Shown in pieces: positions 1-64,000 of a DNA stretch of 64,000 nucleotides. The position numbers were made by a program, and so were the translations under genes. Below the pieces are notes generated by a model. That model was not told the origin of the DNA and ran no database searches. It was given only the letters and a program-made list of their open reading frames with translations. The stretch is taken from assembly GCA_029884335.1 (NCBI GenBank), contig JAOUIA010000005.1, positions 23,372 to 87,371 on the forward strand. Direction: 5' to 3'. This DNA is from Betaproteobacteria bacterium. GTDB taxonomy: Bacteria; Pseudomonadota; Gammaproteobacteria; Burkholderiales; Casimicrobiaceae. Every line of letters starts with the position of its first letter. Position 1 is the stretch's first letter.

Positions 1-1
1 G

Positions 2-79
2 GTGGCCCCGGGCGACGAGGTCTCGATCGCGCTTGCGCGCGGCAGGGCGCACGCCGCCATCACCCGCCGCGAAAAGTAG
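2..79 (+). CDS. xseA: C-terminal end of exodeoxyribonuclease VII large subunit (partial, starts before window)
   Basis: Frame 2 reads VAPGDEVSIALARGRAHAAITRREK*, resembling XseA C-termini (PGD..x.LA.G.A.A.V). Confidence 0.6.
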   Translation: MAPGDEVSIALARGRAHAAITRREK

Positions 80-213
80 GGTCAGACTCGCATTTCCGCC
101 GATTCACGCGGAAATGCGAGTCTGACCCTACTTTTCTGACCCTACTTTCCTGCTTGACCGTACTTTTCTGTTTCCGCCGATTCGCGCGGAAATGCGAGTC
201 TGACCCTACTTTC
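71..213. repeat. Palindromic GAAAAGTAGGGTCAGACTCG repeat, copy 1 (perfect 29-bp inverted repeat plus partial copies)
   Basis: 71-99 GAAAAGTAGGGTCAGACTCGCATTTCCGC is exactly reverse-complementary to 108-136 (8-nt loop); partial copies at 138-168; second right arm at 186-213. Confidence 0.95.
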
Positions 214-1375
214 AAGCTTCGTCGGGCTCGGGATCGTCGAGCGCCGGAGCGGCGCGCAGCTTCGCGACGACGTCCGCCGGCGCCTGCGCCGCGATGCGCG
301 GCGTATCCGTCGCCACGTCGGCGTTCTGCGCCCGGTGGCGCAGCGCGTGGTCCATCAGCACGATCGCCAGCATCGCTTCGGCGATCGGGGTCGCGCGGAT
401 GCCCACACAGGGATCGTGGCGGCCGTGCGTGTTGACGACGACCGTGTTGCCCGCCTTGTCGATCGTGTGGCGGTCGAGGCGGATCGACGAGGTCGGCTTC
501 ACCGCGATCGACACGACGACGTCCTGGCCGGTGGAGATGCCGCCGAGGATGCCGCCGGCGTGGTTGGAGACGAATCCCTGCGGCGTCATCTCGTCGGAGT
601 GCTCGGTGCCCTTCTGCGCCACGGCCGCGAAGCCGGCGCCGATCTCCACGCCCTTGACCGCGTTGATGCCCATCATCGCCGCGGCGATGTCGGCGTCGAG
701 CTTGTCGAACACGGGCTCGCCCCAGCCGACCGGCACGCCGCTCGCGACCACCGTGATGCGCGCGCCGCACGAGTCGCCGGACTTGCGCAGCGCGTCCATG
801 TAGGCCTCGAGCTGCGGAACGACCGCGGCATTGGCGACGAAGAAGGGGTTCGCATCGACGTGCTCGAAGCTCTCGAACGGGACCGCGTGCGGGCCGATCT
901 GCGTCAGGTGCCCGCGGATCGCCACGCCGCACCGCTCGCGCAGCCACTTGCGCGCGATCGCGCCCGCCGCCACGCGCACCGCCGTCTCGCGCGCCGATTG
1001 CCGCCCGCCGCCGCGGTAGTCGCGGATGCCGTACTTCTGCCAGTACGTGTAGTCGGCGTGCCCGGGGCGAAACGCCTGCGCGATGCTCGCGTAGTCCTTG
1101 CTGCGCGCGTCCTCGTTGCGGATCAGGAGCGCGATCGGCGTGCCGGTCGTGCGCCCTTCGAACACGCCGGAGAGGATCTCGACCGTGTCGCTCTCGCGGC
1201 GCTGCGTCACGTGGCGCGAGGTGCCGGGCCTGCGGCGGTCGAGCTCGCGCTGGATGTCCGCTGCGCCAAGCTCGAGCCCCGGCGGACAGCCGTCGACCAC
1301 GCAGCCGATCGCCGGCCCGTGCGACTCGCCGAACGAGGTGACGCAATACAGCCTGCCGAACGTGTTGCCGGACAT
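212..1375 (-). CDS. aroC: Chorismate synthase
   Basis: [33 protein letters not shown]..., [19 protein letters not shown]; start chosen at MSGN (cat 1373-1375). Confidence 0.95.
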
Positions 1376-1427
1376 GGAAAAAAGTCTAGCACGCGAGCCG
1401 CGGCGCCCGCCGTGGGACAATCCGCGC

Positions 1428-2234
1428 ATGATCGCGATCGCCGACGATCTCGCGCGCGCGCTGCGCAGCGCGCGCTTCGTGGCCGTGCTCTCCGGCGCCG
1501 GCGTGTCCGCCGAGTCCGGCGTGTCGACCTTCCGCGATGCGCTCACCGGCCTGTGGGCGAACTTCGACCCGCTCGAGCTCGCGACACCCTCGGCGTTCCG
1601 GCGCAACCCGAAGCTCGTCTGGGATTGGTACGCCGAGCGCCGCGCGCAGCTGGCGCGCGTGCTGCCGAACCCGGGCCATCACGCGATCGCGCGCATCGAA
1701 GCAAGCGTGCCGCGGTTCCTCCTCGCCACGCAGAACGTCGACGGGCTGCACGCCCGCGCCGGCAGCCGCAGGCTGGTCGAGCTCCACGGCAACATCGCCC
1801 GCGTGCGCTGCTCCGAAGATCCGCGCCACGCCGTGGAGGCGTGGGACGATGTGGGCGACGAACCGCCGCGCTGCGCGCACTGCGGCGCCTACCTGCGCCC
1901 CGACGTCGTGTGGTTCGAGGAGAGCCTGCCGGCGCAAGCGCTTTGCGCCGCCGAGGCCGCGGCGCGCGCGTGTGACCTCCTGATCGTCGCCGGCACGTCC
2001 GGCGAGGTCTACCCTGCCGCGGCGCTGCCGCAGTACGCCAAGGCTGCCGGCGCGATCGTCTTGGAGGTCAATCCGGCGGCGACACCCTTAAGCGCGCGCG
2101 CGGATTACGCGCTGCGCTTTCCCTCGGGTGAGGCGCTGCCGGCGCTGGTGCGCGCCGCGTGGGGCGAGGACGCGATGGCGGGTCAGCCGTCCTGCGCCGA
2201 GTCGTCGCGCGAGGGCGGCAACGGCGCCAGGTAG
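1428..2234 (+). CDS. cobB: SIR2-family NAD-dependent protein deacylase
   Basis: [39 protein letters not shown] zinc motif, [10 protein letters not shown]. Confidence 0.9.
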
Positions 2235-4912
2235 CCGATCACCAGGAGCAGCGCGCCCACTCCGAGGAATGCAACCACGCGCGTGAGACCCGCCAGCGCG
2301 TCGAGGTCGACGAAGAACAGCTTCGCGACCACCAGCGCCAGCAGCGCCGCGCCGGCCAGCCACACCTCGCGCAAGCGCCGCCGCGTGGCGAGGACCATCA
2401 GCGCGAGCGCGCAGACCGTCCACGCCAGCGTCAGCGCGGCCTGCAGCGGTCGATGGGCGAGCAGCGCGTGCAGGTTCCATTCGAGTTCGCCGTAGTGGTA
2501 GGCCGTGCGCGCGACGCCACCGCTCAGCGCGACGAACGCCATCGCCGCGGCGAGCCACGCTCGCGCGCCCGCCGACATCTGCCCCCACGCCCCCGACCAG
2601 CGCCACAGCGCGGCGAGCGCGGCGAGGAGGGTCAGATCGAGCGGATTGGCGATCGGCACATACGGCCACGGATGCGGCTCGCCCGGCGACACGACGCTGA
2701 CCCCGGCGAACCACAGGATCAGCGCGAGCGCCACGAGCGCGCCGGCGCTGCGGCCATAGACCTCGGCGTGGGCAGACAGCGGCCACGCCCGCCGCGCCAC
2801 CGGCCACGCGACGCCGGCGAGGTAGGCGATCGCGGGCACCGCCGCGGCGCACGCGATCCACACGGTGCCGTCGGCCGTAACGCGGCCCGTCCACTCGCTT
2901 GCTTCCCAGGCAAGCCACGCGACGAAGGCCATTGCCGTGACCGCGTGGAGCCTGCGCAGCCAGCTCCACGCCCGTGTCCCCGCGTCGACAGCGGCCTCGA
3001 CGGCGCGCAATCCGGCAGCGTGCACGAGCCAGGCAAGCGGCCACGCGAGCCAGCCGTAGCCGCGCAGCGTGGTCCGGTATTGCTCGATGGCGAACGCGCC
3101 GACGACGGCGAGCGCGGGCAGCACCGCGACGAACAGCCACGCGACGCGCGGCCAGCGCAGCGCGCGCGCCAGCACCAGCCCCACCGCCGCTGCCGCGGCC
3201 ACCCACGCGAGCATCGCCGCGAGCTCGCGCGGGCCGCCGCCCATGCGGTCGATCTCGCGCACGCCGGCGGCGATCCACCACGCGGCGCCCCATGCGAACA
3301 GCCATGGCATGAGCTTGCGTTCGCGACCGTCCGGAACGTCGGCGTGGCGATCCGCCGCGAACACGATAGCGAGCGCGGCCAGGCCGATCAGCGCCGCGCC
3401 GACGAACGCCGCGTTGCCGAACAGGAGGCCTCGAGAGGCCGGCGCATCCCACAGGAACGCCAGTGCCGCCGCCACCTCCACGGCGATGGCGAACCAGCGC
3501 GCCGCACGCTGCCTCTGCGCGAGGCCCAGCCAGTACACGGCGGCGGCCTCGATCGCCCACCCCGCCGAAGTCCAGCGCGCGTCGAGCGCCAATGGGATCG
3601 CCAGCGTGGCGAAGACCACGGCGAGCGCTGCGAACGCCTTCGCCAGCCGCGCGAGGCCCGGCTCCGGCCGCGCGCGCAGCGCGAGCCAAAGCGCCGCGTA
3701 GACCGCGGCCAGCGCCACGGCGCTGTACGCCTCGCCCCAGCGGAAGTCCCGCACGATGCCGGCCTGCAGCGCGAAGCCGACGAGCGGCACGCCGAACACC
3801 AGCACGCCGTCGACGGGCGCACGCGCCTCGAGCGGGCTGCGCTTCGCGTACAGGATCGCGATGCCGACGTAGAAGGCGAAGAACAGCCCCAGGTACGGCT
3901 GCACGATCGCGTAGTGCCGCGGCCGGTAGAACGTCCAGCCCCACGCGAGGCCGAGCGCGAACGTGAACGCGAAGCCCAGCACGTTGAGCGCGCGCCACGA
4001 GCGCCGCCACGCGATGGCGAACACGGCGGCATTGAGGAGGGCGAACCACGCGAACAGCAGCGCCGGGGCGTCGGTGCCCGTGTCGATCAGCACGGGCGCG
4101 AGAAAGCCGCCGGCCAGCGCCAGCGCGGCGAGCGCCTGGGAGTCGTGGCGAAGCGCGAGCCCGATCGTCGCACCCGCGGCCGCGACGAGCAGCGCGAGCG
4201 AAGGCAGCGGCGGCAGCGCCGCGTAGAGGCGGAACGCGGCGAACACCGTGAGGTAGACCACGCCCATGCCCGCGCCTTGCAGCGAAAGCCCGTAGGCCGG
4301 GCGCGCGGCGGCGAGACGCATGCCCAACGCGGCGAGCGCGAGCCCGCCGGCGGCCGCCGCGCCGAGCTTCACTTCGATCGGCACGCCGGCGAGCTCGGCG
4401 AAGTAGCGCAGCAGGAACGCGACGCCGAAGAACAGGATGACGACGCCCACGCGGGTGAGCGCGTTGCCGCCGGCGAGCCAGTCGCGCACGCCGGCGAACA
4501 CGCCCGGACCGGCGGCGGGAGGGAACGCCACCGTCGCCGGTTGCGCCGCTTCAGCAGCCGCCCTCCCGAGGCCTGGCCGCGGCGGCGGAGCGTTCATCGG
4601 CCGGGCGGCGGCAGTCGGGGCGACCGGCGCCGCGACGCCCCCCTGCACGCTTGCGGATTCCGGCGCCGGCGGCGCGGCGTCGATGCCCAGCCGCGCCTCG
4701 ACGCGTGCTAGCCGCACCTCGATCGCCTCGAGCCGGCGCACCAGCAGTGCATCGGCGGCGCCCTCCGGCGTGGGCACGGCGCGCGCGCGATCGCGGCGAT
4801 CCTTGGCCCAGCCGAGAGCAAGACCGCAGAGGCCGCCCAGCAGCGAGACGACGAGTCCGCCCACGGCCAGACCGACCAGAACGCCCGCCAGCGTCCCCAT
4901 CACCTTCCACAT
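2183..4912 (-). CDS. DUF2339-family multi-pass membrane protein
   Basis: 909 aa, coiled coil (RRLEAIEVRLARVEARL) followed by about 25 hydrophobic segments. Confidence 0.8.
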   Translation of the reverse strand: MWKVMGTLAGVLVGLAVGGLVVSLLGGLCGLALGWAKDRRDRARAVPTPEGAADALLVRRLEAIEVRLARVEARLGIDAAPPAPESASVQGGVAAPVAPTAAARPMNAPPPRPGLGRAAAEAAQPATVAFPPAAGPGVFAGVRDWLAGGNALTRVGVVILFFGVAFLLRYFAELAGVPIEVKLGAAAAGGLALAALGMRLAAARPAYGLSLQGAGMGVVYLTVFAAFRLYAALPPLPSLALLVAAAGATIGLALRHDSQALAALALAGGFLAPVLIDTGTDAPALLFAWFALLNAAVFAIAWRRSWRALNVLGFAFTFALGLAWGWTFYRPRHYAIVQPYLGLFFAFYVGIAILYAKRSPLEARAPVDGVLVFGVPLVGFALQAGIVRDFRWGEAYSAVALAAVYAALWLALRARPEPGLARLAKAFAALAVVFATLAIPLALDARWTSAGWAIEAAAVYWLGLAQRQRAARWFAIAVEVAAALAFLWDAPASRGLLFGNAAFVGAALIGLAALAIVFAADRHADVPDGRERKLMPWLFAWGAAWWIAAGVREIDRMGGGPRELAAMLAWVAAAAAVGLVLARALRWPRVAWLFVAVLPALAVVGAFAIEQYRTTLRGYGWLAWPLAWLVHAAGLRAVEAAVDAGTRAWSWLRRLHAVTAMAFVAWLAWEASEWTGRVTADGTVWIACAAAVPAIAYLAGVAWPVARRAWPLSAHAEVYGRSAGALVALALILWFAGVSVVSPGEPHPWPYVPIANPLDLTLLAALAALWRWSGAWGQMSAGARAWLAAAMAFVALSGGVARTAYHYGELEWNLHALLAHRPLQAALTLAWTVCALALMVLATRRRLREVWLAGAALLALVVAKLFFVDLDALAGLTRVVAFLGVGALLLVIGYLAPLPPSRDDSAQDG

Positions 4913-4930
4913 GGCGTCACCGTTGCGTCG

Positions 4931-6829
4931 CTACCGCCGCGGCCCGCGCAGCGCGAGGATCCTCTCGCGCAGCGCGTCCATGTCGAGCGTGCCCGTCGCG
5001 ATGGGCTCGCCGGCGGTGAGCGCGATGCGCGAGAACATGCCGCGCCAGCGGCGCATCGCCTTGCCGTTGTGCGAGCGCGAGAAGAAGCTGCCCCACAGCC
5101 CCGAGAGCGCCATCGGCACCACGGGCACCGGCGTCTCCCGCACGATGCGCTCGAGGCCCGGGCGAAACGGCTGCATCTCGCCATCCTCCGTGAGCCTCCC
5201 CTCGGGGAAGATGCCGACGATCTCGCCCTCGCGAAGCGCCCGCGCGACGTCGGCGAACGCGCGCTCCTTGCGCTGCGCGTCCTCCTTCGCCGGCGCGATG
5301 GGGATCGTGCGCATCTCGCGGAACAGGAAGCCGAGCACGGGAGTCGCGAAGATGCGGTGGTCCATCACGAAGCGGATCGGCCGGCGCACGCAGGCGGAGA
5401 TCACCACCGCGTCGACGTAGCTCACGTGGTTGCAGGCGATCACGCAGGCGCCCTCGTCGGGGATGCGCTCGAGGCCCCGCTTGTCGACGTTGTACATCGA
5501 GTGGACCAGCAGCCACGCGATGAACCGCATGAGGAACTCGGGGACCAGCCGGTAGATGAACAGCGCCACGGCGGCGTTCATCAGCGCGGTGACGAGGAAC
5601 AGGTCGACGATCGACAGCCCCGCCTTGAGCAGCCCGATCGCGAGGCCGGCCGAGGCGACCATGAACACCGCGTTCAGGATGTTGTTCGCGGCGATGATCC
5701 GCGAGCGGTGCGAGGGCTCCGAGCGCTCCTGGATCATCGCGTACAGCGGCACGATGTAGAAGCCGCCGAACACGCCGATCAGCACGAGGTCGGCCGCGAC
5801 GCGCCAGTGCGCCGGGTTGGCGAGGAACGCGGAGAGCCCCGCCAGCTCGGTCGCGCGCAGGCCCTTCGCGGCGAACCACAGGTCGACGGCGAACAGCGTG
5901 AGCCCGATCGAGCCGAACGGCACCAGCCCGATCTCCACCTTGCGCCCCGACAGCCGTTCGCACATGAGCGAGCCCGCGCCGATGCCGATCGAGAACAGCG
6001 CGAGCAGGGAGGTGACCACCGTCGCGTCGCCGCCGAGGAAGTCGCGGGCGAAGCCGGCGAACTGCGCGAGAAACACCGCCCCGTAGAACCAGAACCACGA
6101 GATGCCGAGCATCGACAGCCACACCACGCGGTTGCCGTAGGCGAGCCTCAGGTTGCGCGCGGTCTCGCTCACCGGGTTCCAGTTGAGGACGAGCCCGGGG
6201 TCGACCGCCGGCGTGTGCGGGATGCGCAGGCTCGCGGCCCAGCCGGCGATCGCCACTGCGATGCCCACCGCGCCGGCCCACACCGGCCCGTTCGGCTCGA
6301 GCGCCACGACGAGCCCGCCGACGATCGTGCCGAGCAGGATGGCGACGAACGTGCCCATCTCCACGAGGCCGTTGCCGCCGACCAGTTCCTCCGACCTGAG
6401 GTGCTGCGGGAGGATCGCGTACTTGACCGGGCCGAACAGCGTCGAGTGCACGCCCATCAGCCCGAGCGCGACGAACAGCGTGACGAGGTCGCGCCGCCAG
6501 AAGCCGATCAGCGCGACCGCCATGACCGCGATCTCGAAGAGCTTGATCAGCCGGATCAGCCGCCCCTTCTCCCACTTGTCGGCGATCTGTCCCGCGCTCG
6601 CCGACAGCAGCATGAACGGCGCGATGAAGATCGCCCCGGCGAGGTTGACCAGCGTGTTCGCGTCCATGCCGCCCGCGCCGGCGGCCGCGCCGAAGGCGAC
6701 GAAGATCACCAGCGCGTTCTTCAGCACGTTGTCGTTCGCCGCGCCCGCGAACTGGGTCCAGAAGAACGGCGCGAAGCGCCGCTCGCGCAGGAGGTCGAAC
6801 TGGTTGGGCTGGTGCAAGTCTTCCCTCAC
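4931..6829 (-). CDS. MFS transporter fused to a C-terminal 1-acyl-glycerophosphate acyltransferase domain
   Basis: N-terminal 12-TM MFS (FFWTQFAGAANDNVLKNAL...), C-terminal PlsC-type NHVSYVDAV (HX4D) and FPEGRLTEDG; GTG start at 6829. Confidence 0.85.
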   Translation of the reverse strand: MREDLHQPNQFDLLRERRFAPFFWTQFAGAANDNVLKNALVIFVAFGAAAGAGGMDANTLVNLAGAIFIAPFMLLSASAGQIADKWEKGRLIRLIKLFEIAVMAVALIGFWRRDLVTLFVALGLMGVHSTLFGPVKYAILPQHLRSEELVGGNGLVEMGTFVAILLGTIVGGLVVALEPNGPVWAGAVGIAVAIAGWAASLRIPHTPAVDPGLVLNWNPVSETARNLRLAYGNRVVWLSMLGISWFWFYGAVFLAQFAGFARDFLGGDATVVTSLLALFSIGIGAGSLMCERLSGRKVEIGLVPFGSIGLTLFAVDLWFAAKGLRATELAGLSAFLANPAHWRVAADLVLIGVFGGFYIVPLYAMIQERSEPSHRSRIIAANNILNAVFMVASAGLAIGLLKAGLSIVDLFLVTALMNAAVALFIYRLVPEFLMRFIAWLLVHSMYNVDKRGLERIPDEGACVIACNHVSYVDAVVISACVRRPIRFVMDHRIFATPVLGFLFREMRTIPIAPAKEDAQRKERAFADVARALREGEIVGIFPEGRLTEDGEMQPFRPGLERIVRETPVPVVPMALSGLWGSFFSRSHNGKAMRRWRGMFSRIALTAGEPIATGTLDMDALRERILALRGPRR

Positions 6830-8157
6830 GTCGTCGCCAGGTGACGCCGTGTCTCGAACACGCCCGCGGCGAAGCGGCGGCCGCCGCGCGCCAGCGCGCG
6901 CTTCAGCACGAAGTCGAACAGTATCGCGTTGTGGTCGCGGATCGCGCGCAGCACCGGCACGGCGCCGGCGTCCAGCAGCCCGCGCCGCACGAAGGCGTCC
7001 AGCCCGACCAGCGGCACGACGCCGGGCAGCGGATAGTCGGAGCCGTTGACCAGCCTGTCGTGCCAGTCCGTGCGCTCGAGGAGCGTGGCGACGACCTCCT
7101 CGCCGCGGTTCGCCTGCGCGACGGCGGAGAGGTCGCCCAGCAGCCGGCCGCGGTGCTCCGCCTCGTCCATCAGCCGGGCGAAGAGGTCGAACGCGCTGCG
7201 CAGCGGGCCGTTCGCGCCGGCGTCGAGGTCGGTCGCCGCGCCGAGCGAAGCGCAGTGCGCGACGATCACCCGCACGCCGAGCCCGAGCGGCCGCCGCAGC
7301 TTGAGCGGGTTGCCGAGCGCCGCGTCGTGGCCGGCCACGGCGCGCTCGTCCCCCGCGTGCGTGATCAGCGGCATCCCCGATGCCGCCAGCGCGCGGTAGA
7401 ACGCGTCGCATCGCGGCGAGGCCGGGTCGATGTTCTGCGCCGGGGGCAGCCACTTGACGGCCAGCGCGCCGCTTGCGCGCGCGGCCGCGAGCCGGTCGAG
7501 CGCGGCGGGGTCGTAGGGGTGGATCGACGCCGCCCACTCGAAGCCCTGCGGGTGGGCGCGCGCCACGTCGCGCGCATAGGCGTCGGGAACGTGCAGCGTG
7601 GAGGACTCGGGCAGCGGCTCGCCGCGCGCGTCGCGCGCCCAGTCGAACGCGAGCAGCAGGAGCTTTGCCCCCGCTGGCAGCCCGGCGACCTGGTTGAGCA
7701 GGCGGTCGACCACGCTCTCGTCGACGCGCCCCGGGTGGTCGTGCACGCAGCCCGCGTTGAGGTAGAACAGCCGCTGCACGAACCGCGCCGGCGAGAGCAC
7801 GCTCGCCATCGCGGGATTCCTCAACGGGCCGCGCCCGCTGTCGCCGTCGCCGAACAGGTGGCAGTGCGCGTCGACGACCAGCGCCGGGTCGAGCCCCTGC
7901 CACGCCGCCGCGACCAGCGGGTGGCGCGCGAGTTCGCTCGGCAGCGTCGCGTGGCAGGCGTTGAGGAGCCCTTCCTGCAGCGCGAAGTCGCACCCCGACA
8001 GCGCGGCGGGTGCGGCGAGCGCCGCGGCGAGGAAGCGGCGGCGGCGCGGGTCGGCGATGCGGGCGGCTGGCACGGAGTCCTCGAACGCAGGCGGATTGGA
8101 GCACACTGCGCGCCCCGCGGTCGACTCCCGAAGCGCCGCGTTAGAATGCCTCGCCAT
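6826..8157 (-). CDS. Amidohydrolase/TIM-barrel metal-dependent hydrolase with N-terminal export signal (exact start uncertain, 8075-8157)
   Basis: [22 protein letters not shown] signal; [27 protein letters not shown] metal-binding motifs. Confidence 0.75.
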
Positions 8158-8950
8158 GAGGCAGTACCTCGACCTCCTGCGCCACGTGCGCGACGCCGGC
8201 GTGCGCAAGGACGACCGCACGGGGACCGGCACGCTGTCGGTGTTCGGCGCGCAGCTGCGCTTCGACCTGTCGGCCGGCTTCCCGCTGGTGACGACGAAGA
8301 AGGTGCACACGAAGTCCATCGTGCACGAGCTCTTGTGGTTCCTGCGCGGCGAGACGAACGTGCGCTCGCTGCAGCAGGCCGGCGTCACCATCTGGGACGA
8401 GTGGGCGGACGCGAACGGCGAGCTCGGGCCCGTGTACGGCCACCAGTGGCGCCACTGGAAGGGCAGCGACGGCCGGGAGGTCGACCAGATCGCCGACCTG
8501 ATCCGCGACATCCGGCGCAACCCCGATTCGCGCCGGCTGATCGTCTCGGCGTGGAACGTCGGCGACATCCCGCGCATGAAGCTGCCGCCCTGCCACGCGT
8601 TCTTCCAGTTCTACGTGGCGGGAGGGCGCCTCTCCTGCCAGCTCTACCAGCGCAGCTGCGACCTCTTCCTCGGCGTGCCGTTCAACATCGCGAGCTACGC
8701 GCTGCTCACGCACATGGTCGCGCAGCAGTGCGACCTCGGCGTCGGCGACTTCGTCTGGACCGGCGGCGACTGCCACATCTACCTCAACCACCTCGAGCAG
8801 GTCGGGCTCCAGCTCGCGCGCGAGCCGCGAGCGCTGCCCGCGCTGGTGATCCGCCGCCGGCCGCCGACGATCTTCGAGTACGCGTTCGACGACTTCGAGA
8901 TCGTGGGTTACGAGCCGCACCCGGCGATCAAGGCGCCCGTCGCCGTCTAG
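8156..8950 (+). CDS. thyA: Thymidylate synthase (264 aa)
   Basis: [63 protein letters not shown]. Confidence 0.98.
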
Positions 8951-8953
8951 CGT

Positions 8954-9134
8954 CCCGTACCGGAAGTTCCTTGCACGAGGGCGAGCGAGAAATGACGCGC
9001 TGCATTGCTGCCGGTCTTGCGGGTATTCGCGATACCCGCTGCGACCGGCGTCGCGCAGCGCGCCATTTTCGTCGTCCTTGCGAGAGCGGACGTGGTTGCG
9101 GCGCTCCGATGTGGCAAGGAACTTCCGGTACGGG
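8954..9134. repeat. 181-bp intergenic element with perfect 20-bp terminal inverted repeats
   Basis: 8954-8973 CCCGTACCGGAAGTTCCTTG and 9115-9134 CAAGGAACTTCCGGTACGGG are exact reverse complements; internal GCGGGTATtcgcGATACCCGC hairpin. Confidence 0.85.
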
Positions 9135-9154
9135 TCACCAGCGGCGCGGGCGCG

Positions 9155-9523
9155 TCAGCCCATGCAGAACACGTTGAGCTTGTTGCCGTCGAGGTCGCGG
9201 AAGTAGCCGGCGTAGAAGCCGTCCCCGCGCGGCCCGACCGGGCCCTCGTCCTTGCCGCCGAGTTCCAGCGCCTTGGCGTGCACCCGCGCCACCTTCTCCT
9301 TCGAGTCGACGACGAGCGCCACCATCACGCCGTTGCCGACCGTGGCCGGCTTGCCGTCGAACGGGAGCGTGGCGGACAGCGCCGGCTTGTCCATCGCCGT
9401 GCCCCACGCGATCGCGCGGCCGAAGTCGTAGAGGCGCTTCGCGCCGATCTCGGCCAGCAGCGCGTCGTAGAACGCCGCGGCGCGCGGCAGGTCGTTGGTG
9501 CCCAGCGTGACGTATCCGATCAT
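9155..9523 (-). CDS. VOC/glyoxalase-family protein
   Basis: MIGYVTLGTNDLPRAAAFYDALLAEIGAKRL...YFRDLDGNKLNVFCMG; SD GAGGAGGGG upstream. Confidence 0.88.
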   Translation of the reverse strand: MIGYVTLGTNDLPRAAAFYDALLAEIGAKRLYDFGRAIAWGTAMDKPALSATLPFDGKPATVGNGVMVALVVDSKEKVARVHAKALELGGKDEGPVGPRGDGFYAGYFRDLDGNKLNVFCMG

Positions 9524-9549
9524 GGTCCCCTCCTCGGTAAGGAGCAGGG

Positions 9550-9604
9550 ATTCTAGTGCAGAGACTCGGCACATCGCTGAAGAATCCGGCCGGTTCGCTG
9601 CCGG
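9550..9604 (-). repeat. Dispersed CCGGCCGGATTSTTCA...CTGCACTAGAATC repeat, copy A
   Basis: ATTCTAGTGCAGAGACTCGGCACATCGCTGAAGAATCCGGCCGGTTCGC; similar to copies near 20785, 31209 and 31342. Confidence 0.75.
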
Positions 9605-10009
9605 ACGGAACGTGCGAAGTGCTGGCGGGCATGGGGCACATGGGGCCGGTCACGCACGGCGCGCTCATCGCCCGCCGGATCGCGCGCTTTCCTGCCGGTC
9701 AGGAGCCGCGGTGGCAACCGCGCTGCACGAAGCGGCGGCAAGGCGACGCGCAGTCACCGGCACGCGCGGTCGCGGGACGCGCCGCAACGCAGGCGTCGGG
9801 TGGCGCGCAGTGGTCGCGTGAACCCGACGAACCCGCCTCGTTCGCCGTGAGGCGCGGGTCCCAACGGACAGGCGCGACGCTCCCATCGGCTCGCGCAACC
9901 TCGCGGCCGCCGACTGAAGCGTGCGGCGCAGGCGATCGGAGGCGGCCAGTGCGCAAGGCCCGCCGGGTCGGCGAGCCGACGCTCTTCTACCGGAAGCTCC
10001 GGGTACCGT

Positions 10010-10855
10010 TCACTTCGTCGTCGCTCTGGTGTGGTCCGCGTGGCACGCGACGCACTCCATGTGCCCCTGCTGGTTCCAGGCCATCGCCTTCTGCGCCGCC
10101 GTGTCCGGACCGTGGCAACCGACGCAGTGCTCGATGCCCTTCGCCGGCTTCCACACCGGCGGCTTCCACTTGCCGTCGAAGAACTCGTTCAGCGCCAGCG
10201 TCACCGTGTGGGCGACCTCGCCGGCCACCTTGGCGCAGCGCTCGATCTTCGCGTCGGACTTGATGGTAGCCCCTGCAGCCACCGCCCACTTCGACACCGA
10301 CGTGTGGCACAGCGGCGACATCGCCTTCACCCTGACCTGCTTCGGCAGCGGCGACAGGTCGTCGAAGCGCTCGGTCGGGAAGTCCTGCTCGGCGTACCAC
10401 CAGAACAGGCGGTCGATGATCTGGTTGTTCTGCTGCTCGTCCTTCCTGCCGCCGTAGGCGACCATGTTGATGATGGTCGACGCGCCGCCCAGCGCGCCGC
10501 ACAGCGTGCCGTGGCCGCCGTAGCCTGCGGCTGCGTGCGCCATCAGGAAGTCCGGCATCGTCGTCCAGGGGTAGCCCGCCTTCTCCTTCAGCAGGCTGAG
10601 CAGGCTCAGGTACGACGCCGTGCCGCAGCCTCCCTTCTCCTTGTAGAAGCGGTAGGCCCGCCGGCCGGCTTCCAGCGGGTCGAGCCTGACCCACTTCCAG
10701 GGCAACGGCGGCGCTTCGGCGGGCGATTGCGCCGCTGCCGATCGCACGAGGCTCGTCATCGCGCTGCCGATACCGCCGCCGACCAGCAGGGCGGTGGATC
10801 CCCCGACCAGGCGTCGCCGCGAACCGACCACAACTCCATCGGTGGAAGATGTCAT
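10010..10855 (-). CDS. Split-Soret-like / C_GCAxxG_C_C-family c-type cytochrome with Tat-like signal
   Basis: RRRLVGGSTALLVGGGIGSAM signal; GGCGTASYLSLL, CGALGGASTIIN, CVGCH and CVACH heme motifs. Confidence 0.75.
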   Translation of the reverse strand: MTSSTDGVVVGSRRRLVGGSTALLVGGGIGSAMTSLVRSAAAQSPAEAPPLPWKWVRLDPLEAGRRAYRFYKEKGGCGTASYLSLLSLLKEKAGYPWTTMPDFLMAHAAAGYGGHGTLCGALGGASTIINMVAYGGRKDEQQNNQIIDRLFWWYAEQDFPTERFDDLSPLPKQVRVKAMSPLCHTSVSKWAVAAGATIKSDAKIERCAKVAGEVAHTVTLALNEFFDGKWKPPVWKPAKGIEHCVGCHGPDTAAQKAMAWNQQGHMECVACHADHTRATTK

Positions 10856-11229
10856 GACGCACTCCTCTCCGGCGGCGCGCTCCGGCCCATCCAGGGACTC
10901 CGTGCGCTCCTTCGGGACACGCGCCCGCCAATCGCCATTGGACGCCCGGCGTCGAACAGCTCTTTGACGGACGTCACGAACCCGGCGACCCGGCCTGCCG
11001 GGAATGCGCCCCACGGCCGCCGGTTTCCGACAGGCCGGCGGCACGGGTCGGGAAAGGACCGCCCGAGGCGACTGCGATCGTGCGCGCGGGTCCTGCGCGG
11101 CCTCGCCTGCAGTGACGGGTCGGCGCGTCGCGGCCGTGAACTTGCGGTACGTGGTCCTCGCGCCTGCGCCGCTTGCCGGAGTACCCCTCGAGACAACCCG
11201 AACTGCAATCACGCGTGCGGCCATCGCTT

Positions 11230-12408
11230 TCACGCCACGCCGCCAGGTCGGAAGTGCCGACGCAACCGGAATTGCTGGTGCAGGATCTTGCCCACGTGCC
11301 AGAAGGGATTCGGCGAGCGCATGCGCACGCCGGGCAGCGGCTCCGCACAGAAGTTGCCGCTGCCCACGCCCGCCATGCCCCCGCCCGGTTTCGCGGAAGC
11401 ACATGCCCTGGCCGTCGAAGCGGGCCTTCGCCGCCCGCCCGTTCCACGCGGCGGCGAGGTTTGACGCCACCACTTCGGCCTGTCGGCCGGCGAGCACGCC
11501 GGCCTTGGGCAGCGGGCGCCCCATCTTCAGCGGGATCGCGGTCACGTCGCCGATGGCCCGGACACCGGCGAACTTCGTCGCCAGCGTGTCGCGGTCCACC
11601 GGCACCCATCCGGACTCGCCGCACAGCCCGGCGTCCCTGACCACGGCGGGAGCGCGGTGCGGCGGCACGCAGAGCAGCAGGTCGAAGGCGGCGACCTGTC
11701 CATCGCTGAAATGCAGCGCGCCCTGCTCCACGTGGCTCGCCTGGTGCGCCGGAACGTAGCCGATGCCCCTGCGGTCCAGCATCGCTCTGATCTGCGCTCC
11801 CGCCGCCGGGCCGGCCACCGGCATCGGCACGGGTTCGGCAGCGTGCAGCGCGATCTGCGTGTTCGCGCGCACGCCGCGCTTGCGCAGGAACGCGTCGACC
11901 AGCATCGCTGCCACGCAGGGCGCGGCGGGACACTTGCAGCCGGCGCGGCCGTCAGGACGACCAGGCGGCCGCCTTCGAATGCGCCCAGCGAGGAACGGAT
12001 CCGCTGCGCGCCGGCGAGCGTGTACAGATCGAGGCCGTGCGCGGCCAGGCCAGGCACGGACTCGGGTGCGTACTACGCGCCGAGCGCCACGACCATCGCG
12101 TCGCCGGCGATCGTCCTGCCGCCGGCCTCGACGGTCACCCCGGCTGGATCGATGCGCGAGACTTCGCCGTGCACCAGATCGATGCCCCCGGTTCTCAGGG
12201 CTTCGAGCGGCCGCGTGAACTGCGCCGGCTCGCTCGCACCGACGATGTACCACAGCAGCGCGGGCCCGAAGACCTGGCTGCGCTCGCGCTCGACCACGAC
12301 GACGCGGTCGCCGGCGGGCAGGATCCTGCGCAGCCGCCGGGCGACGGCGAGGCCGCCGATGCCCGCCCCGACGACGAGCGCGGTGCGTGCCTTCAGAACA
12401 CCAGGACC
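11230..12408 (-). pseudogene. Decayed FAD-dependent (sulfide:quinone oxidoreductase-like) pyridine nucleotide-disulfide oxidoreductase
   Basis: LKARTALVVGAGIGGLAVARRL... then in-frame TAG (cta 12073-12075), continuing VPGLAAHGLDLYTLAGAQ..., frameshift before KCPAAP, second frameshift near CGGGCGGGGGC, tail MAGVGSGNFCAEPLPGVRMRSPNPFWHVGKILHQQF. Confidence 0.75.
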
Positions 12409-12743
12409 TTGTCGGCCTCGGCCGTCCACTCCGCGAGCTGCGCCAGCGTGCCGCGCCTGGCGCCCTCGATCACTTCCTCCTCGCGCAGCCCGCGGGCGTC
12501 CATGCAGGTGCCGCACAGGCCGACCTCGCCCTTGCGCAGCACCTTGCCGAGCATGAGCTGCACGTTGTAGTAGCCCTCGGGCACCTTCTGCCCGCTCTTG
12601 GCGCAGGTCACCGCGTCGGCCATCAGGAACACGCGGACCTGCTGCCCTTCCCGGCCCGCGAGCGCCGAGGCCAGCCGCAGCGCGTTGTACGCGCGCTCGT
12701 TGCCATACGGCGCGTCGTTGAGAACGAAGAGCGTGGATGTCAT
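12393..12743 (-). CDS. DsrE/DsrF-like family protein
   Basis: MTSTLFVLNDAPYGNERAYNALRLASALAGREGQQVRVFLMADAVTCAKSGQ...GLCGTCMDARGL. Confidence 0.85.
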   Translation of the reverse strand: MTSTLFVLNDAPYGNERAYNALRLASALAGREGQQVRVFLMADAVTCAKSGQKVPEGYYNVQLMLGKVLRKGEVGLCGTCMDARGLREEEVIEGARRGTLAQLAEWTAEADKVLVF

Positions 12744-13432
12744 GAGACACCTTCACGGCCCCGGGCTCGTGCGACGGGCAGCCCCGCCGCCCGCCACTCG
12801 CTGATCCCGTCGAAGGTCTTGCGCGCGCGAAACCCGCGCTTCGTGAGCAGCGCCACGGCTTCGTCGGACATCACGCAGAAAGGGCCGCGGCAGTAGGCGA
12901 CGATGGGCGCGTCGCGCGGCAGCTCGGAGAGCCGATGGGACAGTTCCGGCAGCGGCATCGAGCGCGCGAACGGCAGATGCGCGTTGTCGTACTCGTCCTG
13001 AGGGCGCACGTCGATCACGACGACCTCGCCGCGCCTGGCCTGCGCGAGCAACTCCTTGCGCCCCACCTGCGCGAGCCGATCGGGCTCGGCCATCATTCGC
13101 TGCAGCGCCAGGCGCAGCTCGAGCAGGTGCTCCTCGGCCACCAGGCGCAGCGTGACGCCCAGTTGCGCCACATCGTGGCCGCTGAGGCGATACAGCATGC
13201 GCCGGCCGTCGCGCCGGCTCTGCACCAGCCGCGCCTCCTTCAGCGCCTTGAGGTGCGCGCTGGCGAGCTTGACGTCGATCGCGACGGCGCCGGCCACGGC
13301 CTCCACCGACTTCTCGCCCTGTGCCAGCATCTCCAGCAGCTCGAGCCGCTTCGGGCTGGCCAACGCCTTGCCCACGCGGGAGACCTGCTCGTAGAGGAGG
13401 TCCTTGAGGTTCCGGCCATCCATGCGGTACAT
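12740..13432 (-). CDS. ArsR-family HTH regulator fused to a rhodanese domain
   Basis: N-terminal wHTH (ALASPKRLELLEMLAQGEKSVEAVA...LKALKEARLVQSRRDGRRMLYRL); C-terminal rhodanese (VVVIDVRPQDEYDNAHLPFARSMPL...YCRGPFCVMSDEAVALL). Confidence 0.9.
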   Translation of the reverse strand: MYRMDGRNLKDLLYEQVSRVGKALASPKRLELLEMLAQGEKSVEAVAGAVAIDVKLASAHLKALKEARLVQSRRDGRRMLYRLSGHDVAQLGVTLRLVAEEHLLELRLALQRMMAEPDRLAQVGRKELLAQARRGEVVVIDVRPQDEYDNAHLPFARSMPLPELSHRLSELPRDAPIVAYCRGPFCVMSDEAVALLTKRGFRARKTFDGISEWRAAGLPVARARGREGVS

Positions 13433-13503
13433 TCTAACGATCTTGCGAATAACGACAAGCAGGCCTGGCCCGGAGCTGCAGCCGATGCGCCGCGGAACCC
13501 GTC

Positions 13504-14370
13504 ATGGACCTTGAACAGTTCGTCCTAGCCAACGAACCGGCCCTCCGGCTGGGGTTCTTCCTGGGCGTGTTCGCAGTGATCGGCCTGTGGGAAGTGGTGG
13601 CGCCGCGCCGCGCCCTGACCGCATCCAAGGCCATGCGGTGGGCCAGCAACCTGGGCCTCGTCGCGCTGAACACCGTGCTGCTCCGGCTGGTGTTCCCGCT
13701 CGCTGCCGCCGGCGTCGCCGCCTTCTGCGCGGCCAACGGCTGGGGCCTGCTCAACCATTTCCGCGTGCCGTTCTGGCTGGCGGTGCCGATCGGCGTGATC
13801 GCGATGGACTTCGTGATCTGGCTGCAGCACGTCATGGTCCACGCAGTGCCGGCGCTGTGGCGCTTGCACCGGGTGCACCACACCGACCCCGACTACGACG
13901 TGACGACGGGCGCGCGCTTCCATCCGATCGAGATCGCGCTGTCGATGCTGATCAAGTTCGCGACGATCGCCGTCCTCGGTCCGCCGGTGCTGGCCGTGGT
14001 CGTCTTCGAAATCCTGCTCAACGCGACGGCGATGTTCAACCACGGCAACATCCGCATTCCGATCGGCGTCGATCGCGTGCTGCGCCTGCTCGTCGTCACG
14101 CCGGACATGCACCGCGTCCACCACTCGGTCGAGGAGGACGAGACGAATTCGAACTTCGGCTTCAACCTGCCCTGGTGGGATCGCCTGTTCGGCACCTACC
14201 GCGCCCAGCCGCGCGCCGGCCACGAGGCGATGACGATCGGCATCCACGGCCACAAGGATCCCCGCGAGGTGGCGCGCCTGGACGGCATGCTGTTGCTGCC
14301 GTTCCGCGGCGAGGTCGAAGGCTACGCGATCAACCGCCGCGACTGGCGCGACGGGCGCGCGAAGCGATGA
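13504..14370 (+). CDS. Sterol desaturase / fatty acid hydroxylase family protein
   Basis: His-box motifs HVMVHAVPALWRLHRVHHTD, NHGNI, HRVHHS. Confidence 0.88.
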   Translation: MDLEQFVLANEPALRLGFFLGVFAVIGLWEVVAPRRALTASKAMRWASNLGLVALNTVLLRLVFPLAAAGVAAFCAANGWGLLNHFRVPFWLAVPIGVIAMDFVIWLQHVMVHAVPALWRLHRVHHTDPDYDVTTGARFHPIEIALSMLIKFATIAVLGPPVLAVVVFEILLNATAMFNHGNIRIPIGVDRVLRLLVVTPDMHRVHHSVEEDETNSNFGFNLPWWDRLFGTYRAQPRAGHEAMTIGIHGHKDPREVARLDGMLLLPFRGEVEGYAINRRDWRDGRAKR

Positions 14371-14505
14371 GAGCCGCCGTGCTGCGGCCCTGGTCCGGCC
14401 TCGCCTTGCCGGGACTCGGCGGCCCGGGCGGCGGCGCACCGATGCAGCGCGAACATGACGGCGCCTTCCGCGCCGAAGCCCCGGTGCGCGTCGACGGGCC
14501 GCCCC

Positions 14506-14538
14506 GCAAAAAGAAAGCCCGCCGGGAGAGGGGCGGGC
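14506..14538 (-). terminator. Intrinsic terminator downstream of the sigma-54-driven small ORF
   Basis: Minus strand: GCCCGCC-loop-GGCGGGC followed by TTTCTTTTT. Confidence 0.75.
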
Positions 14539-14619
14539 AAGGGGGATAGAGTGCGGCGCGCGGGGAGGAGGGCCGCGCGCCGCGAAGACCCGGCAAGGCG
14601 CCGGATCAGGGGGAACGGT

Positions 14620-14778
14620 TCAGACGACGGTGCGGGCGGCGGTCACACGCTCGGCCAGTTCCTCGAGCGCCTCGCGCTGCCGGCGCGCCTCGTCCTCGCG
14701 GCGATCGGCCTGCGCTCGCTCTTCCGCTTCCCTCGTCGGGAGCCAGTAGCGGGAGAACTCGGGAGCGTAGGAATCCAT
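14620..14778 (-). CDS. 52-aa charged small protein, candidate sigma-54/GlrR-controlled gene
   Basis: MDSYAPEFSRYWLPTREAEERAQADRREDEARRQREALEELAERVTAARTVV; AAGAGGCG SD upstream; sigma-54 promoter about 55 nt upstream. Confidence 0.55.
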   Translation of the reverse strand: MDSYAPEFSRYWLPTREAEERAQADRREDEARRQREALEELAERVTAARTVV

Positions 14779-14832
14779 GATCGCCTCTTGCTTCGGACGA
14801 CGCGCCGTCGTCATCGGACACGCCAAGCCTGA

Positions 14833-14848
14833 TGCAATGGTCGTGCCA
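14833..14848 (-). promoter_or_regulatory. Sigma-54 (-24/-12) promoter
   Basis: Minus strand reads TGGCACG-ACCA-TTGCA, matching the TGGCACG-N4-TTGCW consensus. Confidence 0.85.
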
Positions 14849-14958
14849 ACGCTGCATCCCGGCCCGGCCAGCCACGATGAAATGACAACTGCATAGGGAG
14901 AAAGTGCCCCGCGACGCGATGAACGCGGGAAGCGGGAGGCCGCCAGGCGAAGCCGATT

Positions 14959-14976
14959 TGTCGCAAGAACCCGACA
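14959..14976. promoter_or_regulatory. GlrR/QseF-type enhancer box A, TGTC-N10-GACA
   Basis: TGTCGCAAGAACCCGACA. Confidence 0.75.
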
Positions 14977-15023
14977 GCACGGCCAGCAATCTGCCTACAT
15001 GATTGAACCAACAGGACTTTTTC

Positions 15024-15041
15024 TGTCGCTCGAATGCGACA
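15024..15041. promoter_or_regulatory. GlrR/QseF-type enhancer box B, TGTC-N10-GACA
   Basis: TGTCGCTCGAATGCGACA. Confidence 0.75.
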
Positions 15042-15081
15042 GTCCGCTGATGCACCGCCGCATGGCGGCAGCCGGCTCGCG

Positions 15082-16434
15082 TCAGCCCTTGCCTTCCTTG
15101 AACATCGCCGGCTCGAGCTTGTGGCGCTGCAGCAGCTTGTAGAACTCGGTCCGGTTGCGCTTGGCCATCAGCGCCGCCTGCGTCACGTTGCCGCCGGTGA
15201 GCTTGAGCAGGCGGACGAGGTAGTCGCGCTCGAAGGACTTGCGCGCTTCCTCGAAGGGCACCAGCTCGGAGGCGTCCTCCCGCAGCGCGCTCTGGACCAC
15301 CGACCCGGGAATCACGGCCGTCGTGGTCAGCGCCGTCGCCTGTTCCAGCACGTTGAGCAACTGGCGCACGTTGCCCGGCCACGGCGCGGCGATCAGCAGC
15401 GCCATCGCGTCCGGCGCGAGCGTGGGCAACGGCTTGCGGTAGCGCTCGGCGAGCTTGCGCAGGAAATGTGTCGCCAGCACCGGGATGTCCTCGCGGCGCT
15501 CGGCGAGCGGCGGCAGGCGCAGCGACACGACGTTGAGGCGGTAGTAGAGGTCCTCGCGGAAGAGCCCCGCCGCCCTCTGCGCCTCGAGGTCGCGGTGCGT
15601 CGCGGAAATCACTCGCACGTCGACCGGGATCGACTGCGTCGAGCCGACCGGGCGCACCTCGCCCTCCTGCAGCACGCGCAGCAGCTTCACCTGCAGCGGC
15701 AGCGGCATGTCGCCGATCTCGTCGAGGAACAGCGTCCCCGTGTCGGCCGTCTGGAACAGCCCCTTGTGCGCCTGCACCGCGCCTGTGAACGCGCCGCGCG
15801 CATGGCCGAACAGCTCCGACTCGAGCAGTTCCGCCGGGATCGCCCCGCAGTTGACGGCGACGAACGGCCGCTCGGCGCGCGGGCTCGCCTTGTGGATCGC
15901 GCGCGCCAGGAGCTCCTTGCCGGTGCCCGACTCGCCGTAGATCAGCACGCTGGCGTCGGAGTCCGCCACCAGCCGCGCCTGGCGCAGGAGGTCCTCCATC
16001 TTCGGGCTGCGCGTGACGAATCCCGCGCGCCACTCGGAGGAGGAATTCGCGACCTCGCCGTCGTCGCCGGAGAGCTTGAGCGCCGCGGCGACCTTCTGCA
16101 GCAGCTCCTGGCTGTCGAACGGCTTCGTGAGGAACCCGAAGACGCCGCGCTGCGTCGCCGAGACCGCGTCGGGAATGGTGCCGTGCGCCGTCAGGATGAT
16201 GACCGGCAGCGTCGGGTGCTGGCGGTGGATCGCCTCGAACAGCTGCATGCCGTCGATGCCCGGCATGCGCAGGTCGGTGATGACCGCGGCGGGCCGCGTG
16301 ACCGCCAGCGCCGCCAGCGCCAGCTCGCCGCTCTCCGCCGTGCGCACGCGGTAGCCGGCCGAGGTGAGCCGCAGGCCGATCAGCCGCAGCAGGTCGGGGT
16401 CGTCGTCGACGAGCAGGATGTCGCTGGTGTTCAT
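15082..16434 (-). CDS. glrR: Sigma-54-dependent response regulator (GlrR/QseF type)
   Basis: MNTSDILLVDDDPDLLRLIGLRL receiver; GESGTGKELLARAIH, GAFTGA, GTLFLDEIGD AAA+; Fis-type HTH C-terminus. Confidence 0.9.
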   Translation of the reverse strand: MNTSDILLVDDDPDLLRLIGLRLTSAGYRVRTAESGELALAALAVTRPAAVITDLRMPGIDGMQLFEAIHRQHPTLPVIILTAHGTIPDAVSATQRGVFGFLTKPFDSQELLQKVAAALKLSGDDGEVANSSSEWRAGFVTRSPKMEDLLRQARLVADSDASVLIYGESGTGKELLARAIHKASPRAERPFVAVNCGAIPAELLESELFGHARGAFTGAVQAHKGLFQTADTGTLFLDEIGDMPLPLQVKLLRVLQEGEVRPVGSTQSIPVDVRVISATHRDLEAQRAAGLFREDLYYRLNVVSLRLPPLAERREDIPVLATHFLRKLAERYRKPLPTLAPDAMALLIAAPWPGNVRQLLNVLEQATALTTTAVIPGSVVQSALREDASELVPFEEARKSFERDYLVRLLKLTGGNVTQAALMAKRNRTEFYKLLQRHKLEPAMFKEGKG

Positions 16435-16521
16435 CGCCGTTCCTGGCGCAGTCCCGCTCCGAGCCACGGACCTGCCCCCCGGGGGGCGGCGCGCGGAGTC
16501 AGCACGGGAGCATGCTCCATA

Positions 16522-17085
16522 TCAGTTCCCGCCCGAGCCCGAGCCCCCGCCGCCGCCGCTGCGCAGCCGGTCGCGCAGGAGACTGCGCTCCATCGCGCGC
16601 AGCGCCTCGAGCTTCTGCAGCGCGGCCTCGCTGCGCGCCTGCTCCTCGCGCACCACGCGCACGCGCTCGGCGACCTGTGTTGCGAGCGCCGTGGCGAGCT
16701 GCCGCAGCGCCGCCGGGCCCGGATTGGCCTTGACCACGGCGTCGAGCAGCTGCAGCGCGCGCTGGTCGTCCGTCGTGCCCTGGCGCGACAGCGTGTGCAG
16801 CACGGCCACTCGCACGCGCGTGAAGTCGCTGCGCGTGCGGTTGAGCGCCTGCGTCTGCGCGGCGAGCTCGCGCCGCGCCTCCTCGCCCGCGAGCGTCGAA
16901 TAGCGCTGCAGGTCGCCGAGCAGCGCTGCGAACTCGCGCTCCTCGGGAACCGGCGGCGGCGCGACGGGCTGCTCCGGAGCCGCCGCGGGCGCCGGCTCGG
17001 CTGTCGCCGGCGACTGCGCGCGCAAGCTGCCCGCCGCCGCGCAGGCGACGAGCACGCCGAGCGCGAGCGTGCGGAGCGCGGTCAC
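16522..17085 (-). CDS. QseG-like periplasmic/lipoprotein component of the Glr operon
   Basis: Located between glrK and glrR; VTALRTLALGVLVACAAAGSLRAQ signal; alpha-helical remainder. Confidence 0.6.
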   Translation of the reverse strand: MTALRTLALGVLVACAAAGSLRAQSPATAEPAPAAAPEQPVAPPPVPEEREFAALLGDLQRYSTLAGEEARRELAAQTQALNRTRSDFTRVRVAVLHTLSRQGTTDDQRALQLLDAVVKANPGPAALRQLATALATQVAERVRVVREEQARSEAALQKLEALRAMERSLLRDRLRSGGGGGSGSGGN

Positions 17086-18575
17086 GTCGCGTCCCCGGGG
17101 CTCGGCGCCGTCCGCAACTCGCCGGTGACGGTGGTAAGCGCGTCGAGCGGCGCGCCCTCGGGCAGCGACAGCCGGAAGCGCGCGCCGCGCTTGCCGTCGC
17201 GGCGATCGTGCACGGCGATCTCGCCGCCGTGCGCGATCGCGTACTCGCGCGCGATGGCGAGCCCGAGGCCGGAGCCTTTCACCCGGCCCCCGGTCGGCGC
17301 CCGGCCCTGGAAGAACGAGTCGAAGATGCGCTCGCGCTCGTCGGCGTCCACCCCCGGGCCGTCGTCGGTCACCTCGACGTGCGCCTGCCCGCCCTCCTGC
17401 CAGGTGCGGATCTCGATGCGCCCGGCGCGCTTCGCGTACTTGATCGCGTTGGAGACCAGGTTGTCGACGACCGTGCGCAGGCGGTCCGCCTCGCCGACGA
17501 CGAGCGCCGGCTGCAGGCGCAGGTCCACGGTGAGGCCACGCGCCAGTGCCGCCAGCTTGTGCTCGCGGACCACGCGCCGCGCGACGTCGCCCAGCATCAC
17601 CGGTCCCAGCGTGGCCGACTCGAACGAACGCGTCTGGTGGTACTTGAGCAGGTCCTCGATCAGCTTCTGCAGGCTGATGGTGTTCTCGCGCACGATGCGC
17701 ACGATGTCGCGCTGTTCCTTCGTGAGCTTGCCGCCGACCTCGTCGCGCAGCAGCTCCGCGCCCTCGCGCACGGCGGTGAGCGGCGTCTTGAGCTCGTGCG
17801 AGACGTGGCGCAGGAACCGCGTCTGCTGCTGCTCGAGCTCGGCGAGGCGCGCGCGCAGCCACTCGAGCCGCTGGCCGAGGTAGCGCAGGTCCTGCGGGCC
17901 GTTGACCTCGATCGCGCGCGAGAAGTCTGCGCTGCCCATCTGCCGGATCGCGCCCTCGAGCTGGCGGATCGGCCGCGCGATCAGCACGGCGAACAGGATC
18001 GCCAGCGCGAGCGCGATGCCGCCGGTCGCCACCGCCAGCCAGCGCCACTTGTCGCGGCCCTCGGCGGCAGTCTGCTGCAGCCGCTCGATCGCCGTCTGCG
18101 TGAGCGCGTTGGACGCCGCGAGCATCGTCTGCGCCTCGTCGACCAGCTGGCCGTAGCCCTCCGCGAGCTCCACGGATCCGCCGCTCGTCTTCGGCCCCGA
18201 CGTGAGCCGCGCGTGCAGGTCCGACTCGCGCCCGCCGACCCTCTGCAGCGCCTCGTGGTAGCCGCGCTCGAGCGGGAGCTGCGCGAGCTGGCGCACCGTG
18301 GCGCGGAAGTCCTGGCGCAGGCGGTTGTAGTCGTCGACGAGCGCGTGGTCCTCGAGGATCAGGTACTGGCGCACGACGCGCTCGAGCGTCGTGGTCTGCT
18401 CGAACAGCTGGCGCGACGCGCGCGCGGCCTGCGAGGTCTGCAGCACCTCGTCGCGGCTCTGCGAGACCAGGCGGTCGAACGACAGCGTCAGCTCGGCGAG
18501 CGCGTAGAGCAGCGGCAGGCTCACGAGCAGGAAGCCGAGCAGGATGAACTTGAGGAAGGAGCGGGGGTAGTACAC
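17082..18575 (-). CDS. glrK: Sensor histidine kinase (GlrK/QseE type)
   Basis: TM, HAMP (ARPIRQLEGAIRQMGSADFS), H-box FLRHVSHELKTPLTAVREGAELL, N and G boxes. Confidence 0.88.
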   Translation of the reverse strand: MYYPRSFLKFILLGFLLVSLPLLYALAELTLSFDRLVSQSRDEVLQTSQAARASRQLFEQTTTLERVVRQYLILEDHALVDDYNRLRQDFRATVRQLAQLPLERGYHEALQRVGGRESDLHARLTSGPKTSGGSVELAEGYGQLVDEAQTMLAASNALTQTAIERLQQTAAEGRDKWRWLAVATGGIALALAILFAVLIARPIRQLEGAIRQMGSADFSRAIEVNGPQDLRYLGQRLEWLRARLAELEQQQTRFLRHVSHELKTPLTAVREGAELLRDEVGGKLTKEQRDIVRIVRENTISLQKLIEDLLKYHQTRSFESATLGPVMLGDVARRVVREHKLAALARGLTVDLRLQPALVVGEADRLRTVVDNLVSNAIKYAKRAGRIEIRTWQEGGQAHVEVTDDGPGVDADERERIFDSFFQGRAPTGGRVKGSGLGLAIAREYAIAHGGEIAVHDRRDGKRGARFRLSLPEGAPLDALTTVTGELRTAPSPGDAT

Positions 18576-18619
18576 GCGTGGCGCGGCCTCGAGGGCGGCC
18601 GACTATAATCCCGTGGATT

Positions 18620-19168
18620 ATGGCACCGCCCCCGAGCGAGGCGCACGCTTCCGCGCCGGCGCCGGCGCGGCTCGCGATCGTCGTCGCGGTGGCCCGCAAC
18701 GGCGCCATCGGTGCGGGCGGCGCGTTGCCCTGGCGCCTTCCCGCCGACTTGCGCCGCTTCCGCTCGCTCACGAGCGGCCACGCCGTCGTGATGGGACGGC
18801 GCACGTGGGAGTCGATCGGCCGCCCGCTTCCGGAGCGGCAGAACATCGTCGTCACGCGCTCGCGGCACTTCGCCGCGGCAGGCGCCGAGGTGGCCCACTC
18901 CCTCGACGAGGCTCTCGCGCGCGTGCGCCTGCCCGCGCCGGCGTTCTGCATCGGCGGCGCGGAGCTGTACCGCGAAGCGCTGCCTCGCGCCGATGCACTG
19001 TACGTGACCGAGATCGCGCGCGACGTTCCCGGCGACACGTTCTTCCCGCCGTTCGACCGCCGCGAGTGGCGCGAGGCAGCCCGCGAGAAGCACCCGCCCG
19101 ACGGCCCCGACGCATTGCCTTTCGACTTCGTCACCTACGTTCGCCGCGGGGACCCGGCGGGCGTGTGA
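18620..19168 (+). CDS. folA: Dihydrofolate reductase
   Basis: LAIVVAVARNGAIGAGGALPWRLPADLRRFRSLTSGHAVVMGRRTWESIGRPLP. Confidence 0.95.
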   Translation: MAPPPSEAHASAPAPARLAIVVAVARNGAIGAGGALPWRLPADLRRFRSLTSGHAVVMGRRTWESIGRPLPERQNIVVTRSRHFAAAGAEVAHSLDEALARVRLPAPAFCIGGAELYREALPRADALYVTEIARDVPGDTFFPPFDRREWREAAREKHPPDGPDALPFDFVTYVRRGDPAGV

Positions 19169-19296
19169 ACCGCCGCGCCGGGAGCGATCCGACCCCGGCC
19201 TGCCGTCCATCGGCAACGCCATCGCGAGGACTTCCCGGCGTCCGGCCTATGCTAATGTCATAGCTCCCTGGCCGCCCGCCCCGGAGATTGTTGCCG

Positions 19297-19413
19297 ATGG
19301 CCGGAGCACTGCGCACCGCATTCGCGCTCGCCCTCCTCGTCGCCGGCGACTCCGCGAGCGAGGTCTGGATCAAGCCGCCGCCGGGCTTCAACACCTCGTC
19401 GGTTGCGGGATAA
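19297..19413 (+). CDS. Small hypothetical peptide with hydrophobic N-terminus (38 aa)
   Basis: MAGALRTAFALALLVAGDSASEVWIKPPPGFNTSSVAG*, just upstream of tRNA-Leu. Confidence 0.3.
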   Translation: MAGALRTAFALALLVAGDSASEVWIKPPPGFNTSSVAG

Positions 19414-19425
19414 TGCGGCTCCCGC

Positions 19426-19512
19426 GCCGGGATGGCGGAACTGGTAGACGCAGCGGACTCAAAATCCGCCGGTAGCGATACCGTGAGGGTTCGAGTCCCT
19501 CTCCCGGCACCA
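19426..19512 (+). tRNA. tRNA-Leu (anticodon CAA), CCA encoded
   Basis: GCCGGGA...TCCCGGCACCA acceptor; anticodon loop CTCAAAA in GCGGA/TCCGC stem; long variable arm; GGTTCGAGTCC T-arm. Confidence 0.96.
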
Positions 19513-19523
19513 CGGGCCCCCGC

Positions 19524-20717
19524 TCAGGACACCGCGCCCTTCCCGTACGCACCGGCGAGGAGCGCGCCTTCCGCGAAGCGCGTGCAGCGATAGGGGGCGA
19601 GCGCCACGGCGGTCGGCAGGCCGAGCGCGGCCTGCGCGAGCAGCTCGCCGACCGCGGGCGAGAGCTTGAAGCCGTGCCCGGAGAAGCCGAACGCGACGAC
19701 GAGCCCGTCCCACCCGGGCAGCGGCCCCAGCACCGGATTCCAGTCGGGCGTCACGTCGTAGAGCCCCGTCCACGTCGACGCGACGCCGGCGGTCTCGAAT
19801 GCGGGCAGCCGGTGCGCGGCCTCGCTGCCCACCTGCGCGACGACGTCGAGCGGCACGTCGGCCTGGTCCTCGTCGGGGCTGGTCGGCTGCCCTTCCAGCC
19901 CCGCGCTCACCAGCAGCTGCCGGGTGCCGTAGCAGCGCGCGTAGATCATCGACGGCGACGTCATGTCCTTCAGCACCGGATAGCGCGGGAGATAGGGCTG
20001 CGGGGCCTCGAGCGCCATCACCTCGTGGCGCTCGGCGACCAGGGGCAGGCCGACGCCGGTCAGCTGCTCCAGCACGCCGTTGCTCCACACGTTGAGAGCG
20101 CAGACGGTGACGCCGGCTGCGTACGACGCGCGGTCGGTGCGCGCGCCGGTCACGCGCCCGCCGTCGGCGGTCAATCCCGCGACCGTCTCGCCGAGGCGGA
20201 ACTCGACGCCGAGCCGCCGCGCTGCGCGCGCGAACGCCGTCGCGGTGAGATAGGGGTCGGCGTAGCCCGCGTCCTTCTCGAAGCCGAACACCGCGAGGTC
20301 GTGGGTGCGCAGCAACGGCAGGATCTCGCGCGCCTGCCGCGCGTCGATCTCCACCGCGTCGATGCCCATCGCGCGCTGCTGCGCGAGCGCGGCGCGGATC
20401 GCCTGCGAGCGCGCTCCTTCGTCGCCGACGATCAGGTAGCCCGGCAGAGCGAGCCCGCAGTCGGCCTCCGGGTCGCCGAGATAGGACCCGAAGTCGCGGA
20501 ACGCCGTCAGCGAACGGCGCGCGAGCTCGACGTTCTCCGCCACCGAGTAGTGGGTGCGCAGGATGCCGCTCGACTGCGCGGACGTGCCTTCGGCGACGCC
20601 GCGCCGGTCGATCACGACGACGCGGCGCGCGCCCAGCCGCGCGGCGTGCCAGGCCGTGGAGCAGCCGATCACGCCGGCGCCCAGCACGAGCACGTCGCAC
20701 GCGGCCGGCGGGCTCAT
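19524..20717 (-). CDS. FAD-dependent oxidoreductase (DAO / sarcosine oxidase beta-like)
   Basis: CDVLVLGAGVIGCSTAWHAARLGARRVVVIDR...GLYDVTPDWNPVLGPLPGWDGLVVAFGFSGHGFKLSPAVGELLA. Confidence 0.9.
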   Translation of the reverse strand: MSPPAACDVLVLGAGVIGCSTAWHAARLGARRVVVIDRRGVAEGTSAQSSGILRTHYSVAENVELARRSLTAFRDFGSYLGDPEADCGLALPGYLIVGDEGARSQAIRAALAQQRAMGIDAVEIDARQAREILPLLRTHDLAVFGFEKDAGYADPYLTATAFARAARRLGVEFRLGETVAGLTADGGRVTGARTDRASYAAGVTVCALNVWSNGVLEQLTGVGLPLVAERHEVMALEAPQPYLPRYPVLKDMTSPSMIYARCYGTRQLLVSAGLEGQPTSPDEDQADVPLDVVAQVGSEAAHRLPAFETAGVASTWTGLYDVTPDWNPVLGPLPGWDGLVVAFGFSGHGFKLSPAVGELLAQAALGLPTAVALAPYRCTRFAEGALLAGAYGKGAVS

Positions 20718-20772
20718 TCGATCGCGCGGCGCACGGCGAGGTCCGCGCGGGAATTCGTGGCGTCCGGTTCCT

Positions 20773-20834
20773 TCATCTGTTGCGATTCTAGTGCAGCGAG
20801 TCGGCGATTCGCCGGGCGATCCGGCCGCGTTCGC
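20773..20834 (-). repeat. Dispersed CTGCACTAGAATC repeat, copy B
   Basis: GATTCTAGTGCAGCGAGTCGGCGATTCGCCGGGCGATCCGGCCGCGTTCGC. Confidence 0.65.
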
Positions 20835-20940
20835 GCGACCGCACGACAGCGGCGGCGCACACGCGGTACGACGGCAGCCGGCGACAGGCGGGACCGCTTT
20901 CGTATACGCTCGCCCTCGCCGCCCGCCGCCCGCCTCTCCC

Positions 20941-22101
20941 TTGCCCGCCGCCCCAAGCCCGGACCGCTTCTACCTGCCGCAGCTCGACGGGCTCCGCTTC
21001 GTCGCCTTCCTGCTCGTCTTCTCGCACCACCTGCCGCAAGCCCCCGACAGCGGTCCGGGCGCGGCGATCCGCACCGTGCAGGCGTGGGGCTGGTCCGGCG
21101 TCGAGCTGTTCTTCGCGCTGTCGGCCTTCCTCGTCACCGCGCTGCTGCTGAAGGAGCACGCCGCCACGGGGCGCATGTCGGTCTGGCGCTTCTACGTGCG
21201 CCGCGCACTGCGCATCTGGCCGCTCTACTACTTCGCGCTGCTGCTCGGCTTCGCCGCGCTGCCGGCACTGCGCGTGCCCGACGTTCCCTGGCACGAGCTC
21301 GCCGACCGCTTCCTCTTTGCGTTCGTCGTGTTCGCGGGCAACGTCGCCACCGCCGTCCACAGCTACCCGCCGAGCTACGTGCTCAACCTCCTCTGGTCGG
21401 TGTCGGCGGAGGAGCAGTTCTACCTCGTGCTGCCGCTGGCCGCGCTGTCGCTGGCCCGCGCGCGGCTCGCCACGTGGGTGAGCGTGCTCGCCGCCGCGTC
21501 GCTTGCCGGCCTCGCGCTGCGGGCGTTCGCGCTGCACGCGCACTGGCCGCACCCGGCGCTCTGGGTGCTGCAGTTCGCGCGCCCCGACGCGTTCCTGGTA
21601 GGAATCCTGGTCGCGGTGCTGCACGTGCGCGGGCGCCTCGGCAGCGTCGTCGCCTCGCGCGCGGCGGCGGGCGCACTCGCCGTCGCCGGCGTGCTCGCCG
21701 TCGCGTCGATCACGCCGTTTCCCAACCTGCACACGGGCTCGTGGCACGCGCTGTGGCAGTACCCCGCGATCGCGGCGGGGGCGGGCGCGCTGCTCCTGGC
21801 ACTCGCCGGGCCGCACGCGCCGCCCGCCCTCGTCGCGGTGCTGGGCAGCCGACCGCTTGCGTGGCTCGGCAAGATCTCGTTCGGGCTCTACGTCTATCAT
21901 TACCTCTGCGTGAGAGCCGTCACGGCCGCGCTCGCGCCCTGGCCCGCGGTCGCGCCGGCCACGTGGGCGGGCTGGATCGTCCACGCGCTGGCTGCGCTCG
22001 GCTGCGTGGTCGCCGTCGCCGCGTTGTCGTACCGCTTCCTGGAGCGGCCGTTCCTCGAGATGAAGGCACGCTACGAATGGATCCGCTCGCGTCCCGCATA
22101 A
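20941..22101 (+). CDS. Acyltransferase 3 family (OafA/YrhL-like) membrane protein, probable TTG start
   Basis: [22 protein letters not shown]...[23 protein letters not shown]...[15 protein letters not shown]. Confidence 0.88.
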
Positions 22102-23441
22102 GCGAATCCCGCCTCGCGCCCCTGGCCGCGTGGGTCGCGGTGGCGGCCGTGGCGGTGACGCTGTGGGTGATGGTGCGCCACGGACTGGCCATCCCGGCGT
22201 CCGCGGACGACTTCTGCAACCGCAACAACGCGTTCGCCGGCACCGCGCTCGAGGCCACGCTGGCGAGCTACGAGGGCTGGACCGGCCGGCTCGTCACCAC
22301 GTTCGCCCTCTACCACGCGCTGCGGCTCGTCGACCTGCCGCAGTTGGCCGTGATCAGCAGCCTGCTGCCGCTGCTCCTCGCGCTCGGCGCGTGGCTGCTG
22401 GCCGGCGCGTTCGACGCACGGCACGCCATCGACCGGCTCGCGATCGCCGCGTTCCTGCTCGTCGCCGCGGTGCTCGGACTGCACCACTTCACCGGGCAGG
22501 TCGTGTTCTGGGCGACCGGCGGCATCGTCTACCTGCTGCCGCTCGTGCTCCTCGCCGCGTGGCTCGCCACGATGGCGCGCATCGCCGACGGGAAGCCGGC
22601 GCGCGGCGGCGCGCTCGGCGCGTTCGTGCTCGGCGTGCTGGCCGGCAATTCGATCGAGCTCGCCTGGAGCGCGCTGGCCGTCGTCGGACTGGCCGTGCTC
22701 GTGGCCGTGCGCGGCCAGCCGCGGCAGCTTCGCCATGCGATGGCGGCCGTCGCCGGCGCGATCGCCGGTGCCGCGATCCTCGCCGCCGCGCCCGGCAACT
22801 ACGTGCGGGCCACGGCGACCGAGCGCTCGTTCGGCCTCGACGCTCCCTGGCTCGCGGGCGAATACGCGCGCATGCTTGGCGAGGTGTTCGCCAAGGCGCC
22901 GGGATTTCTCGCCGGGCTTGCCGCGCTTGTCGCCGTCGGGCTGGTGGTGCGCACGCCAAACCTCGCCACGCACTGGCGGCAGCGCGCGCTCGTCGCCGCC
23001 CTGCTCGTCGTCGCGGCGCTCGCAAGCCTGCTGCCGGTGCTGGCCGTCCCGCCGCAGTTCGCGCCGCGCAACGGCTTCTTCCTGCTGGTGCTGCTGCTCG
23101 CCGCGGTCGCGGCCTTCGCCGTGCCGCCGATCCTCGCCACGCGCTACGGCGCGCTGCTGCTGGCGGGGGCTGCCCTCGCCGGCTCGCTGCTGCTGCCGTT
23201 CCGCTACGCCGAGGACACGCAAGTCGCGCAGCTGCTGCGCGCGCGGTGGACCGAGCGCCACCACGCGCTGCGCGCCGCGGCGTCGGCGGGCCGCAAGGAC
23301 GTCGTCCTGGCGCGCCTGCCGTTCTACCCGCGGCCGACGGTGCACGCGCTCGAACTGGGCGACGACCCCGCGCGCTGGGACAACAAGTGCGTGGCGCGCT
23401 ACTACGGGCTCGCCTCGGTGACCGTCCCGGCGGAACGCTGA
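22077..23441 (+). CDS. DUF6056-like multi-pass membrane protein (putative glycosyltransferase-related)
   Basis: [20 protein letters not shown]... [12 protein letters not shown]...[17 protein letters not shown]...[10 protein letters not shown]; overlaps upstream gene. Confidence 0.6.
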
Positions 23442-23449
23442 AGGCTGCC

Positions 23450-25599
<2,150 letters not shown>

Positions 25600-25676
25600 G
25601 CGACCGGCACGGGCCCGGACGCCGGGGGCGCGGGTGGTAGAATGCCGGGTTCGCTGCAACCCGTCCGGAGACTTCC

Positions 25677-26000
25677 GTGTTCATCGCCGACGCATTCGCG
25701 CAGTCGTCCGCCGCCACCCCCGGCGGGGACCTCATGGCCTTCCTGCCGATGATCCTGATCTTCGTCGTCTTCTATTTCCTGCTGATCCGCCCGCAGCAGA
25801 AGAAGGCGAAGGAGCACCGCACCATGCTCGCCGCACTGCAGAAGGGCGACGAGGTCGTGACCGCCGGCGGGCTCGTCGGCCGCGTGACCAAGCTCACCGA
25901 CCAGTACGCGGCGGTCGAGATCGCGCCCTCCGTCGAGATCAACGTGCAGCGCGCCGCGATCCAGCAGCTGCTGCCGAAGGGCACGATCAAGGCCCTCTGA
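25677..26000 (+). CDS. yajC: Preprotein translocase subunit YajC
   Basis: LPMILIFVVFYFLLIRPQQKKAKEHRTMLAALQKGDEVVTAGGLVGRV. Confidence 0.96.
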   Translation: MFIADAFAQSSAATPGGDLMAFLPMILIFVVFYFLLIRPQQKKAKEHRTMLAALQKGDEVVTAGGLVGRVTKLTDQYAAVEIAPSVEINVQRAAIQQLLPKGTIKAL

Positions 26001-26116
26001 ACGCGCGGGGGTCGGGTCCGGAGCCGCGCGGTCGGCGCGCCCCGTTCCGCGTCGGGCACCACGCCTTGCGGCCTGCACCCTAGACACCAACCCCCCGTCC
26101 ATCGTCCCATCCCTCC

Positions 26117-27976
26117 ATGAACCGCTACCCCGTCTGGAAATACGTCGTGATCGCGGTCGCGGTCGCGATCGGGCTGCTCTACACGCTGCCGAACTTCTTC
26201 CCCGAGGTTCCGGCCGTGCAGGTGTCGACCTCGAAGGCGACGGTGAAGATCGACGCTGGCACGCTCGCCTCGGCCGAGAACGCGCTGAAGACCGCCGGCG
26301 TGCCCCACACGGGTGCGCTGGTCGACCAGACCGGCGTCAAGGTCCGGCTCGCCGACACCGACACGCAGCTTCGCGCCCGCGACGTGCTGCAGAAGCAGTT
26401 CGGCGAGGACTACATCGTCGCGCTGAACCTGATCTCGTCGTCGCCGACGTGGCTCACCGCGATCGGCGCGCTGCCGATGTACCTCGGCCTCGACCTGCGC
26501 GGCGGCGTGCACTTCCTGCTGCAGATCGACATGAAGGGCGCGATCGACAAGGCCGCCGACCGCTACACCACCGACGTCCGCTCGCTGATGCGCGAGAAGC
26601 GCATCCAGTACGGGGGCGTGGGCCGCGAGGGGCAGAACGTGGTGCTGCGCTTCCGGGACGCCGCCGAGCGCGTCAAGGCGCGCGTGGAGCTCGAGAAGGC
26701 GTTCCCCGACCTCGTCGCGCGCGAGCAGGACGCCGGCGAGCTGCGGCTGGTCGCGACGCTCAAGCCCGAGGCCGTCAAGCGCATCCAGGACGGCGCGGTG
26801 TCGCAGAACATCACGATCCTGCGCAACCGCGTCAACGAGCTCGGCGTCTCCGAGCCGATCGTGCAGCAGCAGGGCGCCGACCGCATCGTCGTGCAGCTGC
26901 CCGGGGTGCAGGACACCGCGCGCGCCAAGGACATCCTCGGCCGCACGGCCACACTCGAGATCCGCATGGTCAACGACGACCCCGGCGCGCTCGAGGCGGC
27001 GATGGCCGGACAGGTGCCGTTCGGCTCCGACCTCTTCACGGAGCGCGGCGGCACGCCGGTCCTGGTGCGCCGGCAGGTCGTGCTCACCGGCGACCGCATC
27101 AACGACGCGCAGCCCGGCTTCGACCAGCGCACCAACGAGCCGGCGGTGCACGTCAACCTCGACGGCACCGGCGGGCGCATCTTCAAGGAGGTGACGCGCG
27201 AGAACGTCGGCAAGCGGATGGCGATCGTGCTGGTCGAGAAGGGCAAGGCCGAAGTCATCACGGCGCCGGTGATCCGCGAGGAGATCGGCGGCGGCCGCGT
27301 GCAGATCTCGGGGCGCATGAACACGCGCGAGGCGAACGACGTCGCGCTGCTGATGCGCGCCGGCGCGCTGGCGGCTCCGATGGAGATCATCGAGGAGCGC
27401 ACGGTCGGCCCGTCGCTCGGCAAGGAGAACATCGAGCGCGGCTTCAACTCGGTGCTCTACGGCTTCGTCGCGCTGGGCGTCTTCATGTGCGCCTACTACC
27501 TCCTCATGGGGCTCGTCTCGACGATCGCGCTGGTCGTCAACCTCCTGCTGCTCGTCGCGCTGCTGTCGATGCTGCAGGCCACGCTGACGCTGCCCGGCAT
27601 CGCCGCGATCGCGTTGACGCTCGGCATGGCGATCGACGCGAACGTGCTGATCAACGAGCGCATACGCGAGGAGCTGCGCTGGGGCGCCACGCCGCACGCC
27701 GCGATCCAGGCCGGCTACGAGCGCGCGTGGAACACGATCCTCGACTCCAACGTGACGACGCTGATCGCCGGCATCGCGCTGCTGATCTTCGGCAGCGGGC
27801 CGGTGCGCGGCTTCGCCGTGGTGCACTGCCTCGGCATCCTCACGTCGATGTTCTCGGCGGTGCTCTTCTCGCGCGGCATCGTCAACCTGATCTACGGCGG
27901 ACGCAAGAAGCTGGACAGGATCTCGATCGGGCAGGTCTGGAAGCCGGGGCCGGCGGCCGGCTCGACGGCCCGCTAG
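26117..27976 (+). CDS. secD: Protein translocase subunit SecD
   Basis: MNRYPVWKYVVIAVAVAIGLLYTLPNFF, YLGLDLRGGVHFLLQID, LGMAIDANVLINERIREEL. Confidence 0.98.
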   Translation: MNRYPVWKYVVIAVAVAIGLLYTLPNFFPEVPAVQVSTSKATVKIDAGTLASAENALKTAGVPHTGALVDQTGVKVRLADTDTQLRARDVLQKQFGEDYIVALNLISSSPTWLTAIGALPMYLGLDLRGGVHFLLQIDMKGAIDKAADRYTTDVRSLMREKRIQYGGVGREGQNVVLRFRDAAERVKARVELEKAFPDLVAREQDAGELRLVATLKPEAVKRIQDGAVSQNITILRNRVNELGVSEPIVQQQGADRIVVQLPGVQDTARAKDILGRTATLEIRMVNDDPGALEAAMAGQVPFGSDLFTERGGTPVLVRRQVVLTGDRINDAQPGFDQRTNEPAVHVNLDGTGGRIFKEVTRENVGKRMAIVLVEKGKAEVITAPVIREEIGGGRVQISGRMNTREANDVALLMRAGALAAPMEIIEERTVGPSLGKENIERGFNSVLYGFVALGVFMCAYYLLMGLVSTIALVVNLLLLVALLSMLQATLTLPGIAAIALTLGMAIDANVLINERIREELRWGATPHAAIQAGYERAWNTILDSNVTTLIAGIALLIFGSGPVRGFAVVHCLGILTSMFSAVLFSRGIVNLIYGGRKKLDRISIGQVWKPGPAAGSTAR

Positions 27977-28003
27977 CGGCGACCCGGTCCGGCGGAGGGA
28001 ACC

Positions 28004-28942
28004 ATGGAATTCTTTCGCATCCGGCGCGACATCCCGTTCATGCGGTACGCGCTGGTGTTCAACGTGATCTCGCTGGTCACGTTCCTGCTCGCCGTGCTCT
28101 TCCTGGCGACGCGGGGCCTCAACTTCGGCATCGACTTCCGCGGCGGCACGCTGATCGAGGTGTCGTACAAGCACGCCGTCGACTTCGGCCGCCTGCGCGG
28201 CGCGGTGGACAAGCTCAACCTGGGCGAGTACCAGGCGCAGGCGTTCGGCAGCTCGGACACCGCGCTCATCCGCCTGCCGCTGCGCGAGGGGCTGTCGACG
28301 GCACAGCTCTCCGAGCAGGTGATGGGCGTGCTGCGCGCCGACGACCCGACCGTGTCGCTGAAGCGCGTCGAGTTCGTCGGCCCGCAGGTCGGCCGCGAGC
28401 TCTACGAGAGCGGCGCGCTCGCGCTGCTGCTGGTGATCGCCGGCATCGTCAGTTACCTCGCGCTGCGCTTCGAGTGGCGATTCGCGGTGGCGGCCATCCT
28501 CGCGAACCTGCACGACGTCGTCATCATCCTCGGCTTCTTCGCGTTCTTCCAGTGGGAGTTCTCGCTCCCGGTGCTCGCGGCCACGCTGGCGATCCTCGGC
28601 TACTCGGTCAACGAGTCCGTGGTCATCGCCGACCGGATCCGCGAGAACTTCCGCAAGATGCGCCGCGCGACGGTGACCGAGGTGATCGACAACGCGATCA
28701 CCAGCACGATCTCGCGCACGATCATCACGCACGGCAGCACGCTGATGATGGTGCTGTCGATCTTCTTCTTCGGCGGCGAGACGCTGCACTACTTCTCGCT
28801 GGCGCTCACCATCGGCATCCTGTTCGGCATCTACTCGTCGGTGCTCGTGATGGCGCCGCTGGTGCGCTGGCTCGGCGTCTCGCGCGAGGACCTCGTCAAG
28901 CCCGAGAAGAAGCAGCTCACGGGCGAGAAGATCCTCCCGTAG
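28004..28942 (+). CDS. secF: Protein translocase subunit SecF
   Basis: RGLNFGIDFRGGTLIEVSY, GYSVNESVVIADRIRENFRK. Confidence 0.98.
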   Translation: MEFFRIRRDIPFMRYALVFNVISLVTFLLAVLFLATRGLNFGIDFRGGTLIEVSYKHAVDFGRLRGAVDKLNLGEYQAQAFGSSDTALIRLPLREGLSTAQLSEQVMGVLRADDPTVSLKRVEFVGPQVGRELYESGALALLLVIAGIVSYLALRFEWRFAVAAILANLHDVVIILGFFAFFQWEFSLPVLAATLAILGYSVNESVVIADRIRENFRKMRRATVTEVIDNAITSTISRTIITHGSTLMMVLSIFFFGGETLHYFSLALTIGILFGIYSSVLVMAPLVRWLGVSREDLVKPEKKQLTGEKILP

Positions 28943-28949
28943 CGCGGGG

Positions 28950-29603
28950 ATGGTCGAGACGCTGACCGGCCTCGTCCAGGCCGTCCTCGCGCTGGACGAG
29001 ACGCTGGCGGCGTTCGCCGCCGCGCACGGCCCGTGGCTCTACGCGCTGCTCTTCGCGGTGATCTTCGCCGAGACCGGGCTCGTCGTCACGCCGTTCCTGC
29101 CGGGCGACTCGCTGCTGTTCGTCGCGGGCACGGTCGTCGCCGGCTCCGGCGGCGCGCTCGACATCCACGTGCTGTTCGCCCTCCTGTGGACCGCCGCGGT
29201 GACCGGCGACTCGACCAACTACTGGGTCGGGCGCTGGATCGGGCCCCGGGTGTTCGAGCGCGAGTCGCGCTGGATCCGGCGCGAGCACCTCGAGCGCACG
29301 CAGGCCTTCTACGACCGCTACGGCGCCGTCACGATCGTCATCGGCCGCTTCATGCCCATCGTGCGCACGTTCGCGCCGTTCCTCGCGGGCGTGGCCTCGC
29401 TCGCGTACCGCCGCTTCGTCACCTACAGCGTGCTCGGCAGCGTGCTGTGGGTCGGCTCGCTGCTCTACGCGGGCTACCTGTTCGGCAACATCCCGTGGGT
29501 CAAGTCGAACCTGTCGCTGATCGTCGTGCTGATCGTGATCGTGTCGGTCCTGCCTGCGGCGGTCACGTTCCTCAAGGAACACCGCGGACGCGCCGAAAAG
29601 TAG
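28950..29603 (+). CDS. DedA-family membrane protein
   Basis: FAETGLVVTPFLPGDSLLFVAGTV, NYWVGRWIGPRVF, GRFMPIVRTFAPFLAGVASL. Confidence 0.93.
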   Translation: MVETLTGLVQAVLALDETLAAFAAAHGPWLYALLFAVIFAETGLVVTPFLPGDSLLFVAGTVVAGSGGALDIHVLFALLWTAAVTGDSTNYWVGRWIGPRVFERESRWIRREHLERTQAFYDRYGAVTIVIGRFMPIVRTFAPFLAGVASLAYRRFVTYSVLGSVLWVGSLLYAGYLFGNIPWVKSNLSLIVVLIVIVSVLPAAVTFLKEHRGRAEK

Positions 29604-29708
29604 GGTCAGACTCGACTTTCCGGCGACAGGCGACCGAATCGCGCAGCGGTCCAGGAAAGTCGAGTCTGACCCTACTTTTCCTACTTTTCCGAGACTGACC
29701 CTGCTTTC
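29595..29708. repeat. Palindromic GAAAAGTAGGGTCAGACTCG repeat, copy 2 (perfect 27-bp inverted repeat)
   Basis: 29595-29621 GAAAAGTAGGGTCAGACTCGACTTTCC exactly reverse-complementary to 29654-29680; further partial arm GAGACTGACCCTGCTTTC 29691-29708. Confidence 0.95.
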
Positions 29709-31115
<1,407 letters not shown>

Positions 31116-31208
31116 TTAGCACCCGCCCCCGCGCGGTCGCCCGAAGCGCGAAGGGCGGCGCTCGCGCGCCGCCCTTCCCCTCGATCCCGCGTCAGGTTGC
31201 TCGCCCTC

Positions 31209-31395
31209 GTGTAGTGACTCGGCAGTTCGTTGAAGAACTTCCGCCGAGTCCATGCGCCCCCGCACCGTCCGGCCGCTTTCGCTTCCAGCCGCGACACCCC
31301 TGCGCGGCGAGGTCGGGCACCTGTCGCGCAGGGACAACAAGGGCCGGGAGCGAACCGGCCGGATTGTTCAACGAATCACCGCCGCACTGCGCTAG
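31209..31395. repeat. Dispersed repeat copies C and D in inverted orientation (MITE-like pair)
   Basis: 31211-31252 TAGTGACTCGGCAGTTCGTTGAAGAACTTCC and reverse complement of 31342-31395 CTAGCGCAGTGCGGCGGTGATTCGTTGAACAATCCGGCCGGTTCGC. Confidence 0.65.
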
Positions 31396-33530
31396 AACGG
31401 CGTCGTGAACTGGAAGCGGCCGTTGCACGTGCCCATTTCGCAGGACGTCGTTCCGCTGACCCAGTTCACGTTGCGCAGGTTGAAGTAGTACGTCTGCCCG
31501 GGCACCAGGCGAATGGGAGCTGTCCCCGCGTTGATGTCGAAGATCAGCGCGGGAGTCTGGTCGTTGCTCCAGGCCATCGGCGCGGTCGCGGACGTGGGAT
31601 CGGTGCGGCCTCCGGATCCGGCGACGAAGCCGCGGAAGTCGCACGCGCTCGTCGAGACCGTCAGCTGACGGTCGGTGGGGGCGTCGATGTACTCGTAGAA
31701 CCTCACCTGCCCGAGGCGCTGCGAGGAGGAGGCGTTGGCCGGGACGCGCAGCCGGGCGGCAACGACGGTGCCGGGACGCAAGCCTCCGCCCTCCCGGGTC
31801 TCGAACAGCGTGGTGCCGCCCCACGCCAGGTCGACGCGCATCACATCGCCGTAGCTGCCGCAGAGGTCGGCGCCCGGCGGCGGCGCGCTCGCCCAGTCGA
31901 GCGTCGTCGAGGCCGGGGAGCCGGGGCCGAACTGGTTGGACGCGACGACGGAATACGTCGCCGGCCCCGGGGTCCCGCTCGTGGCGACGCAGGTGGACGT
32001 CGACGAGCTGCAATTGGTCCACTGCCAGCTCGCCGGCGACTGCGTGCAATTCGCCGTCAGCGTGACGGACGCGCCCACGAACGGCGACGACGTGCTCGCC
32101 GAGATCGTGCACGCCGGCGGCGCGGTCGGCGGGCTCTGCCAGGTGACCGAGACCTGCGCGGGGAAGCCGATGCCGGCGGAGTTCTGCGCGGAGACGCCGT
32201 AGTTGCGCGTCACCGCCGCCGACTCGGTCGTCGTGCACGTGCTCGTCGTGCTCGAGCAGCCCGTCCACGTCCAGGCGGTCGGGTTGTTGGTGCACGACGC
32301 GGTCAGCGTGAGCGTGGTGTTGATCGCCGGCGAAGTCGACGACGGCGTGATGACGCACGACGGGGCCGGCGACGGCGGTGGCGGCGGCGGCGCAGTGCCT
32401 CCGCCCGACGTCCACTCGACCTGGACGCTGGCCTTCGGGCTCGCACCGGCGCCGTTGCGCGCGATCAGCGCGTAGACCACCGGGCCCGACTGCGCCGCAA
32501 TCGGCCGGCACGTGCCCAACGTCGTCGGGCACTCCGAGAGCACGTTGCACACTTCGAGCAGCAGCGCCGAGCAGCCCATCCACTGGAACTGCGAGGGCGC
32601 GTGCGAGCAGTTCGCCGTCAGCGTCAGCGCCGACCCCAGCGGGGGCGTCGCGCTGCTGGCGACGATCGAGCACGCGGGCGCCGCGCTCGCCGGCAACTGC
32701 CAGTCGAGTTCTATGCGCGCCTGCGCCCCGGCGCCGGCCGCGTTGGAAGCCACCAGCGTGTAAGCCACGCGACCCGTGGCCGTCGCGGTGGCGACACAGG
32801 TGTTACCCGTCGGCGTGCAGTTCGACCAGGCGAACGTGACCGGCGAGTTCGTGCAGGTCGCCGTCAGCGTGACCGGCGTGCCGACGACCGGGACTGCCGC
32901 GCCCGACGCGATCGTGCAGGCCGGCGTGCCTGCCGGAGGCGGCGGCGGCGCGACGTCGGCGGCGCAGAACGCGACAGGTAGCTGGGGGCTGCCCGTCCCC
33001 TCGGGGACGTATCCCTTGACGACCATCGCGTCGAAGACCGACCGCTCCGTCGTGTACCGGTGGTTCGCGTCCGCGCGGCGGTTCCACAGCCGGAAGACGG
33101 CCTTGGTGCCCGCCGGGCACTGGCCCGTGGTCGGGTTCACGAGGTGGACGCGGAACAGCTCGTCCGTCTCGAGCCTCCACTCGTCGGGCCAGCGCACCTT
33201 GACCGTCGCGCATTCCTCGGCGAACGCCGAATAGAAATGCGACGTCAGGCCGCGCGCGGGGTTGCCGAGGAACCGGCAGACGGGCACCGACCCGGCCAGG
33301 CGCGCATCCCCGGCAGCGAACGTCTCGAACGACAGCCCCGTCCGCGCCCAGCCGGCGATCCGGCCGCTGTCGAGCGCCTCGACTTCGCTGGGCAGGCTGG
33401 TGACGAAGTAGTGGTCTAGGCCGCGGTGGTAGAACTCGACGACGGTGCCCGCGCCGGCCGGGAGGGCGGCGGCGAACGCGAGGGCCGTGGCCAGGACGGC
33501 GGCAGACAGGCGAGACAATGACATTGGCAT
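31392..33530 (-). CDS. Secreted multidomain protein: N-terminal DUF5648-like domain, four Cys-rich Ig-like repeats, unique C-terminal domain
   Basis: Signal MPMSLSRLSAAVLATALAFAAALPAGAG; VEFYHRGLDHYFVTSLPSEVEALDSG; four copies of P(A/S)C.I...LTLTA.C......W..C......C; C-terminal GADLCGSYGDVMRVDLAW.... Confidence 0.8.
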   Translation of the reverse strand: MPMSLSRLSAAVLATALAFAAALPAGAGTVVEFYHRGLDHYFVTSLPSEVEALDSGRIAGWARTGLSFETFAAGDARLAGSVPVCRFLGNPARGLTSHFYSAFAEECATVKVRWPDEWRLETDELFRVHLVNPTTGQCPAGTKAVFRLWNRRADANHRYTTERSVFDAMVVKGYVPEGTGSPQLPVAFCAADVAPPPPPAGTPACTIASGAAVPVVGTPVTLTATCTNSPVTFAWSNCTPTGNTCVATATATGRVAYTLVASNAAGAGAQARIELDWQLPASAAPACSIVASSATPPLGSALTLTANCSHAPSQFQWMGCSALLLEVCNVLSECPTTLGTCRPIAAQSGPVVYALIARNGAGASPKASVQVEWTSGGGTAPPPPPPSPAPSCVITPSSTSPAINTTLTLTASCTNNPTAWTWTGCSSTTSTCTTTESAAVTRNYGVSAQNSAGIGFPAQVSVTWQSPPTAPPACTISASTSSPFVGASVTLTANCTQSPASWQWTNCSSSTSTCVATSGTPGPATYSVVASNQFGPGSPASTTLDWASAPPPGADLCGSYGDVMRVDLAWGGTTLFETREGGGLRPGTVVAARLRVPANASSSQRLGQVRFYEYIDAPTDRQLTVSTSACDFRGFVAGSGGRTDPTSATAPMAWSNDQTPALIFDINAGTAPIRLVPGQTYYFNLRNVNWVSGTTSCEMGTCNGRFQFTTPF

Positions 33531-33669
33531 AGTCTGGGGCAAGGCAGCCGGCCTGTCAAATGCGCCGACACCCGGGTCGACAAGCAAACTTCGAGCCGGT
33601 CCGGCAGGCGGAGTTCCCGCGCGGGCCCCTGCCCGGCGAAGCAGTCCACCGGATTCGTGGCGCGCCGCC

Positions 33670-33710
33670 CCAGAAAAACCGAAAGGCCCGCGGATCGCTC
33701 CGCGGGCCTT
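33670..33710 (-). terminator. Intrinsic terminator after the symporter gene
   Basis: AAGGCCCGCGGA-TCGC-TCCGCGGGCCTT (33683-33710); minus-strand T-rich tail TTTCGGTTTTTC. Confidence 0.8.
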
Positions 33711-33738
33711 CCGGGTCATGCGGCCGATGCCGCGGGAG

Positions 33739-35862
33739 TCAGGTCCCCTCGGTCTTCATCGTGTCGCCGGCGAGGTTCGGATACCGCACGTGCTCGACCA
33801 GCTCCTGCGTCTGCCTGTCGGGCGCCGGCGTGAGCAGGCTCACCACGATGATCACGAGGAAGCCCAGCGGCACGCCGAACGTCGCCGCCGAGATCGGCTG
33901 GATGTCCCACCAGAGCGCCTGCGGCACCGATCGCGGGGTGCCGAAGACGATCTCGCGCATCCACTGCTGTGTCGTGATCATGTACCAGAACGTGACCCCC
34001 AGCCCCGCGATCATCCCCAGCGTCGCGCCCCACTTGTTGGCGCGCTTCCAGAAGATGCCGAGCACCAGCGCCGGGAAGAACGCCGCCGCCGCGAACGAGA
34101 ACGCCGCAGAGACCAGGAACAGGATGTCCGCCGGCTTTTGCGATGCCACGAACGCCGCGGCCAGCGCCACCACCAGGAGCAGAACCTTGGAGATGGTGAC
34201 GCGGCGCGCCGTCGATGCGCTGGGATCGAGCATCTTGTAGTACAGGTCGTGCGAGAGCGCGTTGGCGATCGTGAGCAGCAGGCCGTCCGCGGTCGACAGC
34301 GCCGCTGCGAGGCCGCCGGCCGCGACCAGCCCGGAGATCACGTACGGCAGCCCGCCGATCTCCGGCGTTGCCAGCACGACGATGTCGCCGCCGATCGAGA
34401 TCTCGGCGAGCTGCACGATGCCGTCGCGGTTGACGTCGACCAACGACAGCAGGCCCGGGTCCACCCTCGACCACGACGCCACCCACTGCGGCAGCTTGGC
34501 GAACTCCGTGCCGACCAGCAGCGTGTAGACGTCGAACTTCACCAGCACGGCGAGCGCCGGCGCGGTGAAGTAGAGGAGGAAGATGAAGAACAGCGACCAG
34601 AACACGCTCTCGCGCGCCTCCTTCACCGAGGGCGTCGTGTAGTACCGCATCAGGATGTGCGGCAGCGCGGCCGTGCCCACCATCAGGCAGAAGATCAGCG
34701 CGAGGAAGTTGCGCCGCGAAATGTCCCTGGCCTTTTCGTCCTTGCCGGGGAACGCCTCGGCGTGGCGCAGCGGCGGGCCGGAGCGCGCCGCGAGCGGCAC
34801 GTCCTTGTTCCACGCGGCCTTCGCCTCGTCGGCCGACTTCGGCGCCTTGTCGAGCGCCGACTGCGCCGCGCGGATCTGGTCCTCGGGCGCGTTGGACGCC
34901 TTGAGGTCGTCGACCCGCTTCGCGAGCGCAGCCTTCTCGGCGTCGAGCGAGCCCGGCAGGCCGGCGATCTTCGCCTTCGCGTCGTCGGAGCGCTTCTTGA
35001 AGATGTCGCGGACCTCCTTCTCCTTCGGGTCGTTGGTGAGCTGCTCCTCGCGGGCCGTCACCTTCTCGAGGACCTTGCCGTAGACGAGCTGCGGCACCGG
35101 GATGCCGGTGTGCTTGATCGACAGCCAGACCACCGGGATCATGTACGCGATGATCAGGATGATGTACTGCGCGACCTGCGTCCACGTCACCGCGCGCATC
35201 CCGCCCAAGAACGAGCACACCAGGATGCCGCCCAGGCCGAGGAAGATGCCGAGCTCGAACGGCACGCCGGTGAGGCGCGTCGTGATCAGGCCCACGCCGT
35301 AGATCTGCGCCACCACGTAGGTGAACGAGCACAGGATCGCCGCGATGATGCCGACGAAGCGCGGGACGTTGCCGCCGTAGCGCGCGCCGAGGAAGTCGGG
35401 GATCGTGAACTGCCCGAACTTGCGCAGGTACGGGGCGAGGAACAGCGCGACCAGGCAGTAGCCGCCGGTCCAGCCCATGATGAAGGCCAGCCCGCCGTAG
35501 CCCGTGAGGTAGAGCGTCCCCGCCATGCCGATGAAGGACGCCGCGGACATCCAGTCGGCGCCGGTCGCCATGCCGTTGAACAGCGCGGGCACGCGCCGCC
35601 CCGCGACGTAGTACTCGGCGGCGTCCGAGGTCCGGCTCATGATGCCGATGCCGGCGTAGAGCAGCACCGTCGCGAGCAGGAAGACGTAGCCGATCCAGTT
35701 CCGCGGCAGCCCGAACTGCTCGAGGATCGCGAGCGCGACGATGAAGACGACGAAGCCGCCCGTGTACCAGGTGTACACCTTCTTCAGCTGGGCGTTGAAC
35801 GACTTCTGCGAGCCCGCCGTGAAGACGTTGGTCGGGGTCTTGGGTTGCGGTGCGCCGGCCAT
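33739..35862 (-). CDS. Sodium:solute symporter (VC_2705/ActP-like subfamily)
   Basis: ATGADWMSAASFIGMAGTLYLTGYGGLAFIMGWTGGYCLVALFLAPYLRKFG...SAAFSFAAAAFFPALVLGIFWKRANKWGA. Confidence 0.92.
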   Translation of the reverse strand: MAGAPQPKTPTNVFTAGSQKSFNAQLKKVYTWYTGGFVVFIVALAILEQFGLPRNWIGYVFLLATVLLYAGIGIMSRTSDAAEYYVAGRRVPALFNGMATGADWMSAASFIGMAGTLYLTGYGGLAFIMGWTGGYCLVALFLAPYLRKFGQFTIPDFLGARYGGNVPRFVGIIAAILCSFTYVVAQIYGVGLITTRLTGVPFELGIFLGLGGILVCSFLGGMRAVTWTQVAQYIILIIAYMIPVVWLSIKHTGIPVPQLVYGKVLEKVTAREEQLTNDPKEKEVRDIFKKRSDDAKAKIAGLPGSLDAEKAALAKRVDDLKASNAPEDQIRAAQSALDKAPKSADEAKAAWNKDVPLAARSGPPLRHAEAFPGKDEKARDISRRNFLALIFCLMVGTAALPHILMRYYTTPSVKEARESVFWSLFFIFLLYFTAPALAVLVKFDVYTLLVGTEFAKLPQWVASWSRVDPGLLSLVDVNRDGIVQLAEISIGGDIVVLATPEIGGLPYVISGLVAAGGLAAALSTADGLLLTIANALSHDLYYKMLDPSASTARRVTISKVLLLVVALAAAFVASQKPADILFLVSAAFSFAAAAFFPALVLGIFWKRANKWGATLGMIAGLGVTFWYMITTQQWMREIVFGTPRSVPQALWWDIQPISAATFGVPLGFLVIIVVSLLTPAPDRQTQELVEHVRYPNLAGDTMKTEGT

Positions 35863-36122
35863 CACTCGTCTCCCTCGTGGACGTCGTACTCGCGGTCCAG
35901 GTTGTTCATGTAGCGCGCGTAGTACCAGATGATGACCACGTAGATCACCAGCGAGCCGAACGCGCCCATGAAGAACGCGAACGGCCACCCGAAGAAGTTG
36001 AAGTTCAACTCCCTCGCGTACCAGCCGATGACGAACGTGACGACGAACCAGATGGCAAGCAGGATCGCGGTGACGCGCAGATTGCGACTCCAGTACTCCT
36101 CTTGCTTCGCGGTGAGCTGCAT
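35862..36122 (-). CDS. DUF4212 sodium/substrate symporter small subunit
   Basis: MQLTAKQEEYWSRNLRVTAILLAIWFVVTFVIGWYARELNFNFFGWPFAFFMGAFGSLVIYVVIIWYYARYMNNLDREYDV; start of next gene overlaps its stop. Confidence 0.92.
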   Translation of the reverse strand: MQLTAKQEEYWSRNLRVTAILLAIWFVVTFVIGWYARELNFNFFGWPFAFFMGAFGSLVIYVVIIWYYARYMNNLDREYDVHEGDE

Positions 36123-36422
36123 GAAGACTCCTCCTGACGCACGACGTGCGGATTCTCCCCGTCCGGAGCCCGGCGCGCTCTCGCGGCGCGTCCCGGTCCC
36201 GGGCGAGCCATGGCGCGCTTCATTGTCTGGCGCGCGCGGCCCGCGGGCGCACCCGGGCCTGGGCCCGGGCGGCAAGTTGCGGCGAGTATAGCCACCGGAA
36301 TTTCCCCGGCGCAACAGATTTCGGCGGCCGGCGCTCGCCCCGTCGAGCCTCTGCGGCGAAAGCGCCGGGCGGGAATGCGGCTCCCCGCGGCGCCCGCCTC
36401 GCGCAACCCCGCCGCGTCGCGG

Positions 36423-36998
36423 TCAGGGCGGAGGCGGAGCCGGCAGGCCCGTGTCGCGGGCCAGCTGGGCGGCGACCTTGGGCTCGAACGTGTTGAGGTG
36501 CGCGATGATCGCCTCGGCCTTGTCGCGCCTGCCCCGGTCGAACTGGACGCGGCCGAGCTGGTACCAGCCGTAGGGGCTCATCGGCTGCAGCTTCGTGTTG
36601 CGCTCCAGCACGGGCACGGCCTCGTCCAGATGTTTGAGCGAGATCAAGGAAAGTGCGAGGCCGTACAGCGCGCGGTCGTGGTCGGGAGCGAGCTCCAGCG
36701 TCTGGCGGAAGGCGTCGACCGCGCCGCGGTGGTCGCCGAGCTGCTGCTTCAGGTACGCGCAGTTGAAGCGCGTCTCGACGTCGCCCGGCCGGAGTTCCGC
36801 CGCGCGGCTCATGAGCTCCAGCGCCTCGCGCCAGCGCTTCTCCTCGGCGAGGTAGAAGGCAACCTGCACCAGCACCGCGCGATCGTCGGGGTACTCGGCG
36901 CGCAGCGTCTCGAGGATGCTTCGCGCCGTGCCCCTCGCGCCGAACACGCGCGCCCAGCCGGCGAGCTTCAGCAGTCCGTAGCGGCGCAGCCCCCGCAT
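36423..36998 (-). CDS. Tetratricopeptide-repeat protein
   Basis: PDDRAVLVQVAFYLAEEKRWREALELMSRAAELRPGDVETRFNCAYLKQQLGDHRGAVDAFRQTLELAPDHDRALYGLALSLI. Confidence 0.85.
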   Translation of the reverse strand: MRGLRRYGLLKLAGWARVFGARGTARSILETLRAEYPDDRAVLVQVAFYLAEEKRWREALELMSRAAELRPGDVETRFNCAYLKQQLGDHRGAVDAFRQTLELAPDHDRALYGLALSLISLKHLDEAVPVLERNTKLQPMSPYGWYQLGRVQFDRGRRDKAEAIIAHLNTFEPKVAAQLARDTGLPAPPPP

Positions 36999-37002
36999 GC
37001 GG

Positions 37003-37344
37003 TCAGCTCGCGCCCAGGCAATCGCGCAACGGCAGGCCGAGCCCGGACAGGCACGTCTGCGCGATCGCCCACAGCGTGACGAAGAACGCGAAGAGCAGCA
37101 GCCCGAACGTCGCCCAGGGGACGTGGCGGTCGAGTACGAGCTTCGGCGTGACCAGCCGCACCAGCCGAACGAACGGCGACGCGATCGCCTCGAGCAGCTT
37201 GTAGAAGACGTTGCGCTGCGGGTCCGCGCCGGACGCGCGCGAGAGCGCGTAGACGATGCCCTGGCCCGCGAGCGACATCAGCGCGATCAGCAGGACGATC
37301 CTGGCGATGCGCAGCAGCAGCAGCGTGGTGCCGTAGTCGGTCAA
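37003..37344 (-). CDS. Hypothetical two-TM membrane protein
   Basis: MTDYGTTLLLLRIARIVLLIALMSLAGQGIVYALSRASGADPQRNVFYKLLEAIASPFVRLVRLVTP. Confidence 0.7.
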   Translation of the reverse strand: MTDYGTTLLLLRIARIVLLIALMSLAGQGIVYALSRASGADPQRNVFYKLLEAIASPFVRLVRLVTPKLVLDRHVPWATFGLLLFAFFVTLWAIAQTCLSGLGLPLRDCLGAS

Positions 37345-37548
37345 GGGCAGGTGTGGCGCGCGTCGAAGCGGGCGCCGCCGCTGCGGCGCCGCCCGCTTTG
37401 TATCACACCGCCGTCCGGCGGCCCGCTGCCGGATCGATGCAGAAGGCGTTCGGGAGCGCGGCGGATGCCGCGATGTCGATGCAGCGCATCGCGCATCGCG
37501 TCACGCACGCGTTGGCGCTCCAGATGCTGTCTTGCGCCGTTCTTTCCG

Positions 37549-39516
37549 CTAGATCGACTGCTTCAGCTGGTCGAGGATCGCGGGATTCTCCAGCGTCGAG
37601 GTGTCCTGCTTGATGTCCTCGTCCTTCGCGATCGAGCGCAGCAGGCGGCGCATGATCTTGCCCGATCGCGTCTTCGGCAGGTTGTCGCCGAAGCGGATGT
37701 CCTTCGGCTTGGCGATCGCGCCGATCTCCTTGCCCACCCAGTCGCGCAGCTCCTTCGCGATCTTCTCCGCGTCGGCGCCTTCCGGGCGCGCGCGCTTGAG
37801 CACGACGAAAGCGCACACGGCCTCGCCGGTCATCTCGTCCGGGCGGCCGACCACCGCGGCCTCGGCGACGAGCGGGTTCGCCACCAGCGCCGACTCGATC
37901 TCCATCGTGCCGAGGCGGTGGCCCGAGACGTTGAGCACGTCGTCGATGCGGCCCATGATCCAGAAGTAGCCGTCGAGGTCGCGGTTCGCGCCGTCGCCGG
38001 CGAGGTAGAGCGTGCCGCCCAGCTCCTCGGGGTAGTACGACTTGCGGAAGCGCTCCGGGTCGCCCCAGATCGTGCGGATCATCGCCGGCCACGGCCGCTT
38101 GATCACGAGGAAGCCGCCCTTGCCCAGCTCGACGTCGTGGCCGGTCTCGTCGACGATCGCGGCCTTGATCCCGGGCAGCGGGAACGTGCACGAGCCGGGC
38201 TTGAGGCCGGTCGCGCCGGGCATCGGCGAGATCATGTGGCAGCCCGTCTCGGTCTGCCACCACGTGTCGACGATCGGGCAGCGCGAGCCGCCGACGGACT
38301 GGTAGTACCACATCCAGGCCTCGGGATTGATCGGCTCGCCCACCGAGCCCAGCAGGCGCAGGCTGGACAGGTCGTGCTGCTTCGGCAGGTCGGCGCCCAG
38401 CTTGATGAGCGACCGGATCGCCGTGGGCGCCGTGTAGAAGATCGTGACCTTGTGGCGCTGGATGATCTCCCAGAACCGGTTGGCCGACGGGTAGGTCGGC
38501 ACGCCCTCGAACATCACCTGCGTCGCGCCGCACGCGAGCGGGCCGTAGGCGACGTAGGTGTGCCCGGTGACCCAGCCCACGTCGGCAGTGCACCAGAAGA
38601 CGTCGGAGTCCTTGACGTCGAACGTCCACTTCATCGACGCCACCGCGCCGAGCAGGTAGCCGCCGGTGGAGTGCTGCACGCCCTTCGGCTTGCCGGTCGA
38701 GCCCGACGTGTAGAGGATGAACAGCGGGTGCTCGGCCTCGACGGGCTCGGCCGGGCAATCGACCGGCTGGCCGGCCACGAGGTCGTGCCACCACGTGTCC
38801 AGCTTGTCGTTCCACGCCAGCCCGGCGCTGCCGAGCCGGCGGTAGACGACGACGTGCTCGACGGAGTCGCAGCCCCCCATCGCCAGGCCCTCGTCGACCG
38901 CGGGCTTGAGGGCGAGCTGCTTGCCGCCGCGGAACTGGCCGTCGGCGGTGATCACCAGCCGGGCGCCGGCATCGGCGATGCGCTCGTTGACGCTCTTCGC
39001 CGAGAAGCCGCCAAACACGACCGAGTGGATCGCGCCGATGCGCGCGCAGGCCTGCATCGCGACGACGGCCTCGATCGACATCGGCAGGTAGATGAGCGCC
39101 CGGTCGCCCTTGCGGATGCCCAGCTTCTTCAAGCCGTTGGCGAACTGGCACACGCGCTCGTACAGGCCCCGGTAGGTGACCTTGGTGACCGTGCCGTCGT
39201 CGGCCTCGAAGATGATCGCCGTGCGGTTGGGAATGGTGCGGACGTGCCGGTCGAGGCAGTTGTACGAGGCGTTGAGCTTGCCGTCGGCGAACCACTTGTA
39301 GAACGGCGCCTTCGACTCGTCGAGCGCCTGCGTGAAGGGCTTGTCCCAGGCGAGGAGGTCGCGCGCCAGCCGCCCCCAGTAGCCGGCGTAGTCGGCGTCG
39401 GATTCGGCGACCAGGCGGGCGTAGTCCTCGCGGCTCAAGTGCGCCTGCGCCTGGAACGCCGCCGAAGGCTCGAATACGCGGTTTTCGTGCAGGACCGACT
39501 CGATCGTCTTGGACAT
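37549..39516 (-). CDS. acs: Acetyl-CoA synthetase
   Basis: [59 protein letters not shown]. Confidence 0.97.
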
Positions 39517-39543
39517 GCCGACCACCTCCCAAGGGCAGAAGAC

Positions 39544-39564
39544 CGGTCGCGCGATGCGCGACCG
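39544..39564. promoter_or_regulatory. Perfect palindrome in the acs 5' region (candidate operator)
   Basis: CGGTCGCGC-GAT-GCGCGACCG, about 28 nt upstream of the acs ATG. Confidence 0.35.
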
Positions 39565-39929
39565 CTCGAAACCTGGGAAGTCTACCGGCCTGCGCTTCCG
39601 CCGCGCAACGCGGCCCGTCAAGGGAACCGGGCGGCCGCGGCACCCCCTCGCCCCGGGGGAAGAGCCGGCAGACGATCCTGCCGGTCGGGTTTCCCGGCAA
39701 GCCCCTCCCGCCGGCCGGTGGGGACAGGCGCTGGCGCAACAAGAACCTTGTCGCCGCTCAAGCAGTTCGCTGCCGACCTTGCGCGCCCGCAGGCGGGCTG
39801 AAAGAATCGGGCCTATTCCGGGGATCGCGCAAAGACGCGGCGCGGCGCCGTCGGCGGCGCGCGACCCGGCACCGGCAGTCTTCGACATCAGGGGTGGCCG
39901 GCACAACGGCCAACGGAGGAGAGACTCGC

Positions 39930-41960
39930 ATGACCCGACGTTCCCGCGGATCGCCGCTGCGCCTGTCCGGCGTTGCGGCCGCCGTTGCCTGCGCGCTTGG
40001 CGCGATGCCCGCAGCGCAGGCCTTCCAGTTCAGCCACGACGAGGTGACCGGCAGCCTCGACACCACGATCTCGGTCGGCGCGCTGTGGCGCACCCAGGGC
40101 CGCGACCCGGGCCTGGTCGCGATCGTCAACGGCGGCACTTCGCGCGACCCCAACGCCGACGACGGCAACCTCAACTACGACAAGGGCGACCTCACGTCGC
40201 TCGCCGCGAAGGCGACCGTCGACCTGATGCTCAAGTGGCGCGACTACGGCATATTCGTGCGCGGCACGGCGTTCTACGACTGGGCGGTCGACGACAAGGA
40301 CGGGCTGGGGCCGCGCGCCCGCGACCGGCTGGTCAGCGACGCCGAGATCTTCGACGCCTTCGTGTTCGGCAAGTGGTCGATCGCGGGGCGCACGCTGAAC
40401 CTCCGCGCGGGCAAGCAGGTGGTGAGCTGGGGCGAGAGCACGTTCATCCCCAACGGCATCAACATCCTGAACCCGATCGACGTCTCGCGGCTGCGCCTGC
40501 CGGGCTCCGAGCTCAAGGAGGCGTTCATCCCCACGCCGATGGTCTGGGGCTCGCAGGAGCTGACCGACACCACGACGATCGAGGCGACGTGGCTCGCGAA
40601 GTGGGACAAGACGCGCATCGACCCGCGCGGCGTGTTCTTCAGCACCAACGACTTCGTCGGCGACGACGGCGACATCGCCTACACCGGCTTCGGCCGCCGC
40701 AACGACCAGCACGGCGCCGCCGGCATCTTCCCGGTGTCGCCGACGGCGCAGCTGGTGGCCCCGCGCGGCCACGACCGCGACCCGAGCGACAGCGGGCAGT
40801 ACGGGGTGGCGCTGCGCCAGTTCGTGCCCGACTGGAACAACACCGAGTTCGGGCTGTTCTTCGCCAACTACCACAGCCGCACGCCGTTCGTCTCGGGCAC
40901 CCGCGGCGGCATCACCGCGGCGCAGACGATCTCGCAGAACCTGACGCCGCAGCAGGTCGCCGCGCTCACGGCCGCGCGCATTCCCGCGGTGGCGCAGGGC
41001 AACCCGGCCTGCACCGCGCTCAACATCCCGACGTTCGGCGGCCTGCACACGCCGACGAACATCGCCGCGCTCGCGCCGATCGTGGGCGGCGTGGCCAACG
41101 CAACCGCGCTCTCCGCGCTCAACGCGACGAACGCCGCGTGCGCTACCGCCGCGGGGCGCGCCGGCCAGTACTTCATCGAGTACCCCGAGGACATCCAGTT
41201 GTGGGGCGTGTCGGCCAGCACGGCCGGCCCGTGGGGCATCGCGCTGCAGGGCGAGTGGTCGTACCGCAAGAACCAGCCGGTGCAACTGCCCTCGGCCGAG
41301 CTGCTGCTGGCGGCGCTCGGCCTTGCCAACCAGCTGACCAGCACCAATCCGCTGGAGGCGGCCGCGGTGCCCTACGGCACCGAGATCTCGGGCTACCGGC
41401 GGGTGAAGATGCACCAGGTGCAGGCCACCGCCACGAAGTCCTTCGGCCCGCAGCTCGCCGCCGAGCAGCTCGTGGTCGTCGGCGAGGTCGGGTGGACCTA
41501 CCTCGACCTGCCGGACAACCTCAAGTTCGCCGGACCGGGCTGCCATCTGCCGCAGCCGGGATCCTCGACGTCGTCGGCGTTCAACTCGGTGTCGACCGAC
41601 TGCTTCGCCACGCGCAACTCGTGGGGCTACCGGCTGGTGGGCCGCCTCGACTACGCGGACGTGTTCGGGGCGACGGTCTCGCCGCGGCTGGTCTGGTCGC
41701 ACGACGTCGACGGCGTGGGGCCGACGTTCAACGAGAGCGCCAAGGCGCTCACCTTCGGCGTCGGCTTCAACTACCAGCAGAAGTGGACGGCGGACATCGC
41801 CTACACGAGCTTCTTCGGCGGGCGCAGCTACGGCGGCACCGACGTGCCGAACGCGGCGTCCGGGCCGCTGCCGCCGGGACAGAGCGCGGACTACGCGAGC
41901 AACTCGAACCCGCTGCGCGACCGCGACTTCGTTTCGATCAGCATCAGCTACGCGTTCTGA
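39930..41960 (+). CDS. DUF1302-family outer-membrane beta-barrel protein
   Basis: Signal peptide, [26 protein letters not shown]..., ends ISISYAF; AGGAGAG SD. Confidence 0.88.
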
Positions 41961-41988
41961 ACGCGCCCGCGAGACCAGGAGAGCAACG

Positions 41989-43317
41989 ATGAGCAAGCAT
42001 GCATTCCGCGTCGTGGGTCTGGCGCTCGCGCTGGGCGCTGCCGGCGCCGCGTTCGGCCAGGCGCGCACGCCGATGGGCGCCGAGGCCGGCGCCAACGCGG
42101 CCGGGACGATCCCTGCGTGGACCGGCGGCATCGTCAAGCCGCAGCCGGGCCACGTCGCGGGCGGCCACTACGCCGACCCGTTCAAGGCCGACAAGCCGCA
42201 GTTCACGATCACCGGCGCCAACGCCGACCAGTACAAGGCGCAGCTGTCGCCGGGCCAGTATGCGATGCTGAAGAAGTATCCGACGTGGAAGATGGTCGTC
42301 TACCCCACGCGGCGCAGCGCGGCCTACCCGAAGGCGGTGTACGACGAGACCGTGGGCAACGCGGGCAAGGCGAAGCTGTCGCAGGGCGGCAACGGCGTCG
42401 TCGGCGTGCGCGGCGGCATCCCGTTCCCCGCGCCGAAGGACGGGCTCGAGGCGATCTGGAACACGGTGCTGCGCTACCGCGGCGACACCTACCTGACGAA
42501 GTGGGCGCAGGCCGCGGTCACGCGCGACGGCGGCTACACGCCGGTCGCGTTCGACTACGAATACGACTTCCACTATGGCAACCTGACGAAGCCCGCGGGC
42601 GAGCGCGAGGAGAACAAGCTCGCCAACTTCCTGCAGTCGACCACCGCGCCGGCGCGCCTCGCGGGGCAGATCCTGCTCGTGCACGAGACCGTCGACCAGG
42701 TGAAGGAGCCGCGCAGCGCGTGGACGTACAACCCCGGCCAGCGCCGCGTGCGCCTCGCCCCGCAGGTGGCGCACGACAACCCCGGCACGGCGGCCGACGG
42801 CCTGCGCACCAGCGACGACTTCGGCATGTGGAACGGCTCGACCGAGCGCTACGACTGGAAGCTGGTCGGCAAGCAGGAGATCTACGTCCCGTACAACTCG
42901 TACAAGATCTCCGGCAACGAGGTCAAGATGGCCGACGTGCTGAAGCCCGGCCACGTCAACCCGGACCTCGCCCGCTACGAGCTGCACCGCGTGTGGGTGG
43001 TCGAGGCGACGCTGAAGCAGGGCACCAGCCACATCTACAAGAAGCGGGTGTTCTACATCGACGAGGACAGCTGGATGGTGCTGGTCGTGGACAAGTACGA
43101 CGCGCGCGACGAGCTGTGGCGCGTCGCCGAGCAGCACTCGATCGTCTTTGCCGACGTGCCGATGGCCTACGCGACGCTCGAGGTGCACCACGACCTGCAG
43201 TCCGGCCGCTACATCGCGATGGGCCTGCGCAACGAGGAGCCGAAGGTCTACGAGCCGGTCAAGCGCGACAAGGCCGACTTCACGCCTTCGGGCCTGCGCG
43301 GCGTAGGTACCCGGTAG
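41989..43317 (+). CDS. DUF1329-family periplasmic protein
   Basis: MSKHAFRVVGLALALGAAGAAFGQ; GAEAGANAAGTIPAWTGGI; GGIPFPAPKDGLEAIWN; IYVPYNSYKI. Confidence 0.9.
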   Translation: MSKHAFRVVGLALALGAAGAAFGQARTPMGAEAGANAAGTIPAWTGGIVKPQPGHVAGGHYADPFKADKPQFTITGANADQYKAQLSPGQYAMLKKYPTWKMVVYPTRRSAAYPKAVYDETVGNAGKAKLSQGGNGVVGVRGGIPFPAPKDGLEAIWNTVLRYRGDTYLTKWAQAAVTRDGGYTPVAFDYEYDFHYGNLTKPAGEREENKLANFLQSTTAPARLAGQILLVHETVDQVKEPRSAWTYNPGQRRVRLAPQVAHDNPGTAADGLRTSDDFGMWNGSTERYDWKLVGKQEIYVPYNSYKISGNEVKMADVLKPGHVNPDLARYELHRVWVVEATLKQGTSHIYKKRVFYIDEDSWMVLVVDKYDARDELWRVAEQHSIVFADVPMAYATLEVHHDLQSGRYIAMGLRNEEPKVYEPVKRDKADFTPSGLRGVGTR

Positions 43318-43401
43318 CGCTCGCGAGCTCGCCGGCCCCGCGGCACTGCCGCGGGGCCGCCGCGGGCGCGCAGCGTCCCACCTGACGACAGGACGGCGAC
43401 C

Positions 43402-44346
43402 ATGCAACTCGCGGCCGGCCTCGTCCTCGCGCTCGCAATGCTGGGCGCGGCGTTCTACGCGTTCGCGCCGCGGCCCCTGCCCCCGTTCCCGCCGACGGAG
43501 GTCGCCGCCAACCGGCTGCTCGTGCTGGGCCTGGCGACCGCCGGCAACCGCGCCGTCGGCGTGGGCGAGCGCGGCAACGTGCTGTTCTCCGACGACGAGG
43601 GGCGCAGCTGGCGCGTCGCCCGGTCCCCGACCTCTGCCACGCTCACCGACGTGCGCTTCGTCGACGCGAAGAACGGCATCGCGGTCGGCCACGACGCCGT
43701 GATCCTGCGCAGCGAGGATGGCGGCGAGACGTGGACGCAGGTCCACGCGGCCCCCGACGAGCAGCGCCCGTTGCTGGCCATCGCCTACGTCGACGCGAAG
43801 CACGCGATCGCCGCAGGCGCCTACAGCGCCTGGTACGAGAGCCGCGACGGCGGCCGCACCTGGGCCGCGGGCAAGCCGTTCGACGGCGACCAGCACCTCA
43901 ACGCGCTGGCGGCAGTGCCCGATGGCTCGGTCGTGGTGGCCGGCGAGGCCGGCTTCCTCGCGCGCTCGACCGACGGCGGCCGCACGTTCGCGCCGCTGGC
44001 CTCGCCGTACAAGGGCTCGTTCTTCGGCGTGCTGGCCACCCCCGACGGCGGTCTGCTGGTGTACGGCCTGCGCGGCAACGCGTTCCGCTCGGCGGACGCG
44101 GGCGCGACGTGGACCAGCGTGGCCCCCGAAGGGGCCAAGGCCACGCTGCTCGCCGGCACGCTGCTTCCCGACGGCGGCGTCGTGCTGGCCGGGCGCGAGG
44201 GGACGATCCTCGAGAGCCGCGACCAGGGCCGGACGTTCGCCGTGCGCAAGAGCCCCGACGGCCGCGCGGTCGCGGCCGTGCGCGCGCTGCCGGGCGGCGC
44301 CCGCATCCTCGCCGGGGAAGGCGGCGTCGCCGCCGCGCCGCGATGA
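43402..44346 (+). CDS. YCF48/BNR-repeat (photosystem II assembly factor HCF136-like) protein
   Basis: Repeated GERGNVLFSDDEGRSWR, DAVILRSEDGGETWTQV, EGTILESRDQGRTF. Confidence 0.88.
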   Translation: MQLAAGLVLALAMLGAAFYAFAPRPLPPFPPTEVAANRLLVLGLATAGNRAVGVGERGNVLFSDDEGRSWRVARSPTSATLTDVRFVDAKNGIAVGHDAVILRSEDGGETWTQVHAAPDEQRPLLAIAYVDAKHAIAAGAYSAWYESRDGGRTWAAGKPFDGDQHLNALAAVPDGSVVVAGEAGFLARSTDGGRTFAPLASPYKGSFFGVLATPDGGLLVYGLRGNAFRSADAGATWTSVAPEGAKATLLAGTLLPDGGVVLAGREGTILESRDQGRTFAVRKSPDGRAVAAVRALPGGARILAGEGGVAAAPR

Positions 44347-46715
44347 AGACGCGCCTGCACACCGCGTTCGACCGCTTCGTCGCGGCGACCGCCCACGTCG
44401 TCTTCGTCTCGCGCGTGCCGCTGCTCCTCCTGTTCGCCGCGATCACCGTGGCGCTGGCGTGGTCGGCGTCGCAGCTGCGCGTCGACGCCGGCTTCAACAA
44501 GATGGTGCCGCTCGAGCACGAGTACATGCGCACGTTCACCGCCTACCAGAAGGTGTTCGGCGGCGCGAACCGCGTGCTCGTCGCGCTGCGCGTGCGCGGA
44601 CCCGGCGACATCTACACGCCCGAGTTCCTGCGCGCGCTCAAGGCGGCGACCGACGACGTGTTCTTCATCCCCGGCGTGGACCGGCCGAGCGTGACGTCGC
44701 TGTTCACGCCGAACACCCGTTTCATCGAGGTCGTCGAGGAGGGCTTCGCCGGCGGCAACGTGGTCCCCGCGGCCTTCCGCGGCACGCCGGCCGACCTCGC
44801 GCTGGTGCGCGAGAACGTGCTGAAGTCGGGCAGCGTCGGCCGCCTGGTCGCCAACGACTTCCGCGGCGCCCTCATCCGCGCCGAGCTCTTGGAGGTCGAC
44901 CCGCAGACCGGCGCGCGGCTCGACTACAAGACCGTCGCCGACAAGCTGGAGGCGCTGCGCGGCAAGTACGCCGAGCAGGGCGTGGACGTGCACATCATCG
45001 GCTTCGCCAAGGCGGTGGGCGACATCACCGCGGGCGCGATCGGCGTGCTGGCGTTCTTCGGGCTCGCCTTCGTCATCACGGCGCTGCTGCTGTGGTGGTA
45101 CACGCGCTCGCTGCCGCTCACGCTGCTCGCGCTCGTCTGCGCGCTCATGCCGGTGCTCTGGCTGCTGGGCCTGCTGCCGCTCCTGGGCTACGGCATCGAC
45201 CCGATGTCGATCCTGGTGCCGTTCCTCATCTTCTCGATCGGCGTGTCGCACGCCGTGCAGATGACCAACGTGTGGGCGGACGAGGCCGGCCTCGGCGTGG
45301 GCGGTCTGCGCGCCTCGCACAACGCGTTCCTCAAGCTGTTCGTGCCGGGGACCGTCGCGCTGGTGACCAACGCGCTGGGCTTCCTCGTCATCATGCACAT
45401 CAAGATCGACGTCGTGCGCGAGCTCGGCATCACCGCGAGCCTCGGCGTCCTCCTGATGATCGTCACGAACAAGCTGCTGCTGCCGATCCTGCTGTCGTGG
45501 CTGCCGGCGCCGAGCGCGCCGCGCCCCGCCGCGCACCCGCGCGTCGACGCGCTGTGGCGCTGGATCTCCGGCTTCACCGAGCGGCGCAACGCGCTCGTCG
45601 TGCTGCTCGTCGCCGCCGCGCTCCTCGCGGTGGGCGCGTTCACGGCGCGCGGCCTGCGCACCGGCGACCTCGGCAAGGGCATCCCGGAGCTTCACGACAA
45701 CTCGCGCTACAACCGCGACAACGCGGCGATCGTCGACAACTTCGCCATCGGCGTCGACGTGCTGTCGGTCGTGGTGCAGACGAAGGGGGTGGACGGCGCG
45801 TGCACCAACTTCGCCGTGATGGACCTGGTCGACCGCTTCGACTTCTTCCTGCGCAACGTCGCCGGCGTGCAGTCGGTGCTGTCGCTGCCCGGGCTCGCCA
45901 AGAACGTCAATTCCGGCTGGAACGAGGGCAGCCCGGACTGGCGGGCGCTGTCGCGCAACACCGACGTGCTGGCGCAGTCGGTCACGCCGATCGACACGGC
46001 GACGGGGTTGCTCAACACCGACTGCAGCGCGATGCAGGTGCTGGCGTTCACGCGCGACCACCAGGGCACGACGATCGCCCACATCGTGCGCGAGATCAAG
46101 CGCTTCGCCGCCGAGAACGCCACGCCGCAGGTCGAGTTCCGGCTCGCCGCCGGCAACGTCGGCGTGATGGCGGCGACCAACGAGGCGGTCGACGCGGCCG
46201 AGGTCACGATGCTGCTGGCGCTGTTCGGCGCCATCATCCTGCTGTGCTGGATCACGTTCCGCTCGTGGGCGGCGGTGCTGTGCATCATCCTGCCGCTGAC
46301 GCTGGTGTCGATCCTGTGCAACGCGCTGATGGCCACGCTGGGCATCGGCCTCAAGGTCTCCACGCTGCCGGTGATCGCGCTCGGCGTGGGCGTGGGCGTC
46401 GACTACGGCATCTACCTCTTCGAGCAGATGCAGCACCAGATGGAAGACAACGGCGCCACGCTGCGCGAGGCCTTCTACCAGGCGCTGCGCAACCGCGGCA
46501 CCGCCGCCGTGTTCACGGCGATCACGATGGGCATCGGCGTGGGGACCTGGGCGTTCTCGGCGCTCAAGTTCCAGGCCGACATGGGCCTGCTGCTCGCGTT
46601 CATGTTCGTCGTGAACATGCTGGGCGCGATCTTCCTGCTGCCGGCGCTGGCCGCCTTCCTCGTGCGGCCGCCCGCCCCCGCGCCGGCGAGCCCGCCGCAG
46701 CCCGCCGCGGCTTGA
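44343..46715 (+). CDS. RND superfamily (MMPL-type, non-HAE1) transporter
   Basis: Twelve TM pattern; [35 protein letters not shown] overlaps upstream stop. Confidence 0.9.
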
Positions 46716-46806
46716 CCCAGCGCAGGACGGCGCCGGGCGCGGCGCCGCAGAATGCTGGACCGGGGGTGCGCTAGACTCACGCGCTTTCGTCCCCCTGCCG
46801 CCCGCC

Positions 46807-47442
46807 ATGGCCAACCCGCCCGACCCGCTCACGCTCGCCAGCGCGCGGATGAAGCCGCTGCCGCACCTCATCTTCATGAGCCGGTGGCTGCAGCTGCCGC
46901 TCTACCTCGGCCTCATCGTCGCCCAGGGCGTCTACGTCTGGCACTTCTGGGTCGAGCTCGTCCACCTCGTGGAAGCCGCGTTCGGCAACCAGGATGCGCT
47001 GCAGGCGATCATCACCGCGGTGACGCCGCCCGGCCAGGCCGCCTCGACGGCGAAGACGCCCTCCGAGACCGTCATCATGCTCGTCGTGCTGGGGCTGATC
47101 GACGTGGTGATGATCAGCAACCTGCTCATCATGGTGATCGTCGGCGGCTACGAGACCTTCGTCTCGCGCATGCGCCTCGAAGGCCACCCGGACCAGCCGG
47201 AGTGGCTGTCGCACGTCAACGCCAGCGTCCTCAAGGTCAAGCTCGCCACCGCGATCATCGGCATCTCGTCGATCCATCTGCTCAAGTCGTTCATCAACGC
47301 GCAGGCCTACGACGAGAAGACGCTGCTGTGGCAGACGGCGATCCACATCACGTTCCTGCTCTCGGCGATGGCCATCGCCGCCACCGACCGCCTCATGCCG
47401 CAGGCGGCCCGCGGCAAGCACGGCGCGCCGCGGGCGCACTGA
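46807..47442 (+). CDS. UPF0114/YqhA-family membrane protein
   Basis: [25 protein letters not shown]...[29 protein letters not shown]. Confidence 0.9.
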
Positions 47443-47468
47443 ACTCCCCAAGCCACGCGAGGCCCCCC

Positions 47469-48983
47469 ATGACCACGATCCGCCAGGACGACTTCATCGA
47501 CAGCGTCGCCGGCGCCTTCCAGTACATCAGCTGCTACCACCCGGTCGACTTCATCCGCGCGATGCGCCGCGCCTGGGAGGCCGAGGCCTCGCCGGCGGCG
47601 AAGGACGCGATGGCGCAGATCCTCATCAACTCGCGCATGTCGGCCGAGGGCCGGCGGCCGATGTGCCAGGACACCGGCATCGCGCTCGCGTTCGTGCGCG
47701 TGGGGATGGACGTGCGCTGGGACGCGAGGCTGTCTCTGCAGCAGATGGTCGACGAGGGCGTGCGCCGCGCCTACACGGACAAGGACAACCCGCTGCGCGC
47801 CTCCGTGCTCGCGGACGTCGACGGCAAGCGCATCAACACGAAGGACAACACGCCCGCCGTCGTCCACGTCGAGCTGGTGCCGGGCGACAAGGTCGAGGTG
47901 ATCGTCGCGGCGAAGGGCGGCGGCTCCGAGAACAAGTCGAAGTTCGCCGCGCTGCTGCCCACGGACAACGTCGTCGAATGGGTGCTGTCCGTGGTCCCGA
48001 CGATGGGCGCCGACTGGTGCCCGCCGGGCATCCTCTCGCTGGGCATCGGCGGCACGCCGGAGAAGGCGATGCTGCTCGCCAAGTGGGGCATGATGGATCC
48101 GCTCGACATGGACGTGCTGCTCGCGCGCGGCCCGAAGAGCCGTGCCGAGGAGCTGCGCATCGAGCTCTTCGAGAAGGTCAACGCGCTGGGCATCGGCGCG
48201 CAGGGGCTCGGCGGCCTCACGACCGTGCTCGACGTCAAGGTGAACGAGTGGCCGACGCACGCGGTCGGCAAGCCCGTCGCGCTGCTGCCGAACTGCGCGG
48301 CCACGCGCCACGCGCACTTCGTCCTCGACGGCAGCGGCCCCGTGCACCTGGCGCCGCCGTCGCTCGACGAGTGGCCGAAGCTCGCGCTCGACTTCGGCTC
48401 GAGCCGGCGTGTCAACCTCGACGGCCTGACGAAGGCGGAGATCGCGACGTGGAAAGCCGGCGACCGGCTGCTGCTCAACGGCAGGCTGCTCACCGGGCGC
48501 GACGCCGCGCACAAGCGCATCGTCGACATGATCGACCGCGGCGAGAAGCTGCCCGTCGATTTCACGAACCGTTTCATCTACTACGTCGGGCCGGTCGACG
48601 CCGTGCGCGACGAGGCGGTCGGCCCCGCAGGCCCGACCACGGCCTCCCGCATGGACCGCTTCACGGACACGATGCTCGCGAAGACGGGCCTGATCGGCAT
48701 GGTCGGCAAGTCCGAGCGCGGCAGCGCCGCGATCGAGGCGATCGGGCGCCACGGCGCGGCCTACTGCATCGCGGTGGGCGGCGCCGCATACCTCGTGTCG
48801 AAGGCGATCAAGGGCGCGCGCGTGCTGGCGTTCGAGGACCTCGGCATGGAGGCGATCCGCGAGTTCGACGTCGTCGACATGCCGGTGACCGTCGCGGTCG
48901 ACGCGAAGGGCGGCGCGGTGCACCGCTCCGGCCCCGCCGAGTGGCGCGCGAAGATCGGGAAGATCCCCGTCGTCACCGCTTGA
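47469..48983 (+). CDS. Class I fumarate hydratase
   Basis: RRPMCQDTGIALAFVRVG; AKGGGSENKSKFAALLPTDN; IGTPEKA; AFEDLGMEAIREFDVVDMPVTVAVDAKG. Confidence 0.96.
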   Translation: MTTIRQDDFIDSVAGAFQYISCYHPVDFIRAMRRAWEAEASPAAKDAMAQILINSRMSAEGRRPMCQDTGIALAFVRVGMDVRWDARLSLQQMVDEGVRRAYTDKDNPLRASVLADVDGKRINTKDNTPAVVHVELVPGDKVEVIVAAKGGGSENKSKFAALLPTDNVVEWVLSVVPTMGADWCPPGILSLGIGGTPEKAMLLAKWGMMDPLDMDVLLARGPKSRAEELRIELFEKVNALGIGAQGLGGLTTVLDVKVNEWPTHAVGKPVALLPNCAATRHAHFVLDGSGPVHLAPPSLDEWPKLALDFGSSRRVNLDGLTKAEIATWKAGDRLLLNGRLLTGRDAAHKRIVDMIDRGEKLPVDFTNRFIYYVGPVDAVRDEAVGPAGPTTASRMDRFTDTMLAKTGLIGMVGKSERGSAAIEAIGRHGAAYCIAVGGAAYLVSKAIKGARVLAFEDLGMEAIREFDVVDMPVTVAVDAKGGAVHRSGPAEWRAKIGKIPVVTA

Positions 48984-49062
48984 AGTAGACACGTCGTCCC
49001 GCGGCATGCCGCACGGATGGGCGGCGCGCAAGGACGCGCGCTGCCCGGTGTATCCTCTGCGC

Positions 49063-49962
49063 ATGCAGCACCGGACCCCGTCCGCGCGCGCCGCCGCAGC
49101 CGCGCTGCTCGTCGCACTCCTGGCGGTTCCCGCCGCCCACGCCGCCCGCGTCCTCGTCGCGCAGGGCGCCGACACGCCCCGCCTCGAGAAGACGCTCGCC
49201 GCGTTGCGCGAGCGCTCGCCGCTGCCCGTGGACGTGCTGCCACTGTCGGCGAACGGCGGCGCCGCGCTTGGCGCCGCCTGGGCGCGCAGCGACCGCGGGA
49301 GCGTGCTCGTGGCGCTCGGGCCCCGGGCGAGCGACGAGGTCGTGAAGCTGGGCCTCGCCGGACCGGTGGTCCACTGCCTTGCCGGGCTCGACGCCATGCG
49401 TGCCGGCGTGCCGGCGATTCCTTCCGAAGTGCCGATGGACCAGCAGGCGGCGTGGCTGGCGCGGCTCGTGCCCGGGGCGAAGACGGTCGGCGTCCTGTTC
49501 GATCCGGCGCAGAACACGCGCCGTGCCGAAGCGCACGCCGCCGCGCTCGGCAGCGCAGGTTACCGCACGATGCTGCGCGCGGTGCCTACCCCGGCGGCGC
49601 TGCCCGCCGCGCTGGACGGTCTCGCAGGGCGCGCGGACGTGCTGCTCGCGCTGCCCGACGCCACCGTCTACACGCGCGAGTCGTCGCGCGGCCTGCTGCT
49701 CTACAGCTTCCGCCGGCGCATCCCCATCGCCGGCCCGAGCGACTCGTGGGTGCGGATGGGCTCGCTCTACGCGCTCGACTGGGACTACGCCGAAGTCGGC
49801 GCCGCCTGCGCCGCGATGGCCGCGCGCGAGGCCAATCCGGCCACCGCGCCCGCGCCGGCTGCGCCACGGCCGCGCGTGTTCGTCAACGCGAAGAGCGCCG
49901 CGCACTTCGGCATCGCGTGGGACCCGGAGCTGCTGCGGCAGGCGGAGATGCCCCGTGAGTGA
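49063..49962 (+). CDS. Periplasmic ABC-type substrate-binding-like protein
   Basis: Signal peptide ARAAAAALLVALLAVPAAHA; VPMDQQAAWLARLVPGAKTVGVLFDPAQN. Confidence 0.75.
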   Translation: MQHRTPSARAAAAALLVALLAVPAAHAARVLVAQGADTPRLEKTLAALRERSPLPVDVLPLSANGGAALGAAWARSDRGSVLVALGPRASDEVVKLGLAGPVVHCLAGLDAMRAGVPAIPSEVPMDQQAAWLARLVPGAKTVGVLFDPAQNTRRAEAHAAALGSAGYRTMLRAVPTPAALPAALDGLAGRADVLLALPDATVYTRESSRGLLLYSFRRRIPIAGPSDSWVRMGSLYALDWDYAEVGAACAAMAAREANPATAPAPAAPRPRVFVNAKSAAHFGIAWDPELLRQAEMPRE

Positions 49963-52315
49963 CGCGAAGCACGCGCACGCCGGCGCCGCTTCGCTCGACG
50001 AAGCGTCCGATCCTTCGCCGCGCAGCGGCATGCGGCGGCTGCGCAAGCACCTGCTGCCGCTCGCCTCGGAGTCCATGACGCCGATCGACCTGCCGCCGGT
50101 GCGCTCGGGGCTGCTGTTCAAGCTGAACCTGCTCACGGTCGGGCTCATCGTGCTGACCGCGCTGGCCATCTCCGCCTATTACTTCTGGCTGCAATGGGGC
50201 AGCGAGGACCGCGAGCTGCGCCAGCGCGGGGCGTCGCACGCCGCGATCCTGAGCGAGCTCGTCGAGTTCGGCGTCTACACCTCGGACCGCGCCGCGCTCG
50301 AGCAGGTGCTCCAGGGGCTCGCGGCGAACCGCGACGTCGCCTACGCGACTGTGCTCGACGCGAAGGGCAAGCCGATCGCCGAGCGCCGTTTCGGCGAGAC
50401 GATGGGCGAAGCCGCCGTGCCGCCGCTGCCGCCCGACACCTCCGCACCGAGGCTCGGCCAGGTGCGCGACCTGGAGCACTCGATCGGCGGCCGTCGCTTT
50501 CTCGAGCTGTACGCCCCTGTCGGCGCCAGCGGCGCCGGGGAAGCCGCGAAGGCCATCGCGACGGCCACCGACGCCGCGGGCAAGGGCGCCGCGGCGCCGA
50601 TCGGCTACCTGCGCCTGGGCCTCTCGTTCGACCGCGAGCGCGACGAGATGACCGCGCAGATCCTCGGCACGCTGACCGTGATCCTGCTGCTCACCGTCGT
50701 CGCGGTGATCGCCTCGCTGCTGCTCACGCGGCGGCTGGTCGCGCCGATCCGCCGGCTGATGCGCGCCTCGCGCGCGGTCGGCTCGGGGCGCCTCGACGTC
50801 TACGTGCCGGCGACGTCGTCCGACGAGATGGGCCTGCTGACGCACACGTTCAACCACATGACGCAGCGGCTGTCCGAGTCGCAGGCCGAGGTCGCGAACT
50901 ACCAGCGCACGCTGGAGGACAAGGTCGCCCAGCGCACCAAGGAGCTCGAGGTCGCCACCGCGCACGCCTACAAGCTCGCCCAGCACGACATCCTCACCGG
51001 CCTGCCCAACCGCAGCCTGCTGAACCAGCGGCTGCGCCAGATATTCGCGCAGGCGCAGCGCAGCGGCCTGCAGGTCGCCTGCCTGTTCCTCGACTTCGAC
51101 CACTTCAAGCGCATCAACGACACGCTCGGCCACGACGCCGGCGACCAGCTGCTGCAGTCGATCGCGCAGCGGCTCACGACCGCGGTGCGCGAGTCGGACA
51201 CCGTCGCGCGGCTCGGCGGCGACGAGTTCGTGGTGATCCTGCCGGGGCTCGACCCCGCGCACGCGACCTTCGAGATCATGACCGTGCTGCAGCGCGTGCG
51301 CGACTCGTTCCAGGCGCCTTTCCGCCTCGCCGACCAGACGCCGACGCTCACCTGCTCGATCGGCGTCTCGGTCTACCCGCTCGACGCCGTCGACCCGGTC
51401 ACGCTGATCAAGCAGGCGGACACCGCGATGTACGCCGCAAAGGAGGCGGGCCGCAACGCCTACCGCTTCTACACCGCCGACATGAACGCGCGCGTGCAGC
51501 AGCGGCTGCAGCTCGAGACCGACATGCGGCGCGGCCTCATGGACGACGAGTTCTTCCTCGTCTACCAGCCGCAGATCGACCTCTCCAGCGGCCGCGCCTG
51601 CGGCGTCGAGGCGCTGCTGCGCTGGCGCGACCCGACGCGCGGCGTCGTGTCGCCCGCCGAGTTCATCCCCATCGCCGAGGAGTCGGGGATGATCCAGGCG
51701 CTCGGCGCGCGCGTGCTGCGCGACGCCTGCCGCCAGGTCATCCAGTGGCACCGCCAGAACATGCTCCTGCGCCTGTCGGTGAACCTTTCGGTGCAGCAGC
51801 TGCAGCACGAGAGCTGGCTGTCCGTCGTCGAGGAGGCGCTCTCCTCGACCGGCCTGCCCGCGCACTACCTCGACCTCGAGATCACCGAGAGCGTGATCAT
51901 CACGCACCCCGAGCGCGCGGTCGCCACGCTGGTGCGCCTGAAGCAGATGGGCGTGTCGATCACCGTCGACGACTTCGGCACCGGCTACTCGTCGCTGTCC
52001 TACCTCGCGCGCCTGCCGCTGCAGGGCGTCAAGATCGACCAGCGCTTCGTGCGGGGCCTCGAGCAGAACCGCAACGACGAGGCGATCACGCAGGCGATCA
52101 TCGCGCTGTCGCACTCGCTCGGCCTGCGCGTCATCGCCGAGGGCGTGGAAACGGCGGCGCAGCTCGAGTACCTCAGGCGCCACGGCTGCGAGGAGGCGCA
52201 GGGCTTCCTCATCGCGCGCCCGCTCGAGGCGCCCGAGCTGCGGCAGTGGTTCCTCCGCAACGAGTCCGAGCAGGCGGCCGCGCAACCGCAGCCGGACCTG
52301 TGGACGGGAGGATGA
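49955..52315 (+). CDS. Membrane GGDEF-EAL protein with periplasmic domain and HAMP
   Basis: Two TM segments, HAMP (RRLVAPIRRLMRASRAVGSGRLDVYVP), RLGGDEFVVI, CGVEALLRW; GTG start. Confidence 0.93.
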   Translation: MSDAKHAHAGAASLDEASDPSPRSGMRRLRKHLLPLASESMTPIDLPPVRSGLLFKLNLLTVGLIVLTALAISAYYFWLQWGSEDRELRQRGASHAAILSELVEFGVYTSDRAALEQVLQGLAANRDVAYATVLDAKGKPIAERRFGETMGEAAVPPLPPDTSAPRLGQVRDLEHSIGGRRFLELYAPVGASGAGEAAKAIATATDAAGKGAAAPIGYLRLGLSFDRERDEMTAQILGTLTVILLLTVVAVIASLLLTRRLVAPIRRLMRASRAVGSGRLDVYVPATSSDEMGLLTHTFNHMTQRLSESQAEVANYQRTLEDKVAQRTKELEVATAHAYKLAQHDILTGLPNRSLLNQRLRQIFAQAQRSGLQVACLFLDFDHFKRINDTLGHDAGDQLLQSIAQRLTTAVRESDTVARLGGDEFVVILPGLDPAHATFEIMTVLQRVRDSFQAPFRLADQTPTLTCSIGVSVYPLDAVDPVTLIKQADTAMYAAKEAGRNAYRFYTADMNARVQQRLQLETDMRRGLMDDEFFLVYQPQIDLSSGRACGVEALLRWRDPTRGVVSPAEFIPIAEESGMIQALGARVLRDACRQVIQWHRQNMLLRLSVNLSVQQLQHESWLSVVEEALSSTGLPAHYLDLEITESVIITHPERAVATLVRLKQMGVSITVDDFGTGYSSLSYLARLPLQGVKIDQRFVRGLEQNRNDEAITQAIIALSHSLGLRVIAEGVETAAQLEYLRRHGCEEAQGFLIARPLEAPELRQWFLRNESEQAAAQPQPDLWTGG

Positions 52316-52634
52316 CGATCGGCCGGCGCGCCGCACGGCCGGCGCACCGGATACCGCGTTGCGCGGCCTTGCGTGCGGAGCGGGCCACGGATTGGCGGGA
52401 CATCGTGCCGGCATGGAAGCCGGCTCGTCGGCGCCTGTTCCGGCCCCGGCCGGTTGGCTCCGCGGGCCATCGCGGGCGCCTGGGATCGAAGCCAGTGCAC
52501 GACAAAGGCCATGAGGCCGCAAGTGCGCGGGAATGTCCGGTGGCCACGACGCACATTTCACGCTAGGCTGCGTGGCGCCGCACTGAAGCAACGGCCATGC
52601 GCATTGCCACCCAGCCCTCGCGTATTTCGCCGTC

Positions 52635-53024
52635 GTGTTCGGCGCAGGCCTTGTGCTCGGCGTGGTCCGCGCGGTGTTCGTCGCTCCGCGCCTGGGCGAT
52701 CGCCTCGCCGAGCTGGCGGAATTGCCGTTGATGCTGCTGATTGTGTGCCTGGTCGCGCGCAGGCTGGTTCGCCGAGAGTCAGGATTGACTGCGCAGGCCG
52801 AGTGGCTTGCGGTTGGCTGTCTTGCTTTCGGGCTCATGCTTCTCACCGAGTTCACGCTCGTGCTGTGGATACGGGGGCTTTCGCTGAGCACGTACCTCGC
52901 CAATCGCGACCCAGTATCCGGCGGCGCATACCTGGCCTCGCTCGTCGTGTTCGCGATCTGCCCATGGTTGGTGTTTCGGTACAGATCGCGGCTGTCTGTA
53001 CCTCCGAATGACGCTGCAGCCTGA
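52635..53024 (+). CDS. Hypothetical membrane protein
   Basis: MFGAGLVLGVVRAVFVAPRLGDRLAELAELPLMLLIVCLVARRLVRR; about four hydrophobic segments. Confidence 0.6.
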   Translation: MFGAGLVLGVVRAVFVAPRLGDRLAELAELPLMLLIVCLVARRLVRRESGLTAQAEWLAVGCLAFGLMLLTEFTLVLWIRGLSLSTYLANRDPVSGGAYLASLVVFAICPWLVFRYRSRLSVPPNDAAA

Positions 53025-53119
53025 TCGCTCGGCCAGCGCGGACGCCCCGCGTGCGCGGCTTCGCCTGCGTCGCGGGTCGCCGGCCACCTTCGTTCGTCAG
53101 GCCTCACAGGAATCATCGC

Positions 53120-53530
53120 GTGCAGATCCTGCGCTTCGATCACATCGTCCTCACTGTTGCGGACATCGACCTCTCGTGCCGCTTCTACGAGCGGGTACTG
53201 GGCATGCAGATCGTCACGTTCGCGGGCGGGCGCAAGGCGCTTTCGTTCGGCGGGCAGAAGATCAACCTCCACCAGCGAGGCGAGGAGTTCGAGCCCAAGG
53301 CGCATGCGCCTACGCCAGGTTCAGCCGACCTGTGCTTCATCGCCGCGACGCCCATCACCGACGTGCTCGTGCACCTCGAGAAGTGCGGCGTCTCAGTGCT
53401 GGAGGGTCCAGTAGCGCGGACCGGGGCGGTTGGCCCGATCACATCGGTCTACTTCCGCGACCCCGACAGCAACCTCATCGAGGTCGCGAACTACAGTGGG
53501 GCCCCACCCCTCCGTCGAGGCGACCCGTAA
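53120..53530 (+). CDS. VOC-family protein (GTG start)
   Basis: VQILRFDHIVLTVADIDLSCRFYERVLGMQIVTF...TSVYFRDPDSNLIEVANY. Confidence 0.92.
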   Translation: MQILRFDHIVLTVADIDLSCRFYERVLGMQIVTFAGGRKALSFGGQKINLHQRGEEFEPKAHAPTPGSADLCFIAATPITDVLVHLEKCGVSVLEGPVARTGAVGPITSVYFRDPDSNLIEVANYSGAPPLRRGDP

Positions 53531-53583
53531 CGGCATGGGCCGTGCGCCAGGTCGTGGACCGTCCACCTGCCAGGGAGCACTCA

Positions 53584-54041
53584 ATGCCTGGCCGCATCGC
53601 TTTGATAGCGTTCTTTCTCTCTGCTTGCGCTCCTGTCCTTGCGGGACCGAGGGAAGACGCGCTTACGGCCTATCAGAAATTCTTCGATGCGTTCACGACC
53701 GACAACCACGACCAGATGGCTCGCCTGTTTGCGCCGGACGCGTTGTTCTAGGGAACCCGCTCCACTGAGCTGGTGACGGCGCCAGAAGGGGTACGCCAGC
53801 ACTTTGCTGAGGCCCTGAGCGGAGAGAGAGGCTCAGTCAGGGCAAGGCCTTTCGAGCCAACTGCGTCAGCTCTGTCCGACAGCGTTGTCGCAATCTCCGG
53901 CAAGTGGCAGTCGGAACGAACGCTCGACGGGAAAATGGTTACGGCCGGCCCGTCGCGAAACACTTTCGTGTTGCAGAAGCGGGGGGGCATTGGCTGATCG
54001 TGCAGTTCCACAACTCGCCGACCCCGAAGTCGTCGCCGTAG
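53584..54041 (+). pseudogene. Decayed NTF2/SnoaL-like (SgcJ/EcaC-type) secreted protein
   Basis: MPGRIALIAFFLSACAPVLAGPREDALTAYQKFFDAFTTDNHDQMARLFAPDALF*(TAG 53749-53751)GTRSTELVTAPEGVRQHFAEAL... frameshift at G7 run then HWLIVQFHNSPTPKSSP*. Confidence 0.75.
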
Positions 54042-54241
54042 ACCGTGAGCCGTAATCACGCGGGCGACGCGGACGCCCGACGGCGGCGCTTCGTGCCTTG
54101 TTGATCGCCGGTTGCGTTGCATCTCAGGACATCCCTCCTCTGAGGACTTCCCTTCTGCAAGCGGCTTGTTGCCGAGCTGACGGGACGTTGGGCATCAGGC
54201 AGCCGATACTCGCGGTTCCTCGACCAGGATCGAAACCCCAA

Positions 54242-54739
54242 GTGACCACTACGCAGCCCGACACCGTTTCGGCAGACCTCAAGCGCCTGACCGACGCATT
54301 CTTCCGCGCCGTCTCCTTCGAGCCCGGAGCGAGGCCCAGCTACGAGGATCTGTACGCCCTCTTCATCGACTCCGGGCTGCTCATCAAGAACGTCGGTCCG
54401 ACGCCGGAAATCTCCACCGTTGCGCAGTTCATCCGTCCGCGCCAGGCATCCGTCGACTCCGGCCAGTTGACCCAGTTCCACGAGGCGGAGATCTCGCATG
54501 TGACCGAGGTCTTTGGCAACATCGCGCACCGCTTCAGCTCGTACGTGAAGTCCGGGACGCTCGATGGAACCGCCTTCCACGCGCGCGGGATGATCAGCAC
54601 GCAGTTCGTCCGCACCGCTGACGGCTGGAAGATGAGCGCCATGGCCTGGGATGACGAGCGGGCAGGGCTTGTCATGCCTGAGCGCTTCGCCTTGTCCGAC
54701 AGGCAGCATCTGGTCCGGGGCGGTGCCGCTGACGCCTAA
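54242..54739 (+). CDS. Hypothetical NTF2-like protein
   Basis: VTTTQPDTVSADLKRLTDAFFRAVSFEPGARPSYEDLYALFIDSGLLIKN...DGWKMSAMAWDDERAGL. Confidence 0.7.
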   Translation: MTTTQPDTVSADLKRLTDAFFRAVSFEPGARPSYEDLYALFIDSGLLIKNVGPTPEISTVAQFIRPRQASVDSGQLTQFHEAEISHVTEVFGNIAHRFSSYVKSGTLDGTAFHARGMISTQFVRTADGWKMSAMAWDDERAGLVMPERFALSDRQHLVRGGAADA

Positions 54740-55175
54740 CGGGCAGCTGGAATTCGAATCTCCTCGACCACGCCACGCCACCTCGACCTCGCAAGACGAC
54801 CCGTGCGCGACTGTCTCCGGCCGGGAAGGGTTGGAGCGGTCCTGAATTCGCGGGCCTTCTCCACCGAGCGTCGAATGTCAACAGCCCGCCAACCCTTCGC
54901 TCGCGGACTCCCCCGGGGATGGAGGGACTGATGGATTGTTGTGGCAGGTTGGGTGAGGCTGCAGTCGCACGTCCGGCGCCTGAGGTGGGCCCGTAATGCC
55001 TCGCACCGATGGTTACGCATCAGTATCGCGGAGCATCCCGCTTGCAACGCGCACGTTTGTACAGGGCGTCGGGGCACGGGTCTCCTATAATCTGCCGATT
55101 GCGCATTGACCGGGTGCCGGACCAGGGCACGGCGTTTCGCAACCCCTGCCTCGGAATCGGCTACCTGCCCCGACG

Positions 55176-56339
55176 ATGATCGAAACCGCACCGGCGCCGC
55201 GCCGCGCAAAGCGCTGGGCGCTACTCGCCGCCCTCCTCGTCCTCGCTGCGGCCGCCGCCTGGTGGTGGCGCTCGCAGCAACCGCCAGCGGCGCCGGCCGC
55301 CGGAGTGCCGGCCGCGAACGCCCCATCGGGCGCGCGCGCCGCGCTCTCGGTCGCGCTGACCTCCCCTCGCCGCGAGGAGTGGCCGCGCACGATCGCCGCG
55401 CAGGGGAACATCGCCGCGTGGCAGGAAGCCGCCGTCGGGGCCGAGCTCGCCGGCTTTCGCGTCACGTCGGTCCTGGTCAACGTCGGCGACCGCGTGCGCA
55501 AGGGCCAGACGCTGGCCACGCTCAACACGGAAGCCGTCGCGGCCGAGCTGGCGCAGGTGCGCGCGTCGGTCTTGGAGGCCGAGGCGGTGCTCGCCGAGGC
55601 GAAGGCCAACGCGGCACGCTCGCGCGACCTCGCGCAGAAGGGATTCCTCAGCGCGCAGGCGCTCACCCAGTCGGCCACGCTGGAGCAGACCGCGGCGGCG
55701 CGCGTTTCGGCGGCGCGCGCGCGGCTGCAGGCCGAGGAGCTGCGCATGACGCAGACGCGCGTCGTCGCGCCCGACGACGGCACGATCTCCGCGCGCGCGA
55801 CGACGATCGGCGCGCTCGCGCAGCCCGGCCAGGAGATGTTCCGGCTGATCCGCGGCAACCGGCTCGAGTGGCGCGCGGAAGTGACCGCCGCCGAGCTCGG
55901 GCAGCTCGCGCCGGGCGTGCCGGCACGCGTCCGCCTGCCGAACGGCAGCGAAGTGAAGGGCGTGGTGCGCGCCGTCGCGCCGACGGTGGACGCGCAGACG
56001 CGCAACGCGATCGTGTACGTCGACCTGCCGGCAGCCGATGCGACCCCGGCGCGCCCGGGCATGTTCGCCCGCGGCGAGTTCGAGCTCGGCCGCGGATCGG
56101 CGCTGGCCGTGCCGCAGAGCGCGGTGGTGCTGCGCGACGGGTTCGCCTACGTGTTCCGCGTCGGCGGCGACGGCCGCGTCGTGCAGACGAAGGTCGTCAC
56201 CGGGCGGCGCTCGGGAGACCGCGTCGAGATCGTCGAAGGGCTCGCCGCCGACGCGCGTGTCGTCGCCTCGGGCACGGGGTTCCTGAGCGACGGCGACCTC
56301 GTGCGCGTCGTCGACGCCGCGGCCACCGCCAGCCGCTGA
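55176..56339 (+). CDS. RND efflux periplasmic adaptor subunit
   Basis: AAQGNIAAWQEAAVGAELAGFRVTSVLVNVGDRVRKGQTLATL; RVVAPDDGTISAR; GMFARGEFELG. Confidence 0.95.
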   Translation: MIETAPAPRRAKRWALLAALLVLAAAAAWWWRSQQPPAAPAAGVPAANAPSGARAALSVALTSPRREEWPRTIAAQGNIAAWQEAAVGAELAGFRVTSVLVNVGDRVRKGQTLATLNTEAVAAELAQVRASVLEAEAVLAEAKANAARSRDLAQKGFLSAQALTQSATLEQTAAARVSAARARLQAEELRMTQTRVVAPDDGTISARATTIGALAQPGQEMFRLIRGNRLEWRAEVTAAELGQLAPGVPARVRLPNGSEVKGVVRAVAPTVDAQTRNAIVYVDLPAADATPARPGMFARGEFELGRGSALAVPQSAVVLRDGFAYVFRVGGDGRVVQTKVVTGRRSGDRVEIVEGLAADARVVASGTGFLSDGDLVRVVDAAATASR

Positions 56340-56349
56340 CGGACGGGCC

Positions 56350-59300
56350 GTGGCGATCAACGTCTCCTCCTGGTCGATCCGCAACCCGACCCCGGCGATC
56401 CTGCTGTTCGTGCTGCTCACGCTGCTCGGCGTGATGGGCTTTCGCGGCATGAAGATCCAGCAGTTCCCGGACATCGACCTGCCGACGATCACCGTCACGG
56501 CGGCGCTGCCGGGGGCGAGCCCGGGGCAGATGGAGACCGAGGTCGCGCGCAAGATCGAGGACTCGGTCGCCACGCTGCAGGGCGTCAAGCACATCTACAC
56601 GCTGGTGCAGACGGGGTCGGTGACGATCACGGTCGAGTTCCGCCTCGAAGTCGCGCCGCAGGAGGCGGTGGACGGCGTGCGCGACGCGGTCTCGCGCGTG
56701 CGCTCCGCCCTGCCCGGCGACCTGCGCGACCCGGTCGTCAGCAAGGTGAACATCGCCGGGTCGCCGATCCTCACCTACACCGTCGCGTCGAGCCGCATGG
56801 ACGACGAGGCGCTGTCTTGGTTCGTCGACAACACCGTCGCCAAGCGGCTGCTCAGCGTGCGCGGCGTGGGCGCCGTGGCGCGCGTGGGCGGGGTCGATCG
56901 CGAAGTCCGCGTCGAGCTCGATCCGACGCGGATGCTCGCGCTCAACGCCACCGCCGCCGACGTCTCGCGCCAGCTGCGCCAGACGCAGCAGGAGGCCTCG
57001 GGCGGGCGCGCCGACGTCGGCGGCGTCGAGCAGTCGGTGCGCACGATCGGCACGGTGCGCTCCGCCGAGGAGCTCGCGCGCATGGACGTGGTGCTCGCCG
57101 ACGGCCGGCGCGTGCGCCTCGACCAGATCGCCACCGTCGCCGACACCGTCGCGGAACGGCGCTCCGCCGCGCTGCTCGACGGCCGGCCCGTGGTCGGCTT
57201 CGAGATCGTCCGCAGCCGCAGCGCGAGCGAGATCGAGGTCGCGAATGGCGTGCGCGCCGAGCTCGAGCGCCTCAAGGCCGAGCACCCGGACATCGCCATC
57301 GTCGAGTCGTTCAACTTCGTCGACCCGGTGAAGGACAACTACGAAGGCTCGATGACCCTGCTGATCGAGGGCGCGATCCTCGCGGTGTTCGTCGTCTGGC
57401 TGTTCCTGCGCGACTGGCGCGCCACGCTGGTCTCGGCGACCGCGCTGCCGCTGTCGATCCTGCCCGCGTTCGCGGCGATGTACCTGGCCGGCTTCTCGCT
57501 CAACGTCGTCACGCTGCTGTCGCTGTCGCTCGTCGTCGGCATCCTCGTCGACGACGCGATCGTCGAGATCGAGAACATCATGCGCCACCTGCGCATGGGC
57601 AAGACGCCCTACCAGGCGGCGATGGAGGCCGCCGACGAGATCGGGCTCGCCGTCATCGCGACGTCGTTCACGCTGATCGCCGTCTTCCTGCCGACCGCAT
57701 TCATGAGCGGCGTGGCGGGCAAGTTCTTCGTGCAGTTCGGCTGGACCGCCGCGGTCGCGGTGTTCTTCTCGCTGGTCGTCGCGCGCATGCTCACGCCGAT
57801 GATGGCGGCCTACCTGCTCCACCGGCCGAAGGACGGTCGCGGCGAGCCGGGCTGGCTCGCGCCGTACCTCCGGCTGGCCGGCTGGTGCCTGAAGCACCGC
57901 ATCCTGACGATGATCGCCTCGGCGGCCTTCTTCCTCGGCTCGTTCGCGCTCGTCCCGCTGCTGCCGACCGCCTTTATTCCGCCCGACGACCTGTCGCAGA
58001 CGCAGGTCTACCTCACGCTCCCCCCCGGCAGCACGTTCGAGCAGACGTTCGCCGTCGCCGAGCAGGCGCGCGTCATCGTGCAGAGGAACCCGCACGTCAA
58101 GCTCGTGTACACGGCGGTCGGCGGCGGCGCCGCAGGTTCGGACCCGTTCATGCCGCGCGCGGCGGCCGAGGTCACGAAAGCGACGTTGACCATCAACATG
58201 ACCCCGCGCAAGGAGCGCGGCGGCCTGCGCAAGCAGGAGGTCGAACGCCAGCTCCGCGACGCCCTCGCGGAGATCCCCGGCGTGCGCATGAGCGTGGGCC
58301 TCGCCGGCGCGCAGGAGAAGTACATCATCGTGCTGGCGAGCGAGAACGGCGAGGCGCTGGCGGCGCACGCGCGCGAGGTCGAGCGCGACCTGCGCACGAT
58401 CCCGCGCATCGGCAACGTCACCAGTTCCGCAAGCCTGGTCCGGCCCGAGCTGGTGGTCCGCCCGGACTTCGCGCGCGCGGCCGACCTGGGCGTCACGTCG
58501 GCGGCCATTGCCGACACGCTGCGCATCGCCACCTCGGGCGACTACGACCAGAGCCTGCCCAAGCTCAACCTGGCGCAACGGCAGGTCCCGATCGTGGTGA
58601 AGCTGCCGCCTTCGGCGCGCCAGGACCTGGCGCTGCTCGAGCGGCTCACCGTCCCCGGCAGGAACGGTCCGGTGATGCTCGCCAACGTCGCCTCGCTGGT
58701 GATCGACAGCGGTCCCGCGCAGATCAACCGCTACGACCGGCAGCGCAACGTCAACTTTGACGTGGAGCTCAACCAGCAGCCCCTCGGCGAGGTGGCCCGG
58801 CAGGCGAACGAGCTGCCGAGCCTGCGCAACCTGCCGCCGGGCGTCACGCAGACGACGGTCGGCGACGCCGAGGCCATGAACGAGCTCTTCGACAGCTTCG
58901 CGCTGGCCATGGCGACCGGCGTGCTGTGCATCTACATCGTGCTCGTGCTGCTGTTCCGCGACTTCGTGCAGCCCGTCACGGTGCTCGTCGCGCTGGTGCT
59001 GTCGGTGCCGGGCGCGTTCCTCGCCCTTTACCTCACGCGCTCGGCGCTCTCGATGCCCTCGATGATCGGGCTCATCATGCTGATGGGCATCGCCACCAAG
59101 AACGCGATCCTGCTGATCGACTACGTCGTCCTCGCGCGGCGCGACCACGGCCTCGGGCGCTGGGACGCGCTGCTCGACGCGTGCCGCAAGCGCGCACGCC
59201 CGATCGTGATGACCACGGTGGCGATGGGCGCGGGCATGCTGCCGATCGCCGTGGGCTGGGGCACCGATCCCAGCTTCCGCGCGCCGATGGCGATCGTCGT

Positions 59301-59439
59301 GATCGGCGGCCTCATCACGTCGACGTTCCTCAGCCTGCTCGTGGTGCCGGTGGTCTACACCTACGTCGACGACGCCATCGAGGCGGCGCGCAGGCTGCTG
59401 CGCCGCCCCCCCGCCGGCGTGCCCGATCGGGCCGACTGA
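56350..59439 (+). CDS. HAE1-type RND efflux permease
   Basis: IRNPTPAILLFVLLTLLGVMGFRGMKIQQFPDIDLPTITVTAALPGASPGQMETEV; LVVGILVDDAIVEIENI. Confidence 0.96.
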   Translation: MAINVSSWSIRNPTPAILLFVLLTLLGVMGFRGMKIQQFPDIDLPTITVTAALPGASPGQMETEVARKIEDSVATLQGVKHIYTLVQTGSVTITVEFRLEVAPQEAVDGVRDAVSRVRSALPGDLRDPVVSKVNIAGSPILTYTVASSRMDDEALSWFVDNTVAKRLLSVRGVGAVARVGGVDREVRVELDPTRMLALNATAADVSRQLRQTQQEASGGRADVGGVEQSVRTIGTVRSAEELARMDVVLADGRRVRLDQIATVADTVAERRSAALLDGRPVVGFEIVRSRSASEIEVANGVRAELERLKAEHPDIAIVESFNFVDPVKDNYEGSMTLLIEGAILAVFVVWLFLRDWRATLVSATALPLSILPAFAAMYLAGFSLNVVTLLSLSLVVGILVDDAIVEIENIMRHLRMGKTPYQAAMEAADEIGLAVIATSFTLIAVFLPTAFMSGVAGKFFVQFGWTAAVAVFFSLVVARMLTPMMAAYLLHRPKDGRGEPGWLAPYLRLAGWCLKHRILTMIASAAFFLGSFALVPLLPTAFIPPDDLSQTQVYLTLPPGSTFEQTFAVAEQARVIVQRNPHVKLVYTAVGGGAAGSDPFMPRAAAEVTKATLTINMTPRKERGGLRKQEVERQLRDALAEIPGVRMSVGLAGAQEKYIIVLASENGEALAAHAREVERDLRTIPRIGNVTSSASLVRPELVVRPDFARAADLGVTSAAIADTLRIATSGDYDQSLPKLNLAQRQVPIVVKLPPSARQDLALLERLTVPGRNGPVMLANVASLVIDSGPAQINRYDRQRNVNFDVELNQQPLGEVARQANELPSLRNLPPGVTQTTVGDAEAMNELFDSFALAMATGVLCIYIVLVLLFRDFVQPVTVLVALVLSVPGAFLALYLTRSALSMPSMIGLIMLMGIATKNAILLIDYVVLARRDHGLGRWDALLDACRKRARPIVMTTVAMGAGMLPIAVGWGTDPSFRAPMAIVVIGGLITSTFLSLLVVPVVYTYVDDAIEAARRLLRRPPAGVPDRAD

Positions 59440-59453
59440 ACGACGGCGACCGG

Positions 59454-60017
59454 TCAGAGGTCTCCCGGCCGGTCGACGTCGCGGAGCACGCCCGCGTCGC
59501 CGACGTCGATCCGCGTCACCGCGTCGCCGTGCGCCTGGAGCACGCGCCGCGCGCCCTCGTCGCCGCCAAGCGCGAGGAGCTCGCCGCGCAGCGCGGCTGC
59601 GAACCCGACCGGGTGGCCGCGCCGGTTATTGTAATAAGGTGCGACAATCTGCGCCCCGTCGCGCAGGCCGCCCGCGACTCGCGCGTGCGTCGCGGGCGCG
59701 ATCCAGGGCATGTCGGCGAGCGCGACGAGCCAGCCATCCGCATCGGCGGCCGCCGCAACGCCGGCGGCGAGGCTCGCGCCCATGCCCTCGTGCGCGCGCT
59801 CGGCGCGAATCACCCGCGCGCCTTCGCCTTCGAGCAACGCTGCGAGCGCCTCGTCGTCCGGGCGCACGACGGCGATCACGTCGGGCAGCGCGCCGCGCAA
59901 GCTGCGCAGCGCGGCCACGCCGACCGGCGCTCCCGAGTCCGGCAGCGGCGCCAGCAGCTTGCCGCCCCCAAAGCGCTCGCCGCGGCCGGCGGCGAGGAGG
60001 ATGGCGACGATTCGCAT
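59454..60017 (-). CDS. MobA-like nucleotidyltransferase (molybdenum cofactor cytidylyltransferase-like)
   Basis: MRIVAILLAAGRGERFGGGKLLAPLP...LVALADMPWIAPATH...RRGHPVGFAAALRGELLAL. Confidence 0.88.
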   Translation of the reverse strand: MRIVAILLAAGRGERFGGGKLLAPLPDSGAPVGVAALRSLRGALPDVIAVVRPDDEALAALLEGEGARVIRAERAHEGMGASLAAGVAAAADADGWLVALADMPWIAPATHARVAGGLRDGAQIVAPYYNNRRGHPVGFAAALRGELLALGGDEGARRVLQAHGDAVTRIDVGDAGVLRDVDRPGDL

Positions 60018-60027
60018 GGGTGGTCGA

Positions 60028-60148
60028 AAGACACTGGATCCCGCCCCCGCCCGCTGCCCTCGGGGCAGGCTTCGCGGGGATGACGGACATCTCCCCGCCC
60101 GCGCGGGGACGACGAGTCGACGTCGGCGTTCGCGGGAACGACGGCGGC
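60028..60148. repeat. Intergenic CGCGGGGATGACGG-type repeat cluster
   Basis: TGGATCCCGCC...TTCGCGGGGATGACGG, GCGCGGGGACGACGA, TTCGCGGGAACGACGG in about 110 bp. Confidence 0.55.
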
Positions 60149-61291
60149 CTACTCGGGCAGCAGGCGGAACTTGCCGTCCTTCACCGTCACCAGCACGCGC
60201 GCGCGCTCGTCCATGCCGTTGTGGTTGTCCGCACTCATGTTGAACACGCCCTGGCAGCCGATGACCTCGCGCTCCTTCTCGATCGCGTCGCGCAACGCGG
60301 TGCGGAACGCCTCGGTGCCCGGCTTCGCCGACTTGAGCGCGACGGGAATCGCGCGCTCGAGGATCAGCCACGCGTCCCAGGTGTTGGCGCCGAACGTCGC
60401 GGGCTTCGCGCCGAACTTCGCCTCGTACGCGGCCATGTAGCGCCTGGCCACCTGCTTGACGGGGTTCGCGTCGGCGATCTCGTCGACCACCAGCATCGGC
60501 CCCGCGGCGAGCACCGTGCCCTCGACCTTCGCGCCGCCGAGGCGGATGAAGTCGTCGGTGGCGACCCCGTGCGTCTGGTAGATCGGGCCCTTGTAGCCCT
60601 GGTCCCGCAGCGTGATCTGCGGCAGCACGCCGGGGCCGCCCACGCCCGCCACGAGCACCGCGTCGGGCTTCGCCGCGATCAGCTTGAGCGCCTGCCCGGT
60701 CACGCTCTGGTCGGTGCGGTTGTAGCGCTCGACCGCGGTCATCTTCAGTCCCGCCTTCTCCGCGAGCGCGCCGAACACCTTGAGCCAGTTCTCGCCGTAC
60801 GGGTCGTTGAAGCCGACGAAGCCGACGTTCTTCACGCCGTTGCGCGTCATGTGCTTGATCAGCGCCGCGGCGATCAGGTCGTCGTTCTGCGTGGTCTTGT
60901 AGACCCAGCGCTTCTTCGCGTCGAGGGGCTCGACGACCGAGGACGTGCCGACCGTCGCCATCAGCGGGACCTTGCCCTCGGCGATGAGGTCGAGGATCGC
61001 CAGCGCGATCGGCGTCGTCGACGGGCCGATCATCGCGTCGACGTTGTGCTCGCCGATCAGCCTCTTCGCGTTCTGCACGCCGCGCGTGGTGTCGCCGCCG
61101 TCGTCGAGCTGGAAGTACTCGATGGCGACGCCGCCGACGCTGCGCGGCAGCAGGTCGCCGGTGTTCTTCTGCGGGATGCCGATCGCGGTCGTGGGGCCGG
61201 TGGCGGAGACCATCAGGCCGATGCGGACCTGGGCGGCGGCGGGAAGCGCCGCCGCGGCGAGCGCGGCGGCGAGGGCGATGACGCGGAGCAT
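60149..61291 (-). CDS. Branched-chain amino-acid-type ABC transporter substrate-binding protein
   Basis: MLRVIALAAALAAAALPAAAQVRIGLMVSATGPTTAIGIPQKNTGDLLP...; Leu/Ile/Val-binding fold. Confidence 0.9.
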   Translation of the reverse strand: MLRVIALAAALAAAALPAAAQVRIGLMVSATGPTTAIGIPQKNTGDLLPRSVGGVAIEYFQLDDGGDTTRGVQNAKRLIGEHNVDAMIGPSTTPIALAILDLIAEGKVPLMATVGTSSVVEPLDAKKRWVYKTTQNDDLIAAALIKHMTRNGVKNVGFVGFNDPYGENWLKVFGALAEKAGLKMTAVERYNRTDQSVTGQALKLIAAKPDAVLVAGVGGPGVLPQITLRDQGYKGPIYQTHGVATDDFIRLGGAKVEGTVLAAGPMLVVDEIADANPVKQVARRYMAAYEAKFGAKPATFGANTWDAWLILERAIPVALKSAKPGTEAFRTALRDAIEKEREVIGCQGVFNMSADNHNGMDERARVLVTVKDGKFRLLPE

Positions 61292-61337
61292 GGGGAGCCG
61301 TCCTCGTGGGAAGAAACGGGCAATGCTAGCGCAATCC

Positions 61338-61661
61338 TTCCCCTCACCCCCGACCCCTCTCCCGCCTGCCGGCGGGAGAGGGGAGCGAAATGGATGGGTC
61401 GCGGGACGCTCTCCCGCCTGCCGGCGGGAGAGGGGAGCGAAACGGATGGGTCGCGGGACGCTCTCCCGCCTGCCGGCGGGAGAGGGGAGCGAAACGGATG
61501 GGTCGCGGGACGCTCTCCCGCCTGCCGGCGGGAGAGGGGAGCCAAGTGGATGGGTCGCGGGCACGCGTCTCCCCTCGCCCCGCGTGAGCGCGAGGCCGGC
61601 GGGAGCGCTCGACTCCCCTCGCCCCGCGCGAGCGGGGAGAGGGGCCGGGGGTGAGGGATGT
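61338..61661. repeat. Tandem array of four 52-bp hairpin units bounded by inverted CCCCTCACCCCCG(A/G)CCCCTCTCCC arms
   Basis: Units start at 61357, 61409, 61461, 61513: CTCTCCCGCC-TGCC-GGCGGGAGAGGGGAGCGAAAYGGATGGGTCGCGGGACG; right boundary CGGGGAGAGGGGCCGGGGGTGAGGGA. Confidence 0.95.
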
Positions 61662-62836
61662 CACGCGGCCATCCCCGCCGCGTGCCCCGATGCCCACGCC
61701 CACTGGAAGTTGTAGCCGCCGAGCCACCCCGTCACGTCGACCGCCTCGCCTGCAAAGTGAAGCCCCGGCACGGCGAGGGCCTGCATCGTCTGCGACGACA
61801 ACCCGGTCGTGTCGACGCCGCCGAGCGTCACCTCGGCCTTGTTCCACCCGAGCGTGCCCGACGGCAGCACGCGCCACGCCTTCAGCTCGCCCGCGATCGC
61901 GTCGCGCTGCGCGGCCGACAGCTCGGCCAGCGGTCGCGCGACGCCGTGCGCCGCGCAGAACGCCTGCGCGAAACGCTTCGGCAGGCGCGCCGCGAGCAGG
62001 TTGTCGAACCGCGCGTTGCTGCGTTCCCGCGCCAGCCAGTCGCGCGCGTCCACGCCTGGCAGCAGGTCGATCGACAACGGCGCGCGGCCATCCCAGTACG
62101 ACGAGATCTGCAGGATCGCGGGACCCGACAGGCCGCGGTGCGTGAACAGCAGGTTCTCGCGGAAACGGCCGCTGCCGCACGACACCTCGGCTTCGAGCGA
62201 GACGCCGGAGAGGTCGCCGAAGCGCGCGAGCAGCTCCGGGGGGAAGGCGAGCGGCACGAGCGCCGGGCGCGGCGCGATCACGGAAAGCCCGAACTGCTTC
62301 GCCAGCTCGTAGCCGAACGGCGTCGCGCCGATCTTCGGCGCCGACAGTCCGCCCGTGGCGACCACGAGCGACGCGGCCGTCACGGTGCCCTGCGACGTGG
62401 CGACCTCGAAGCCCGCGCCGGCGCGCGTCACGCCGCCGACCGCGCAGGGCTGGCGCCACTGCACGCGGCCGTGCTCGCACTCGGCGCGCAACACGCCGAT
62501 GATCCGTTGCGAGCCCTCGTCGCAGAACAGCTGACCGAGCTTCTTCTCGTGCCAGCGCACGCGGTGCCGCGCGAGCAGGCCGAGGAAGTCGCGCGGCGTG
62601 TAGCGCGCGAGCGCCGGGCGGCAGAAGTCCGGGTTCGCCGAGAGGTAGTTCGCGGGGCCGGCGTGGACGTTCGTGAAGTTGCAGCGGCCGCCGCCGGAGA
62701 TGCGGATCTTCTCGCCGACGACGCGGTAGTGCTCGATCACGAGCACGCTGCGTCCGCGCCGGCCCGCGGTCGCGGCCGCCATCATGCCGGCGGCACCGCC
62801 GCCGATCACGACGACGTCGAAGCGCGGCGCCGTCAC
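61661..62836 (-). CDS. NAD(P)/FAD-dependent oxidoreductase (HI0933/YhiN/BaiN-like)
   Basis: [31 protein letters not shown]...GEKIRISGGGRCNFTNVHAGPANYLSANPDF...GEAVDVTGWLGGYNFQWAWASG. Confidence 0.93.
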   Translation of the reverse strand: MTAPRFDVVVIGGGAAGMMAAATAGRRGRSVLVIEHYRVVGEKIRISGGGRCNFTNVHAGPANYLSANPDFCRPALARYTPRDFLGLLARHRVRWHEKKLGQLFCDEGSQRIIGVLRAECEHGRVQWRQPCAVGGVTRAGAGFEVATSQGTVTAASLVVATGGLSAPKIGATPFGYELAKQFGLSVIAPRPALVPLAFPPELLARFGDLSGVSLEAEVSCGSGRFRENLLFTHRGLSGPAILQISSYWDGRAPLSIDLLPGVDARDWLARERSNARFDNLLAARLPKRFAQAFCAAHGVARPLAELSAAQRDAIAGELKAWRVLPSGTLGWNKAEVTLGGVDTTGLSSQTMQALAVPGLHFAGEAVDVTGWLGGYNFQWAWASGHAAGMAA

Positions 62837-62840
62837 GGCG

Positions 62841-63980
62841 TCACGGCGAGAAGAAGTCTTTCACCTTGTCGAAGAACCCCTTCGAGCGCGGCGTGTGTGC
62901 CTCGGGGTCCTTGAGGTTGATCGCCTCGAACTCGCGCAGCAGCTCCTTCTGCCGCGCGGTGAGCTTGACCGGCGTCTCCACCGCGACATGGCAGTAGAGG
63001 TCGCCGGTGACCGAACCGCGCACCGGCCGGATGCCCTTGTTGCGCAGCCGGAACACCTGTCCGGTCTGCGTCTCGGCGGGAATCCTGATCTTCGCCTGGC
63101 CGTCGAGCGTGGGAATCTCGATCTCGCCGCCGAGCGCGGCGGTCGCGAAGCCGATGGGCATCTCGCAGTGGAGGTCGGCGCCCTCCCGTTGGAACACCGC
63201 GTGCGGCTTCATCTGCACGACCACGTACAGGTCGCCGCTCGGCCCTCCGTTCACGCCAGCCTCGCCCTCGCCGGCGAGGCGGATGCGGTCGTCCTGGTCG
63301 ACGCCGGCCGGGATCTTCACCGACAGCGTCTTGTGCTTGCGCAGGCGGCCCGCGCCGTCGCACTCCTTGCACGGGTCCGCCACGACCCTGCCCTTGCCCT
63401 GGCAGGTCGGACAGGTCTGCTGGATCGAGAAGAAGCCCTGCGAGACGCGCACCTCGCCGCGGCCATGGCAGGTGCCGCAGGTCTTCGGCTGCGTGCCGGG
63501 CTTCGCGCCCGAGCCGTGGCAGGTGCCGCACTGCTCGAGCGTGGGAATGCGGATCTTCGCCTCGGTGCCGAACGCCGCCTCCTCGAGCGCGAGCTCGAGG
63601 TTGTAGCGCAGGTCCGCGCCCCGGAACACGCCGTTGCCGCCTCGCGCGCCGGTCCGGCCCTGGCCGAAGATCTCGCCGAAGATGTCGCCGAACGCGTCGG
63701 CGAAACCGCCAAAGCCCTCGGGACCCGGGCCGCGGCCGCCCATGCCGGCCATGCCGTCGACGCCGGCGTGGCCGAACTGGTCGTAGGCCGCGCGCTTCTT
63801 CGGATCGGTGAGGACTTCGTAGGCTTCCTTCGCCTCCTTGAACTTCTCCTCGGAGCCCTTGTCGTCCGGGTTGCGGTCCGGATGGTGCTTCATCGCGAGC
63901 TTCCGGTAGGCCTTCTTGAGGTCCTCCTCGGATGCGTCGCGGTTGACGCCCAGCACCTGGTAGTAGTCGCGCTTCGCCAA
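62841..63980 (-). CDS. dnaJ: Chaperone DnaJ (TTG start)
   Basis: [45 protein letters not shown] zinc repeats. Confidence 0.97.
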
Positions 63981-64000
63981 TTAGCTCACCTTCGCAGCTT

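Follow-up and report, generated by a model that had tools for sequence, protein, structure and literature searches.

What does the GlrK/GlrR two-component system control in bacteria outside the enterobacteria? The question is raised by a 64,000-nucleotide stretch of a contig from a Betaproteobacteria bacterium of the family Casimicrobiaceae (the window), in which the genes of such a system are followed on the minus strand by a short predicted transcription unit. In enterobacteria, the GlrR/QseF target glmY has paired upstream boxes and a sigma-54 promoter, and encodes a short RNA beside the glrK-glrR operon (PMC6075780). A sequence-only reading of the window had described two GlrR boxes, a sigma-54 promoter, a 52-residue open reading frame led by a Shine-Dalgarno sequence, and a terminator, and had proposed a small protein or an sRNA, or both, as the product. 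All of these elements are present where that reading placed them, and the locus is organized as follows:

17082-18575, minus strand: glrK, histidine kinase (Pfam HisKA, HATPase_c, and HAMP)
16522-17085, minus strand: 187-aa ORF between glrK and glrR, QseG-like by position only
15082-16434, minus strand: glrR, response regulator and sigma-54 activator (Pfam Response_reg and Sigma54_activat)
15024-15041, minus strand: putative distal GlrR box TGTCGCATTCGAGCGACA, exact TGTC-N10-GACA
14996-15008, minus strand: location of the IHF-like motif between the two boxes, with a degenerate copy in the window (6/9)
14959-14976, minus strand: putative proximal GlrR box TGTCGGGTTCTTGCGACA, exact TGTC-N10-GACA
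14848-14833, minus strand: predicted sigma-54 promoter TGGCACGACCATTGCA, predicted transcription start at about 14821
14789-14782, minus strand: Shine-Dalgarno sequence AAGAGGCG, from the sequence
14620-14778, minus strand: ORF of the 52-aa small protein, MDSYAPEFSRYW...EALEELAERVTAARTVV plus stop (ATG at 14778, stop at 14620-14622)
14587-14607, minus strand: hairpin 1 of the 3' UTR, from the predicted fold
14553-14583, minus strand: hairpin 2 of the 3' UTR, from the predicted fold, with an 11-bp stem and CCUCCUCC in the loop
14509-14550, minus strand: conserved 3' RNA element, with unpaired AUCCCCCUU, GCCCGC/GCGGGC stem, C/U-rich loop, and T tract (model R1, 52.3 bits)
14507-14538, minus strand: intrinsic terminator forming the 3' half of the RNA element, with the hairpin at 14538-14517 and the T tract reaching 14507, from sequence and fold

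The transcript is predicted to be about 315 nt long from promoter to terminator. The upstream genes had been named glrK-qseG-glrR; the Pfam domains bear out glrK and glrR, whereas the 187-aa ORF has no Pfam match at E<0.01 and owes the name qseG to its position. Elsewhere in the window, the minus strand at 6035-6156 matches the Burkholderia sRNA family Bcj11 (RF02835, 66 bits, cut-off 49).

The sequence-only reading depended on the promoter and boxes being shared by relatives, and they are. The centers of the two boxes are 65 bp apart in the window, which contains three matches to TGTC-N10-GACA against 0.74 expected. The complete 3.66-Mb genome contains 24 such sites and a single pair with the 65-bp spacing. 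Of 61 relatives, 32 have a pair exactly 65 bp apart, in each case at a single location, and the reversed-pattern control yields none. Of the 28 family loci in which both boxes were recognized with a spacing of 64–66 bp allowed, only locus L135, with 66 bp, departs from the 65-bp spacing; in genome G036 the boxes are 64 bp apart. The distance from the proximal box to the promoter varies from 112 to 139 bp across relatives. The conservation of one pair per genome, together with the reversed-pattern controls, rules out chance palindromes. The boxes had been equated with the motif reported for enterobacterial GlrR; the published E. coli QseF/GlrR site is TGT-N12-ACA (PMC6075780), of which TGTC-N10-GACA represents a stricter form.

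The pattern TGGCAYGN4TTGCW occurs once in the 3.66-Mb genome, at the TGGCACGACCATTGCA site, and its reversed control does not occur. The site carries the −24/−12 GG-N10-GC signature of GlrR/QseF-dependent sigma-54 promoters, which is conserved in relatives, and the at least two upstream TGT-N12-ACA sites expected of such promoters are represented by the two exact conserved boxes. The genome encodes rpoN and four strong sigma-54 activators, GlrR among them. The closest named relatives of this GlrR are mostly betaproteobacterial, with 63–67% identity. As a positive control, the same GlrR query retrieves enterobacterial loci in which a box pair precedes Rfam GlmY (L062, L063, and L069). Comparative genomics thus supports the architecture expected for GlrR/sigma-54 control of a short transcript in the boxes, their spacing, the promoter, its position after glrR, and the presence of rpoN, and the predicted promoter logic of the module is well supported.

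An IHF-like motif (WATCAANNNNTTR) is located between the boxes, at the same offset of 15 nt past the distal box in most relatives. It matches at least eight of nine positions in 22 of 28 loci, and in a few loci the best match is elsewhere between the boxes. The mean score of 7.8/9 compares with 6.3 in shuffled sequences and is above all 300 shuffled sets, the maximum of which is 6.7. The window's own copy is degenerate, with 6/9 compared with 8–9/9 in most relatives. Because IHF is documented to assist QseF/GlrR in E. coli (PMC6075780), a DNA bend between the two GlrR sites is a natural explanation of the rigid box spacing, for which the IHF-like site would account.

The 52-aa ORF is conserved as a protein and is under purifying selection. 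A search of 60 relatives gave homologs in 22, all inside the family; glrR is located upstream in 21 of the 22 loci, and these GlrR orthologs are 82–94% identical, with one at 77%. Among 21 family members, the in-frame pN/pS is 0.30 for the N-terminal part and 0.36 for the C-terminal part, compared with 1.6 and 2.6 in the shifted frames, and close pairs give values of 0.29–0.33. The ORF thus shows the protein-level selection (pN/pS 0.30–0.36) that is expected of the coding part of a dual-function sRNA. The start, stop, and length are conserved, as are an N-terminal motif, M[DE]x[FY][AS]PE[FL]xxxW, and a C-terminal motif, ALEELAERVxAARS[VI]V, and the middle of the protein is freely variable. AlphaFold, run on the single sequence, predicts one helix comprising residues 15–50 and a disordered N-terminus. 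Neither a signal peptide nor a transmembrane segment is seen in the protein sequence, and the product has no family match in Pfam or NCBIfam; the 22 members of the small-protein family do not match DUF1127 in Pfam at E up to 1. The C-terminal tail has the form [ST]-x-hydrophobic in 19 of the 22 proteins and resembles a PDZ ligand. There is no obvious cytosolic PDZ partner, and reading the tail as such a ligand is speculation based on its sequence.

Conservation within the transcript is highest in its final ~44 nt, which consist of GAAUCCCCCUU, GCCCGC, a loop containing (C/U)UCCUCCC, GCGGGC, and UUUUUUUU (U8), and are nearly identical across the family. The mean pairwise identity of the element is 0.64 (0.28 when shuffled), compared with 0.26 (0.21 when shuffled) for the remaining 3' UTR. 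Per-column conservation reaches 90% in the unpaired flank and 99% in the stem. All 23 sequences preserve every stem pair, with one double change among them, and covariation gives thin support, since the stem shows hardly any variation. The 3' UTR of the window folds far better than its shuffles (z = −7.3). The terminator loop is CCUCUCC in the window and UCCUCC in most relatives. In genus g2, the promoter and ORF are kept, the CCUCC terminator loop is lost, and a CCUCCCCC hairpin is located upstream instead. Ordinary constraint on the terminator must explain some of the 3' conservation, and the element is also conserved beyond the needs of coding and termination, as expected of the RNA part of a dual-function sRNA.

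At E<=0.01, a covariance model detects the element, almost always as a single copy, in 30 of the 37 family genomes, with a best E-value of 5e-13; the model was built from family sequences, which therefore match by construction, and the independent matches are those in genomes G032 and G036 of genus g6 and in genomes of another family, f48. Every family copy that was read forms the end of a GlrR-box/sigma-54 transcript. A known RNA family was ruled out for the transcript, since the module region has no gathering-level match in Rfam. Beyond the family, the model has weaker matches (E 1e-5 to 1e-4), most of them not at glrR. Five such candidates (L176, L178, L179, L181, and L184) were rejected as copies of the element and represent other C-rich terminators. 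Several short terminator RNAs of the CAUCCCCCUUCACCCGCC type are present in family f34 (G069:C6:4136-4175 and 4255-4294, L178, and L179); two of them are 119 bp apart, and one is preceded by a sigma-70-like TATAAT. From their sequences, the f34 RNAs are possibly an independent group of C-rich sRNAs.

The promoter and the 3' element recur around different coding sequences. Three small genomes of genus g6 (G026, G032, and G036) retain the box pair, the promoter, and the 3' element beside glrR; no homologous ORF was found between promoter and element in them, and the transcript is about 100–220 nt long. In genome G126, from family f48, a GlrR box and a sigma-54 promoter are positioned right after glrR and before genes for CsbD-like and glycine-zipper proteins, and the operon terminates with AACCCCCAAGUUGGCCCGCUAUUUUCUCCUCCGGCGGGCUUUUUUUU, an element of the same kind. 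G083, from the genus of G126, shares this operon and its ending behind a GlrR box, with glrR absent from the ~4 kb fetched upstream. Among the model matches outside the family, only G126 and G083 fit this arrangement. Two loci of genus g2 (L126 and L135) have the box pair, promoter, and small ORF, with glrR absent from ~1 kb upstream, which suggests that the module can also be located apart from glrR. As the relatives are draft genomes, absences in individual ones are weak evidence.

Downstream of glrR in additional Betaproteobacteria, the promoter precedes the gene of an exported BON-domain protein, without a clear 3' element. These loci share with the module the position after glrR, the sigma-54 promoter, and the box pair, which is spaced by 66 bp in Chitinimonas, Dechloromonas, and Duganella and by 77 bp in Janthinobacterium, and in Herbaspirillum is represented only by degenerate sites. 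They differ in the exported BON-domain product and in a 3' element that is absent or marginal. One Dechloromonas locus (L048) contains two GlrR box pairs with a spacing of 65–66 bp, at about 2799-2881 and 6362-6445, one upstream of glrK and the other after glrR before the BON-domain gene. Paired or single GlrR-like boxes follow glrR-like genes, with other genes downstream, in metagenome-assembled genomes of Desulfobulbaceae, Desulfuromonadales, and Nitrospirota (L053, L054, L057, and L067). In other families of the order (L131-L133), 65-bp box pairs are located upstream of ORFs for a WecG/TagA-like glycosyltransferase and an 88-aa exported protein, and possibly of one resembling bactofilin, all three named by eye.

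Of the alternatives left by the sequence-only reading, small protein, sRNA, or both, the evidence points to both, because the ORF is conserved as a protein and the 3' end is kept where the ORF is absent. We consider it probable, from sequence conservation, that the locus produces a bifunctional transcript controlled by GlrR, RpoN, and IHF, which encodes the small protein and carries a C-rich, anti-Shine-Dalgarno-like 3' sRNA module. The course of events that we infer would begin with phosphorylated GlrR binding to the two boxes and IHF bending the intervening DNA, and together they would activate the RNA polymerase-sigma54 at 14833-14848. Translation of the 5' part of the transcript would yield a cytosolic 52-aa protein with a short conserved N-terminal motif and one helix, probably a protein–protein adaptor. 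The 3' part, either within the full-length transcript or after processing, would act as an sRNA. The unpaired CCCCCUU stretch and the C/U-rich loops of the hairpins complement purine-rich Shine-Dalgarno sequences, a feature shared with other C-rich sRNAs. Through this stretch and these loops, the RNA may pair with such regions in target mRNAs, probably together with Hfq, which is encoded in the genome, and the translation of the targets would be lowered while the GlrK/GlrR envelope signal is on.

The same transcript could be a plain mRNA, in which GlrR and sigma-54 drive the synthesis of the small protein only, and the 3' end is a strong terminator kept by descent and devoid of activity in trans. 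Such an mRNA would have the intrinsic terminator that lies inside the element and the selected ORF that precedes it. However, termination requires neither the flank nor the UCCU core of the loop, both of which are about 90% or more conserved next to a scrambled 3' UTR, and the element persists without the ORF in genus g6 and behind other ORFs in family f48. We therefore regard the plain mRNA as unlikely, with roughly one chance in four left to it. At the other extreme, the promoter and 3' element without an ORF in genus g6 are what a transcript acting purely as RNA, with an incidental ORF, would look like. Selection on the protein sequence at both ends of the ORF (pN/pS ~0.3), with its start, stop, and length preserved, makes this reading very improbable.

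The conservation of the C-rich flank and loop could instead reflect a role in cis, as a composite terminator, a site for an RNA-binding protein, or a partner for the transcript's own Shine-Dalgarno sequence. C-rich single strands beside hairpins can bind proteins, and the CCUCU of the window's loop could, judging by complementarity, pair with the AGAGG of its own Shine-Dalgarno sequence. Several relatives, however, have weak Shine-Dalgarno sequences (for example GUAAAGAACACCGAC before the AUG), so that self-pairing is unlikely to be a shared function, and a role in cis would not obviously retain the element after loss of the ORF. This explanation appears improbable, and the bifunctional transcript remains our preferred reading.

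The module resembles enterobacterial glmY in the regulator family, the paired boxes, the sigma-54 promoter, and a short RNA adjoining glrK-glrR. In contrast to glmY, which is located before glrK, it follows glrR; it contains a conserved ORF, and its 3' module is C-rich and anti-Shine-Dalgarno-like, whereas GlmY is a RapZ-binding decoy RNA. Neither the window nor its relatives have a gathering-level match to GlmY (RF00128), which the enterobacterial loci do match. Among other C-rich RNAs, alphaproteobacterial ar14 (RF02344) and the Betaproteobacteria toxic small RNA (RF02278, NcS27 family) similarly have C-rich loops or a C/U-rich 5' flank before a GC-rich terminator. The element is not a member of either family, scoring 13.4 of the 58.8 bits required for RF02344 and 13.5 of the 50 for RF02278, and these RNAs are not known to be linked with an ORF or a GlrR promoter. 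In Rhodobacter, the DUF1127 small protein CcaF1 and the downstream sRNAs CcsR1-4 are encoded on one stress-controlled transcript that is processed by RNase E (PMC10253847). The order of a small protein upstream and an RNA module downstream on one transcript is the same here. The differences are the small protein without a DUF1127 match, the control by GlrR/sigma-54 rather than RpoHI/HII, and the four sRNA copies in Rhodobacter. The CcsR RNAs carry CCUCCUCCC loops.

The best reading is that the module works like GlrR-glmY but is not GlmY, and it is best called a GlrR-controlled small-protein/sRNA transcript. More tentatively, at slightly less than even confidence, the conserved GlrR/sigma-54 output in part of the Betaproteobacteria may be a C-rich 3' UTR sRNA attached to the promoter, with the protein cargo exchanged (the 52-aa protein, the CsbD and glycine-zipper pair, or none), and thus a functional counterpart of GlmY without detectable homology.

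In the literature that we found, targets of GlrK/GlrR are described for enterobacteria only. In this genome, GlrR seems to have a single sigma-54 target, dedicated and near-perfect, which encodes a small protein without a Pfam or NCBIfam match and ends in an RNA module absent from Rfam. If both products are active, the locus would represent a compact two-component system with a dual-function RNA as its output, and an example of evolution exchanging the protein half of such a transcript while retaining the promoter and the RNA. The role of GlrR outside enterobacteria becomes directly testable.
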